DNA of 64,000 bases from assembly GCF_019649055.1 (NCBI RefSeq), contig NW_026570251.1, positions 124,001 to 188,000 of the forward strand. Reading direction: 5' to 3'. The translations under genes and the position numbers were made by a program. Positions 1 to 64,000 of the stretch are shown here, one piece after another. Every line of letters starts with the position of its first letter. Position 1 is the first letter of the stretch. The notes below the pieces were generated by a model. It was not told the origin of the DNA. It saw nothing but the letters and a program-made list of their open reading frames with translations, and did not search any database. Source of the DNA: Paramacrobiotus metropolitanus (Eukaryota; Tardigrada; Eutardigrada; Parachela; Macrobiotidae).

Positions 1-339
1 TGAAAATTTCGCGTCACCAGACAAAGCACTGCGGTAATTTTTGCACTCTGCAGTGCGAACTTCATTAATATCCGGTACAATAGCAAAACCAACGGCGATA
101 ACATGCAAGATAAAATGGCGATCGTGATTATCACCCAGCGCATAAAACCATTCCGCTAACGAGCGAGTTAAAGAACAACGGTCAACTAAATCTGAGTCAA
201 CAATATTAGTATAATGCAGGAGTTCACTGTCACCAAGGCAATTAATGCGAAAAGCAGTACGAATAAATTCATGCGCCGGTGGAGGAAACGCGCTGCTAAT
301 GTCAATAGCGAGAGAAACGCTCTCAATTGCGTTGTCCAT
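1..339 (-). CDS. Start of retroelement reverse-transcriptase ORF (partial)
   Basis: Reading minus from an ATG at 339, 113 codons stay open to the window edge, in the -1 frame relative to the gag-like ORF, which it overlaps by about 150 nt. Residues about 60-95 (LAEWFYALGD, then a hydrophobic stretch ending GFAIVPD) and a later NYRSAL resemble the segment just before the RT fingers in DIRS-like elements. The frame stays open well upstream of 339, so the start could also be a programmed -1 shift. The catalytic core is outside the window. Confidence 0.45.
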   Translation of the reverse strand, partial: MDNAIESVSLAIDISSAFPPPAHEFIRTAFRINCLGDSELLHYTNIVDSDLVDRCSLTRSLAEWFYALGDNHDRHFILHVIAVGFAIVPDINEVRTAECKNYRSALSGDAKFS

Positions 340-1127
340 CCGCGGTGTTGTTCCCGCTCTGCTGTCGAAATGCCGGTCCACGGTTTGGCTGCTGCCCATT
401 GACATTTCCGGTGCGGCAACATTTCCGGTCCTTGATGAGGTCCGGAGCAGAATTCGCAGTGGTGTGGGAACAAGCAGTTACCGCGTGTGTTACACCTCCC
501 ATCGTTCCACCGATCACAGGCGAGATATGGCCCACGGGCTGTCTGGCTACTGGCGATTTGAGAGCAAAAACGAGGCGGGCCGTTATACGGACGGGACCCG
601 CGCGGAAAGCGTTCGCTGTCTACAATCAGATTGGCAGCGTGGAAATGGCGGTGAATAATGTTGGTGCACGCCGAAAAATCGTTCAGCGCTAGCTTTTGCC
701 GATTAGCTAATTTCCGAAATTCTTCGTCAAATTGCAAAACGTATTTCGAGTGATAATCGCGGGACTTCTCAACCAAAAATTCGATATATTCTACATACTC
801 TATTAAAACCGCGTTATGATCGGGCGATCGAGCTAAGTCACGGATTATGTTCAGTGCGTCGCAGATAAATTTGCCAAACTTAAGGTCACGCGGACCTACT
901 TTTTTACGTCCGTCATCTGCCAGCATGGCGCGCGAATAAACTATCTCGTGAGGAGGCTTCAAATCTCGGGCAAACTTAGGCAATTCAAAAGCGGCAAAAT
1001 CTAACGGCTCGTCTAACATGTCACACTCACCCGACGCTTGGAATGATGGTCGGACCGTTGCCGGCCGGACATTAGGATGCCGCAGTTGGTCCACCGGACG
1101 CATGCGGTTGCTGCTGCCCAGATACAC
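186..1127 (-). CDS. Retroelement gag-like zinc-knuckle ORF
   Basis: This is a 313-residue frame. After a helical middle region (about 80-170) comes a Cys/His cluster at about 203-243 (CDRWNDGRC, then C-x4-HHC, C-x2-H and a final C). It resembles the C-x7-C-x5-C-x3-H-C-x2-C finger seen in gag-like proteins of tyrosine-recombinase retroelements. The last 45 residues are very hydrophobic, but this stretch overlaps the next ORF in another frame, so it may be read only as an overlap tail. The first methionine lies inside the overlap with the SAP ORF, and the true start is uncertain. Confidence 0.55.
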   Translation of the reverse strand: MYLGSSNRMRPVDQLRHPNVRPATVRPSFQASGECDMLDEPLDFAAFELPKFARDLKPPHEIVYSRAMLADDGRKKVGPRDLKFGKFICDALNIIRDLARSPDHNAVLIEYVEYIEFLVEKSRDYHSKYVLQFDEEFRKLANRQKLALNDFSACTNIIHRHFHAANLIVDSERFPRGSRPYNGPPRFCSQIASSQTARGPYLACDRWNDGRCNTRGNCLFPHHCEFCSGPHQGPEMLPHRKCQWAAAKPWTGISTAEREQHRGWTTQLRAFLSLLTLAARFLHRRMNLFVLLFALIALVTVNSCIILILLTQI

Positions 1128-1560
1128 TGCGGGATGGATCGCCCGGGAGCAAGTATTTTGTCAGCTTCAACTGCTCACAGAGGATGCCAATGGCCTTGGG
1201 GATCAGGTCCGGATTTTCCCGAAGTAACTCCAAATCATCACCTTTGACGAGCCCATTTGCCTTAAGTTGCGCGACCCCTTCTGTGGAAAGGCCAATTATA
1301 CCGGCAACCTCCTCAATTGGTCCAATGGAAATTTCTAGCTCAAGGGGCTGCACCTGTCGATTCTCCTCCTGGACAGGCGCTGAAGGACGGCCCGCCGCGG
1401 GCGGTGCCGATACGGTGGCATTGGAATGGGCTGCTTTGAAAGCGCTGAACAAGCGGTCCACTAGCTGAGCTTTGTTACCGGCGATTCCCTTTTCTAAACC
1501 TCTTAAGCGGCTTCTCAATTCTTCGTTCGACTTCTTCTCAAGATTAGTGCGTGATTCCAT
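1072..1560 (-). CDS. Retroelement gag-like ORF, N-terminal SAP-like part
   Basis: This is a 162-residue open frame. Residues 12-42 have the pattern of a SAP DNA-binding motif: a leucine-rich helix, then GLEKGIAGNKAQLVDRL. The rest is an acidic, proline-rich linker with a second short helix (about 85-115). Its 3' end overlaps the following frame by 56 nt, so gag is either two ORFs or one ORF with a shift near 1,100. The role is inferred: nucleic-acid binding in a retroelement particle. There is no enzyme motif. Confidence 0.5.
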   Translation of the reverse strand: MESRTNLEKKSNEELRSRLRGLEKGIAGNKAQLVDRLFSAFKAAHSNATVSAPPAAGRPSAPVQEENRQVQPLELEISIGPIEEVAGIIGLSTEGVAQLKANGLVKGDDLELLRENPDLIPKAIGILCEQLKLTKYLLPGDPSRSVSGQQQPHASGGPTAAS

Positions 1561-2183
1561 ATTTGATGAGGAAATTAAACAACTGACTAAAAATCAACTG
1601 ACAATAAAACTTAACGCAATTTTAACGAAACTGATTCTATCAGAACAAAATGCAATATATACTGACAATTCAACGAAAGGTCACTTGTAACGAATGCTAA
1701 CAGCGGTAGCTAAATCGAAGTTATAAGTAATTGGCGCGATCGGACCAGAAAAAGAAAGTGAACCAAGTGGTCAGATGCAGATTGGGTGGTCGTTATCCAT
1801 GTCTCTGGGAAGCGGTCACGCGTCGTTATAAACAGATTTCTATAGAAATCTTTCTCGTAATTCATCAGACAGAGAAATCTAGCTCTATCTGATATCTCTA
1901 TCGATTTCTGTATGGCTCATTCTTGCCGACCTTGGGAGAAAATTCACTTCAGGATTGATCAGTAATATACCCAGTTAATTGAATTGCTGGTTACTCTCTT
2001 TATTTCGCTTTGTCCTCATCATTCCGAGAGTCTTGCACGTGCGATTGTATGGTTTCTTGGATCCTTCGATCTTTTTCTGAGTGAACTTTCTTGATTCGTT
2101 GCCTTTCCTGTACTCCGTACCTGTTTCGTTCAATTAAATAAGGGAATAACCCATACTTATATCGTATCGTGTGTCGCTATAAT
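1561..2183. other. Spacer without a recognised gene
   Basis: AT-rich. The only structure I see is a perfect 18-bp palindrome at 1834-1851. No coding frame with family resemblance on either strand. Confidence 0.6.
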
Positions 2184-3019
2184 CAGTGGTATTCCGAATG
2201 CGGTTGAGCACATTTCGAAATGAGACTGTACATGTATCGCTTCCACTTTACAGTGGCTGTGTAGTATAACACTCTTGCGAAGATGTAGTGGCTGGTGGAT
2301 GTTCGACTAAACTAACTATTCGCAAAATGCATCTGGCATCTGTATTAACGACTTATAAATCAATGGGCGGCTACAACATAGGCGTGTCACTCTCGTGGAA
2401 AACGGTCAATTTATTTATTCATTTCAGAACGTTTGGTTGTTTATTTGGGCTGCACGACATACGAATCGACTCTGGGGGAATACGGGAAGGAGCCGTCAAA
2501 TATTCACGATACTTTATCGCAGTAAACTTATTGCACAAGTACCGGTACTAGTACTCAATCAAAAGAGCCGATTGCTATTATAAGCATCCTAAGAGTCACT
2601 GCTGTGAATCGCCGAATTTATTGTATTTGCTGGGTGCCTTTCATTCATTTCTCGGTCTCCGGTTCGCTGCTCATCATCCCCGTTAGCGAACATTGTGGGG
2701 AAGCATGGATGGCATGCTGGGCGGGCGACTAGCTCGACGAAGCGGCGTCGATACTGGCGTTCAGTCAACAGATAAATATAGAAATTCAACGAATAACCAC
2801 AGTATGTTGATACCATTATTACTGGTTTCACGAGAGTATGTATGCTATCATCATCCATGTAAGAAAAGTTCCAGTAATACCGAGGTGGTATTGCCCGCGC
2901 GCACAAATCGAAAAACTTAGGGGTGCGCGTAATGAGATATAGTAGTGCACTGCTCAACAGGATGATGTTGATTCCATGCTGGGATAAGGATTTACTAGCA
3001 GATGTCGAGGTGGAAGCCC
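2184..3019. repeat. Segmental duplication, copy 1 (receptor last exon and 3' flank)
   Basis: This block is closely similar, in the same orientation, to 15714-16552. It covers the 3' flank and the last 430 bases of the receptor's last exon. The copies differ by scattered substitutions and small indels. Copy 1 keeps the reading frame. Confidence 0.85.
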
Positions 3020-6000
3020 CACTGTGGGCTTGCTGGTTGCGTCGCATTTCACCAATTGAAGATCGTTGCTGGCGCACAAGGAAGGCAATCAGAATCACAT
3101 TGGGAACAAGAATCAGCAAAAATGTTAAAATTTTTACCACAACCTGCAAGTAATGCATATATCACTAGACAGTATCGCCTTTCTTTAACAAATAATAGCA
3201 ATACAAGGGCGTAACGATAGCATTACTAAAAAATGCAGCTAAATTAAGCGGTCTGTAATTTCTGATGTTTTCTGTTTTTTCTTTAAGATACTTTATTTGG
3301 CGTAGTAAAGTTTTCAACTGCTTTCTGTACGTACCAGCGCTGTATTATCTACTCGTTCCCATATAAAGTGCCATCCATAGACACTTTGGAGCACATGATA
3401 GTCATGAACCGTTTCAAAAATGTAACCCTTGACAAACCGGAATGCATAGCAGGCCAGCGACAGAATGACGAGAACGACAATGATAAGGCGTGCAGCCAGA
3501 ACTCGCTGCAGAAATCCAAATCGAAAAGGACTGACAATAATAAGTAGGCGCTCCCACGAGAACACCACCAGGATCCTGGAGAAAAAAGCACGGCCTACGC
3601 GTTGCCCAAGTTTTCCTATGCTAAATTATAAACGGCAGCCTTACCAATCGGATAGACTCATTGCGGCTTCACAGAACCACGATAAGATTGGTGTACTTAG
3701 GCCCCTTAAGTGATAATACCCAAGCCCCTCCGTGGGCAAGAATTCGATCAGGCCGCACCACCTAGAATAAAGAATAACTGGAAAAAAATTAAAAGAGAAA
3801 ATTTCTAAAACAAAAATTAAAATCTAAAAAAATTGCGTAGATAAAGCTTGCTCAAACTTGCCGTCACTGCACATATTTTGGCTTTTAGTGACAAACCACA
3901 AAAAAGCTTTGTTGCACATATCGGTATGCTTCCGCAGGTTTATATTAATTAAAACGATTAAATTTTAAACAATGAAAAAACATCCATAATCATTATAGTC
4001 ATTCAAAATCTTATGATGTGCGCAGTTGCAGTTTCTCTGCAAAATGCAGCTACCCGCATTCTAGTTGTACGAGTATACTGTATACACTTGAAGTATTGCC
4101 AAAGACGCGCATGTAGCCGGCAGGAAGGTTGACGGGTTGATGGTTGGCGTTCAATGAAGGACTATCAACCTTCCTGCCGGCTACACGCGCAAAAACATGC
4201 AAACTAAAGCTGCGTCCAAGACGAAATAACAAAAGTCAGTGCAGTAATCCGAAAGACCGTGTTCCGTATTCGGCTAGGCAGCCTCAGTTGAAAAAATAAG
4301 ATCTGAATAAAATAACTTTCTATATAACAAATTTCGATTAGCAGAACGACACTTTTGGCATCTCGTTACTTTTGGCATATTAGTCCATGACGGAAATTTT
4401 TAAAATCATAGAAGTATAGTTCCAAAGTGCGGCAGAATCAAAATGAAATGTTTACGTTGAAGAAGCACTTATTTGAAATATTTCATAAAAACCATAGAAA
4501 TTATAAATGTCAGCTAAGAATTAGCGGAAATTGAAGTACCGCGCAATTCTGTCACCGTAATTCTGTCATTTCCCTGAACTTGCTATCCCTGTACCTTCCG
4601 GCACTGTTTTGGGCCGTGTGCATCTCGCCTGTGCACATAGCATATCGCTACTGCTTTTTCATAGGGGTTTTCACATTTTACTAACTGCAGAATTTTTCGA
4701 TAACCACCCGCCGGCCATAGTTAGCGGCAGTAGTTGTTCTCATGGTTCATATTGTATGCCATTATCTCAATAACGGGGGGCGAAGAAATCGGGCACATAC
4801 AACGGGGGCCCGCAGTGAGCTATCTGTACCGACAGCTAAGACTCTCATCTCAATTGCGCACCTCCGACCATGCCGGTGACTTTTCACTGCTCAAAACGCA
4901 CACTGCGTCGCTTCACACATCGGAATGCCGCGTCAGAACTCGCGGATGATTTTATGGTAATTTTTACGAAATTTTAAATCAAAACTGATTTCAAATACTA
5001 GTATTAGCAGAGGAATACGACTTTATATTAGGTGTAAGGACTTTCATAATCTTTATGTGCAATTTTTTGAGCAAAGTCCAAATAACATCGGCTCTTGATG
5101 AGATTTTTGCTACGTAATCCTGTTTTGCATTTAAACTTGAGTGATACTTGGTTTTGCAAACCACTCCTTAACCGAATTGTTCTACGGCACCGAATGCTAC
5201 ATAAGTAGCATTCTGGGCAACTGGTTATGTTGCACAAGCACGGGCACGGCTGTCGAATGATGGTCACGCAAACGTGTAAGGTTTAGAGAAAAATCTGTAT
5301 ATTATTTGTACCTACGAGATCCACCTTCCGTCTGCATGGTTCCTGTTGAGTGGCCGCTGGCCGTGAGATTTTTGTGTATGTATATAAGCGCTTGGCGCTG
5401 GTAAGAAACTCTGTGTTGCATGTCATTCAATCAGCCGAATTTTTTTTTCCGTTGTGCGGATGTTTCTGTCCGGCTAGTAACCTCGCGCTGGATGTTAACG
5501 GCAATATATTCCAGCTCCCCCTGTTAACAATGGTCGTTGTTATTTAGGCGAGATCTCACATGTACAAATAATTCGGTTAATATCAATTAAAGGCACACGC
5601 TCCTCGTACTTTGTGCAAAAATTCACTCACTAAAGGGTGCCTATAAAAAACAGGGTGTCTGAAAATATATTAATGAATTAAAGAAAGGTGGCTATAATTA
5701 ACGGGGTACAGCAAACTGATGGCTATAAAAAACGGGGTGTTTGGAGTGGGTATAGTGTCACCCATATGGCTCAATGCCCAGCTACATTCAAAGCTACGGG
5801 TCCCCTTAGGAAAGTCTCGCGGCCGGGCAGTACCTGTGAATTTTGAACACCTCCGAACCCTCAACAAGAAACCGCGTACCGAGGGCGTTCTGGGTCAGGA
5901 CCTTCCACTGTACTTTTTTCATGCATATATTCATTAAAAAGTTAAAAAGTTGTATAAGTTAAAAATTACAATCGCGTTTGTGCAGCCATCGTTTTTAGCC

Positions 6001-7040
6001 CGGTACTTCGATGGATGAAAATAGAGTAAACACACCCGATTCCAGAGAATTATGACCAACTAAGACGTCGGTTTAGCAGTTGTGAACTACAGTACAATAA
6101 CAGTCCCGCGTTCTTCAAGACTTCAACTTATGCACAGCAAATAAAAAATGGAAGAATACTACCTAAAAACTGAATCCTGGACGAAAAACTGCCGAACGTT
6201 CCGACAATGTACAATGCCTGCACGACAAAAAACATTAGATGCTGCGTTTTAAAGCACTTATGACTTTGCGCAAGCAAGCGCTCTGCTCGAACCAGTGCTG
6301 ACGAATTGCTGAGCACTGCGCACTCCTTGCGATCATTCTGCTCACTGATCAAAGAATCTTATCGTGATCGCCGGTACGGCTATATTAATACGATCTGTAA
6401 TATTTTGTGAGACTTCACACGGACTTTAAGGATTTATCATGGCCTTCATAAAGACAGTAGCAAGTGCACTTTGCCAATTGTAATGGCCAGCCACGTAATA
6501 TATGACGATAGTTAGTTGTATGGTGACGTTGGAAATGTAGCCTGAGATGGCGTGCAATGGTGAGCTGGCACTTAGATTTTTCAATAAATTTGAATTTCTT
6601 AGCGCAACTTAGGCTCGTCGGTATAATCATCAAGATATATTAAGTTGGCATAGGCAAACTTACAGTGCTGCCAAATCAGCAATGGCGGTGCCGATCATGT
6701 AATGACACGCCGACGTCTTCCACGTGGAAACACTACGTAGAAGAACGATCAAATTCAACACATTACCCACCGTGCACAGAACCAACAGACAATAATACAC
6801 AGTTCGGCATGCACGATAAGCCTCGCTGACTTGACTGTCAGTATAGAGCCATTCTTTGACTGAGTCATGACGATCACTTGCATTGTCTTTTTTACGAACC
6901 ACTGTAACATTCGCAAGCTGCCATTTGGAATCATTAATGGCGACGCCGAAGGCAAAAACTAACAGAAAAAGCAAATTCAACGGTATCATTGTTCGTGCGA
7001 CAACCGCCATCGTGACAATACCTTGAATCAAGGTTATCAA
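2589..7040 (-). CDS. Rhodopsin-like G-protein-coupled receptor, 5 exons, intact
   Basis: Exons (minus) are 7040-6664, 6564-6456, 6217-6171, 3575-3335 and 3143-2589. They join in phase to about 442 residues. Exon 1 gives a signal-like N-terminus, TM1 (CLLVLCTVGNVLNLIVLL) and the start of TM2 (IADLAAL). Exon 2 gives the rest of TM2, loop 1 and its Trp. Exon 3 and the start of exon 4 give TM3 ending in SWERLL, in place of DRY. Exon 4 gives TM4. Exon 5 gives TM5-TM7, with NFYIY at the NPxxY position, and a polar tail. The TM7 pattern resembles peptide (FMRFamide-type) receptors, which is an inference. The exon 2 donor (GTCTTT) is weak, so that boundary is the least certain, and the usual TM3 cysteine is not obvious with this join. 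The 2.6-kb third intron holds a hairpin and a MITE remnant. Role: plasma-membrane signalling; ligand unknown. Confidence 0.8.
4107..4190. repeat. Long hairpin (fold-back element) in receptor intron
   Basis: Arms of 26 bases (4107-4132 and 4165-4190) pair with one mismatch around a 32-base loop. This is a typical size for a decayed or minimal fold-back MITE. Confidence 0.85.
5845..5910. mobile_element. Right-end remnant of pogo/Tigger-like MITE
   Basis: The stretch starting GAACACCTCCGAACC and ending CTTCCACTG next to TA matches the right half of the complete MITE at 54398-54573. The left terminal repeat is not visible here. Confidence 0.6.
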
Positions 7041-8007
7041 ACCGCAACCGCACAGATAAAAGTAATCCTTGTTAGTAGTTGTTACGATCCGTGAAAGATA
7101 ATTATTAACGATTGCGACCCGACTAAAAACTGCTGTTAAAAGTAGGCTGTCATGGGCCTTGACAGACTAATGGCCGTTAGTTGCAGCGAAAACGTATTTG
7201 CCTTTAAGCTCTTCGGCGATACGTTAAGACTGTAACTGAGTTTTTGCGATCATTACTGTAATCACATGTGCTACTCAGTACTCTCTTAATATTATGCCGT
7301 TTTGTTGCCTGTGTTGCAGTACTTCCCGAATAACTGACGGCTTTGTATGTTTTCATACTGTCTGTGTCTGCTGCTAAAAGCTGTCCGGTGCCTAGGTCTT
7401 TCCAATCAGTCTGTATTTATCGACCGTATGCATGCCTCTGGCGATGTAGAATTTTCCGACAGGTAAAAACGTAACACACTCTGCTGTTTTTAGATCTAAG
7501 GCAACATTTTTCTGTTCTGTCTTTGTATTACAACTGCAGAATCTTGGCTGCCACTAACGGAGAGGATAAACGCCCGTACCGCGCTCGGAATTACTGATAG
7601 AGTTTACGAATTACTTGAAAGTCGCTCATGTAATTTCTCATTAACCAAAATCGGCAAAGAATCTTATCGTCATCGCCGGTAAGCGTGGTAAACACGATAA
7701 AACGATAAGCACGATCGGTAAACACGATAACGAGTTTTGGAAGCGCGCTAAACGGAATTTTTTTGAACGTAGAACTGGCGCTTTCTACTTGGTTATTTTA
7801 TTAATATTATGGCTATGTTGCAGATTTCTTGCAGTAACTGGCAGCGAAATGATACTAAGGGTAATCAATCCTATGAGAATTATCTCACTGATGTTTTGCC
7901 TGAAGTGGGGCACAACGCTCCGTTGCGCGCCCGTGAAAGATAACGCGAGTTAGTCACCACAACATTCTCAAGCCGAAAGCTAACGGCTGCGCTTATTGGT
8001 CCGCTAC
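7041..8007. other. Spacer upstream of the receptor gene
   Basis: No gene seen. About 7658-7684 repeats the segment at about 6350-6376 (AAGAATCTTATCGT followed by ATCGCCGGTA, one mismatch). It is followed at 7685-7735 by a short repeat of GGTAAACACGATAA. This may mark the edge of an old repeat. Confidence 0.5.
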
Positions 8008-8544
8008 GTGATCCACAGATGAATTACAAAACGCAGCTTCGAAGCTGCGTTTTCTATTTCACATACACATTCACCTCCGTGGTTCAGTATAGCCAACGGA
8101 GCTTTACACAGTGGTCACCCGTAACATGATGAAGAGCTTTATGTTTATCAGCTAATTTACTAATAAATGTGATTGAGTATTAATGTGCATTACAAATTTA
8201 TTAGACTAAAAGCTGCTATTAGTAATTGACTATTAGTGACTGACTGATTGCTAATTTAGTAATTACTATAAGCTATTGCTATTAGTAATTTATGATGTAG
8301 TTTAGATTGCGTTACCGCCTAATTCTTAATATTAATTAATTACGCTAATTAATTAGTTAAGTTACATTGAGTAAACGGCATTACATTAATCAGTTAAGTG
8401 ATAAATTAATAATCACCCCCAAGCATTCGGATTAATGTGAGCCTGTGACCCTGCAGTACATTTCATTTTTGTGTATGCAGGCTTAAAGCACGATTCATTT
8501 AGCAGTCAGTGCTTGCGCTTTATCTGGTGATCCACAGCTTATTA
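8008..8544. repeat. Dispersed AT-rich repeat, copy A
   Basis: It is similar along its length to 20469-21191. Both copies begin and end with GTGATCCAC and share the same inner landmarks: GCTGCGTTTTCTA near the left end, the TTACTAAT-rich middle and TATCTGGTGATCCAC at the right. Copy A also holds a perfect 26-bp palindrome at 8028-8053. No coding content, so a non-autonomous element is likely. Confidence 0.7.
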
Positions 8545-8990
8545 CTGGCCCAACGCATTCTCGTTTTTTGCTATGTGTCATCCTTCGGTGACGCATACAG
8601 AATTCACATTTTATTTCGCGATATCGTACTTGAAAAGATAAGTGTAGGATTGATTAGGCCTACTTTTAGTTAGCAAGAATATTCAATATCGAAATACTGC
8701 ACACCAAGTCGACAATACCCAATCACACGTTTCCGGGTATGTGGTCACCCTACACACATTTTCTTATTTGAAACTTCGCCATAAAAAAAACCGAAGGCAG
8801 CTCATAAACTGAAACAGCAAAGTAAAAATCCGATGACAAAATCGAACCGTCACTATCATCGATTAATGATGATGCGCGTTTTCTGATAACTCCATGCAAC
8901 CGCACCAATTTAACGCTCCTCTGGATTCACTGCATCTCCCAAATTGCTGTTGTTTCTGTGCAACAGAAACACTGCTGGAATATGTGGTTA
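8545..8990. other. Spacer downstream of kelch gene
   Basis: No gene or strong repeat seen. Part of it is probably the 3' untranslated region of the kelch gene on the minus strand. Confidence 0.5.
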
Positions 8991-11900
8991 TTAACTGACA
9001 TCATGCGGAACTAACTTTTCTTTCATCCGCGCCACAGCACAACCGAAAGCCATGATGCCCCTGGGCAGCTCGCAATCGTGAATGGTCCACGTGTCAGTGG
9101 CTTCGTTATAGCATTCTATGGAACTGTGATAGCCCTTTCCCTTGGACTGGGCAGTACACTGGGGTTAAGTACGAGTATACTACTCGAAGTACGAGAAGTA
9201 CGGTGAACTGCATCAATTCTCAGGGGTAAAAGGGTTTGCCAGATCCTACGGATCCAACTTATATGTTTCTAACTTATAAATTTCATCTTAAAAGAATAAA
9301 AATTTTGATTTTGTCAACGGTACTCCCAGTTGAGACGCACAATGGGCTAGGTCGATTGCTCTGTGTAAGTCTTATGCGACGCGCAAGAGGCAGTCGGGTA
9401 AAAAAAACATGACGTCAGGGCGCGTAAGCAGGTAAACGATTTGATTGGTAAACCAGAATCTGGGATGGGTTTTCAGCTTACCCATGCGGGTAACCGTTGC
9501 GCTTCGAAATCGAAGCGCAACCGTTACCCAAACTACGAGTAACTCGTACTCTCCTGCAAAGATGAGCAAAATTTCGTTTGTTTTGTTACATGTAGACTTT
9601 GTTCTGATGCTCGGCTCGCTACTTCTCCCTTGCCCAATGCCTGAATCACTTAGTATGTGCCGATTCTCCTGTAATACGCTTTCTGATTGTTAAGGGCGAT
9701 ATGCCCGTACATGCTGTTATCTGATATACCGTTACACTTGTTGCTCTTATATACCGCTGTTTTTGTGCTTTTCTGACACAGTTACCGCCATACAGTCTGA
9801 TTTCCTTAAACAACAATCCCTGACTTGCAATTGCCGTCTCGTTCGTTGCCGTTTATGCATCTTTCCGTTAACACAGCATATTAGGCTATAAAACCGGCCG
9901 GTCTTATGCCGCCGTGACCTTTCCGTTTATTTTGCTCTGCCATAAATTACGTAACAGTTTGAACCAAAAGTGCATCCAGCGACCCAGATTCACACTCGTA
10001 AACTCAGAATTAACTTTTTGACGTGTTACCACATTAAAGCATCAAAAATAAAATTTTCGGTTCCACTTCAGTTTTTCAGTTGTTCAATTTCTTTCTTGCC
10101 ACGGAAGCGTACTCGACATACGATTGGACAATAAATTTTTCGCTGAGCCCTGGACAGATTTTTACGCGTTCCTTCGTTTCCCGCCGCGCAATGGTTACCC
10201 AAATGTAATTGACCTGGCCCAATGTACGTACTGTAGAGTAACCCAGCACTTGGCAGCTTTTTCGCACGATATGACCTGTACGACACCACTGTAGTACTGG
10301 CAAACGTTCAGCTAAAGTTGAAAGCAGCCTAAAGTTGGCTTCAGCTTAAAACCGGTTTCTAGCCAACTCGGCATATCCGGTTGAGCAACTGAACAAGAGA
10401 GTGGAGACTATTACTCAGTTAACGGCAAATGTGTTGCCGCAACGCAGGCGGCTTTAAACTGCAGTATGCTTTAGCGTGTAAGCGACTAGCGGCACATGTG
10501 CGGGGGAAAACAAGATTCCCGTACTGTATGAGGGGAAAACTAGAGGCCCCAAGCGAAGTACTCACTTTTCTTCAGCCACGTATTCGTAGTTATGTCGTAC
10601 ACCTCCACACAGTTTAACGTTCTTGCGGACTTTCCACCTGAAATACAAAGTGCGTACCAGAACATGCAGCCGGAGGGACGTTTCTAAAAGCCTACCGATG
10701 ACATAAATTAATCCATTAGAGCCGACACAAGCGCAACATCCCCTCCGACCAGTGGGCATATCCGAAAGTCTCTGCCAAGCATTGCTGGTTGGATCATAGC
10801 AAAAATACGGACTTTAAACCAGATCTTTGCGTTTCGGCTCCGACTGTACGGAGCGATGCCCCGCCGAAAATATACAGGCGATTTTTAAAAGCAACCATAG
10901 CAAAAGCAGCCAACTTTCGTGGTAAATCAGCCGCAAACTGCCAGGTTTTCGTCCGCAAGTCGTAGAATTCCATGGACCGTACTGGTGTAAACACATGCTG
11001 GATATAACTGCCTCCACCCGCCGCGTGGATACGGTCACTCAGCGCCGCTACCCCGGGATAAATGCGGGGAATGCGCATGTCCGCCACATACCTCCACACG
11101 TTACCGACCGGATCATACCGACAGACCCATCGGCTTCCACTCTGGGCACCCGTGGCCTGTCCACCGCAGACAAAAATCGACTCATCCGCCGCAACGGCTG
11201 CACCGCAGTTAACAACGGCATTTCGGGTTTTAGCAATTTGCCATAAAACAGACGTCGATGGACTGAACACGTGCACTTTCTCTTGTTTTTCCCCGCTTCC
11301 TTCCAGACCATCAAGACCACCAACACAAACAATTACTTTCGGGAAAGCTAAAACATTACAAAATAATGTTGTCATAAGTGGTCTCCTCATCGCAATTTCG
11401 GACATTAATCCTGAAACTGAAGGAACTCTGAACAGTGCAGCCACGCTTACTTTTATGAGCGCATCCATTATTAACACACACAGCTTGCAGCTAGTTAGAA
11501 GGCGAATCGACTGAAGATTTAACCGGATATGCAGCAGTGTGTTGTTCATAGCGTACAGATTTCCTTCATATAGTACTTCCTTGTCGACCTACCGCCATGC
11601 AGAACAATTTCCACAAATGTTAATTCCAAATTCTAAAGGCAACGCCAACCGCCAAAAGTTCGCTAATTTGTGCTACAGTGCTACTACAAGGTAATTACCG
11701 TAAGACTCGCGTGGTCGCCAAACCACCACCGCGTTTTTCCCGGGCAGTTCGCTGGAAACTTCTGCTGGATCGTCTTTGTTAGGCGCCTACGTGTTGTTGG
11801 ATCCATATACTTCAACTGCCAAGGAAAACTGTTCAAGGCAATTAGGACCCAGGAACGAAACTCGGATCAACTGCAACACGTCCCAAAAGGGCGCCTGACG

Positions 11901-13165
11901 GACAATTGGATCGTGATCAGACCAACGCATCACGGCGGCGAAGACTTCATCCTCCGTGTCCACGCGCAAACCATCAGATGCACACAGCCGCATTATCTGC
12001 AATAATATGCAAGAGAATCTCAAGAACTGAAAACATAAAATACTCAGAATAGATCAACCAATTTTTTTATATAATGCGGGCATTCAGTTTTAATACGAAC
12101 ACCATGTCCCTCTGCTGTCGGAGCCTTCCTAAATATGCCTAAGCCCCGGTCAACATTCCTTCGCCGCGAATGTTGTGATGTTTGTTTTTACCAATTAAGA
12201 ATTATCCCCCAGAAGACAAAGACTACCGTTTCTCCGTCCAGCATCAGACAATCGCTGCTCTGGCAAATGTCAACAAAATAACGAAGAACCAAAGGTCTGG
12301 CTTTTTCTGCAAGTTGCGGATTTGCGTGCAACGAGGCCAAACAATACACCATCAAACAGTTCGCGACTGTCATGTGGCTTTCGATGAAATCCAAGCACTT
12401 TGTCGCTACTGGAGGAATATCCAAGAAAAGTGCAGCTACCAATACTGTTTCAACATTTTCTTCATCGATGGCGATTTCCAAGGAATACGCATATTGCACC
12501 AACCTGCGGAAGCAAAGCCAGAAAGAACTTTGTAAGCACTGAAATACGTCGACGCTAATTGCCATCTTGAAAAATTTACTCTGCAAATTAAAATAATTCC
12601 TTGCAAATTTATAAAAACATATTAATTTTTTAAAGGAACAGCTGGCAAAGCCAAGTACCCACCGATCGTTAAATCCCATAATACGTTCTCCAAAAGGCGC
12701 CCGAAAATATTTTACATATAATATAAATATTGCTCTGAATGGTGTCCCTGTTAATGAGCTCTTATTTTAGGTGCTCATGAACGCGGACATCAGTATTTAT
12801 AGAAAGATTTACCTAAGGTTTGTGCTAGTTTCGCATTATGTAACGTACTGCTTGACCGTCTCCACGGGAATGTTCTTCAGCTGAATCTCGGACTGAGATG
12901 CTTCCTTCCAGTCCGAAGTGAACATGGTACAGAAATAGTTGCTGCAGGCGCTGAGAACGACGCGATGACACGGAATGCCAGCGTCCTCCTTGTCGCAGCC
13001 TTTCAGCACCACGTCACACAGCCTGCCTGTCAGCTGCAGATCATGCAGCGCACTGAAAAAGCCCTTCGACAAGGAAACATAGGGATCCACGACAGTCAGT
13101 GGAGAAGAATTCTCTGAGTCTGAGCAAAACTCACTGGAAGACTCCGAATCTGATGAGGTAGACAT
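8991..13165 (-). CDS. BTB-BACK-kelch protein (KLHL-like)
   Basis: Exon 1 (13165-12849) has a Ser/Asp-rich leader and most of a BTB domain (CDVVLKG, then IPCHRVVLSACSNYF). It joins in phase to 12503-12227 (QLVQYAYS, end of BTB and start of BACK) and to 11996-11811 (BACK, EDEVFAAVMRW). Kelch repeats follow in 11347-10696 (VIVCVGG, IFVCGG, LYIFGG), 10637-10566 (72 nt) and a last exon about 9165-8991 (WTIHDCELP). KLHL proteins are substrate adaptors for Cul3 ubiquitin ligases; that role is from the family. Two things are unresolved: the exon linking BACK to kelch, and the phase of the last exon. In the main kelch exon the frame shifts at a run of five T near 10801; one T fewer would keep it open. 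So there is an assembly error or a mutation there. Confidence 0.75.
9488..9529. repeat. Short hairpin in kelch intron
   Basis: Nineteen-base arms (9488-9506 and 9511-9529) pair with one mismatch around a 4-base loop. Function unknown; probably a fold-back remnant. Confidence 0.75.
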
Positions 13166-14728
13166 GGTGACACTAATATGCTGGGATTTTCAGAACCCAA
13201 AACAGCCGCCAAAATGTTAAACCAGCAGGACAGTTTGCTTTGCTGATGCTACCAGCCACCAGGGAATTATGGAACCGACTGCCTCGAAGACAAACGTATG
13301 TTGAAGCCCGAAAAGATGTGCAGGATAAAAATATCGGAGATGCTGTTAAATTTACTGTTACTGTATTATTGAGACCATCAGTTTTAGAAAAACTACATAA
13401 AACGAAGATCAAGGGCTTAGCTTTAGAAATTGAAAGATACGTCCATATTTAACACACCCAGTCGGAAGGCTGCCGTGCGTACTGCAGCCCGCGTGCGCAT
13501 GGTGCTGTGTCAACCGATTGCTTGGTTACCACGACCCACCTAATTAATGGCTGGCACGGACGTCTCGGACGATGATTGACACTTCCAAGTTCCAATAACT
13601 TTCAAGTCATACTGCATCATTCAGCTTCCGTACTCAGGCTTAATGTCACAAGCGATTCTGTAATATCGTATTTGTGTATGGCCTGCTCGCCAAACTGTAG
13701 TTCTCGGAGCTTCTCGTAAAATCAATTGTCGACAAGTTTGCGCTGCTACTACAAAGGGCATTTCAGAAGTTTCATTAAATGTTTTACCGGCTGGTTATTT
13801 AAAGTAATCCATAAAAGCTAGTAATCCATAAAAGTTATATTTCTTGTTTTACATACCTTATACTGTAAGCTATCGAAGGAAATAAATATTTCAGTCGTTG
13901 AGGTGGAACTGTCCAGGAGGAAAATCGTTTACCCGGCGCTGGTTCGGGCAGCCAAACCACTTCCTTTTCAGAAAAATCAGTTTTTTTGCAACCGTTTCTC
14001 TCAAGCTTTGCGGTTTTGACTTTGGTTTACGATATTGAGTGCTACTTGAGTTCTTGTTATCATCATGACAAAAAACATCTCACGAATTTTTCAGTTTAAG
14101 TATCAATTTTCCCATAGGAAACTTCGTTTCTTAGATTTTGTATTTCCTGCCTAGCGGAACTAAAGATGCTTCGTCAATAAAAACTGTATCTTTAGCCTAG
14201 TCCAATGCGCCAAAGTCATCATTAATTTCTTTGCCAGAGTGGAGACAAAAATGTTTTTCACTAACTTTTCATAATTTTGCTATCTGCAAGCATATTTTAA
14301 CATTCGATTACAAACAATTTTGGTTTCCTTCGAAAAAAAGAACCCGTAAGATTTGGTTTCCGTGTTTTCCTGATTAATTTTGTCGGAGAAATTAAAAAAA
14401 GGGAGAGAATCTTTTAGAACGTACTTTGTATAAGGTAAAAACACGGATTTGCATAAAGACACTAGTTCCAATCTTTGTTACGTAGCAAACTACGTCAAGC
14501 AGCTAAACAAAACAAGCAGTATGAAAATGGCTATCACTATCGCTATAAAAAAACGTAAGCAGTATAAATCTGGACTTCAATCGCCGAAATTATCCATGGT
14601 TCGTATTGTGGCCACGTCCATTCCATCATCATGATCAACCCGACCTCGAGATCGGATGAGCCGGAATTACCGTTGTCCCTGTAAAGCAAAGAAAGCATCA
14701 AGCATACGCGAGTAGTTGACTAACCTGA
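13166..14728. other. Spacer between kelch copies
   Basis: AT-rich. A 70-codon plus-strand frame at 13240-13452 resembles nothing I know and has no splice context. No repeats of note. Confidence 0.5.
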
Positions 14729-15133
14729 CTATCTTGATTTAACTTGACTGTCTTCCGCCTTTCGAACTAACTTTTTCTTCATCCGCGTCATCACACAACC
14801 GAAAGCCTTGATGTTCTTTGGCAGTCGGCAATCATGCAGTGTCCACGTATCGGTGGCTTCGTTATACCACTCAATCGAACCGCACCCGTCGGGGCTCTTC
14901 TCGGTCATGCCACCAAGAACGTAAACCTTCCAGGCAAAGCTTCCACGTCCGGCCATACTGCGTTTCAAAATTCGTATTACCTTAAATTGAATGAAAATGT
15001 TGCTGTGAATTTTGAAACAATATCATTACAACCCGCATCGCTGTTGGCAGAAAGAACCCACTTTTCTTAAGCCACGTGTTCCCAGCTATATCGTAGACCT
15101 CCAAGCAGTTCCACGACGTTTCGGTGTCTCCAC
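14729..15133 (-). pseudogene. Truncated kelch paralogue (last two exons only)
   Basis: An exon at 15133-15062 has the same 72-nt length, the same splice sites and a similar reading (EVYDIAGNTWLKK) as exon 10637-10566 of the complete gene. The last exon (about 14960-14729, KVYVLGGM, then WTLHDCRLP) matches its 3' end. No BTB, BACK or earlier kelch exon lies further right; instead the receptor duplication starts at 15.7 kb. The phase across the two exons does not fit with standard splice sites. Probably a partial duplicate. Confidence 0.65.
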
Positions 15134-15713
15134 CTAATAACACACCAAAAAGCGGAATAAAAAACGTTTAACCACAGTACTCAGTATTGTTATTTATTTA
15201 TTATTATTTATCGTTATTAGACGTTAAGTGCGGTTTAGTCATGACCGTGGAAGATGTTTGACGCATGATAACCGTGTATAATATTGTATAACACTTGAGT
15301 GCTACTTTTAGTCGCTAGATGAACTTGCACCACAAAGTCTGATGTGTATGGAAAAACGTATTATGCACTATCCTGTAGGTACAAAGCCAACTACAAGTTT
15401 GTACCATCGCACTAGTCAATTCGCCAGTCGAAACTTGCGAATCAGAGCTCGCGCAATATTACAAATTATTTGCACCCATATTACTAATAAGTTACTGTTA
15501 ATTTTCATTATTACATGTATTTCACGTACTGCTTGAGCGCCTCAGTGGTTGAACGTTGTGTCACTGTGCAAAACATATTGTAACTCGTATATGTGTATTT
15601 CGTTATGAAAGCATATTATTATCTGTACTGAAAAATAGGATGAACTTTGGAATGTGGTGATAAACAGCAACGCCAGAATGCCTATCATGTTTCGCTATAG
15701 TCAGTCACGCCTG
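15134..15713. other. Spacer
   Basis: AT-rich, no recognised gene or repeat. Confidence 0.5.
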
Positions 15714-16552
15714 TCAGTGGTATTCCGACTGCGATTGAGCACATTTTCAAAATGAGACTTATCGCTTTCACTTTTCAGTGGCTCTAGTATATTAAACACT
15801 CTTGCGAATACATAGTGGCTTGTGGATGTCCGGCTAGCTACCGGTATTCGCAAAATTCATCTGGCCATCTGTACGAACGACTGATAAATTAATGTGCGGC
15901 TACAACATAGCCGTGTCACTCTCGTGGAAGACGGTTTATTCGTTTATTCATTTCAGAACGTTTGGTTGTTTACCTGGGCTGCACGACACACGAATCTGGC
16001 CCTAATGGAATACGGGAAGGAGCCGTTAAATATTCACGATACTTTATCGCAGTAAACTTATTGCACAAGTACCGGTACTAGTACTCAATCAAAAGAGCCG
16101 ATTGCTTTTATAAGCGTCCTAAGAGTTACTGCTTTGAATCGACGAATTTATTGTATTTGCTGGGGGCCTTTCATTCATCTCCCGGTCTCCGGTTCGCTGC
16201 TCATCATCTCCGTAAGCGAACATTGTGGGGAAGCGAAGCATGGATGGCATGCTGGACGGGCGACTAGCTCGACGTTGCGGCGATACTGGCGTTCAGTCAA
16301 CAGATAAATGTAGAAATTCAACGAATAGCCGCAGTATGTTGCTACCATTATTATCGGTTTCACGAGAGTATGTATGCTATCATCATCTATGTAAGCAAAG
16401 TCCCAGTAATACCGAGCTGGTACTGCCTGTGCGCACAAATCCAAAAAACTTTGGGGTGCGCGTAATGAGATAGAGCAGCGCACTGCTCAACAAGGTGATG
16501 TTGATTCCATGCTGGGATAAGGATTTGCTAGCAGATCTTGATGTGGAAGCCC
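15714..16552 (-). pseudogene. Segmental duplication, copy 2: receptor last-exon fragment
   Basis: This is the copy of 2184-3019. The coding part (16483-16175) reads TM6-TM7 like the intact receptor (DDDSIHTLVKP, NFYIYLLTERQYRR). A 3-nt deletion and then a 5-nt insertion just after PACHPCF change the frame of the tail. Similarity stops at 16552 inside what should be the third cytoplasmic loop, and no TM1-TM5 exons are found to the right. A duplicated 3' end without its gene. Confidence 0.8.
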
Positions 16553-18317
16553 TAAAATTCATTTTAAAATTCGAAAAAAATCGTGGAAGTCTGGATCCGT
16601 GTAAGAACGATCTTCATGGTTATGTGCATTTCTTGCAAAATTTGAAAGGGATCGGTCCATAATGAGACTTTTAGTTAACCTGAATGCATTTAAAAAAAAA
16701 CTGTTTGGAATTTTGTTACCCTCACAACTCCGCAACCGGACGTTGCGCGCGAAAACGGATTTCACGCCTATGTATACAAATCATTTGTCTACACATTGTC
16801 AAAAAGCAACTTACAAAAGTGATTGGAAGTGCGCGAAAGCGAATATTCCCGTGTATGTGCACGAATTTGGTGCTATGTACCGGGCCAAATCCCTTAAGCA
16901 GCACTTCTGTCGATGTTTTGCCCTTGAGGATCCTCATCATCGCAAATCCGAATGGGAGCAATATCAAAGCGAGCAATAAATTTTTCTCATCGGAGGACAA
17001 ACACAGTGGGTTCTTAGTATAATTCCGCGTAATGTCGCAAATGTCAAAAGGAGATCCAAAATTATCATGACCGTGAAGACAAAACTGCAGAACTGCAAGT
17101 AGCGTCGCATAAAAGTCCTACGCGAAAACGGCGACTTGTACGCTGTGAAAAAATCTAATATAATGGCAAAAAAGCGGCTACGTACATTGTTAAACTGTTT
17201 CATGATTGTCAAATCATCTGATATCTGATTATGCCGGGTATGCTAGCCTAACATCCTAGAAGCATTACTTGTCAATGCACTTTATTGAGCTTACTGCACC
17301 ACTACACATTGTTTTACATATTAAGAGTCATTACAACAATATTAAGAGTATTAGGAGTAATTACTTATTGGTCTGATATAGTTGCGACTTCCCTTCTTGC
17401 CAGCACCGCTATAAATAAAGTCGAGCGGCGGTGCGCAGTTTATGGAGTGTTTGTATCAAATCAGTCAGGCTGTACGGTACCCCTTACGCACTTCGATGTT
17501 ATAATTCCGTGGACGATTGGCTCTGTCTCTCTGTCGTAATATACCGGGTTGTTTACTAGCACTGGTTGACTGATGTACTGCGGTACTGATGTAGGTATGC
17601 CAGTACAATCATGAAGTTATTGCAATTTAAGGAGCAGCTCTGCATAATGATGAATGATAACCCTGCTTATCACTTATTAACGAGCGAACGGCATTGTTAA
17701 CCGAACGTAATCGTGGTACCGTTGGGTAATAAACTGCTTTTAATGTAATTATTAGTACAGAGAAGCTCATTAATCTTGATAAAACCCAATTTCATTTTAA
17801 GGTGCGCTTACTGTTCACGTAACGTTAGGAAGGTAAGATATTTGCACAGTTGTGAATTGGTCCATCATAAACAGGAAAGGCCAACGAAATTCTGCGCAGT
17901 TAACTGTTAATTGTTATCATTCAAGCGACAGTCGTAAAGTGATCGTTCGGTGCCACAATACGTTCTGATTGCAACGATAACAAGTTAGTTGTGATGAGTC
18001 AGTTGTACTTAACTCCACATGACCTCAACTGCAACGAACCGCGGTTGTCCCAGCCGAATATACGCTTCGCACAGGAAGGCAGAAATAAAAGCTTCACGGC
18101 ACAGCGCACAGTAAGGAGTTGTAGTTGCAGGGCGCAGAAAAATATCGTAACCAAATTTCGAATGAGGTAGTGCCAGCTGTAACTATAATACTCGTGCACT
18201 TCCATCTGAGGCAACAACATCAGATTAAGTAGCGCCAAAGTTCACTTGAGTTTATGCTGACTTCTGCATCTCGTTTAATAATATTTCTTCAGTTATGAGC
18301 GAAAAACTAGAACAGAA
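16553..18317. other. Spacer with unassigned hydrophobic frames
   Basis: Minus-strand frames at 16722-17000 and 16964-17212 encode hydrophobic stretches (for example FTVMIILDLLLTF) and could be exons of an unknown membrane protein. I could not link them by splice phase or assign a family. Confidence 0.35.
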
Positions 18318-21300
18318 ATGTCTCGCACGGCTATCGGTATACTAATAGACGTTTCCGATAGCATGCGCCAGGTGTACTCGGACATACAAAGTAAAAATGA
18401 AGATGAAAAAACCTCTCGAATGCAGACGGTATTTGATACGGTTGTTCAAGCTGCCTCCGAAGAATCCGGAAAAAGCAACTGTGGATTATTTGCAGTGGCA
18501 TTCGGGATCAAAACAGAATCTGGAGTCGAGTATCTTATCGACATTTTCTCGTTGCTGAAATTCCAGAACATTGTTCGTCGACACATGAAGGAAAACGGAT
18601 ACATTACAGACGACGACAGTAATCGTCCGAGATGGCATGAAGATGGACAGGTAAATTTAATGCGATAAAACCGGTATACACGGTGTAAGACAGAGTCATG
18701 TGCACGGAGCGAAAGGTAGAGCAAAACTTTGTGTACGGAGTAAAGGCAGGACACGGTCTACTTAAGGAGCAGTCGGTATCATGGGCGATCCACTAACCCG
18801 GATCCACTGTTGGATCCGGGGTTGAAACTTTCGATCCGTGTCTATTGTTATTTATCGGGCGATCACTTCTCCCGTACTCCGTAGGGGCGATTCACGAAAC
18901 TTTTGATTGTAACCACAAATAGGCTCTTATTCGTGATATTTACGAATCAGTTGTTATACAGTGCGTAATGGTGTTAATGTGTTATATTACTTATAATATG
19001 TAATCCAACGTTTCTTATGTTCTCTTCGGTTTCGTATTTTTTCTTTTTCTTATGCTTATGGAGCAGTCACTATAATAACAATTACTGTATTTGTCATCAT
19101 AATAATTTGACTTTGTTAGCATAACTGAAGACAGCGATGCAGAATCCGGAACCCCGCTGCAGAGTACAATCTGGGCGCGTAGTAACTGGAAAGTTTATTC
19201 CGACAGAAACAAATTGCGGTTCTAAAATTTAGAAATAAACTCAGTTTTTGCAAAGAATGAGCTTTCACATTGTAAGGTTTTTAACGCCACCAATATCAAG
19301 AAATTAGATCTAAAGAAGATTTTAAATATATACATATGAAAAAGATTATCTGTTTAATTGCAGTTTTCTAATGAAAGGCTTTTGTGTATTGGTAATGCAC
19401 GATTCCACTAAATATAAAATAACGATTGGTGCATGATATGTGGATTTGGAAACATATTGAACAGCAAGAAAACTAAGTATGCAAACAATAAAGCAATGAG
19501 ACTCACCTAAGTCTATACGAGGTACGTAATTTTACGTATTATTTCTGCTTTCAAAACATTTATTAATACAGGTGAGAACGAAGATGTGAAAGTGTGTATA
19601 GTTCTGTTCCCTCCCAGCTGGCCGCCCGTTTTCAAAAGTTTTCTACGATCCACACACAGATTCTCGTTTTTCCGCATGGGCGCGGCATCACCTGCAGGCT
19701 TTTGCTAAGAAGCATTTTTTAGCTTAAGCGCTGAATGCAGTTAAACTTTCCATTATTTTATACCTGGGTTTGTCCTTTTATGCAAAATGAACCTATCGCT
19801 CTTGTACTGATGGACGGTGTAATTTGACCTGTTTGTGCCTGGCAGCGTGTTTTAGAAACTGCATCAAAAAATACTTCCCTACAAAGCAGCCATATGGGAT
19901 AGCCCAGGGCCACCACAGGACTCGCACAACTCATGATAGTTCGAACCATAATGATTTCCTTGATTTGGAAAATGCATCTGTGTGTATCTTCCAATTTTGC
20001 TACTTTCTCCGAAAATAGCAATGAGAAAACTATTATTGAGATAACTTTACGTTATCGCAAAGCGTTATCTCAAGTTCGTTGCGCAGGCTTGGAGGTCGCC
20101 TTAATAAGAAGTAAAACTGCGTGTTACTAAATATCGGACGAAAAAGCCACCGGTGAGTAAAACGGTTAACTTTAGAAGTCAGGAAACATGTTTTGTTCAG
20201 AAAAAGCATCTGACCTTTATCGGTTCAAAGGGATAGGGAACCTTCCATCTCTGAAATCAAGCTACTGTAATCTGCGGAAGACCAGCGCGCTGTTGTTCCT
20301 TTTAGTAAGCTTATGGTAGGCCCGATCAGTCCCAGCTTAAATTTTCGAGAAAGATATCGCGAAATAAGATGTGAAAGCAGTATGCGGCACTAGGATGGAT
20401 GATGGATGATTGATGGATATTGATGGATGACACAGCGCAAAAAAATGAGAATGCGTAGGACTGAGAACGTGATCCACGGTCGCAGCTGCGTTTTCTACTG
20501 TATTTCACATATACATACGATACTGATTCACCTCCGTTCTTCAGCATTGGCAACCGAGCTTTGTACAGTGGCCACCAGTAAAATGCTGAAGCATTTTATT
20601 TCTGTCAGCTAATTTGGTAATGAAATGTGACTGAGTTTAAATCTGCATTACTAATTCAGCGCGCTAGACTAAAAAGTTTGCTATTAGTAATAGACTATTA
20701 GTGATTAACTGGTTTCTAATTTAGTAATTATGATTATCAGATAAAGTAATTCCTATTAGTGATTACTATTAGTTTATATTACCAATGTTGTTCTGGTTTG
20801 CGTAATCAGGTCTAACTACAATAATAAATTACGCTAACAAATTCGTTAGAATACTCTTTACATTGCGTAAACGGAATTATATTGTTCCGTCAAGTTATAA
20901 ATGTTTAGGATGCCTCACTGCGTATTTAAGTCTAACTACGTACAATAATTAATTACGCTAAATATTTACCTAGTTAAGTTACAATGCGTAAACGGAATTA
21001 CATTATTCAGTTAAGTTAAAAATTATTAGATTATTAGATTATTAGATTAATCAATAATTGCCATCAAGCATGCGCATTAATATGTGCAGCCCTGCAGTAC
21101 AATTCACGATCATTTGTCTCTACGCAGCACAATTATTTGACGGTCAGTGACTCAGAGCTCGATTTTTATCTGGTGATCCACTGCTTATTACAAAGTACTA
21201 CTGGGTAGGTAATCGACATAGTCAACAGGGTCAGATCTGACAAGGCTGAATGGCATGTGTTACGAGTGCGCTCATACTCTCACGCACACCAGCGCGGCAG

Positions 21301-22602
21301 CAGGAGAAAGAGATATACGGTACTAGGTCGACGGGAAATAGTTGGCATTTGCCTTGTACATTATCTTTTTGAGAACAGTCATAAGGATTTTTACACAAAA
21401 ATAATTCCAATAAAACTTATTGTGCCCTTACCTCAGCCCCACTGAGAGCGCGTGGAATATTACACGACCATATGTATGAGGAATATTATTATATGACCTG
21501 AATACGCATTTAAGCAACGTTCGTCTACTGCAGTAATTGCAGTAATGCGAAACGAACCCACCGTGTGAATTATTGCACGGGCTTATGCATTCGTGTGAAC
21601 ATACGAGTAACATTGCACACAATAGACCTATGGCGTTTATTAGAGCGCTTACTCATTTGAGCCCTTTGTATCCGGCCAATTGCCAAACTCGCTGATGAGC
21701 TCATGGCCTGATGCATCGGTATAATTCCCGGTGGCCGCTTGATGAACAAGAAGCTTGAAATAGTAGAATGATCGTAAAAATAATTCGCATCGTTTTTGTG
21801 ATAGGGACCTGGTTATGAGTTACTGATAAGTTTGCTGCGATACAATGGAGCACCTAATTGTGATGAGTATGTACGCAAGTACCTGACACAGCGCGAGTGT
21901 TTCTTCTTGCACACATTCTACTCCAAGGAGCCGCACCTGCTGGCGACAGCAATCGATGAACTGCCATCTGCCTGCCGGGGGCAGTTTGCAAAGTATGCAT
22001 ACGATGGCTTGAAAAAAATGACAGCTCCTACTGGTTTGGGAAGCCTGGTTGGTTATATGACAGGACCAACCAACGACACAGCTGAAAATGAACGCCTCAA
22101 TGCGAGAATGCAGGTTCAAAAGTGCACCGATCACATCCTTGAAAGACACAGCCATCCTGGCTCCATCCACCTGAAAGAAGCGGTTAATATAATAGAAGAA
22201 GCTGCTGAAATAGGCCATAAGAAAACAAGGACCAAGAACTTAACAAAACACCAACTAGACCGGATTATCGATAGCATCGAACCTTATATCTACGGACCCA
22301 GTACATCTCTGTGTGCAGCTCTGAAGTCATCGTATTCCATCTTCGGGAATATTGAAAACAGGAATGCAGAGTGGAAGATGTTGCTAGTTATGACTGACGG
22401 TTATCCAACTGATGGCGAATTACCACACGCTCCTTGGAACCAAAAAATTAATGTCGCGACCTGCTTAATTGAAGACAACAACCCTCGCCTTCAGTACCGA
22501 ACACTCCGGTTTGCAGCTGACACAACGTGGAGCAGCCCAAGGCAAGATCTGTTCAACCTCTGCACCACTGTACCAAGCCTGCAAGAAGAAAAGAAGCGTT
22601 GA
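18318..22602 (+). CDS. von Willebrand factor A-domain protein, two exons
   Basis: Exon 1 (18318-18650) and exon 2 (21805-22602) join in phase 0 at CAG|GTAAAT and TTTGTGATAG|GGA, giving 376 residues. Exon 1 has the MIDAS-type start AIGILIDVSDSM (DxSxS). Exon 2 has the later strand and loop LLVMTDGYPTDG, both typical of metal-binding vWA domains. The insert between them is long and helical, with Cys residues and no second domain I recognise. There is no signal peptide or membrane segment, so a cytoplasmic protein is likely. The 3.15-kb intron holds repeat copy B. A T-rich region follows the stop. Specific function unknown. Confidence 0.75.
20393..20430. repeat. GGATGAT-type microsatellite
   Basis: Short imperfect repeats of GGATGATGGATGATT inside the vWA intron. 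Confidence 0.7.
20469..21191. repeat. Dispersed AT-rich repeat, copy B
   Basis: Counterpart of 8008-8544, longer because inner AT-rich blocks (TAACTACAATAATAAATTACGCTAA-like) are repeated. It is bounded by GTGATCCAC on both sides, as in copy A. It sits inside the vWA intron. Confidence 0.7.
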
Positions 22603-23037
22603 AATGGTCACCAAACAAACAACTGATGGCCAAACAAACAAGAAACATCTTGTTTACAAACATACTGCATACGACGTGCATTTAACACAAACAATTCGGC
22701 GTCACAACACCACCTTATGTTATTGATTTACGATACATCGTCCAACCCGGTGTACCCCATTTGTTTGTTTAAATTTTCCCCACCCATTTCACCCCTTTCT
22801 TTGATTAAATTTTCCCCTCCCTTTTTCTCCCCTTTTTTGTTTTTGCCAACATAACATGCATCATTTTTTTGAGTTTATCACTTTTTTTTGTTTTTTTTGT
22901 TGCTTTAAAGTAACAAGTGAAACAGTTGTTTATCATTTTCCAAAAGTAGCCGTAGCACTGCAATACTGCAATCGGTATTTTTGACGATTTGTGATTTTTG
23001 GTTTTTGTTTTTCACGAATAATAGGTGAAACTTTACA
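22603..23037. other. 3' flank of vWA gene, T-rich
   Basis: Pyrimidine-rich, with TTTTCCCC and T-run blocks between two convergent genes. It probably holds both 3' untranslated regions and the left limit of the virus-like element, but I see no terminal repeat here. Confidence 0.4.
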
Positions 23038-23865
23038 CTAACACAAAAAAACTCGGATTTTTTGAATCACCACAGTTCTGCAAACAGGACACTGTATCAA
23101 TCTATCTGAACAGTTATTGCAGCAGGCCAGATGATTACATGGGCGGAATACAACTTGGACTTCATTGTCTAAGCAGACCTTACATTGCACTTTCTCCAGG
23201 GGGTTATTTTCTCTTTTCCTTGCCGCATACGCTTGAGATACCTTGTCACAGGTCTGCGCTGATTCCTTTGCTTGCTTGGTCTGAACGTCGTAGACATACT
23301 GTTCTCCTTTTTGTGCTATGACAAATGGACATATGGGCGACGCTCTGGCGTGCTCTTCCCATGCTCCATCGGTGGGAACCCATCTTTCAAGCTCTCGTCC
23401 GCAGTGAAAGCACTGGACGCAATCACCGTTCCCGTTATGAAACCAACCGGCTTGGGCCATGACCCTGGGATGCTGAGCTTTTGATTCAGGCCACTCGGCA
23501 AATGTAGAAAAACGAGCCTTGTAATCCATCATGTCTGGAAAGCGCACAGCGTAGCTATAGGTCCCCGGAATAGCAACTGGCGCTGACGCCCACACCTCCA
23601 CGACGTCTTCTCCTTCCGCAGTAATGGGTTCAGGTGTTCTCTTTGACATTGGACAGTTTGGAAACAGTAATTGATGATGCCGCCTTGGGCTTCGGATTTT
23701 ACCCCATCCGGACATAATACCGTCACAATATGCGCACTGAACTTCATCCCCGGTTCCACGATAAAACATTCCGGCTAAGGCCAAGTACGTCGGTGGAAGT
23801 AAACTATTGTCCCAATTGGTGTGTTTAAACGTAGCCAGACGATGGATCACATTACGCATGTCCAT
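23038..23865 (-). CDS. Inhibitor-of-apoptosis protein, BIR-BIR-RING
   Basis: A 275-residue single-exon frame. BIR1 (about 9-75) has C-A-Y-C and H-x6-C zinc ligands. BIR2 (about 117-183) has the stronger consensus (AGWFHNGNGDCVQCFHCG, then H-x6-C). A C-terminal RING (about 226-264) runs from CKVCLDNE to CPVCRT. The length and domain order equal those of baculovirus-type IAPs and of short animal IAPs. Family role: binding caspases or IAP antagonists and ubiquitin ligase activity. It lacks introns and is divergently oriented from the next virus-like gene across a shared promoter region, so it probably belongs to the element. All key zinc ligands are present and the frame is open. Confidence 0.9.
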   Translation of the reverse strand: MDMRNVIHRLATFKHTNWDNSLLPPTYLALAGMFYRGTGDEVQCAYCDGIMSGWGKIRSPRRHHQLLFPNCPMSKRTPEPITAEGEDVVEVWASAPVAIPGTYSYAVRFPDMMDYKARFSTFAEWPESKAQHPRVMAQAGWFHNGNGDCVQCFHCGRELERWVPTDGAWEEHARASPICPFVIAQKGEQYVYDVQTKQAKESAQTCDKVSQAYAARKRENNPLEKVQCKVCLDNEVQVVFRPCNHLACCNNCSDRLIQCPVCRTVVIQKIRVFLC

Positions 23866-24284
23866 TTTTGCTGTTTAATGACAGAAAAACTGAATCAATA
23901 AAAGCCTGTTTCTAAAACCGAAATCTAAATTTTGCTTGACCATCATAGTTTATATATAATACCAATAAGGACGAAGCTTCCCAAGTCTCCGCCTTTTACA
24001 CCTTCTAACAAGGCTTGCAGGGGAAAAAAGGCGGAGCAAAATTATCGATTTTTCAGCCAATCGCTACAGTCTTGTGTTGGGAAAAGTTTGACCAATGGAA
24101 ACCATTGCTTTCCATAAAAAGGCGGAGTTTTGGAGGATTTTATGCGAATCAAAATCCAACACTTTGCAGTCGCTGTAGTCGTGAGGATATAAAAGGCTAG
24201 CGGGTAAACCTTGAATTGTCAGTTGCTTTTCAGTTCCGTAAGAAAAATTGTTTGCTACTTGTTAGTCGCTTTTGCAATCAAAAA
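23866..24284. promoter_or_regulatory. Divergent promoter region between IAP and the first right-hand gene
   Basis: It has a TATATAAT-type box near 23949-23959 for the minus-strand IAP gene and TATAAAAGG at 24188-24196 for the plus-strand gene. Between them are CTCCGCC or GGCGGAG (GC-box-like) at about 23988, 24026 and 24119, and CCAAT at about 24057 and 24091. The spacing from TATAAAAGG puts transcription start near 24220, which makes the ATG at 24285 the likely start. Confidence 0.6.
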
Positions 24285-24743
24285 ATGGATTTTGCACGCA
24301 CTTTGGAGATTTTGGGAGAGCTGAACGGATACATCATCTATAAGGTCAACAATGTGGTAAGTATGTTTTGGAACACGAAAAAGGTCAGTCTTGTTCTAGC
24401 TTTTGATCAGGAAACAGACGGTTACAAAGATCATGAAGAGGCGTTCCGGAAAGGAGTGCGTCTGGGATGTAGTGAAATTTCGGACGTCCTGAATAAGTTG
24501 AAAGCGGGAACTATCCAAGCAGCGATGGACAAGGCAATCACAAGCAAATCTGCGGAAAAGGTCACTCTTGCCGGACCTGCTTGTATGGATGTACTTCTCA
24601 GTATCCATCCTAAATATGGGCGGATGATCCGCTTTTCACAACCCGGGCACTCTTTACAGATTCCATACCGAGGATTTTTGGATGTAGCTCGCATTGTACA
24701 GGACAGCTTCTGGGGTCCTGAGGGAGTGTCCATGGATACGTAG
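24285..24743 (+). CDS. Possible PC4-like (ssDNA-binding coactivator) protein
   Basis: 152 residues. An earlier in-frame ATG at 24216 lies at or before the predicted transcription start, so 24285 is preferred. Residues about 27-69 have a strand-strand-strand-helix pattern with KKVSLVLAFD and RKGVRLGCSEISDVLNKL, which recalls the KGISL segment and helix of PC4/p15. A weaker second half (about 103-140) may repeat the pattern. PC4 is a TBP/TFIIA-linked coactivator that binds single-stranded DNA, so the place next to a TBP gene is suggestive. The match is short; the protein may be an unrelated early gene. The frame is intact. Confidence 0.35.
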   Translation: MDFARTLEILGELNGYIIYKVNNVVSMFWNTKKVSLVLAFDQETDGYKDHEEAFRKGVRLGCSEISDVLNKLKAGTIQAAMDKAITSKSAEKVTLAGPACMDVLLSIHPKYGRMIRFSQPGHSLQIPYRGFLDVARIVQDSFWGPEGVSMDT

Positions 24744-24913
24744 GCTAACAGCATTTGACTTGTGTAACATAATGCACTATTTCGATTTACTATGTTTTGG
24801 TCTTTTACTAATGACAATCTACAGCTTTGTCTGGGATACTTTTAGGTAGCAAAAGAAAATTAAATAGGATAAAAAAAAGGGCTAATGCCTCTATTCGCGA
24901 CAGACTGAGTAAG

Positions 24914-24965
24914 AAACGTATATAAAGAATTCGTGCTCATTCTGTCGCGATTAGTGTGTTCAGCC
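24914..24965 (+). promoter_or_regulatory. TATA promoter of the TBP-like gene
   Basis: GTATATAAAG at 24918-24927, with start of transcription expected near 24950. The ATG at 24966 is in a good context (GCCATGG). An upstream in-frame start at 24933 would lie before the expected transcript start, so it is not chosen. Confidence 0.55.
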
Positions 24966-25514
24966 ATGGAGATACACAACGTTATTTTGTCCGTCAGGTT
25001 TGACAGAAGGATCGACTTGGACGCGATAACCCGTGTTTTCGGGAACGATGCTACTAAGATGAAAAACTTTAACGCCGTTAACCTTCGCTTGAATGGTAAC
25101 ACATTCTGTCAACTGTTTGCGAACGGCAAGGCCATCATAAACGGCGGTAAGTCAGTTGATGAAGCGGAGCAACTGCTGCTCTTTTATAAGCTGATGTTAC
25201 TTCTGCATGATTTTACTTTGGAGATTAAGGTACGTAGTATAGCAAATATCGTAAGCACTTACCGTCATAGTACAAAAGTCAATCTTGCCAATTTATACAA
25301 TAAAAGCAGAACAATACCGGAAGTAAGTAAGGCATTTTTTGAGCCTGAACTATTTCCAGCAGTTCAGATTAAATTTAAGTATTTAGGAGCCACAGTTAAC
25401 GTGTTTCATACGGGTAACTGCGTTCTTTTAGGATGTACATCCGTTGTACAAGTGCAGGCAGTTGCAGAAGCGATAAAAAACCTCCTGCAGTTAATTAACC
25501 AAAACTCCCAGTAA
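24966..25514 (+). CDS. TATA-box-binding-protein homologue, virus-like
   Basis: 182 residues, the size of a bare TBP core with no N-terminal extension. Two direct repeats are visible: about 1-85 (HNVILSVRF, FNAVNLRL, ANGKAIINGGKS) and about 90-177 (IANIVSTY, FFEPELFPAVQIKF, HTGNCVLLGCTS, then a helix). The ELFP motif after a phenylalanine and the F-x-SGK-x-x-x-TGAKS-like strand-turn in each half are hallmarks of the TBP saddle. TBP bends TATA DNA and seats TFIIB and RNA polymerase II or III. Some DNA-contact phenylalanines seem replaced (NVF, QLF), so binding preference could differ. The frame is intact. The position inside a Polinton-like gene block argues that it is an element gene, not the host TBP. 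Confidence 0.8.
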   Translation: MEIHNVILSVRFDRRIDLDAITRVFGNDATKMKNFNAVNLRLNGNTFCQLFANGKAIINGGKSVDEAEQLLLFYKLMLLLHDFTLEIKVRSIANIVSTYRHSTKVNLANLYNKSRTIPEVSKAFFEPELFPAVQIKFKYLGATVNVFHTGNCVLLGCTSVVQVQAVAEAIKNLLQLINQNSQ

Positions 25515-25618
25515 TCATAAAATTTTAGACTTTTCAACGGAAAATTTTCGGAATTTTTGCGGATTTTACAGGTGTGCTGAACTAGGGGCTTAAGGTCGAA
25601 TTATCTGAGGTTTTAGAA

Positions 25619-26145
25619 ATGGAAAAAATCACTTTTGATTTTCGTTTTAAAACTCCTTGCACGATTTACATTTCAGGACCAACAATGTCTGGGAAATCAA
25701 CGTTTACGTTGCAACTCTTGAAAAACGTTTCACAAAGTTTCACTCCCGTCCCTACTCGTATTGTTTACGCGTACGGTACGTGGCAAGAAACCTTTTCAAC
25801 TTTTGACGAATCTATTGAACTTGTACAAGGCATTGATTCCATTATTAATGACGAAAGCTTTTTCAGAAAAGGTGATACAACGCTGCTAATTTTGGATGAT
25901 TTAATGGAGGAAATAGCATCTGCTACTAAGGCATCCGCGTTATTTACCCGTGATGTTCACCACAAAACGTTTCTGTTGTTTTCATCTCACAAAACCTTTT
26001 CAAGCAAGGAAAGAACATGCGTGATATTTCTCTCAACTCACAATATATGGTCGTATTTAAATCTGTTCGCGACACACAGCAAATAAAAACGCTAGCGCAT
26101 CAGCTGGGCATGCCACACTTGCCAGAAGCTTATAAAAGGCTATAA
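25619..26145 (+). pseudogene. Genome-packaging ATPase (HerA/FtsK-type), one frameshift
   Basis: Walker A (GPTMSGKST) lies at about residues 20-28 and Walker B (LLILDDLM) at about 93-100, followed by the expected sensor region. This is the P-loop ATPase that fills capsids in Polintons, adenovirus-like and related viruses. The first frame stops at 26086; the family-like reading leaves it at about 25,980 and continues in another frame to 26145. So the gene has one indel, by mutation or assembly. It follows the TBP-like gene by about 100 nt on the same strand. Confidence 0.8.
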
Positions 26146-26248
26146 AGGAACCGTTTGGATACTTATTAATTAACTTACGTCCGGAAACCCCCGACAAGGC
26201 CCGCTTACAATCGAATATTTTTGGCTACCGAAGAATCTATGTAGAAAA

Positions 26249-26569
26249 ATGAAGCCAGAAGAAATTCTCAAGCTAATCGACGCTCTACGTTTGATGACAC
26301 CCAGACAGCAGAGAGCGTTTTTTCAATTTTCTACTACTAAACAGGTCGCTGCAATTGAAGAAGCCTGCTTGAACCTTATTAAGCAACCAAAGGGGTTAAG
26401 TAAAACACATTTAGCGAAAGCACGTGCTCATGTTGGAAAAATAAAGCGACTAGCTAATCGGAATTTAACGCGTGAAAAAAAGAAAATGCTTTTACAGCAA
26501 AAAGGTGGATTTTTAAGAGTTCTTCTACCAGTTTTGGGAACTCTTTTAACATCGTTCCTAACAAAATGA
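26249..26569 (+). CDS. Small basic protein with hydrophobic C-terminus
   Basis: 106 residues. The N-terminal half is helical, the middle is Lys/Arg-rich (about 58-88), and the end is QKGGFLRVLLPVLGTLLTSFL. A QKGGFL-type tail is a feature I associate with a small conserved protein in Polinton-like and related elements, possibly a minor virion or membrane-active protein. The stop overlaps the next start as ATGA (26566-26569), typical of compact viral gene blocks. The frame is intact. Confidence 0.6.
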   Translation: MKPEEILKLIDALRLMTPRQQRAFFQFSTTKQVAAIEEACLNLIKQPKGLSKTHLAKARAHVGKIKRLANRNLTREKKKMLLQQKGGFLRVLLPVLGTLLTSFLTK

Positions 26570-27632
26570 AGACTTACGTGTTAGTACCGGAATCAGAATT
26601 CGTAAGTGGCAAAAATAGGTCAGGTCCAACATCTACTTGGAAAAGGGCCCAAGAAATTAGCGATAACATGAATCAGCAGCTAATGGTGCGAGCCGCCTTG
26701 GAGAACCAACGTCCGGTTACGCGCCTGCCGGTTAGCGAGACACCAAACTATACCATAGAAAGCAATACCTTGCCATCGGAACTTTTGCATAAGCCAGCAA
26801 CCGTGTCAAAATACGTTGAGGCAAAGCCGCTAATGCAAGATGCATTTTTCAAACCGGACCTTTGCTTGAGAGCCGTGGTATCCAGGTTAGTACAGCAACA
26901 AATGACCAGCAAATTCAAGCAAATTCGTCACCCCAAATTGAGTACGTACAGTCCGAGCCGTTGGTGCATTACGTACAAGTGCCCGCGGACCCAATCGTGC
27001 ACTATGTTCCTACAACCGTGCCGAGCGAACCTGTTGTCCACTATGTTCCAACCCCTTCGAAAACTTTAGTCAAACACGTATACAAATCCCCAAAAGTCCC
27101 ACCAATAACTAAAAAGCGTGGTGTTCCAAAAACTTCCCGTAACACCATGCCGAAGAAGAACCAGGCGCCAACTATAGAGTTTGCACCGACACCACCAAGC
27201 ATACAAGATGCACCGCAAGAATCACCAATTGTTGAGTTTCCTCCTGACGGAGTTCTGGATTACGAACCCCATGAAAATCCAGCACTACCGTCAAATATAA
27301 ATGCAAAGGCACTTAATTATCAACCAAATGAAGTCTCACTGCGACGAAGTACACGTAAAAATTCAGCGTTACCGTATGCTGGTACGCGACTAGCCATCGA
27401 GGGACCTTCCACCAGCTTACAGGTTTTAGGTAAGGCGTTGGCTCCAATTAAAACCGCGGTGCGTCGTAAGACTCGCGATAAAACTGCTCTGTTGCCGACG
27501 TCTACGCAACTGTCTGTTGAAAATGCCTTAACTGTTCCGGGGCTAACGGGCCCGTCGGCACCCATGCCAATTGAAGCAGCGCATAGAAAAGCTATAACAT
27601 ACAACCCACAGCCTGCGAAAACAAAAAAATAA
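26566..27632 (+). pseudogene. Element protein with VHYVP repeats, one frameshift
   Basis: The first frame (26566-27069) looks family-like only up to about 26,870. The second frame (open from about 26,862 to 27632) carries on with a low-complexity region holding four VHYVP-like units (about 26,960-27,080), then a Pro/Lys-rich tail. Together this is one gene of about 355 codons with a single indel. The location between the small tail protein and the integrase suggests a virion-associated protein; no enzyme motif is seen. Confidence 0.55.
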
Positions 27633-27777
27633 TGTTCAGTTAAGTAGCAAAAGGATGAAGAACAAGAAACCAACACATATAGGCGGAGAATCGCTAGAGC
27701 CCCAACAAAGTTCTACGGGCCACCACGTAAAAAACAGCGTACAACACAAACTGGAGGGTGGTTAAACTTTGCTTAAA
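27633..27777 (+). other. Short interval with a basic mini-frame
   Basis: An ATG frame (27655-27762, 35 codons) and an overlapping frame without ATG that encodes a Lys/Arg-rich stretch (PPRKKQRTTQTGGW). Basic mini-proteins occur in related viruses as core peptides, but no start supports this one. Confidence 0.25.
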
Positions 27778-28828
27778 ATGGTAACACTAGATGAAATTTA
27801 CCTGGATGCCGGGAACCCCGGTAGCCTTGGAGGAGTTGAGCGTCTGTTTAAAGAAGCTCAAAACATAATTATACACGTCAGCAAGTTGAACAATACTTAC
27901 AGTCTAAGGACGCGTATACACAACATAAAGCATACCGCTCAAAAGTTTAAGCGAAGAAAAATTATATCAGTAAATGTAGGAGACCAACACCAAATTGACT
28001 TGATGGATATGCAAAAGTTTCGTAAAGAAAACGATGGTTTTAATTACGTGCTGACGTGTGTTGATTGTTTCTCCAGATATGGTTGGGCGGAGCCAGTGAA
28101 GTCAAAAAAGCCGCCAGAAATTGCTGCAGCGCTCAGCACAATTTACAAACAATGCAGTCCGCCACTGCGCTGTCAAAGTGATAACGGTAAAGAATTTGTT
28201 GGAAGAGAAATGCGTGCATTTTTTAAAGAATGTAATGTAACCTTTTTTACTACTCGAAATGATGATGTAAAATGCGCAATGGTAGAACGACTCAATCGTA
28301 CCATTAAAAACCGTATGTACGTATACATGACTGAAAAAAACACATATCGATACATAGACGTTTTGCCACAGATAATGCAAGGGTATAATAGCACTGTGCA
28401 TTCTTCAACCGGTTATGCTCCAGAAAACGTTGGAGTAAACGAGAGCAACTCTATCCTTGAACGTATGCTCAGCGAACAAAAGAAATCAAAGGGGCCCGCA
28501 TTTACAGCTGGCGACCATGTGCGAATTGCCAAAAGAAAAACACGTTCGAAAAGGTTACGAAACAAATTACACGGAAGAAATTTTTAAAGTAGTCAGAGTT
28601 TTAAAACATAAAAGCCATTTTTTGTATGCTATCGAAGACCTAGCTGGTGAAGCAATCGACGGACACTTCTATGCTTCCGAACTGTCAAAATTTGTAATGA
28701 CTGAGAGGCCATACCATCGCATTTCTAGGATATTAAGGAGCGCACACACAAGGGTAAAAAACAATATCTGGTACATTGGTATGGCTACGGCCCCGCGTAT
28801 GACTCTTGGGAAAACGCAAACGAATTAA
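27778..28828 (+). pseudogene. Polinton-type integrase (rve family), one frameshift
   Basis: Catalytic D, D and E are visible in QIDLMDM, CQSDNGKEF and AMVERLNRTIK, with the usual spacing of a retroviral-type integrase core. The C-terminal DNA-binding part (chromo/SH3-like, FKVVRVLKHKSHFLYAIEDL) lies in a different frame: the first frame ends at 28587 and the other runs to 28828, so one indel lies at about 28,540-28,560, near A-runs. The enzyme inserts element DNA into the host genome. Confidence 0.85.
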
Positions 28829-28829
28829 A

Positions 28830-29570
28830 ATGAGTTTTACTTGACACTGCCATCTTCGGCGTCTCGTGATTTGTATCCAAAAAACTGTCCCGGACATTTC
28901 ACAACTTTATTAGCCAGGGCAGTGGATCTGGACGGTACCTGGGAAGTTGCGTTATCAGAATTAATACTTCCTCCTATGCAGTTAAAATTTAATAGCGGCT
29001 TAGTGGTTGGTATTGCGCGAACTAATTATCCCACTCGGGAGACTCGTTTTTAAGTGAAAAGCATATCCGGACGAAAACCGGTTAATACACGCTGTTAATG
29101 TGCTTTTGCGTGATGGCGCGACGGATGATGAACCAGTTTTATATGGTCATATCGTAGTCAGTGGTAACTCCTCTGAACTAAGTATCAGACCAGACACCAC
29201 CCTGACGTTCCACGGTGCAGAGTATACCCGTGCTTTGGGTTTGCTGCAAGACTACAGTTATACGGGCAGTGATAGCCCTACTTATGTCCTCCACCCGGGG
29301 AAACATAATCGCATTGTACACGTCTACTGTGACATCATTGAATACGGTCTAGTGGGGGATGCTATGGTTCCTTTGTTGCGCACGATATCAACGCAAGCGA
29401 GCTCGTTTGAAGAAACGTGCATCCGTTTTGAAAGCCCTCACTACGTACCTATAGCCCGTCATACGTTCCAAACAGTTGAAATTAAAGTATGCGATGATTT
29501 AGATAATGAAGTGTTTTTCCATCCAGGTACTGCAATAATCAAACTACACTTCCGACTGAAAAAACACTAA
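28830..29570 (+). pseudogene. Penton (minor capsid, single jelly roll), frameshifted
   Basis: A start ATG at 28830 is followed by a family-like N-terminus in a second frame (28841-29053: TLPSSAS, then LARAVDLDGTWEVALSELILPP, a strong match to Polinton/virophage pentons). The rest is in a third stretch, open from about 29,060 to 29570. There are thus two indels, one right after the start and one at a T-run near 29,046. Pentons fill the vertices of the capsid. Confidence 0.75.
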
Positions 29571-29572
29571 AA

Positions 29573-29889
29573 ATGGTACTCCAAGAACTTAAATTCGATG
29601 AATCTCGCTACATTCAAATATTCAATCGTCAGCACGGTTACGGAATGCCCGTTTACCGCGGTGCACCAATGACGGGTGGCAGCTTTTGGGGTCGCATCAT
29701 AGGATTTGCGCGGGGTTGTTTAGTAAGGCTGCACCTCACATCAACAACATGATTGCTACCGCCCAACCACACATGAAGACATTTGCCTCGAAAGCGGTAG
29801 AATCAGCCATCGATAAAGCTGTCGAGCACGTCAGTGAAAAATACGTCAACAAAGCGGCTCAGGCATTAAGGGACGAAAGAAAAAAATAG
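29573..29889 (+). pseudogene. pVI/pX-like minor virion protein, one frameshift
   Basis: About 105 codons starting at 29573, with YGMPVYRGAPMTGGSFWG early and an amphipathic Lys/Ala-rich helical tail. This layout recalls the membrane-lytic pVI-type protein of adenovirus-like and Polinton elements. The frame changes near 29,710. It lies 2 nt after the penton stop. Confidence 0.6.
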
Positions 29890-29944
29890 TCAGCATTAGT
29901 AAGAAGCAACGAGCAATTGACGCGATAAAAGACAAACTGTAGCA

Positions 29945-31287
29945 ATGGCGCTTATAGAAAACGGCTCAGAGCCATCAATGTTGTTAGAGAGTCACTTATT
30001 CTACTTACCTTCAACACTAACGGAACGATGGAATACCAGAGATTATTATTTGGGGCCCTCACAAGCCACGACCGACGAATCCAATGATTTTTCATTTACT
30101 GTAGCTCCATGTCAGTCGGAATTGGTTAGCTTAGCCGATATTCGATTTACGTGCGATCTTCACGATACTAATGCAGCTGGAACCATACCAACGGATAGCG
30201 ACTGTTTGGCCCCTATTAACAACATTGTACACAGTCTTTTCGAGCAAGTTAGTGTTACTCTAGGCGGTCGCAGTATATCGGACAGTAGCTCGATGTATCA
30301 CATTCGCGCTTATTTGGAGAGCCTTTTGGGTTATACAAAACAAGCGCAGCTAACCCAACAAAGTCTGGGTGGGTTCGCTATGGACACTGAAATGTCCAAA
30401 GATCCGATTTTCACAGAGAAAGTAGACGGAAAATCATCTTTCCATAGTGAAGGTGCTGAAAAAGGCGAAAGTGGATACAAACATTGAAGCCACTCCAGTT
30501 GTCAGGCAAGTTGCACTGCGACTTGTTTCAGCAGGATCGCCCACTTATACCAGGCGTAGAGTTAAGCATCAAACTGATTCGTAACCGAAAGAATCTAGCG
30601 TTTATTGCCGATAGCGACCTGGCAGCACCTAAAGTTGTAGCGATTCGAATCCCCGATTGCGTATACGCAAATACGAACCAGCTCCGGATTATCTTGCCGC
30701 AATGACAAAGCAACTGGTTGGCAATAATGCAAAATATCACGTTGAACGCGTTGCGATGCGGCAGTGTACTCTGATATCTGGTCAGCAACAACACGTGTGG
30801 GCGAATATCGTGATTGGACAGCTCCCAAAGGTAATGTTCCTAGCCCTATCACCCAGTCGTTCTTTGCTGGGGAATACAAGTCAACTCCCTTTAATTTCGA
30901 TCATTTTAACCTGTCTTATGTCCATGCCGAGATCGACGGCCAGCTGTTTCCCACTCGAGGATACAATTTAGATTATGAAAACGGGGCCACAGCCGAGGCC
31001 TACGAAGGACTTTTAGACACACTGGAGCGTTTAGGAGAAGGTCCGGGCGAGCTACCCTTTGATCGTTCGGATTATAATGCTGGTGGCTTTTGTATTTACG
31101 GCTTTGACTTCACTCGCGGACATACTGGCCGCGGGCTCTTTCTCTAATTAGGCAAGGCAATCTTAACATTAATTTTAAATTTGCCAAAGCTTTAAAGGAA
31201 GGAGTGGTGTGTGTTGCAATGTTAGTCTTTGACAACGTTATCGAAATAAATAACAACAGACAGGTTTTGTTTGATTTTGCTCCATGA
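29945..31287 (+). pseudogene. Major capsid protein (double jelly roll), several frameshifts
   Basis: About 445 codons when the pieces are read in their best frames: 29945-30487, 30484-30705, about 30,700-31,140, and about 31,140 to the stop at 31287. Motifs such as FTVAPCQSELVSLADIRF, LFEQVSVTLGG and FGFDF-like strands (YGFDFT) match Polinton hexon-type capsid proteins. At least three indels break it. The stop overlaps the protease start as ATGA. Confidence 0.75.
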
Positions 31288-31796
31288 ACAGTATAGAAAT
31301 CGACAATGCCCTTAGAAGGGATCCAATAGTTCGTGATATTTTTGTTGGAGTCTTTCCTTGTGATAAAATTCCTGACAAAGAATTTCCGGGTGCCTACATC
31401 GTGAATACGCAACCTAGCACTGCCTCGGGAGAGCACTGGGTCGCATTTTACTGCACTAAACCCGGTACAGTGGAAGCCTTTGACTCGTTTGGACGAAACC
31501 CAGCAGAGTATTCTCTACACATCAAAGACTGGATAGGTCAAGACTACATTACCATGTCAAATACGATGCGACAAAGCATAGATTCTACAGTCTGTGGTCA
31601 GTACTGTATGTTTTACGTACTTCTACGTTGTCGAGGGTATTCCTATGAAGATGTTATGTCCGCCTTAACCAAGCATAAAGGCGTGAATGACAAATTTATT
31701 CGAAAATTTATAAACAAGTACTTTAACCTGCACACTGCGCTACGAGACGATAATTTTATAAGGCAACTAATAAAATGGATAGACCCCAAAAAATAG
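31284..31796 (+). CDS. Adenain-type cysteine protease (C5/Ulp1-like)
   Basis: 170 residues, intact. The catalytic set is visible in order: His in EHWVAFY, Asp/Glu in EAFDSFG, Gln-Cys region in STVCGQYCMFYVLL. In Polintons and adenoviruses it matures virion proteins. The start overlaps the capsid stop by ATGA. Confidence 0.85.
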   Translation: MNSIEIDNALRRDPIVRDIFVGVFPCDKIPDKEFPGAYIVNTQPSTASGEHWVAFYCTKPGTVEAFDSFGRNPAEYSLHIKDWIGQDYITMSNTMRQSIDSTVCGQYCMFYVLLRCRGYSYEDVMSALTKHKGVNDKFIRKFINKYFNLHTALRDDNFIRQLIKWIDPKK

Positions 31797-31849
31797 CAAC
31801 ACTTATCTTCTGGGGTCTTATGATCTCCGTACTACTAATATTCAATGTT

Positions 31850-32482
31850 CTTGAGATATGCAATCATGTTTCCCGAAAACTAACCTGACTCAATCCAATG
31901 AGATCACTAAACATGTCTTGAACTTGATGATGAGTGATGCCGAATTCAGTAATGGATCGGTGTTTGTCACTCACCGGCCCTGCCGGTGAGTGCCCAAACA
32001 CCCCCGCCGCCGCCGCCTCTAAACAAAGCTGTCCACATGATTCCTGACAACTTAGACTTGAACACAAGTCTGGGAGAAAAGGCGGTGCTTGCCGCAGTAT
32101 TTTAACGCCGGTAGTAGTGCAGTTGGAAATGGAAAGTGATTGGTTGTAAAATGCAGCAACATGCTCCGCCTTTTCGGCTGCACATTATGTGTACGGACTT
32201 CAATGTGCTAAACGGTCGCAATATTTTAACTGAGAGAAATGTTTAGCTGCTAGTCTGGGGTACTTCAAATACTTTCAAATACCGGTACAATTCGCTTATC
32301 GAGTTGTATCCATGTAGCGTACCGTATCCATGTAAGTAAATAATATTTTAATTTTACAAGGTTTGAAAGTAGGATTTTTCTAATAAAAACGTATTCCTCG
32401 AGTGAGCGCAGATGCGAAAAAGTATATCTTTAATTCTTCATTCATGCAATGTCAATATCCTGAAGCGACCAAAGTGTAATAG
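31850..32482. other. Right flank of the virus-like element
   Basis: It contains a GC-rich short hairpin (about 31,973-31,997) and a module at 32,070-32,180 with AAAAGGCGG and CTCCGCCTTTT at its ends and an inverted CCAAT inside. The module resembles, in reverse orientation, the left promoter region at about 24,020-24,060 (GGCGGAGCA, then CCAATC). It could be a diverged terminal repeat of the element or a separate fold-back element. Confidence 0.4.
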
Positions 32483-33164
32483 AAGGAGGGTAAATACACG
32501 GATAGACAGGAAAAACGGCAATAATAAGGGATAACCATTCAGGTGTTGTGCACCATGGCCAGCCGCCAAGGGAAAGCAGTCCAGCGACACTACACAAAAT
32601 TCATGCTTTGAGACCCGAGCTGCCTTCTCCGTAGACTCCTACGTTATACTCAAACACCTACGTCTTCGAGAATTCAGAATCAAACCGTGTAATCTACATC
32701 TTAAAGAGCAAGAAATAATTAACAAGATTTTCGATACCACGCAAGCCGTGATCTATGAGAAACAAGACAAGTTAGAGCCAATTAAGTTTCCCATAGACAA
32801 AGCAATGGAGCTCCGTGAAAACAAATCATCCAACTCCTATGCTTAGTCTACGAGAAACTCAAATGGTTCAGTCTTGCTTCAGTTTTAATTAGTGGCGAAT
32901 TATTTCGTATCAAAAATCTTGTAAATTTTTTCTTGTTCTTTTGAGCTATCGATTGTGCGGATTAGTTCTGAAATATGCAAGACGAAGGTGGTTGTGTTTA
33001 ACATAGAAGTCTACGGAGAAACAGCTCGAGACTGGAGTCTCAACGACTGATCTGCACAGTGTCACTAGAACTGCCTTCCCTTGGTGGCTGGCCGTGTTGC
33101 ACAACACGTGAAGGGTTATCCCTTATTATTGCCGTTTATCTTTCCCGTGTATTTACCCCTCCTT
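32483..33164. mobile_element. Inverted-repeat element with about 163-bp arms
   Basis: Arms 32483-32645 and 33000-33164 are imperfect reverse complements, starting AAGGAGGG and running through AATAATAAGGGATAACC and CCAGCC. The 350-bp core holds an open plus-strand frame of about 65-80 codons ending at about 32,846 (FRIKPCNLHLKEQEIINK region) that I do not recognise. The element could be a MITE or a fold-back that captured a coding fragment. No clear target duplication was found. Confidence 0.7.
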
Positions 33165-35032
33165 GTACCCGTAATTCGTTAAGGTTTTATATACGAACAT
33201 TTAACAAATTTCAGTTGGCAATACATCGATATGTATTAACACGGCTGTCGTAACTAGTTACACTCCATGAACTCAAACCTAACATTTCCAGTACACAAGT
33301 CGAGCGCGGAGCGCGAGGCTTACCTTGTCGACCGAAGCGTAACGAAAGCCTATGTTCAAGAATAATGCAAAATGTGGTGTGTATATGCGTGGGTAACCAC
33401 CAGCAAATGCACGTATGCACGATGGTACCTGTCACCAAATGCACAGCACGGTTGCCGTATATACTCACGCCACATATAACTCGTAGTGTCTGTACGTCGG
33501 TCACCGTCAGGAAATGCTAACATGCACGGTGATATTTGCACCCGGATGCCCACCTATGCACGGTAACCGTATATATTGGCCGGTGGTAATCTCCCGATAT
33601 GATCAAAAGATTACTGCGTTTGCTTTTTTGGTAACAATGGCAACATAGCGCTACCGAACGTTCGTGGGGCATTATTACCTGTCACAAGCGATGGGCTTCA
33701 TCACCAGTACTGGAATCGTTAGCCGATAGCGACAGTATCAATTTACCGGTTTCCGTTAAACATTTTTGATTCAATATTCTAGTTTGGTGTTGCAGACACA
33801 GTCCAGTACCATAATACTGTTCCTGAAACTCTTTTCTTGACACCCACTCCGGACTTCTGACATTGTACAACATAACAAAAACTAAGTAACGAAATAATAC
33901 TAGAAAAACCCCAAATTGTGCAATTTCCGGCAAATATGTCCCCACAGACATTTTTGCAGTGCCCCATTAGCGAACCAAACAACCCTGTGCGATAAAAAAA
34001 TCAAAACAAATTAATATCCCGGTTATTAACAAGTACCTTCTAGAAAACTGCCTAATCGGAATAGCACTCCGTTAGCATTACTAAGGGCAATTTCGTGTAA
34101 ATGGTAGCCCTCCGGCCAAGTCGGTATCACCAGATTTTGACATGATAGACCTATACGGGAACGCTGCTTTTCAGTTCAGTTTTTAGTTTTCTATAAAACG
34201 TCACCAGCGTTACTAAATCCAACCCCTCCTACCGCATTCAGCAGATTTACTGTGCCATTGACTGCTTTGCATATTATATGCATATTGTGGCGGTGACCTT
34301 CCACAGCACTGTATGAACCGGCATAAATTTTTCCACTAGAGTTGAAGAAATTATGATTTTTGTGTACAGTGTCGAAACATGTATTCGAAACACTTACGTA
34401 ATTGCGAAATTTTATGTAAATGCTTACCGGCGCCTGAGGCCGAGATTTCACTATTGTCATTGTACTAAAATTATACCAGCTGGAATGAGAGCATTAAATA
34501 ATCGAAAAAGAGTGCCCACTGTAAAACGGGGTGTCATCATTTAGGATATAGTCCTGCTCCGCTTCGATCCTGCAGTGCGCGCAAAAGCGAGTGCACTTTT
34601 CTAGTATGTAGTACACAATACTAAATACTTATTTTGTACATTTTTTATTTTTGCGGTATAGATTTACGAGCTGTACACTCTTCAGGCTGCGCAAGGCCGA
34701 CCTCGCGCAAAATTGCACAATAAGGTCACAAAAGAACAGCAACAGATAAGGTATTGGAGAATAAAAGCACTGACCTATTTTTACCGCGTGTGTGTCACTA
34801 TTCCGGAAGCAGATGGTTGGTTTGCAAACAAAAGAGTACACTTTTGAGAAACATTTGAAGGAACTATGATGCAATACTGTTTTATTTTACCTTTACTCAT
34901 ATTCTACGTTTTAATTAGCACGCAGATCAGATTGTGCATATCCGGAATAAAGATCCGTACAAACCACTATTTAAATCTCACTGTCCCCTAACAACCGCAT
35001 TAATCATTTTATAATTTTCAAATTGTAACAGA
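33165..35032. other. Spacer upstream of H2A variant
   Basis: No secure gene. Around 33,360-33,590 there are repeated pieces of TGCACGGT and CCGTATATA. Minus-strand frames at 33,682-33,951 and 34,191-34,460 are unassigned; the latter has possible splice sites but no family. Confidence 0.4.
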
Positions 35033-35694
35033 ATGCCGCACGGTCGCGTAGCGAAAAAAACTAGAGGTAGAGCCCTCTCCCGCTCCAGGCGAGCCGGTGC
35101 AATACTGCCGGTTGGCCGTATTCACCAGGCTATGATTCAGGGTAGCCAAACTGAAGAATCCGCATCTGTATTCATGGCCGGCGTTCTAGAGTATTTGGTT
35201 GCCGAACTCCTGTTCCTTGCTGGAAACGTGGCAGAAGTTGCACGTGCCACCGACATCAAGCCGGGTCACATTGATCAAGCCATTCGTGACGATCCGGAGG
35301 TAGGTTTTGTAAATACATATGCTACTTGCTTATTACGGTCGCATAAATATTATCATTACACCCTTATTAAAATTATCATTAAATATCATAAATATAATAT
35401 TATAAAATTTGTAATTATAATATTTAATATTATCATACTCCCTTATTAAATATTACAAATATTATCATACACCCTTATTAAATCCGGCAATTATTATTAT
35501 CTACAGGTACTGCAAGTCATGCTGGTATGCGACAACGCAAAAGCTATCTAAAATATTTATAACGCTCATATCTGTATAGACCTATTTGTTGATATTACGT
35601 ATATGAAATCATAATAATACTTTCTTCTTCGCAGTTTACAACGCTCTTGTGGGGTGTGCTCCTGGGATGGTGCGATCGCCATAACCGCCGCTAA
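35033..35694 (+). CDS. Short divergent histone H2A variant, two exons
   Basis: Exon 1 (35033-35299) and exon 2 (35635-35694) join in phase 0 (GAG|GTAGGT, TTCTTCGCAG|TTT) to 108 residues. The H2A fold is clear: RSRRAGAILPVGRIHQ, VFMAGVLEYLVAELLFLAGN, IKPGHIDQAIRDDPE. It is shorter than canonical H2A. The ELAG position has Phe (LLFLAG), so one acidic-patch glutamate is lost, and the docking tail (FTTLLWGVLLGW) has no lysine-rich end. These are features of short H2A variants that loosen nucleosomes; the function here is inferred. The intron has AT-rich repeats of TATTATCATACACCCTTATTAAA (about 35,349-35,482). Confidence 0.85.
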
Positions 35695-36796
35695 TAGATT
35701 TGGCTCGAGATGTCGTACTGTGTGCTGATGTGCTAATAAAAACTTGTTTTCCTCATGAATTTTTGAAATGTTAACAATATTAAAAAACTAAACTTGCTTT
35801 AGCTAGTTGAGTGGAATCTATATTCAGTGGAATGTGAATGTTATCCCGTACTTCTGTTTTGGAATAAAATAATTTTCAGGTGTCTCCCACACCTGACAGT
35901 CTCGTAGTCCATCAGGACCACATCATAATAACTGAACGCGTTACCAAGCCTGTCACAATAAACTGCCTTTGACAGCAAAAAAATCCTGCCGACTTTACAG
36001 TAAGCAGTAATATTTTCAGTCACTGACATTAAAATTCGGGCAATACTGTATCTGCACAGTCATCAATGAGAATCTATGAGAACTTAAGTGAGTGTATCAA
36101 TGAGAAGTTGTGCACAGTCTATCAATGAGAACTTAAGTCGAAATACAGTTGGCTACCATACAACACAAACCGCATCGAAATAGTCAGTAGTAGGTACCTA
36201 TTTTTACCGTATAGTGTAGAATAACGACGTAGTTGTCCGAAAATCCAGTTCAATAAGATCAAGAAAAAAACCCTTGGGTGCCGTATCCTTAGCTTTTCCA
36301 GCATCAGTTATCAGTTTCCAGGGTGGTACAGCAACCGTGTTCTCCTCACAATGTAACGTACCAGGATCGAATACGCTTTATTAGTCTGTCCACTAGCCAT
36401 GTAAAACCGACGTCCCACAAAATACAGTATGAGTACATTGCTAAGAGGTGTACGTCCATTTGGACCCCGCCAAACAATCTCGTGAGGCCCCAGGGCTTAA
36501 CTTTTATAATAATTATTAGAATGATAGCCAGTATGAGTATGATAGAATGGGTATGATAGCCTGCTCATTACACAAAAAATTGTAAACATACGGTGAACTA
36601 CAGCAATAAACAGATTACTGTACATACAAAATGCATACACAGTACGTACACAGTATAACTATACGAGTACATACATAAATTAAACAGACAAAGCTACTGT
36701 GTAGAAAATTTATATACAGTAGTCATTATCGTTGCACAAAGTGGTTCTCGTGCAAGCAGTTCTTAGGGCGTCAGTTTACCGATCTGATCATCGCCA
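35695..36796. other. Spacer
   Basis: AT-rich, no recognised gene. A short repeat of ATCAATGAGAA occurs three times between 36,060 and 36,130. Confidence 0.5.
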
Positions 36797-36966
36797 CGCC
36801 TTATCGCACCTGTGATACACTGTGGAGAGACAAAAGGGGAGTGTAAACATTCCGATTTTACAGCCACTGAGTGCCCATCTCCGCACATAGACACTATTGG
36901 GTAGAAAATACGGTGGCCAGCACCGCCTTTTCATCTCTCGCAGTGTATCACAGGTGTGATAAGGCG
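36797..36966. mobile_element. MITE, 170 bp, 32-33-bp terminal inverted repeats
   Basis: Left arm 36797-36829 and right arm 36935-36966 (CGCCTTATC, then ACCTGTGATACACTG) pair with two or three mismatches. No coding content. Confidence 0.85.
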
Positions 36967-37021
36967 GAGTAAGGTAACAAAACGGGCGTCCAGCATTAAC
37001 TGATTGTTATAACTATGTGTA

Positions 37022-37132
37022 TGGCGCGTCGGGAGACATTCCATGAAAAGTAGGTCACCGGACAGCGTCATGCTGAATTAGGTCGGCATATGAATAGGCA
37101 GTCCATCTCAAGGAATGTCTCCCGGCGCGCCA
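37022..37132. mobile_element. MITE/fold-back, 111 bp, 21-bp inverted repeats
   Basis: TGGCGCG(T/C)CGGGAGACATTCC at 37022-37042 is matched in reverse at 37112-37132 with one mismatch. It lies 55 bp from the previous MITE. Confidence 0.85.
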
Positions 37133-37584
37133 TGCACAACTTCACTCGAAATCCAACAGCCGACGTCTGGATACTTAGTGTGAACAACACCACTGCACTA
37201 ACATCATTATAATTTACTTAAACTAAACTACTTTATGGTAACATTAATCATAGTTAAATACAGAATACTATTGCGATAGTTATTATTATTGTTTAAGAAT
37301 TTAAGTTAATAACGTAATTTACTGTTAGGATTATGATTATAACCATATAGCTAACTAAATAAAAACATAAGTTTGTTGTTGTAATGGGTTTAACGTTGTT
37401 GTAATTATAGCCGTAATTATTGTTGTGTTCCAGATGTTATTGTTTATTGTAGCTACGCCGAATTATTGATGTTTAGAGTGTTTGTAAATAAATAATATGT
37501 CTGTTATTCATAAACAAGATGTTAATGTTTGTCCGGTGACCATTTCAACGCTTCTTTTCTTCTCCTGCACCCTGCTATTCAGTT
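37133..37584. other. Spacer before papain-like gene
   Basis: AT-rich. It ends in a pyrimidine tract and CAG (about 37,550-37,584) that fits a splice acceptor for the next exon, so the gene may have an earlier first exon that I did not find. Confidence 0.4.
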
Positions 37585-38913
37585 TTTAAGACGACGGAAA
37601 TGGAAGATTCCAGAAGAGGGTAAAGTTAGACTGTTTGCTCCCGTTAAAGATCCGGAAGCCATCGAAGACTTTACAATAGTGGTGCGATCATTAGCGCACA
37701 ATGCCGACGCGGCTGCGAATTTGTTTGCCAGGGTCGCACTGGACGAATATATAAATTACGAGATACACTGTACAGAGTGCAGCGCGTTCTCCTCATAAAC
37801 AGTATGATGCCACCTGTTATGCGTACGCAACGGCAACTGTCTTTCATCTTGTTATGAAGAGGATTCAAGGTCAGTGTTCTAACAGTTTCGTAAAGCAAAC
37901 ACAGGTACCACACACCAGCGGTAGACGACTGTAGCCGACAAAACCGTCCGGGCAGATGAATCGTCCGCCGGACACTTGTGCGTTTAAGCCGGCAAAACCG
38001 TCCGGTGGGCCAAAAGAATCTCCGCCGTAAATGTGGCTCACCCAGTTTTTTCTGCTGTAATCGATTCTGAACGACCCTGACTGAATATTCGTCGCGGACG
38101 GTTTTGCCGGAATGCATATTCGGGGCGGAATTTTCTTTCAAGAGCGAAATTGTGAATAGTTGTTTAACTACAGGGAGAGATGGTGGCGTACCAACATTTC
38201 AAGATCTATACAACAAATTCGTTGGTACTTTTGGAACTAAGCCGGCAAACACGGAGAAGGTCATTGACAGATTCGCGCAAGAGTATCGACTTGAATATCG
38301 TAAGCTGTATGCCACATCGGAGCGTGTAACCGGCACCCGATATGCCGTTAATGGCGAAGGTGAACCTAATACTGAAAGCGAGGCTAGACAAGTGTTAAAT
38401 GCCGGGCGCCCTCTGATAGCCACATATTATTTAACCATGCAGCAGTGGAAAAATTTTGATCATTTCTACGAAAACAACAAGCAAGGCGTACTGACGAAGG
38501 AAGACTTGGGAGAATGCGGCGATGAACCGACTTACGGTCATGCTGTTGTACTGATATACTGCGACCCTATATGCCTGGTTTATTTGAATTCGAAAGGAAA
38601 GGAATTTGCCGACAACGGTTTGTTTCGAGTAGCTGATAATTCTGTGCTAAAATGCAAATATTATGAAGTTTATTGGAAAGAAAGTGCATTAAGCGACGAC
38701 GAAAGAGAACAGTTTCTGCTTACGGGGTACAACAAGGCACATATTTTAGCTCGGCAGCTGCCTGATTCGATCAAGCGCTTACCTTATCATTGCCAAAAAT
38801 GTTCGGAACCGTCCCCAGCCAACGAATATACCGGCAATTTTATGGAAGTTTGGTGTCCAAAATGCCATGAAATGTTTACGCCAGCGCCGATTGGATTTGT
38901 TGCCGGCTTTTAA
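37585..38913 (+). CDS. Papain-like (C1) protease homologue with C-terminal zinc ribbon
   Basis: Two coding stretches. 37585-about 37795 ends in HCTECSAFSS, which could be the catalytic C-x-x-C-W-A-F-S region with Ser for Trp. The second, starting near 38142 after a pyrimidine-rich acceptor, has SEIVNSC and GRDGG (papain LSEQxLVDC and GCxGG), then GHAVVLIYCD (catalytic His) and FRVADNS (Asn). Residues near the end (CQKC, then CPKC 23 residues later) form a zinc-ribbon pair not usual for papains. The middle exon between them is not found, and the interval holds repeats, so the gene model is incomplete. It may be a divergent or inactive protease. Confidence 0.55.
37934..38110. repeat. Three copies of a CCGGCAAAACCGTCCGG-type motif
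   Basis: Direct copies at 37934-37951 and 37988-38005 and an inverted copy at 38095-38110. They could form hairpins and lie in the unresolved interval of the papain-like gene. Confidence 0.75.
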
Positions 38914-40229
38914 TATGAGAATCTGGTGTATTGGTGTGCCAAGTCGCACAATCTGGATAAAGGAAACGATATAATTTAAAGATTTATGTTACCAATTATT
39001 CTGCGAAAGGATAAGTAGCGGTAATTTTTATCTTGAATAAATTGCATTTGAGGTCTACAGTCGTGCCTGATTTTTTCACATAAAACAATTTTGAACTATT
39101 ACTCAATAAAAAGCCTTAGACTCAATCAATAATCAATAAAAAGAAAAAGAATTAAATCAATAAAAAGCCTTAGACTTGGTGAGTTGAATCTCAAACTCAA
39201 AGGGTTGCACCAAAGAGCCTAAGTAGCGACGCGTTTCATCCCAGAAATAGCGTTTTCTGTAATACTTTATTTACTGTTTTTTTCCCTCACCATCCGTCGC
39301 AGTTTTATACCAAGATTCGCGCGAACTTAAAAATGAGGAAACCGATTCTAAAAATTTCAAGTACTCCAAAAAAAGCAAACTTTCCTGAATACACGAAAAC
39401 AAAAAGCCGACAGCCGTAGAGCTCGGGAAACAAATCATTGAAGCTGGCCCGCTTAAGTGTATTCACCGCTTAAGGTAATATAGTGGTCCATTAAAGTTGA
39501 AGTCACCTTACGGGTAGAGTATATAGCAGCGAACTGCAGCTGCACAGCGCACTAAGTACCGTAGCACACTCTCATTTCTCATTTGCACTGGACTTTCATT
39601 ACCTGTGGTACAACGGTTATGCAACAGCTTAAAACAACACAATTTTACAACATCAAAATTTCATTGAACTTTTCTGCTCCTTCCATCGTTCCCAAAACTG
39701 ATGCAGCGTTTCCCGTTGTATCACTAGAGACAGTCGTTGACGCAGAAATTCATGGGAACGTCTTTCGCCTGTGTGAATTGCTCCAGTCGTTTGCCCTGTT
39801 CTTTAATGATGGCAATAGCTGACGGTCCCCATGGGCCCATTGTTTCGAAAGCAATTGGAGAGAGAATGTATCTGCCGTTTGAATGCACTGTATTTGCCGT
39901 TTATATGCAATGTATTTGCACTTGACGGACGCAGCTGAGCTTGTTGGCCAATACTTTGCAGGGTAAGTGATAATTTCATTATAACACGAGCAGAAAATGA
40001 GAGCTGTCAAAAGGTAGGAAAATAGCTAATACTTAAAAAGTTTTAAAGGTACAATGCAAACATTGAGCATTTCTCGCGTACAAGCAGGAAACCGAACTTT
40101 ACTATCAAAAATAATTTATATACACAGGGCCAAATAGTTCATAAGATTAGGGAATCATAAGGCACCGACAACAGAAAAAAACTGAAATTAATGCTAATAG
40201 ACGCACATTCGATTACAAACTATTGTCAG
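38914..40229. other. Spacer
   Basis: No recognised gene. A direct repeat of AATAAAAAGCCTTAGACT occurs at about 39,104-39,121 and 39,159-39,176. A weak TATA-like GTATATAG near 39,518 has no gene I can name after it. Confidence 0.45.
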
Positions 40230-40415
40230 CTAAGTTTTCCGCGAAATATTGTTAGCTCGTGTAATGGCCACACGTACTTGACCATCCGTCTCACTGGTCT
40301 TGGTGTTCAATCGATCAAGCTGCTGATTCTGACGCCTGACCTCTCGCCCCATATCTTGGCTCATCACCTTCAATCCCGTCAGCATCCCGGCCACCGCATT
40401 TAGATTCTCCTCCAT
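40230..40415 (-). CDS. SNAP-25-like protein, last exon (C-terminal SNARE motif)
   Basis: About 61 codons with the heptad pattern of a Qc SNARE: EENLNAVAGMLTGLKVMSQD, the central layer glutamine in RRQNQQLDRL, then VRVAITRANN and a natural stop. This matches the C-terminal helix of SNAP-25-type t-SNAREs, which bridge vesicle and plasma membrane during exocytosis. The exon is preceded by an acceptor (GATTAG|ATGG). That acceptor plus exon start is duplicated 27 nt upstream (40404-40423 and 40431-40450). The N-terminal SNARE helix and palmitoylation region are not found nearby, so this is either a far-spliced last exon or a stray fragment. Confidence 0.7.
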   Translation of the reverse strand: MEENLNAVAGMLTGLKVMSQDMGREVRRQNQQLDRLNTKTSETDGQVRVAITRANNISRKT

Positions 40416-41459
40416 CTAATCTTCCCGCGCATTCTCCCCCATCTAATCTTAATGAGAGGAAAGTATTTTTGCCGTTCCTGGCCCTGGAAGGGGGCCTCCA
40501 CTCCGCTCGGCTAATATATTCGCACAGAACTCGTTTTTTGACTGTTCAAAGCAGGATTATGAAATTAATTTTGTCTACTGGTAAGTACCGATAAAGTACT
40601 TTACTGATAAATGATAATGTATTCTAGATCTGTTTGCATACTGGTAGTATAAGAACTGCTATCGGCAGTCTGGACATATGCAGGATCGCATTCACTCACA
40701 AAATTAGTATCACTTCTCATAGTCGTAGACAATAACCAAAACCAAAATTGGGCTGATGAAATGATGGTAAAACGCGCTCAGAACTTCGCATAACACTACA
40801 TGCTAGCACGAAGGTCTGTTGTAATGAGGTGGTTGACTAATCGGTTTATCTTATTTGCTCTAAACAAGCGGAAGCGGTAACATCCATCCTGCGCTCCGAT
40901 GCTCGAAATGGGCTTTCTTATGTTTATGACTATGACTGCTTTTGACGCATTATTCTGCCATATGTAAAGGAGCAAAGGAAATGACGACAGTCATTACAAC
41001 TATCCGAAGATGAACGGAAATGATAAACTGAAGCACTGGTTGAAACCCTAGCTCAAACGCGATTTCCAGTACCCAGCTGCCACGGGCGGTCATGCAGATA
41101 TACTCGTACGCAGCTACATATTGGCAAATTCGAATGCTTTGGCAAAACTTGGGTGTAAGTTATTCTTCTAACGTGTTACAATTAAATTTAGTTTTATTAA
41201 GTTGAACACAAACACATCTCTAAGAGTCTTAATACGCTATAATAGTTTTTAATGCATATGTAGTATGTTTCAGTAAAAATACCGTTGGTCTATACAACAA
41301 CAACAAATACAAATAACAAGTACAACAAATACGTGTACAATAACGAAGAACAACAGTTCTGTTCCGTACTAGACCGCTGCAATTCAAACACCAAAAGAAA
41401 TAACAATGTGGCAGCATAATTAAAATTGTATTCTTGCTGCATGTCAGTATGCTTTCTAT
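40416..41459. other. Spacer upstream of SNARE exon
   Basis: No gene or strong repeat recognised apart from the duplicated acceptor at its left edge. Confidence 0.45.
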
Positions 41460-41462
41460 TAA

Positions 41463-42108
41463 CGAGGGAGATACCCGAACACGTCCGCGTCAGATCAGCA
41501 TACACTTGGTACCATCAGAATCCTTAGAATTTCAGCTATTTTCTTCGAGAATCAAAACACCCCCAGATGAAGAACTCGAGTTTAGTGATCTCTGAGAAGC
41601 CAGCATAGATATGATGGCTGACTTCCATCGAAACGTCAGCAGGCGCCATACGCAATGTCCAGCCTAGCTACGCCATGCGCTACGAATAGTCTGGCTGCAA
41701 TCTGTAGTTTCTGTACTGGTATCTTTGACAGCTGTCTCACCTATTTTGCCCTGTCGCGCGCACCAGCATCCGCGGTTGCATTGATCTGTACGGAGCCAGT
41801 CGATGCTGATGCGCTTACAGAGTCAAAAAACTGCGATAGCTATCGATAAAGCGCTATTGAACTTGTCGCTGAAAGACGGTTGCGCAATCTCGCATCCGTA
41901 CCAAGGCGCCGTATAGCTCTGTATGGCGTCTGCTGACGTTTCGATGGAAATCAGCCATCTTACCTGTGTTGGCTTCTCAGGGATCCCTGAACTCCAGTTC
42001 TTTATCTGGGGGTATTTTGATTATCAAAGAAATAGCTGAAATTCTAAGGATTCTAATGGTACCAAGTGTATGCTGATCTGACGCGGACGTGTTCGGGTAT
42101 CTCCCTCG
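41463..42108. mobile_element. PIF/Harbinger-like MITE, 646 bp, TAA target duplication
   Basis: Arms of about 190-200 bp (41463-about 41,660 and about 41,915-42108) are imperfect reverse complements, starting CGAGGGAGATACCCGAACAC. TAA flanks both sides (41460-41462 and 42109-42111). A three-base TWA duplication is typical of PIF/Harbinger. No transposase frame. Confidence 0.8.
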
Positions 42109-42132
42109 TAACTTAGATACACACATTCAAAA

Positions 42133-45100
42133 TTAGCGCAAATAACACGAACGCTTGTTATAGTCGAAGATCACCTCCAGGAAGCTCACTGAATCCCCAG
42201 CTTGCGTCGAGCGGTCCACCGCCCGCTGCAACGCATCGTGTGCTTCGCGAAACGCCCTCTTTAATGCTTCCATACCGCGGTGCGACGGGGCGGCGGCGTC
42301 TCGAGCTACCTCAACCGGATCCTGGATGCTCAGGGAAGTGCTCATCTCTACAAAGCCCAATCGGCGCTTCATATCCGACTTTGAGATGATCGCACCGTTT
42401 CCGGTCACGATGATGGCCTGCTTATCGAAATCAAAATCTTTGCCGTAGTACTGGAAGAACTGGAGCAGTAAGGAACCCAGGTTGCTACCCGTGGCCTGGT
42501 GCTGGAAGAAACTGATGGCCATCAGATTGACTGTGTAGGAGCTGACTCCCCTGCGGTAGACTTCGTGGAGACTACGGCGGCGCAGGTACTGTAGCCGCCC
42601 GCACAAGTTGCCCCACAGAGTGAGGTATACGGATATTTGGCCTCACATTGCTCGCTGTTCAGCGCAGTGTGTGCAGGGAGAAGGCAGCGGCCGGATCTGC
42701 CAATGGAGCAACTTGTGCGGGCGGCTACAGTACTCCTTCACGACGATGACAAGTTTCGGTAGCAGCGGATAGCGACTGATTGCGGAAATGATCCAATTGG
42801 AGTTCGCCACGCCTTGGGGTGGATTATTATTGGACATGGATGCGCACTACAAGCACACATTTCGAACAATCAAGCTTTATAATGTGCGACGTGCGTACTT
42901 GGATTCTGATAGACAGGCAGTTTCACTGTACTGGCTCGCATCCCAATCACCAAAAACGTAGATGCATATCAACAAAATTGCTTTTTGAAATTTGCTTTTT
43001 GTAGTTCAAGTTAAAGCTTTTATACAATGTGGGATCTGCAGATTATAATCTGCAAAGTAATTACTGACCCTCAGAGAGGCGCCACTTTTCCACCTGGCTT
43101 CGGCAGGAAAGTGGATGCTGTCCGGCAGACTGGTAGACTCATCTTCCACTCTGCCGGACTTTGACTGAAAAGTGGACGTCATCCACCACACACTATGATC
43201 AACCTATCTGTCTCCCTGTCGGCTACAGACGCCATTTTCAGAAGCTGTAAGAATTCCGTAAGTCAGCGAACGCGAATCGGAAATCGAGCAAAGGACTTCC
43301 TACAAAAATTCGCAGCAGAGCCAAATTACGCTGCCACACTGGGAGGCTGCCATTTGTTCACCAACCGGAAGCGGTTGCAATTCGTAGTTTTAAAGTTTTC
43401 AGGGAATTTATTTTTACTAAGTGTTTCAATAAGTGCAAAGCTAACAAATTTTCTGAGGAATTCAGGTTATGTTGGAAGAAGTCAACTACCAGGATAACGT
43501 CCCATGAATTTCTGAATGATTACTGTAAATGTGCCTCTCAGGCACATGGACTGGGCGAGTGTTAAGTCATCTTCTCTCATTTTTTTCTGTCGATCTGTCT
43601 TGCTGGCGCATGGATAAAGGTAATTCTTTATTAGCCTGCAAACCAGCAAGTTCTATGCCTTTTCGATTAACGACTGTATTTAACGAGCTCTTAGAACCAC
43701 CAGAATGCGCGCACATAATATCTGACGGCGTTTCTGAACTTCAGAGGATCCGCGCGCTATTGTTTACGGCCTAGAGCATTTTAGTGTCTTCAAAGGTTGC
43801 TAACGATGCGGTGCGGTGTGCACAGGTGTGCCTTCGATTCGGTTTTTTACGAGAAAGCACGATGTAAAGTACCGATGTAAAGCGAAAACCGCACCGGACG
43901 GTGCGGTGAACAAATGAAAATTGCACCGAAATTTTTCCAAACTGCACCGGTGCATTGATGAAAATAACACAGCCATTCGTCAACAACCCATAATGGCGTT
44001 TAAGCCCGTGTAAATACGCATCCACTATGCTTCCGAATCGCGTACACCCTGCTGCCTATCCTATGCCGGCGTCGATTGATGATTCTCGCCGGGATGGTAC
44101 CCTGTGGCGGTTGGCAGCCGTGCGCCTAAGGTGCGCCGGGAAGTCATCGTAGGCCCATAACAACAAGTGCTGAGCCCGGCACTTTTTAAATACCGCGCGT
44201 TTGCAAACTATGCGGTTTGGTAATTGGGCAGATACATGAAAATTCACAAAAAACCATCCTTTGCAAACGAGCAAAAACGTGTGATAAAAATGTTTACAGT
44301 ATTCTTAAATCAAGCGCTAGTGCTATGGCCACGGTATTACACCACCTCCCATATGACAGCACACGAACAGAAACAGAGCGAATGCATGATTCTCCTGTTG
44401 GCGCACTGTAATATCCCTGTTTGTTAGTGACGTCAAAACGACACAGTGCCAGTCTGCAGTCTCGGCGAGAATCACGAATTGATCTACATAACATGGTGCC
44501 GTTCAGTGCATTCTGCTCATTACGAGATCGCAGCTTGCCGCCAAGGCTAGCGGAAAATTCGGGAATTGGTGCAGCGGTACTATTGTTCTCGCTCACGACG
44601 GCCCAGCCTGCCGCCTCTGCTTTAGCGGCAAGGTGTACGTAGATATAATACTAGATCTGCTCTTATTGTTAATGTCATCCCACTTGTTTCCCCACGTTTC
44701 CTCAGCAAATAATTAGGCAATTCTTGTGCTTCGCGTTTGCCGATTGTAAATAAATACAGTAATAACTGTTAGTGCATTGAACTGTCTTGATAGTGTTTCA
44801 TTGCAAATTTACAACAGAAATTTTAAAATGAGTGCTTCGCGGGGAAGTATGAAAAAACGGTTCTTATTTCGAGACTTCATTGAAACACAATTGTAGAGAA
44901 ACTCAGCTGATCGAAAACGGAATTTCATAAAATTCTTTGCTGAGCACTTTGACTTTTGGTTTTCCGCTTTTTGCATGAGCACTGACTACGAAAAAGGTGT
45001 CAGATAATCCGAGACTCCGGGTTGTGATGATTGTACAGTGGGGCTTGTACTGCTTGTACTGCGTGGTGATTTAGACTTTTTACAAATTAAATAGTCAAAA

Positions 45101-46584
45101 GCAGAATACTTTGACCGACCCACAGGGTAGAATTACCCAATGGTTTTAAACTTGTTGCACGTTGAATGTGTAGCTGGGGAAAAGGTGGGATGGAAATAAG
45201 AGTTATGAGCATATTAAGAGATAAGTGAATTATTACTCCACCTTTCTGCCGGAGTGGCGGCGGCATGCATTGGTCTCGCTGTCTCACAGTGGCGGCATGC
45301 GTTGGTCTCACGATGTGCCTGAAGCACACAATGGCGCCATTGTTATGTCAGTTGGCGCCGACAATGGTTCGGCATAAAAGTGGGTGAGCAGTCCACCTTT
45401 GTGCCTCGTTTCAGCAAGAAAGCGGATACAGCCCGACACAGATTTGTGGACGACTCATTTTACAATCAGCCGCACTACTACAGGAATGGGGATGCGCTTC
45501 TTGGAACGTACATCATCAACAACATCCACATACCTACCAGCTGGTTATGCGCGTCAAAACTATGAGTTCTCGACTTTTCGTACAAGCGTAACACGATCAG
45601 AATCACCATGCATTGTAAGAACTATCGGTAGAAACTAGTCACAACCTGGCAACCTGTAGAAACTAGTCACAACCTGGCAACCTGTAGAAACTAGTCACAA
45701 CCTGGCAACCTGTAGAAACTAGTCACAACCTGGCAACCTGTAGAAACTAGTCACAACCTGGCAACCTGTAGAAACTAGTCACAACCTGGCATGGCCAGCA
45801 CGGCTGCCCGTGGGGACATCTGAACGTGGTTGCCCCAGGGTGCAGCAGATGCGAATATTGCATAAATGATCACATTGAAAACTTCGAGGGAACCGCGGGC
45901 GTTAAAGTACGCCGCTGATGCGGGGTTTACACCGCTCAAATTTATTATTTACGTAATATAATTAAAAATACTGTAGAAGCCTGCATAAAAATTGTCCGAA
46001 ACAAAAATACGCGTACGATCCAAAATTTCAAATTTTTCCTCAACCGGCGCAATAAAACTCAAATTTATAGCAACTACCCTTTCGTCTTATGGATGTTACA
46101 GTATATAATTACGGAAACTTACCGATAGATCCAGTTTCATTCCCGTGGCCACATCCACGAGCTTCAGCAGAGGAACTTTAGCGTGAGTCACTACCTCGGT
46201 GAATCTCACTTCCGAATGTCGTCGCAGCGCCGCGAAGCAACCGCGTAACCATGCAGCAGGGCCGCTGTGACTGTCCACCACGACCACCACGTCAATATCG
46301 CTGGCAGGCAGCAGCAAGCCCGTGAGTGTGCTGCCAAAATACTCCACTCTCACGCCAGGAAACTCCGCCGTAATGATGCGGGTGATGCACTGGATAGCAG
46401 CTCGGCGATTGCTCATTTCTTTACCGTCCGCATGAATTTTGGCGTGGAAGGCTTCGATTTCCTCGTGCAGACCCTGCATCCCAGCACTGTATCTCCCCAG
46501 TCCTGCATTCGTCTGCATTTCTGTCTGTGGTTTTCGCTTGCAGTTGCTGTCGTTGGTTCCTGTTGTGCGCCGTGAAAGGAGCAA
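42133..46584 (-). CDS. TENT4/Trf4-type non-canonical poly(A) polymerase, exon disrupted
   Basis: Exon 46584-46123 carries the nucleotidyltransferase core: EYFGSTLTGLLLPASDIDVV (G-S and the D-x-D pair) and the third Asp in MKLDLS, then a GTAAGT donor. The second exon (42846-42133) joins in phase 0 after TTGTAG and has the central domain (NSNWIISAISRYPLLPKLVIVVKE) and the GVSSYTVNLMAISFFQ and YYGKDFDF segments that match Trf4/PAPD5. Family role: adding short A-tails in the nucleus for RNA surveillance or maturation. A 144-bp fold-back insertion (42590-42733) splits the exon and brings stops. Without it plus one GTAC, the frame would be continuous. The 3.3-kb intron holds a tandem repeat. Start at 46584 is not certain. 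Confidence 0.75.
42586..42733. mobile_element. Fold-back MITE inserted in the TENT4-like exon, GTAC duplication
   Basis: TGTAGCCGCCCGCACAAGTTG is present on both sides in inverted orientation (42590-42610 and 42709-42729), perfectly matched. GTAC flanks it at 42586-42589 and 42730-42733, as a 4-base target duplication. The insertion plus one duplication is 144 nt, a multiple of three. Confidence 0.85.
43037..43175. repeat. Palindrome and nested short inverted repeats in TENT4 intron
   Basis: TGCAGATTATAATCTGCA at 43037-43054 is a perfect palindrome. Near it GTCCGGCAG and CTGCCGGAC (about 43,120 and 43,151), and CCACTTTT and AAAAGTGG, can pair. Confidence 0.6.
45628..45791. repeat. 28-bp tandem repeat, 5.9 identical copies
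   Basis: The unit starts GTAGAAACTAGTCACAACCT and ends GGCAACCT. Copies begin at 45628, 45656, 45684, 45712, 45740 and 45768 (last one partial). All copies are identical, so the expansion is recent or actively homogenised. It lies inside the TENT4 intron. Confidence 0.95.
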
Positions 46585-47355
46585 TGCGATTCCGATGAGC
46601 CTGGTGTCGTTTCGCTAGCACTGGCTTTCCGAAATTTGAGAACGATGACTTCTCCTTGAAGAGTATTTACGAGCGACACACTGCCGAGTGCCGACAACAC
46701 TGTCCAGCTTCGGCGAACTACATGTATAGCAAACGCGGGTATTAAGAATAAAAGACAAAAAAGTTTTTTATCGTTAGTAAAATGCCAAAAATAAATTCGA
46801 AATTAGCAAGTGCTCTGCAGTCTGCAGCAGATCTTGGTGCACAGTCATCTCACGGTGTCACACCGGGGAGGTTGCCATTTGTTCGCCGGCCGGGGAGGTT
46901 GGAATTTGCCGTTTAACCGCAGTTCCAACCTTTGTTTGTAAAGTGTCCGCTTTGCGCAAAATGCAGTTGCAAATACGAAATTTTTGACAATGCGGATCCG
47001 TTTACCGGCTTGGCTGCTCAATAAACAATCGTATATCACATGTGTGCATTTAATAGAGAAAATTGGTTTAACACTCGCTTTACAGTTGGTAACACTTACA
47101 AAAGAAGGAAAAAAGAGGTTTTTTTCTGTTTCTCATTAATACTGTGTGTATTGTAATTTTTGGACACACAGTATAGAGTTTATTACCCTGTAGTAATAAA
47201 CTGCGCAGAAATTGCCAGTACAAGTTAAGACAAGGAAGCTTTTTTTTACTCTATATGCGCTAGAGGGAGACTTTCAGCACGGGATGTTTTGTTGCCCTTG
47301 AAAAGTGAGTGTAGTATTTTTTTATTACGTATATATATCAGCGAGTGTTCAATTT
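46585..47355. other. Spacer between TENT4-like gene and receptor gene
   Basis: No recognised gene. It includes the probable 5' region of the TENT4-like gene and the 3' flank of the receptor gene. Confidence 0.5.
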
Positions 47356-49053
47356 TTACGGCTGCTTTTTGCGGAAACTGCGCAGCTCTGTTAACGCTAG
47401 AACAAAAAGCAGCGGATCCACCGCCGCTTGCGCGGTGTACACCATTGTGACAATGTTAAAAATATTCACGTCGTATGCCCCGCCAAGACTAATAAAGCAG
47501 GTATATACTAAGCACGGCGTCAATAAAAAGAACACCGAGCCTGTTGATAGAGTTAACACCCAGAAGGCACTGGCGTTCTGGCGTTTCCTGTGACTGAGGC
47601 GCGGCTGCTTTCCCGTTGCTCTTTGCCCGAGCGATAAACTACCATCTTCTCTGCTATGCGATGCTTCGTCACCTAAAAAAGCATGAACTTGAAATGACAA
47701 TTTCAAGATTCTGTCTTACAGTTTACCGGTTGCTGCTGGACGGAAGCGTTGCCACAACGTCGACCAGCGCGGAACGGAAATCGCCGGCATCTGTGACGCA
47801 CCGGGACGAATGCGCTGGCGTCGATGGTGTTTGACAAGAATGAAGGGATACGCGGTGACAATAAGCAGATTCAATAGCGTTAAGATCATTTCCGAGACAG
47901 CATTCCAAGCAATCAGTTTGTCACAAGAGATTACGTTGATTATACAGCCATATTCTTCTAATGGCAAAGCGTTGAACTTGTTGATAATTACTCCCGGCAG
48001 CATAAGGACATGGATGGCTATCCACATTGACAGGCAAATAAGGGCGGCAACTTTTCTGCAATAAGCCAGTTTCTTAGGTTTCTGAAATATTCTATGTTTC
48101 TTAGAATTCTTAGGTTTTTCAGGTTTCTTAGGTTATTTAAATTTGTTAAAAAAGTAATACTGGCACAAATCACTACGAAAAACACCTAGGAAAAATTGTT
48201 AAAATAATGAACGTATTTACAGATAAGGTGCGTTTTTCCTTCGTCACGCATGCACAATGAAATTTCTGTTTTACATATGAATGATGTTATTGATTTTGTA
48301 AATCAATACGCTTTCTGCTTCATATTGATTTTTGGATTATGTTTTTGAAGCTGCGTCACCGCGCCTAAACTTCTCGTTATTATGGTAGCTGCTGCTTAAA
48401 ATTCCCTTCCTGTACTGCTATAAAATTTTTCGCTTGTATTGCTTGAAAAATTTCTTTTAATTTTTTCTTTACATTTTCTTGTTCAAACTCATTTTGTATA
48501 TTTCATACAGCGTTTTCCTGCATGGAATAAAATTTTTTTGACCTGAATTTCCGACAAATCAGATCTGGAGCCAATTAAAATTTTTACTGCATTGTTTCGT
48601 GGTATAGTTGCTTGTGCACTTCCGCGCGATGGCCTACCTGGTGTGCAGCCGTTTATAAGAGATGGGAAACATAACCGCCCAAATCCGATTGGTCGTAATC
48701 AGAAGGTGGCACAGCAGCGAAACCGATCCCAAGACATAGGAAAAGTATAAGTACACATCGCAAAAGTCCATACTGAACCACCACACTTGATAGCCACCGA
48801 CCAGCAGCGCCAACGGACCATTAATTATCAACACCACCAGATTTGTTGCCAGCAAATTAAGAATGTAAATGTAGAACGGATTGTGCAACAATTCACGTTT
48901 ATGCAAAAGGATGGCCAGGACTGCGGTGTTGAAAATAACGGCGAGGAGGCAGACCACCAACCCTCCAATCGTGTAATACGTCCAGACGAAGCTCGACACG
49001 CTCGCCATTGATCCGTTGATACTTGATATATTGACCAATTCGCTGGCGTTCAT
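47356..49053 (-). CDS. Rhodopsin-like G-protein-coupled receptor, 3 exons, intact
   Basis: Exons 49053-48638, 48055-47727 and 47672-47356 join in phase (CACACCAG|GTAGGC to TTATTGCAG|A; ACCG|GTAAAC to TTTTTTAG|GT) to 353 residues. The start MNASELVNISS has N-glycosylation sites. TM1 holds GLVVCLLAVIFNTAVLAILL, TM2 NLLATNLVVLIINGPLALLV, and TM3 ends TTNRIWAVMFP. TM4 and TM5 are in exon 2, TM6 and TM7 in exon 3, with DPLLFVLAL at the NPxxY position. The DRY position is TNR, which is unusual. A frame extending upstream of 49053 is open but has no receptor features, so the Met before the glycosylated N-terminus is preferred. Ligand unknown. Confidence 0.85.
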
Positions 49054-50898
49054 ATTTTGCAGCCAAAAATGGATTAGTGTTAAGAAATTACTGTGACAAA
49101 ACGCGCTAACAGGAAGTTGCGGGGAATGAGCGGCAAATAAAACACCGGTGGGAAGAAAGGTGCACTTTTGTGATCGCTTACCGAGAAAGTGCAACCGGTA
49201 TCTGTACATGTAGTTCACCACCGAATCTTGCGTGACATGCGCTCCTTTTGCAAGACAGGAAAGAACGAGTACGGGTATGTTCTCTTGGGACCGTGTGCAT
49301 CTGGTATATCCCTTTACATTTCCCAGAGGTTTAATAATTGTACTCAACACCATAATTGTCACAAATGTCAAGCCGATTGCTCTCTTCATGTAGTCAGATT
49401 CGGCGGAACAACGATACCAACGCATTATGCAACCAATCAACAAACCCACAACGTCGAACGAGTATGCCTGAGCGTTGCCGTCTCACCTCCTATTTTTTTG
49501 TCTCTTTCAAGAAGTCATAACCTACCTGCAATGCGTTTGATATTCTCATATTCAATGGAACCAGTGACATGGGAGACATAATTGTGTTCCTGTGACTCTC
49601 AGACACCAGTATATACGTATCTCGTTTCTTGTAGCGTTGTATATTTATCCAGTATCCTTATAAATATACGGCAAAATAGCGCCGACAGCCGGGAGGCGTG
49701 GGTAAGAGCTTTGTCGCATGCATGAGAATGAACAAGGCGATGGGAGAAGGATGGCATATGACATAATCGCTGGGTGACCGATCGTTAGGTAAATTTACAG
49801 CAATAAGTTTGGGATTAAACCGTGGCATAGCACAATATCCTGGCGCCGATAATTGCAGTTCTTATACTGACCGCACGCTGAACCAACAATTGTCACACAG
49901 CCAAAAGTCCCCATGCGCCATGGTATCGCTTTGTGGTGCGATGCAGTTTCGACAAAATAATTTTTCACCTATGATGCATTGTAAATTACAACCACAAATA
50001 TTGAAAAATAAAACAGAAAACGTTTGATTGCCATGATAACACGCTGCACTAAAAAGCAAGGAAAACTGATTGTTGATTTTTCAGAGACACGCCGCAGTGA
50101 ATGAAGCAAAATGCGTAATAAAGGTGACCGGTTGTTGAGAAGAGCTGAAGAATTCGAACGGCGAGTTTATTAACTCTTGAACCATGTTTGGCGCACGGTA
50201 CCTACGAACGTTTTGCTAGCAGAGTCTAATGAAGCAGACCACTCATTCGAACCGGAAATGGCGCTATAAATCAACGAACTCACGAGAATGGTTACTATAC
50301 AGATAATCAGCCCTTTCACAAACGACCGTAACAAAGAGCTAGCAGAAGATTCGTGCGATTTGCGATCTGTGCACTCATAATTATAGTTACTCAGCATTTA
50401 TTCTTCAGACATTGCAAACAGTGGGCTAGCGATTTTTTGCAATTTAATAAGACCCGTTGCGGCTGGAGCAGTATCATAATTTTAATCTTTAACATTGGAA
50501 CACAGCAACGTTTCTTTTAGGTTATGACATAGTGACGTTGTGCTTATAATTAGTGCGAAGGTGCTGTTCTGACTTCTGTTAACTTTAATCGCCGCTGTCC
50601 GCTGAGTTTATTATGATCCGCTGAGTTTATCCTGATTTGCTGTCCGCTGAGTTTATCATGATCTTATCTTACGGCGCATACTAGCGGTGGAAACTTTATC
50701 TGTGTTGCGAATACAAAGGAAAATTATGCGTGGCTGAAAAGAGATTACACACAATAGGTCAACATAACAATAAAGATTGTTGACTGCTGATACCATTTCA
50801 AACTTCTACACTTGCGATGGCTGTACTGTCTATATAATTCGGCATCAGACTTCTACACAGTGTATGCAGGGAAATAATTTCTGCAGGCAATTCGAACA
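49054..50898. other. Spacer with two small unassigned minus-strand frames
   Basis: 50397-50170 encodes 75 residues with one membrane segment (GLIICIVTILVSSLIYSAI). 50059-49862 encodes 65 residues with CxxC-like pairs. They could be exons of one small gene, but no splice join is convincing. Repeats of TCCGCTGAGTTTAT occur at about 50,598-50,660. Confidence 0.35.
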
Positions 50899-51675
50899 AT
50901 GCATCTATATAAAGGTAAAAACCGTTCGGTGTACGCATTTAACGCGGTGGATGTGGAAATTAACGGACAGTTACAACATGGTTTTGTTGTCGACGTAACT
51001 GACGGCGAACAGAATCCCCAGCGTCTCGTGAACGACTTCGAATGCGCCGGACAGGACCCAGTCCTGGTGGAATACGGAAAAGTCTACGATTGCTCTGAAC
51101 ACGTGCAGGAAAATTACCCGGGGAAATGGTGGTCCAACGAACCGGCATACCCACCGGAAGTGGAGGTTCTGCTGCGCGATCATCCCGATCATCCCTGGAA
51201 ATGGTATCCTGGAAAAATCCTGCCGTGTCCCCCCATATCAAGAAACGTGCAAGTGGTGGTAGAGGCAGAAGTGTCAGGGTACCGGATCCGCGAAATGTTG
51301 CCGTATACACAGATTCGGATGCTGTCCACGGCGGAAGAGCGCCAGCGTAGACAGCTAGCTTCCGGTCACTTTTATATCGATACCTCCGCTGAGCAAAGAT
51401 ACTTAACCACGATTGCCCGGGAGGAATCAGCTGGCTTACGGTCTGTTTTGGGGGGCCCAAGTTCGCGAAAGCGACGTCGCCTGGTCTCCGAATTATGGCA
51501 GCGGGTACAACGCCGTACGGTGGCGAATGCCATGGAAGTGGTGAGTGGTGTCAACACTTTTGTGGACTTTAGCCAGTTTAGCTGGCGTACTGCCAAAACT
51601 GTGTTTAAATGCATGGGGACTTACGCTGTGGCGCATCCCCAACCATTCTTTGTAATGTCGTACGAAATTACGTAG
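50899..51675 (+). CDS. Family copy 1: Tudor/Agenet-like N-terminal protein without F-box
   Basis: 258 residues. Residues 1-165 belong to a local family also at 57.6-58.0, 59.0 and 62.9 kb: start MHLY, NAVDVEINGQLQHG, a strand-rich region ending in VEYGKVYDC, then PWKWYPGKIL and REMLPYTQIR. The second half, with WKWYPxKxL followed by valine-rich strands, resembles Agenet/Tudor-like folds; that is inference from pattern. After about 165 this copy differs: a basic stretch (SSRKRRRL) and a unique tail, with no F-box. No introns seen. Confidence 0.6.
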   Translation: MHLYKGKNRSVYAFNAVDVEINGQLQHGFVVDVTDGEQNPQRLVNDFECAGQDPVLVEYGKVYDCSEHVQENYPGKWWSNEPAYPPEVEVLLRDHPDHPWKWYPGKILPCPPISRNVQVVVEAEVSGYRIREMLPYTQIRMLSTAEERQRRQLASGHFYIDTSAEQRYLTTIAREESAGLRSVLGGPSSRKRRRLVSELWQRVQRRTVANAMEVVSGVNTFVDFSQFSWRTAKTVFKCMGTYAVAHPQPFFVMSYEIT

Positions 51676-52345
51676 CCAAATGGCTTGCGAAGTTGTTAAT
51701 ATTAACGTTAGAACCGTCAGGGTGGAAGAATTCCGGTTGGGAAGTCTTGGGGGAAGTAGAATCCCAAATGATTGGAACGCAGACCACAGCAAGTCTCATT
51801 CTTGACTGCTCTTCCAATTTTGCACCAAATGCATCAAAATAATAACGAGATCAGTTTTACATCATCGTGTAGACGAATACTACTTGGAAATCGTAAAACG
51901 GATTGTGAAGATTTGACATGCTTTTGGTTTGCATGTTGAAAATGGCAGAATTTAATTCGGTGACATATCTCATAAATGGCATAACTCTAATGATCTGAAC
52001 TATATATTATGCGTACGTACATGCAAATTTCAAAAGAGTGGTGCCGCGACGAAGCTTTGGATTCATTTTGTTGCCCTTGACTCTTCTCGCATTTTGTTTG
52101 AGCTGCCATTACCCAACTGAATGCCGATTAGTAGCCCCACTGGCTCCCACAAATGCTGTTCTACGATCTACAAGTCTGCTCCTTCGAAATCTTAATACGA
52201 GTAGTCTGGTGTTCGTTGTGTGATTCTGGGAAGATATTTCATAACGATGCTGTTTCGCGCACTCAAAAGACTGTTTGGGATTGCGCGAAAGCGTTAGCTC
52301 CCGTTTGTGTAAATTATACTGTGGTGCTTGTACAGCTGATGCGTT
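51676..52345. other. Gap between family copy 1 and the F-box gene
   Basis: No coding frame with family resemblance. Probably the promoter region of the F-box gene. Confidence 0.4.
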
Positions 52346-53528
52346 TTGTATGGGCAGATCCATCATACTGGTGGAAACGAGATTCCGGGGCAAAACACAC
52401 CGGGCACCGTGGATTGCAAGAAGAACGAGGGTATCGCAATGGACGGTTTAATATTGCCATGGGAGCTCTTGGTGGAAATCTTTCTATCACTGAAAACCCA
52501 CCAACGACAGCGCTGCCGCCGTGTTTGCGCCCTGTGGGAAGAGGTCATCACTTCCCAGCAAATGTGCGCTGATATTCGTGTCAACTTGGTGCAGGGGACT
52601 TTTTCACCCCGCACAGAATGGATGTGGCAGCCTGACTACGCGGTGTACAGCAGCATTTTCAAGCACCTCAGCCCGGCAACACGCACCATTAGTTTGAGAG
52701 ACGGTTGTTTTGACTACGACGACAGTGACGGACGGGTTGAGCACCCGGAACGCTACACAACTTCTGGTTCGGCATTAGTAAACTATATCACAAGAGTTCT
52801 GACGGATTCCGATGTACGCATCCAGCGGCTCATTTTATGGCGACGTTGGTGGTCCACCGTATTATGCGACGGTACTCTGGATGACTACTTTCTCGACATT
52901 ATCGAAATAGATGCTGGGTTGGCGTCTTGTTGTGACCGCGTCATTTGGTATGACTATTTTCTTCGTTTCATCATTGAATGTAAAGATGAACCCTGTCCAC
53001 GCGTTGCGTTCCGCTTTCCGTTTGCGGTATTCCATCTGGCGTCTCTAGATGCTGCGCAAGTCTGGAATATATTTGAGGACAACCTGTATTCTAAGGAACC
53101 ACTGAATTTAGAGCTCATTGCGCATTGGACAGCGGAACGTATTAAACCGAACTCTGGGCACAAATGCCGCTTTCTTATAATGGTTCGTACAATGTACAGC
53201 GATAACGGGTAAACGGCAAATAAATTAAACATTTCTCATACCGTTTCTGGAATTGGTTGTTTAGATTTTGGACAACTATCAGAGCTGCGATCCGCGTCCT
53301 TCGACGCATTACAGAAGGCACAAGTGGACAACGGACAACCTGCAGAGTTTAGAAGTCAGCAAATTGAACAAAATCAGTCTCCATGCGTTGTCCTCTTGCA
53401 TGTACGAGGAGTGTGAATCGACTTCAAACAACAGTGATCATGAATATGAGTTTGTCCTTAAATACAAGCTCATCCGGAAAGAGAAGCGCGCGTGTCAGCC
53501 GAAAGAATCAGAAGAATCTTCTGATTGA
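52346..53528 (+). CDS. F-box-type protein of the local family, two exons
   Basis: Exon 1 52346-53182 and exon 2 53283-53528. A second in-frame ATG at 52439 (MDGLILPWELLVEIF) starts exactly at the F-box and may be the real start. The F-box (LPWELLVEIFLSL, then RCRRVCALWEEVI) is followed by a strand/helix region shared with the copies at 56-57 and 60 kb (FKHLSPATRTI, VFHLASLDAAQVWNIF). The short last exon (SCDPRPSTHY, then LNKISLHALSSC) is shared too, each time after a CAG acceptor. F-box proteins select substrates for SCF ubiquitin ligases (family knowledge). The donor choice (ATG|GTTCGT) rests on alignment with copy 3. Confidence 0.65.
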
Positions 53529-53624
53529 AATGAGCCCCCGAGGGTAACCGCACCGTCAGTGAGTAAACGATCAGCCATTACTTACAAATTACCACTCAGC
53601 AACTTGTCGGGCAGCAAAACGGAG

Positions 53625-53770
53625 GTCAGAGAATTGACTTGCTACCATCTACTCTAACATGTGCAGATACAGTACTTACCTCCTGCAACTGTATGTTGTC
53701 AGAGAATTGACTTGCTACCATCTACTCTAACATGTGCAGATACAGTACTTACCTCCTGCAACTGTATGTT
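53625..53770. repeat. Tandem duplication, 2 x 73 bp
   Basis: The unit starting GTCAGAGAATTGACTTGCTA is present twice without mismatch (53625-53697 and 53698-53770). Recent, or an assembly artefact. Confidence 0.95.
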
Positions 53771-54397
53771 CGATTCATAGATAACAATCCAGAACTTGGA
53801 AAACTGACCGATTAGCATACGGAAAGAAAAAATTATTATAGTTTTTTGTCGCTGTTATTGCAAACTGATGATCAGTCTGTCATGATTAGAAATCGTTTCT
53901 ACGTGTGATGGACTTATTGGACGCCATTATCGCCATATATAACGTTTTGCTTCGTCTGCGGGAAGCAAAGCCTTTCTTTCACACGGGACAGCGCGCTTGT
54001 GTAACACGAAGCTGCGCTAATCCAGTGCTATCTTACAATGTATAGCAATGCCCCAAAAGAGTTTAGCCGTAAATGCAGCGTTGTTGATAAGAGATAAGTA
54101 ACACGTAGTATGTAGCGCCGTAATTGTTTTTGTAGATTGTACGATTGTACATGTCATTTAAGCTCAGGCGATGGCAACGTGCAGGTATTTTGACATTTTA
54201 CGTGCAATTAAGGAAGGGTGTACTCACTGTACTCCCTCAAAAGCGCTGGAAAGGTATTTGTACAGGAAAGCAATAAAGGAAAGAAATGCTATCAGAAAAG
54301 ATATTCCATAGATAGTTGCTAATTGCTTATAATATAAAAACCGGGCTTATATAAAAACTTATATAAAAACTTATATTTCTTACATAAAAACCTTATA
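53771..54397. other. Spacer
   Basis: No recognised gene. A TTATATAAAAAC-type short repeat lies at about 54,345-54,395 just before the MITE. Confidence 0.5.
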
Positions 54398-54573
54398 CAG
54401 TGGAACCTCCGAGTTTGAACACCTCTAAGCGATGAACACCTCTGAACCTTGAACAGATTTTTTCGTACCGTCGTAACGTATAACACTGGCGGTAACCTTT
54501 GAGCCGTGAACACCTCTGAACACTGAACAAAAAATTACGTACCGAGGGTGTTCAAGATCGGGAGGTTCCACTG
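54398..54573. mobile_element. pogo/Tigger-like MITE, 176 bp, TA target duplication
   Basis: Terminal repeats CAGTGGAACCTCC and GGAGGTTCCACTG, flanked by TA on both sides (54396-54397 and 54574-54575). The inner part repeats GAACACCTCTGAAC. TIR sequence and TA duplication fit the Tc1/mariner superfamily, pogo branch. A remnant lies at 5845-5910. Confidence 0.85.
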
Positions 54574-56153
54574 TAGTGTAAAACCTGGCACTGGCAAGTG
54601 CCTACGGCGTTGCCACTGGCATGGCAAGGGATAAAACCTGGTACTTCATCCCTCTGGCGCGCAATAAAATATGACATAATTATGCCAAAAAACTAGAATT
54701 ATCTATGAAATAATAACTTTCAATACGATGCTTTAGCTTTGGTTTCTCGTAGATAGCTTTACCTAATGGATTATAACAACACAACAATTTGCTAATAGAA
54801 GAGTATCAATAGAGGGCAATTTTTTTACATGTCACAAAAAAGATGACAATGCAGTACGCACTGCGACAGTAATTCATTTCCAACAGAAAAGAATCTGAAA
54901 ACTGCTAAAATAAAGACAAATGAATAAAATGCAATTTTTATGCTAAAGATCAAAACGTTTTGTACCATACGTCGTACGGTCATGCTCGTCCCAGCGAATA
55001 CATACCTAGACGAATTATTAAAACCAAATTTTAGAGACATTTCCGGCTCTGGTGCTGATAATGCACCTGGTCAAGTCGCTATCTAACGACCGGCAAAATA
55101 ATGATGTCTGTGGGGTTGAATTCCTGTAGATCATTTTCGACGCACGCGCTAGTAAATTAATTAAAAATATGCGTTGCTACCTGTCTGTTTATTCGGCGTA
55201 CGTAACTACGTTTCACATAATTGGGTGAGTTTATCACTTAATATTATTGGTACTTATCAATATCTATATTCTATACTTATACTTAATCGATGTTGTATAT
55301 TAGCTTCGAACGCTTGCCCAGCGGTCATCCAAAATGCCCAATACCGGTATACGCCCAAGCATGTGCACTTGCTGCTTGTCATAAAGATTATGAAATGAAT
55401 ATACAAACGTTATTTTAGTAGCTGTTGTAATATTATGACATTGTAACGGCATTACAGGTAACCGTAAAGCGATGGACTGGCATAGGCACTTGCTAGCCAT
55501 CGTACGACAGTTTTATAAGGTTCGGTAAATGTTACGTCTTGAAACGAAAGTTCGAAGATTAAAAGGAAGGATGATGGATTTCGCCAATGGCTGGATGCGC
55601 TTGTGGCTCAGTATGACAAAACCATGCTGCAAAAAATAGCAAGAAAGATCTCCCGAGCCAATCCATTTACCTATTCGTCCAAATGGCATTACACAGATGA
55701 CTTTCTCTTTTTTGTATCTTCCGTCTGAAAGACATTTAGCTCCTATTAACCATGCCGTTACAAACGTGCTTGAATAAAAATGAAAAACAGATAATAAAAC
55801 TTAGCTATAATGAGACAGAGAAAAACTGCGGTGAAAACTACTGACGCCTTTTGGCTATTTTTCTCGTGGTATACAGAGTTCACCGGACTGTTTTCGGAAG
55901 TTTTCTCAATTTTGTGTGAAACCTTTCATGAACTATAACATTTGTTCCAATGCGACATTAAGAATTCTGACATTAAGAGTGACTTCTAGTCTGGATTTTC
56001 ACACGAATAACGTGTTTGAACCGCATTGCACGAAATACGCTATGTCTCATTTTTCCTGCATACGCGTACAGTACGTACGTAAGTAACATAAGTAAACCGA
56101 AAGTCCATTCACAACCAAGTCTTCCACGCTTTATGGCCTAGCTTCGAATTCTT
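54574..56153. other. Spacer
   Basis: AT-rich; several short frames but none with recognisable features. Confidence 0.5.
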
Positions 56154-58037
56154 TTACAATAGCATGACAGTGGCTCTCTGCTTCTTCTCACCCTCCGAAG
56201 TTTGCCCGGTCGATGAAGACGTCTCGCTCAATTCTGTCATACAGAGTCCTACAGTGTCTGTACAAGAGGCCAGAGCGTACTGACAGATTCTATATAGCTT
56301 CCGAATATCCAAACAGTCAAGAGTGTCCAAAGTCCAGTTCCACTGCGCATACTGCGCAGTTGGTCGCGGATCAAAACTCTGATTTACTTTCAGAATCTAC
56401 AACGACCGCTATCACTGCAACTAGAAGGAATATGCGCGAAGAAACCGTACGTTATCTCAATGATCTGAGCGCAGCCCCGCACGAACGTTGACCGGGCCTG
56501 CAACTTCATCCAATGCGCTATGCGCTCCACATCTAACCGATCCCGGCTAAAACAGTATCCCTCAAACAGATCCCAAACCTGTACCGCATCGAGGGTGCCT
56601 AGATGGAAGACCACAAGCGGAATGCGGAAGTGCACGGTGTAGAGGGCAGACGAAAAAGATAGTGAGGAATTGGTCCAAATAATGCGATCACACCACACCG
56701 CATGGCTGGAGTACGTTGCGGCCAAATCACTAAAATACCTCGACAGTGCCCATTGATCCGACCGAACACTCTCTCGATAGATAGTAATATCGCGGTGAGA
56801 CAGAATAACGCGCTCAATGCGGACGTGAGAGGCGCGCACAACCAGACCCATACAATCCAGCGCTGCACTGGCCATCGTGACACCATCAAACGGTGGGTAG
56901 TGCAAACTATCGTCGATGCACTCGACGGTATCGCGCAAACCGTTGCCGGTGTGATATACCTAAAGATGCAAGCATATGCGCCGTAATTGGTATTCCGTAC
57001 AGCATTCTTCAGCGGTTTCTTCGTCGCCATCTGTGCACCGATATCGCGAGTGAGTTCCCGCGAGGTCAGAATCTCCTCCCACAGTGGGCAGATCCGGCGG
57101 CAGCGCAGCCGGTCAATGGTATCCAGCGAGTGAAGAATCTCCTTTACAAGGTGTCGTGGCAGCATCAGCTTGGCTGCGTTACTGCTGACTTCGTCTTGCG
57201 CTTGTCTTCGTTTCCATTGTGATCTTTCTTAAGACACAATTGAAGAAATTCAGGTCGATTGGAAACAAAATCGAGCGGGAGCGGTCTATCATCGTATTGC
57301 ATGAAATAACTGACCGTCTGCGTATTACAGAACACGATGCGATTGCATACCATCACCGGAAGTTTCATTCCTGGCTCCAACTGTGCCAAACAGGCTTCTG
57401 GTGCACTACACAACCACCGCGCGAAGTAACCAGGCTCAAGTTTTCTTTGGTCCAGTTCCTTTCTGGAAAGCGGCAAGCGTATCTGTTCCATTTTTGTTGT
57501 AATTATTTTTATTCTCTTTATATTCTGTACGAGTGAAACTGGCTTGCGCTAATAAAAAAAATCTGTTCCATTGGCCAGTGGAACGCTTACCGCACTCGCG
57601 AACTGCTTCCATGGAAGCAGTTCGTGAGCGCGGTACACGTTTAGCGTCACTTCGACCAAAGCGTAATCAAACAGATTTCTAAATCTCCCCAAGAGGAATT
57701 TACCGGGATACCATTTCCAGGGATGGCTGGGCTGAACACGAAGCAGCACCTCCCCATCCACGTGTTCGGCACCAGCAGGCGCATTGGGCAACTTGTCGCT
57801 CAGCTCCTTGAAAGTGTATCGGTGAAAATCTGTTGCACTTTTGCAGTGGAAAACTGCCCCGAAAAGTATGGGCACCGCCGGACAGGCGAAATCTATGATC
57901 AGACGCTCCACACCGCATTCCGCACTTTCTAGGTCGATGACATTGCCGTGCTGTAGCTGCCCATCAATTTCCACGTCCACGGAATTCCATGTATGCACAT
58001 ATTGCATACTGTTTTCTGGTAAAACGTACAAATACAT
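56154..58037 (-). pseudogene. Family copy 2: Tudor/Agenet-like region plus F-box, two frameshifts
   Basis: The N-terminal exon 58037-57591 (NSVDVEIDGQLQHG, WKWYPGKFLL) may splice to 57482 across a 108-bp intron (GTAAGC to GAACAG), giving the family reading IRLPLSRKEL. The frame then breaks near 57,190, before the F-box (LPRHLVKEILHSL, RCRRICPLWEEIL), and again near 56,945 after ITPAT. The C-terminal part (VFHLGTLDAVQVWDLF) and the last exon 56378-56154 (FDPRPTAQY, then WNWTLDTLDCLDI) are open. So the order equals copy 3 but two indels disrupt it. Either a young pseudogene or assembly errors. Confidence 0.65.
57590..57633. repeat. 44-bp imperfect palindrome at an exon end
   Basis: Twenty-two-base arms centred on CCATGG (57611/57612) pair with two mismatches. 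The left arm supplies the GTAAGC donor of the short intron of copy 2. Confidence 0.85.
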
Positions 58038-58456
58038 GTTCTTGTATTCCAGTAAAAATTTCGAAATGCTTCAAACTCAAAATATAAGATCATGCACTGC
58101 AGTATACCAAGAAGCCAAGCTCACGGCGTTCATCGGTTGTTTTCTGTTATGAACCTAAGATGTTCCCTTCTTTCAACTGGCGTTGAAGTTGTAGGCATTT
58201 TCTCACAGTGCGTTCTCCTGGCAATGGCTTGCTTATCGTTTCCGCTAATCGTCAGATGGCCTCTCTGTTAAGAGGTTCGCTTTATTGATAGGAATCTGGT
58301 GAAAGCGGTTGGGTTGTAGCATCATATAAAAGAAAATTAAGTATCCACTGCAAGCATAGGTTCATATCGTGTACTTCATGATACAGTAAATAAATCGGAT
58401 AGCAACACCCGCTAACAGGAAATATCAAAATCTCAAATTCGAAATTAGGATTTTGA
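58038..58456. other. Spacer upstream of family copy 2
   Basis: Promoter region of copy 2 on the minus strand and left flank of the next MITE. No gene seen. Confidence 0.5.
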
Positions 58457-58823
58457 TGTTTCCTTCGGTCAACTCGCCATTTCGAATGAAACACGTTGCA
58501 CGTTCTGGATTAACTTGAACCTGCCGCGTGTTATACTGGGCATGGCCATTATAACTTTTAATTTGTAACATTCACACCTATCGTCAGATTGGCGTACCGT
58601 TAATTCCATTTGGTTGTCCTAATTAACAGCTCCACTGGCTTCAAAGTTAACTTGTCAACCGACCCATCTTTTCTTTACAGTACGCCAAAGCTAACGATAT
58701 GTGTAAATTAAAAAAATGTATAATGGCAAATTGGCAATGGCCAGTATAACACGCGGCAAGTTCAAGTTAATCTCGAACGTGCAACGTGTTTTATTCGAAA
58801 TGGCGAGTTGACCGAAGGACACA
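58457..58823. mobile_element. MITE, about 367 bp, about 95-bp inverted repeats
   Basis: Left arm about 58457-58560 (CCTTCGGTCAACTCGCCATT, then ACACGTTGCACGTTC) is repeated in reverse at about 58,727-58,823 with few mismatches. No coding content. Confidence 0.8.
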
Positions 58824-59039
58824 TTATTCATTAACTTTGGACTAAATTATTTAGAACGAACGTCAGCTGGCTTTCCACATAAATGCTCCCAGAGGACGCG
58901 TGCAGGAGTTATATTTGTACTATATATAGTACATGATACAACCGGGAAAGTTTCACTCAAGGCCGGAAAGTCGAACTAACAGTTCTCAAATCGCTCCGCG
59001 TGATTTTAATTTTTAAAGATCACGAAACCTGTAAAAAGG

Positions 59040-60895
59040 ATGTGTTTGTATGAAAAAGAATTACGATGTGTGTGCACATGGAATTCCGTGGACGTGGAGG
59101 TGGATGGTCAGCTGCAACACGGACACGTCATCGGGTTAGAAAATGTCAAAGGAACCGTGCCGCAGTTGATCGTGGATTATGGTTGTCCCGAGCAACGCGC
59201 AGTGCCTGTAACATATGGGAGAATTTTCCATTGCGCAGGAATTCAGGGCATTGGACAAAGATCGGTTGATTTCCTTTTCAAACAGCAGGGCGACACTTGT
59301 CCCGAAATGTCTGCGAGAGCGAATCGAATTGACGTAGAGGTGTTGTTTCGCACTGCTCCCATTCATCCTCGGAAATGGTACCCAGCAAAACTGCTTATGT
59401 CCGGATTCCTTTATCTGCGAGACTTTGCTTTGGTTGAAGTGAAGCTTGCTGGTAACCGTTATCGCGAACTGCTGCACTTGTCGCAAGTGCGCTACCCGTC
59501 ATCGGAAGAGGAAATGCAGCGCCGAATACTTGCGCCGGGGATGTTTGTCATCCGCTCCAAATGTTTCAGCGAAGGATACTGGATACCATTAGATCCAGCG
59601 GTGGCAGTACAGTTTATTCGGGATACTGATCATGATCACATTTCCCCGGTTTTGCACTGTGGCTGCAAAATTCACACGTTTTTGCCGACACATGCTCATG
59701 AGCTCAAAACCATTCCAGTGGAAAACCTTGAAGTAGCTTTCGAGAAGTATCGCGTGCTCACAGCTTTCGAGAAGTACTGCGTACTCAAAGGCGATACTGC
59801 ATTAACGAGAAACGGAATTAAGGATGAAATGGAATCAGCCAGCGCCGACAACCCGGCTCTAAAATTTCTGCCACCGGAACTTTTGCAGGAAATCTTCCAT
59901 TCGATGGACACCATCGATCGGCTGCGCTGTGGACGCACCTGCCAACTGTGGGACACTATTTTGAATTTACCGGAACTCTGCCGCGATCTGCGCGTAAGGC
60001 TGAGTGAAAGCAGAAACACTATCCCGACTAGAATCGAAGAATCGAATTATGGCGCATATGCTTGTATCTTCAAGCACATTACACCAGCCACGCGTACCAT
60101 CGCCATAAGAGGCACCGCCGTCATTGTGGCAGATAATATCCGCTTTGAAGAGGAAACTAACGCGGGCCAAGCCCTTGGATACATTGGCCGGGTCGTAAAA
60201 GCCATGGGCACCCGGCTTGACCGCTTGGTTCTGAGACAACGCAATATAAGTGTTCGACTAGAGGTCGCCCACGTTACCTTCCAGGGCTTACGTATTCCTC
60301 GCGGGACTCTACAGGGCAACTTTGACCATCTGTCAGCAACTTATTCTTCCATGGCATCCTGGTGTGAGTGGATAATCTGGACGAACTGTACCCTAAACCT
60401 AAACTGCCCAGCGCAGTGCGTGATTCGTTGCCATATTCCGCGTGCAGTCTTCCATCTGCGCAGCATTAACACAGAGCACGTTTGGGATATATTCGAGCAG
60501 AATTTGGTCGATGCGTCCCCGGTGGATATGGAACGTGTCAGCAAGTGGGCGGCGGATCAGATTACGAAAAAATCCCCCGTGGGCTGTCATCGAATTATAA
60601 AGGTGATACTGTGATTATGTATTAGCATAATCAGCGATTATGAATAAGAGCTTACATGCTACAAGAGCATCTTTTATATATACTGATGGCGTACCAGACC
60701 GGCGATCCACGGCTTTCTTCGCATTATTCCCAGTGGAATTGGACGTTACACAATCTGGATAGTTTAGATATTTGGAAAGTGAATAAAATTTGTTTCTCTG
60801 CGTTGTCCAGTTGTGTGACAGAGGCAAACGATGCGTTATCGGCAGACAGCAGAAACTGTGAGCCTCTTCGAAAGATGATGAAAACCGCACAGTAG
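59040..60895 (+). CDS. Family copy 3: intact Tudor/Agenet-like plus F-box protein
   Basis: Exon 1 59040-60602 and exon 2 60698-60895 give about 586 residues. Residues 1-165 are the N-terminal family region (NSVDVEVDGQLQHG, VTYGRIFHC, RKWYPAKLL, RELLHLSQVR). A linker (about 166-280) contains a 27-bp in-frame repeat (AFEKYRVLT / AFEKYCVLK at 59,739-59,792). The F-box starts at about 280 (LPPELLQEIFHSM, RCGRTCQLWDTIL). A C-terminal region of strand/helix pairs follows (FKHITPATRTIAI, VFHLRSINTEHVWDIF), and a last exon with WNWTLHNLDSLDI. This is the only copy with all parts in open frames, so it serves as the family reference. Likely an SCF substrate receptor with a chromatin- or peptide-reading N-terminus (inference). 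Confidence 0.7.
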
Positions 60896-62915
60896 ATTTT
60901 GTAGTGAGACAGAACCGTTGTCATTGTGCTCAGCAGATAAAATTAATTCGAGCGGCCAAATAGCAACAGAATGAGCATACTTGTTAAGGGAATAGATCGT
61001 ATTGAATTCGTGTAAGTGGATGGCAGATTTAATTTTTCTATTGCCCAAAACACGTTATTGCAATGTTGCATAACATTTTATAGCAAAATGCTATGCACAC
61101 GTTTCCTTCCACTATTAACCCGGCTATCTTTCTGCGGCCTGCCTGTGACAAACGTGCATCTTACTGCAGCCCACAGTTTTAAGTTAGCTTTGTTTTAACA
61201 TTTTCCAGTTAATGTTTATGAAACAAAACGAGGCGATGCCGCGTAGCGCGCACAGCACCGGACTCCGGCGCTGACGCCGAGCTCCTTTCTTGGGTGGAGC
61301 GTTGTCGCAGGGGGGTAATGTCGGCGGGCTTGCCGGCTCGGCCGTACTAACAGCTCCCTCGAGATCGGTTGCGGTCACCTTACCCGATTCCGTTGTGGCA
61401 CTGTCAAAAATAGAATCATCAAATTAATGCACAGGGAATACAGATACATATAACTGCAAGAATTTGTTTAAAATTGTTTACACATTTTTCTCGATGGGTC
61501 TGTCGAGGTTGATAAATTTTCAACATTTGTTAACGATTACAAAAAATTTTATGCGAGCCGAATGTTTAGTGCATATAAAGCACTGCCAGTAGGCAGCAAA
61601 TACGAAACAGCATATACAAGCCCGGTCAGATATAAGAGCAGAAGTGTTTAAGTGGAAAAAAATGCATACATTGTTGTACTAAGTATACTAAATATAAACA
61701 CAACATTACAGCTGCGTAGTTGCACGCTGCACGTTAGCATAACGTCCGAGTCCATTAAGCGTGGCCATTGCACTACGATAACTCCACATTGCGTGACGAT
61801 GCCCATGGTCGACAAGATTTGCAAGTTGGAGTGCAACTTCTAGCAGTTACTCCTGCATAGGCTTGATACAGAAAAATCTGCGACATGAATTATTGTACAC
61901 CGGAAAACATGATGAATAAGGCTCATAATATAATGATAAGCATATGTACTGGTACTGGTTCGATTCAGGGTTTTTGGAAACCGGTGTTCGATAACTTTCG
62001 ACACATACTGTTGCGCATTATCTTCCGATTATCGCAAATTTCTGAATTTTGTTGGTTTTGATATGGCAAACCCAGAATATCGGTAGATTACCACCCACTT
62101 AAACTGATGTGTTGGTGTTTTTATTTCAGCTAATAATGCCGTTAAATGTTAACCAAGAACTGTTCACTACACATTCCCCTATTCTATCGCTATCGTTGAC
62201 TGTCTACGGACTTGCGAACTCCCAGAGCTTTCATAATAAAGGTACTTTGGAAGACTGGTAGTAGTCGATACTATTCCCATTCATAATAACTATAACAGTT
62301 GTCACGATTGTTAAATTAATGTAGTGTATGACTGTACGTACCCGTACAGTGACGTTTAATACAGAGTCTACTCTACACACTACAGAGAAATTCAAGAAAT
62401 TAATGGGATAAGGGGCTGTGCTAATGTGCCGTAGCAACGGTGTTGTTGTTGCCCTGCTTAATGTTTAGTTTGTCTAGTTGGCTCAGCAGCGAGCAGGTCG
62501 CATTAATAAAGATTACACCGCCGTTACATATACCTACGACCGTGAACACCGTTCAACAAAGACGAAAAGAAAAACCGTATGCACTGCAAAAGAGGGAAAT
62601 ATGCCATATATTAGTTCAAAGCCTGTCATCGCGTACCAGTTATCGCTTATCGGAAATTTAGAACAAGTGTACGAAAATAGATAAGACCGAGTCACTCTGT
62701 AGTGTATGCTTATTTATCTTATTTATAACCCTGATTATTTATTGCCCACCTCGCAATTATTTATCTGGCGGATTTTGCTATTTCAGGACCATAATCTGTA
62801 ATACTTTACAGTTTACAGATACAAGAGCAATTTTACGCTGTAGCTTCTGATGGAGAAAACCACTTCGATTTTAAATAGTTCTGCTTTGTGAAATATCCAA
62901 CGAACGCGACAGAAG
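60896..62915. other. Spacer
   Basis: No secure gene. A minus-strand frame at 61,378-61,184 is Pro/Ala-rich with a possible donor upstream, but unassigned. Confidence 0.45.
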
Positions 62916-63502
62916 ATGCACCTATACGAAGGTGCCGATCGCCTTGTGTACGAACTGAATGCCGTTGACATGGAAGTGAACGGAATGCTCCAGAACGGCC
63001 ATGTTATCGACTTGGAGGAAATCGAGGGGAATCCTCCGCGTCTGATCGTCGATTTTGGATGCCCAACGCATACAGCGGTCTCGGTAGAATACGGAAAGCT
63101 TTTCCAGTGCTCCCCTAGACCAACCGACGAGCTACCGAGAGAGCGGCGAGATAATAATCCGTCAGAGTCAAGCCGCTGGAACGTTCAGGCGCTTCTACGC
63201 GCCAGTCCCGATCAGCCGTGGAAATGGTACCCCGCCCACGTTCTCCTGGCCCGCTTGAAGGTCTGGAGATGTACGCCCTGGTCGAGGTTATGTTGGACGG
63301 GTATGTCGTTCGCGAGCTGCTTCCACACGTTCAGATTCGAAAACCGCCATCCATGGAGGATTTGCGGAGCCGAACGCTCCAGGTGGGTCACTTTTTCATC
63401 ACGCTTAACCGTGTGGGTGACCGGTACTTGACGACAAAGGTTACGGATCTGTTGGTTTCTATTAGTCGCAAAACAGCAAAACAGATACGTTACGGAAATT
63501 AA
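62916..63502 (+). pseudogene. Family copy 4: Tudor/Agenet-like region only, one frameshift
   Basis: The first frame (NAVDMEVNGMLQNGHVIDLE, VEYGKLFQC, PWKWYPAHVLL) is family-like until about 63,250. The rest (ALVEVMLDGYVVRELLPHVQ, then GHFFITLNRVGDRYLTT) is in another frame to 63502. One indel near 63,250. Its tail (RYLTT) resembles copy 1 and there is no F-box. Confidence 0.65.
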
Positions 63503-64000
63503 ATTCTGGCTTAGTTTAGGAACGGGTTGTCGTTCTGTGCATCAGCTTTGTGTCCAGTGCATTTTTAAACTTATAAGAGCTACAATTCTCACAACCAAAC
63601 AAGAACAGTGGATTTCCTTTTCTCTTCTTTCGTTGTTCGACTAACGCTAAACGCGAATGCGGATAAGTCTTGTGTGCAAAAGAAATGGCTTACTAGGCAA
63701 GGCAGACATCCACCATCAGGTTTTAAATTATGGGATTGCTGCTCTTAGTACTTCGCAGCGAGCCTCTAGTTTCCTCCTCATACATTACGGGAAATCTTGT
63801 TTCCACCCGCACGAGATAGTTTGCCAATACATCACTTCTTAACGAGAGTAACATGCCTAATTCATTCATCTGTGTTTCATCCGTAGCGCTGAAAAACATC
63901 GTCTACAGAGTACATGGGCTACTTATACTTTGTTCTGGCTATGGTTAGCTACAGCAGCAGCAGTTAAATTCCTTCTGAAAGTCTTTATCAAATCTCCACA
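63503..64000. other. Right-edge spacer
   Basis: No recognised gene within the remaining 0.5 kb; an F-box part of copy 4, if present, would have to lie beyond the window. Confidence 0.4.

Follow-up and report, generated by a model that had tools for sequence, protein, structure and literature searches.

Polinton/adintovirus-like elements in the genome of the tardigrade Paramacrobiotus metropolitanus carry a real and conserved family of TATA-binding proteins (TBPs), a family that is apparently unreported. TBP tells the cell at which point the reading of a gene is to begin. The data come from a stretch of 64,000 nucleotides on contig C31 (hereafter the window) and from genome-wide searches of the 169.8 Mb assembly to which it belongs. 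Loci in this genome are labelled with L and a number, and the TBP encoded in the window is referred to as P0001.

An intact TBP gene in a decayed element

The element covers about positions 23038-31796 of the window and is a partial, decayed copy (Table 1). The copy is dead; the TBP frame in it is intact. The earlier note had described the setting as Polinton/adintovirus-like, which is borne out by the rve integrase, the weak ATPase and protease matches, the IAP gene and the PolB genes of sister elements, although the copy itself is partial and decayed, its integrase is broken and a search for PolB within it found none. No terminal or flanking inverted repeats were found in the segment of the window from 15000 to 45000 that surrounds the truncated copy.

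Table 1. Features of the element in the window (positions within the window; lineage A is a branch of the TBP tree)
Feature	Position	Strand	Evidence or remark
IAP-like protein with two BIR domains and a RING domain	23038..23865	-	BIR 7.9e-35, RING 2.6e-12
TATAAAA box, about 97 bp 5' of the ATG of the PUR/PC4-like gene	24188..24194	+	TATAAA in 8/10 upstream regions listed
PUR/PC4/Whirly-like gene upstream of TBP, 152 aa	24285..24743	+	Predicted fold; kept in lineage A elements
Conserved long hairpin (inverted repeat) directly 5' of the TBP start codon	24886..24958	+	Core arms 24895-24911 and 24934-24950
TATATAAA box in the hairpin loop, about 40 bp 5' of the TBP ATG	24919..24926	+	TATAWA in 16/20 TBP upstream regions listed
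Element-encoded TATA-binding protein, 182 aa, two lobes, intact	24966..25514	+	ORF, Pfam, phmmer, AlphaFold2, Foldseek
Packaging-type ATPase, broken copy	25619..26086	+	Weak AAA/Pox_A32 match (0.016); ATPase in 17/17 lineage A loci
Conserved element ORF, 106 aa, no function assigned; 4-nt overlap with the next ORF	26249..26569	+	
Element ORF, no function assigned	26566..27069	+	
Element ORF, part of a 370-aa-class gene of sister elements	27147..27632	+	
rve integrase, broken	27778..28587	+	PF00665 2.5e-12; homology continues to 28830, five stops on read-through
Presumed minor capsid/penton gene	29058..29570	+	Position only; conserved across elements; without profile match
Presumed major capsid gene, fragmented over several frames	29945..31281	+	tblastn pieces against the 444-aa ORF of L026; label from position and size only
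Adenain-like (Peptidase_C5) maturation protease	31284..31796	+	Weak Pfam match (0.0036), below cut-off

Many of the genes are intact in sister elements, among them ATPases of 209-211 aa. The ATPase of the window matches weakly and several close homologues are annotated with a precomputed PF04665 domain; the adenain-like protease homologue in L026 fell just short of the profile cut-off (4.5e-4, 20.4 bits versus 21.3). PolB (PF03175, the protein-primed type by profile) was identified in L023 (1.5e-31) and L027 (4.2e-29), and the integrase of L023 combines the rve domain with a Chromo domain (1.2e-9). The 444-aa candidate capsid protein of L026 is conserved across the elements and matched neither a profile nor a PDB sequence.

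In several places (26249-27069 in the window, L015:5267-7322 and L023:6103-9902), each element gene shares its last 4 nt or 1 nt with the gene that follows, an operon-like arrangement that is unusual for an animal genome. One element encodes an ADP-ribosylglycohydrolase fused to a BIR domain (L014:2448-3668). Beyond the recognised element, the window contains a histone-fold-like ORF (35033-35449, Pfam Histone 3.5e-6) and long inverted repeats at 41462-42109 (80 nt at 99% and 112 nt at 88%), which possibly represent another mobile element.

The TBP gene is an uninterrupted ORF of 182 codons on the plus strand, exactly as the earlier note had claimed, with the saddle motifs that it quoted. The product matched the Pfam TBP profile in two stretches (4.6e-23, 81.3 bits against a curated cut-off of 22.9) and solved TBP structures in a phmmer search (1.7e-9), and its identity to the host TBP is about 23%. 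Structure prediction, which had been proposed as a check, gave the same answer: the AlphaFold2 model, built from an alignment of 38 rows, had a mean pLDDT of 94.8 and a pTM of 0.84, the best Foldseek match was 7o4i_O (E 2.0e-13, TM 0.85), and ranks 1-44 were all TBP chains or TBP-containing complexes as judged by title. That a Polinton/adintovirus-like element encodes a TBP homologue is supported by the profile match, the fold, the surrounding genes and the many sister elements. The database protein P0003 (LOC129590691), in which a portion of the TBP frame is fused with the ATPase, is probably a gene-prediction chimera.

The gene upstream of TBP encodes a protein with a predicted two-repeat, single-strand nucleic-acid-binding fold of the PUR/PC4/Whirly type, a superfamily characterised by two beta-beta-beta-beta-alpha repeats. 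No PC4 sequence match was found for this protein, and we regard its kinship to PC4 and PUR as putative because it is the predicted fold that supports it. In an element of lineage B, the gene beside TBP contains a Pfam PC4 domain (L026:5755-6465, 1.9e-8), and at least 8 PC4-TBP pairs are present genome-wide.

Divergence from the host TBP

In a tree of 60 rows, a branch with support values of 100/98 separates 46 element-type TBPs from 14 cellular rows, 5 of which are unnamed proteins called cellular from their sequence; the host TBP falls among the cellular rows. The element-type rows include lineage A (100/99) and lineage B (86/83). Within lineage B, metagenomic rows are nested among rows from this genome on starred branches, while the order within lineage A is not fixed. 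The tree leaves out 8 of the 68 aligned rows (L008, L014, L019, L036, L044, L046, L048 and P0005), and the outgroup chosen does not form one side of a branch. Of the phylogeny suggested in the earlier note, with host and viral TBPs, the host part was carried through and sets the clade apart from the host TBP; the tree was inferred without archaeal, giant-virus (NCLDV) or herpesvirus TBPs and so does not show where the clade arose, and its topology may be subject to long-branch effects.

Since the clade of element and metagenomic TBPs is well apart from the host TBP, the window gene is not a recent retrocopy. By these comparisons, the element TBP is evidently old and not derived from the host in recent time. 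The earlier note had staked its claim on a significant TBP match and on a phylogeny that did not place the gene as a recent host retrocopy; the match is strong and the tree shows no such retrocopy.

To estimate selection on the TBP genes, we calculated dN/dS for 25 pairs picked by hand, 9 of which were saturated. All of the 16 finite values were in the range 0.05-0.44, indicative of purifying selection, with a value of 0.12 for the window TBP against L009; the upper end of the range comes from pairs with L021, a copy in decay.

Relatives were also found in metagenomic data. For 4 contigs longer than 2.5 kb (23,710, 14,236, 9,932 and 3,403 bp), TBP and ATPase matches agreed in exact size and source, compared with 0.025 expected. 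Over all lengths there were 6 same-source size matches, against 1.34 on average when the lengths were shifted, of which only the set above 2.5 kb is convincing. Scans of viral contigs with P0001, A3, P0057, the presumed capsid protein of L026, integrase A8 and the PolB of L023 yielded no match, nor did phage records. A scan with A4 gave a single weak locus, L029 (E 5e-4), which was set aside. Because the viral contig scans gave none, the support beyond this genome comes from protein matches, the metagenomic size-and-source matches and the tree.

Linkage of TBP to other genes of the elements

To examine the gene neighbourhoods, 20 loci were taken with flanks and hand-picked across identity classes, and 20 short loci were selected likewise. 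All 19 non-host TBP loci with flanks contained at least one further element gene and the host TBP locus contained none. In lineage A, the ATPase gene follows TBP in 17/17 loci and a gene of the 24285 type precedes it in 14 of the 17. The same gene in the same surroundings was what the earlier note had proposed to look for, and many sister elements in the genome indeed carry it.

Genome-wide, the union of two listings contains at least 204 TBP loci. Among the matches listed, 166/204 lie no more than 10 kb from a gene for an integrase, a presumed capsid protein or an ATPase, as compared to an expectation of 2.3%. Conversely, TBP was located within 12 kb of 163 out of 194 marker clusters among the matches listed (about 2-3% expected), and counted by marker, again among the matches listed, it lies near 74/94 presumed capsid, 103/111 integrase and 128/147 ATPase loci. 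For the other 38 of the 204 listed TBP loci, among them the host TBP, the listings give no such neighbour; since the counts are lower bounds, these loci need not be orphans. TBP belongs to the regular gene set of these elements and is no lone capture.

Residues at the DNA, TFIIB and regulator contact positions

The positions T124, T215, F99, F116, F190 and F207 are given in yeast TBP numbering. At the two DNA-contact positions T124 and T215, cellular TBPs mostly have Thr/Thr, whereas the element-type rows have Asn at the former (50/53) and Leu at the latter (49 of the 51 rows having a letter there); 0/14 cellular rows have Asn at the first position and 0/14 have Leu at the second. The four DNA-bending Phe are all present in P0001. 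Most element rows keep F99, F190 and F207, and F116 is replaced by Tyr throughout lineage B. The DNA-intercalating role of these four residues is described in PMC12529657.

Both Glu that contact TFIIB are retained in 24/24 rows of lineage A, which would be difficult to account for if the protein did not bind TFIIB. In lineage B, the first of the acidic residues is kept in 11/29 rows and the second in 26/29. A genome search for TFIIB (PF00382) yielded 6 matches at three loci, all of them on contigs for which no TBP or presumed capsid locus is listed, a search that a very divergent TFIIB could escape. Because the contact Glu are kept and the TFIIB loci lie away from the listed elements, we infer that the window-type TBP works with host TFIIB.

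The basic residues of the N-lobe helix number 0/5 in P0001 versus 5/5 in the host TBP. Three or four of the five are kept in the sublineage of L022-L025 and L048. The TBPs of this sublineage also have acidic-aromatic C-terminal tails, which resemble activation domains and are repeated several times in L025.

Promoters and hairpins

A TATAWA motif was identified upstream of TBP in all listed regions except those of L017, L025, L026 and L027. The corresponding count for regions upstream of the ATPase operon is 0/12 among those listed; in L025, the motif is present before the ATPase. Over all ORFs of at least 100 aa, TATAWA occurs upstream in 39/195 cases versus inside the ORF in 15/195.

In the core of the window-type hairpin, 7/16 pairs have double changes, and pairing amounted to 96.6% versus 85.4% in shuffled data (0/500). 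RNAalifold predicted 24 pairs, of which 11 covary. Elements of the L023-L025 type have similar strong hairpins in front of TBP or the ATPase, with compensatory changes at L023:5933-6052, L024:5821-5940 and L025:3603-3722. The hairpins of both types often lie behind an A-rich run; in the L023 type, one hairpin precedes the ATPase and a second copy precedes TBP. A search of the hairpins against Rfam gave none above the gathering score. Weak matches to miRNA precursors on the other strand (E 0.19-0.27, and 0.39-0.56 for L023) were set aside. For the TBP hairpin we tentatively favour strand pairing, as RNA or as a single strand, over an operator for a dimeric protein, because G-U steps are common to several copies.

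Discussion

We consider it fairly probable, from the conserved residues and gene arrangement, that the protein is a functional TBP of a Polinton/adintovirus-like virus family and that it guides the TFIIB and RNA polymerase II of the host to element promoters. A redirection of the host polymerase to element promoters would fit the retention of both the DNA-bending Phe and the TFIIB-contact Glu. The presence of TBP in these elements points to a small integrating virus of animals that supplies some of the machinery with which its transcription starts. The element TBP would be made early, from a TATA promoter, and would then bind and bend element promoters. It would recruit RNA polymerase II and TFIIB of the host, a viral TFIIB not having been found, and may evade Mot1, TAF1 and other regulators of the host, as the basic N-lobe patch to which they bind is gone. 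The substitutions to Asn and Leu at the two DNA-contact positions probably alter or relax the sequence preference, towards element over host promoters, and the adjoining PUR/PC4-like single-strand binder may help to open or stabilise the melted promoter.

More tentatively, and with greater doubt than confidence, we suggest that the Asn/Leu TBP and the PC4/PUR-like binder could form a compact viral initiation module that acts on host TFIIB and polymerase II and evades the regulators of TBP, in which the acidic-aromatic tail of L022-L025 and L048 may activate transcription or shield the basic patch. Polintons are about 20 kb in size, and such a module might run an early/late programme within a virus of that length.

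Other functions can be envisaged for the protein. As in the herpesviruses, early genes could be read by host TBP at canonical TATA boxes and the viral TBP could serve as a late factor that recognises a TATA-less motif before the structural operon. Besides this precedent, the idea draws on the Asn/Leu signature and on the lack of TATAWA before the listed ATPase operons, the motif being mostly present before the TBP and PUR-like genes. However, a search of short footprint alignments for a conserved late-promoter motif gave none, TATAWA does precede the ATPase in L025, and herpesvirus ORF24 reportedly lacks the TFIIB-contact Glu that the element TBP keeps, so that we hold this role to be somewhat unlikely. 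The same retained Glu and Phe residues would also suit a competitor or decoy that sits on the TATA boxes of the host or binds its TFIIB and thereby shuts host transcription down, in elements that also bear IAPs and hence host-manipulating genes. Conserved TATA boxes before element genes and a conserved PC4/PUR-like partner beside TBP fit activation better than blockade, and a decoy appears distinctly improbable.

The TBP fold is a general minor-groove binder that bends DNA, and with its gene near that of the ATPase the protein might act in replication, packaging or the choice of integration site, at TATA-rich or bent DNA of element ends or host promoters, rather than in transcription; the presence of both TFIIB-contact Glu in every lineage A row makes this very unlikely. 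Virtually no weight can be given to a recent retrocopy or paralogue of the host TBP lying by or in element debris. The gene has no introns and the host is rich in such genes, but the strongly supported clade apart from the host TBP, the low identity to it, the synteny conserved in all 17 lineage A loci and the metagenomic relatives with linked ATPases all speak against it.

The preferred reading, a TBP that activates element promoters, can be set against known systems. Like eukaryotic and archaeal TBPs, the window protein is a two-lobe saddle with four intercalating Phe and both TFIIB-contact Glu; unlike them, the element TBPs have Asn/Leu for Thr/Thr, the window type lacks the basic N-lobe patch, and the gene is carried by a mobile viral element. 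PMC7221094 describes TBPs of giant viruses (NCLDV) that are likewise virus-encoded, two-lobed and without the host-regulator patch, but in which TFIIB contacts are usually lost and a viral TFIIB is almost always present, whereas the lineage A TBPs keep both Glu and no element TFIIB was found. The vTBPs of beta- and gammaherpesviruses, exemplified by KSHV ORF24, are also virus-encoded TBP-like factors with four Phe that use host RNA polymerase II. According to PMC12529657 and PMC7498053, ORF24 is a large, multi-domain protein that makes direct contact with the Pol II CTD and works together with five further viral proteins, and the former describes it as lacking the TFIIB-contact Glu; the element TBP consists of the TBP domain alone, to which one sublineage adds acidic tails.

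The neighbouring gene resembles PC4/Sub1 and PUR-alpha through the Pfam PC4 domain in lineage B and the predicted PUR-like fold in the window, where it differs from them in having no sequence-level match. Similarity to Polintons/Mavericks and adintoviruses resides in PolB, the rve integrase with its chromodomain and, by weak profile matches, the putative A32-like ATPase and adenain-like protease, but unlike the known members these elements carry TBP together with a PUR/PC4-like or PC4 gene. We found no report of a TBP in a Polinton or adintovirus in the open-access literature, in agreement with the earlier note, which knew of none. The papers in that literature that mention both Polintons and TBP are a vertebrate review and two articles on giant viruses, and TBP terms are absent from the main text of PMC11071296 and PMC10120064; the family is likely absent from print.

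Virus-encoded TBPs were already known from giant viruses and herpesviruses. With a whole TBP clade in Polinton-class elements, even the smallest class of DNA viruses that integrate into animal genomes would have a general transcription factor, and so would a lineage commonly put close to the root of several groups of large DNA viruses. Because the host TFIIB contacts are kept and no viral TFIIB was found, the element TBP would make it easy to test to what extent TBP can redirect polymerase II by itself, and the many diverged copies in the tardigrade genome offer a natural series on shifting DNA preference and the loss of host control.
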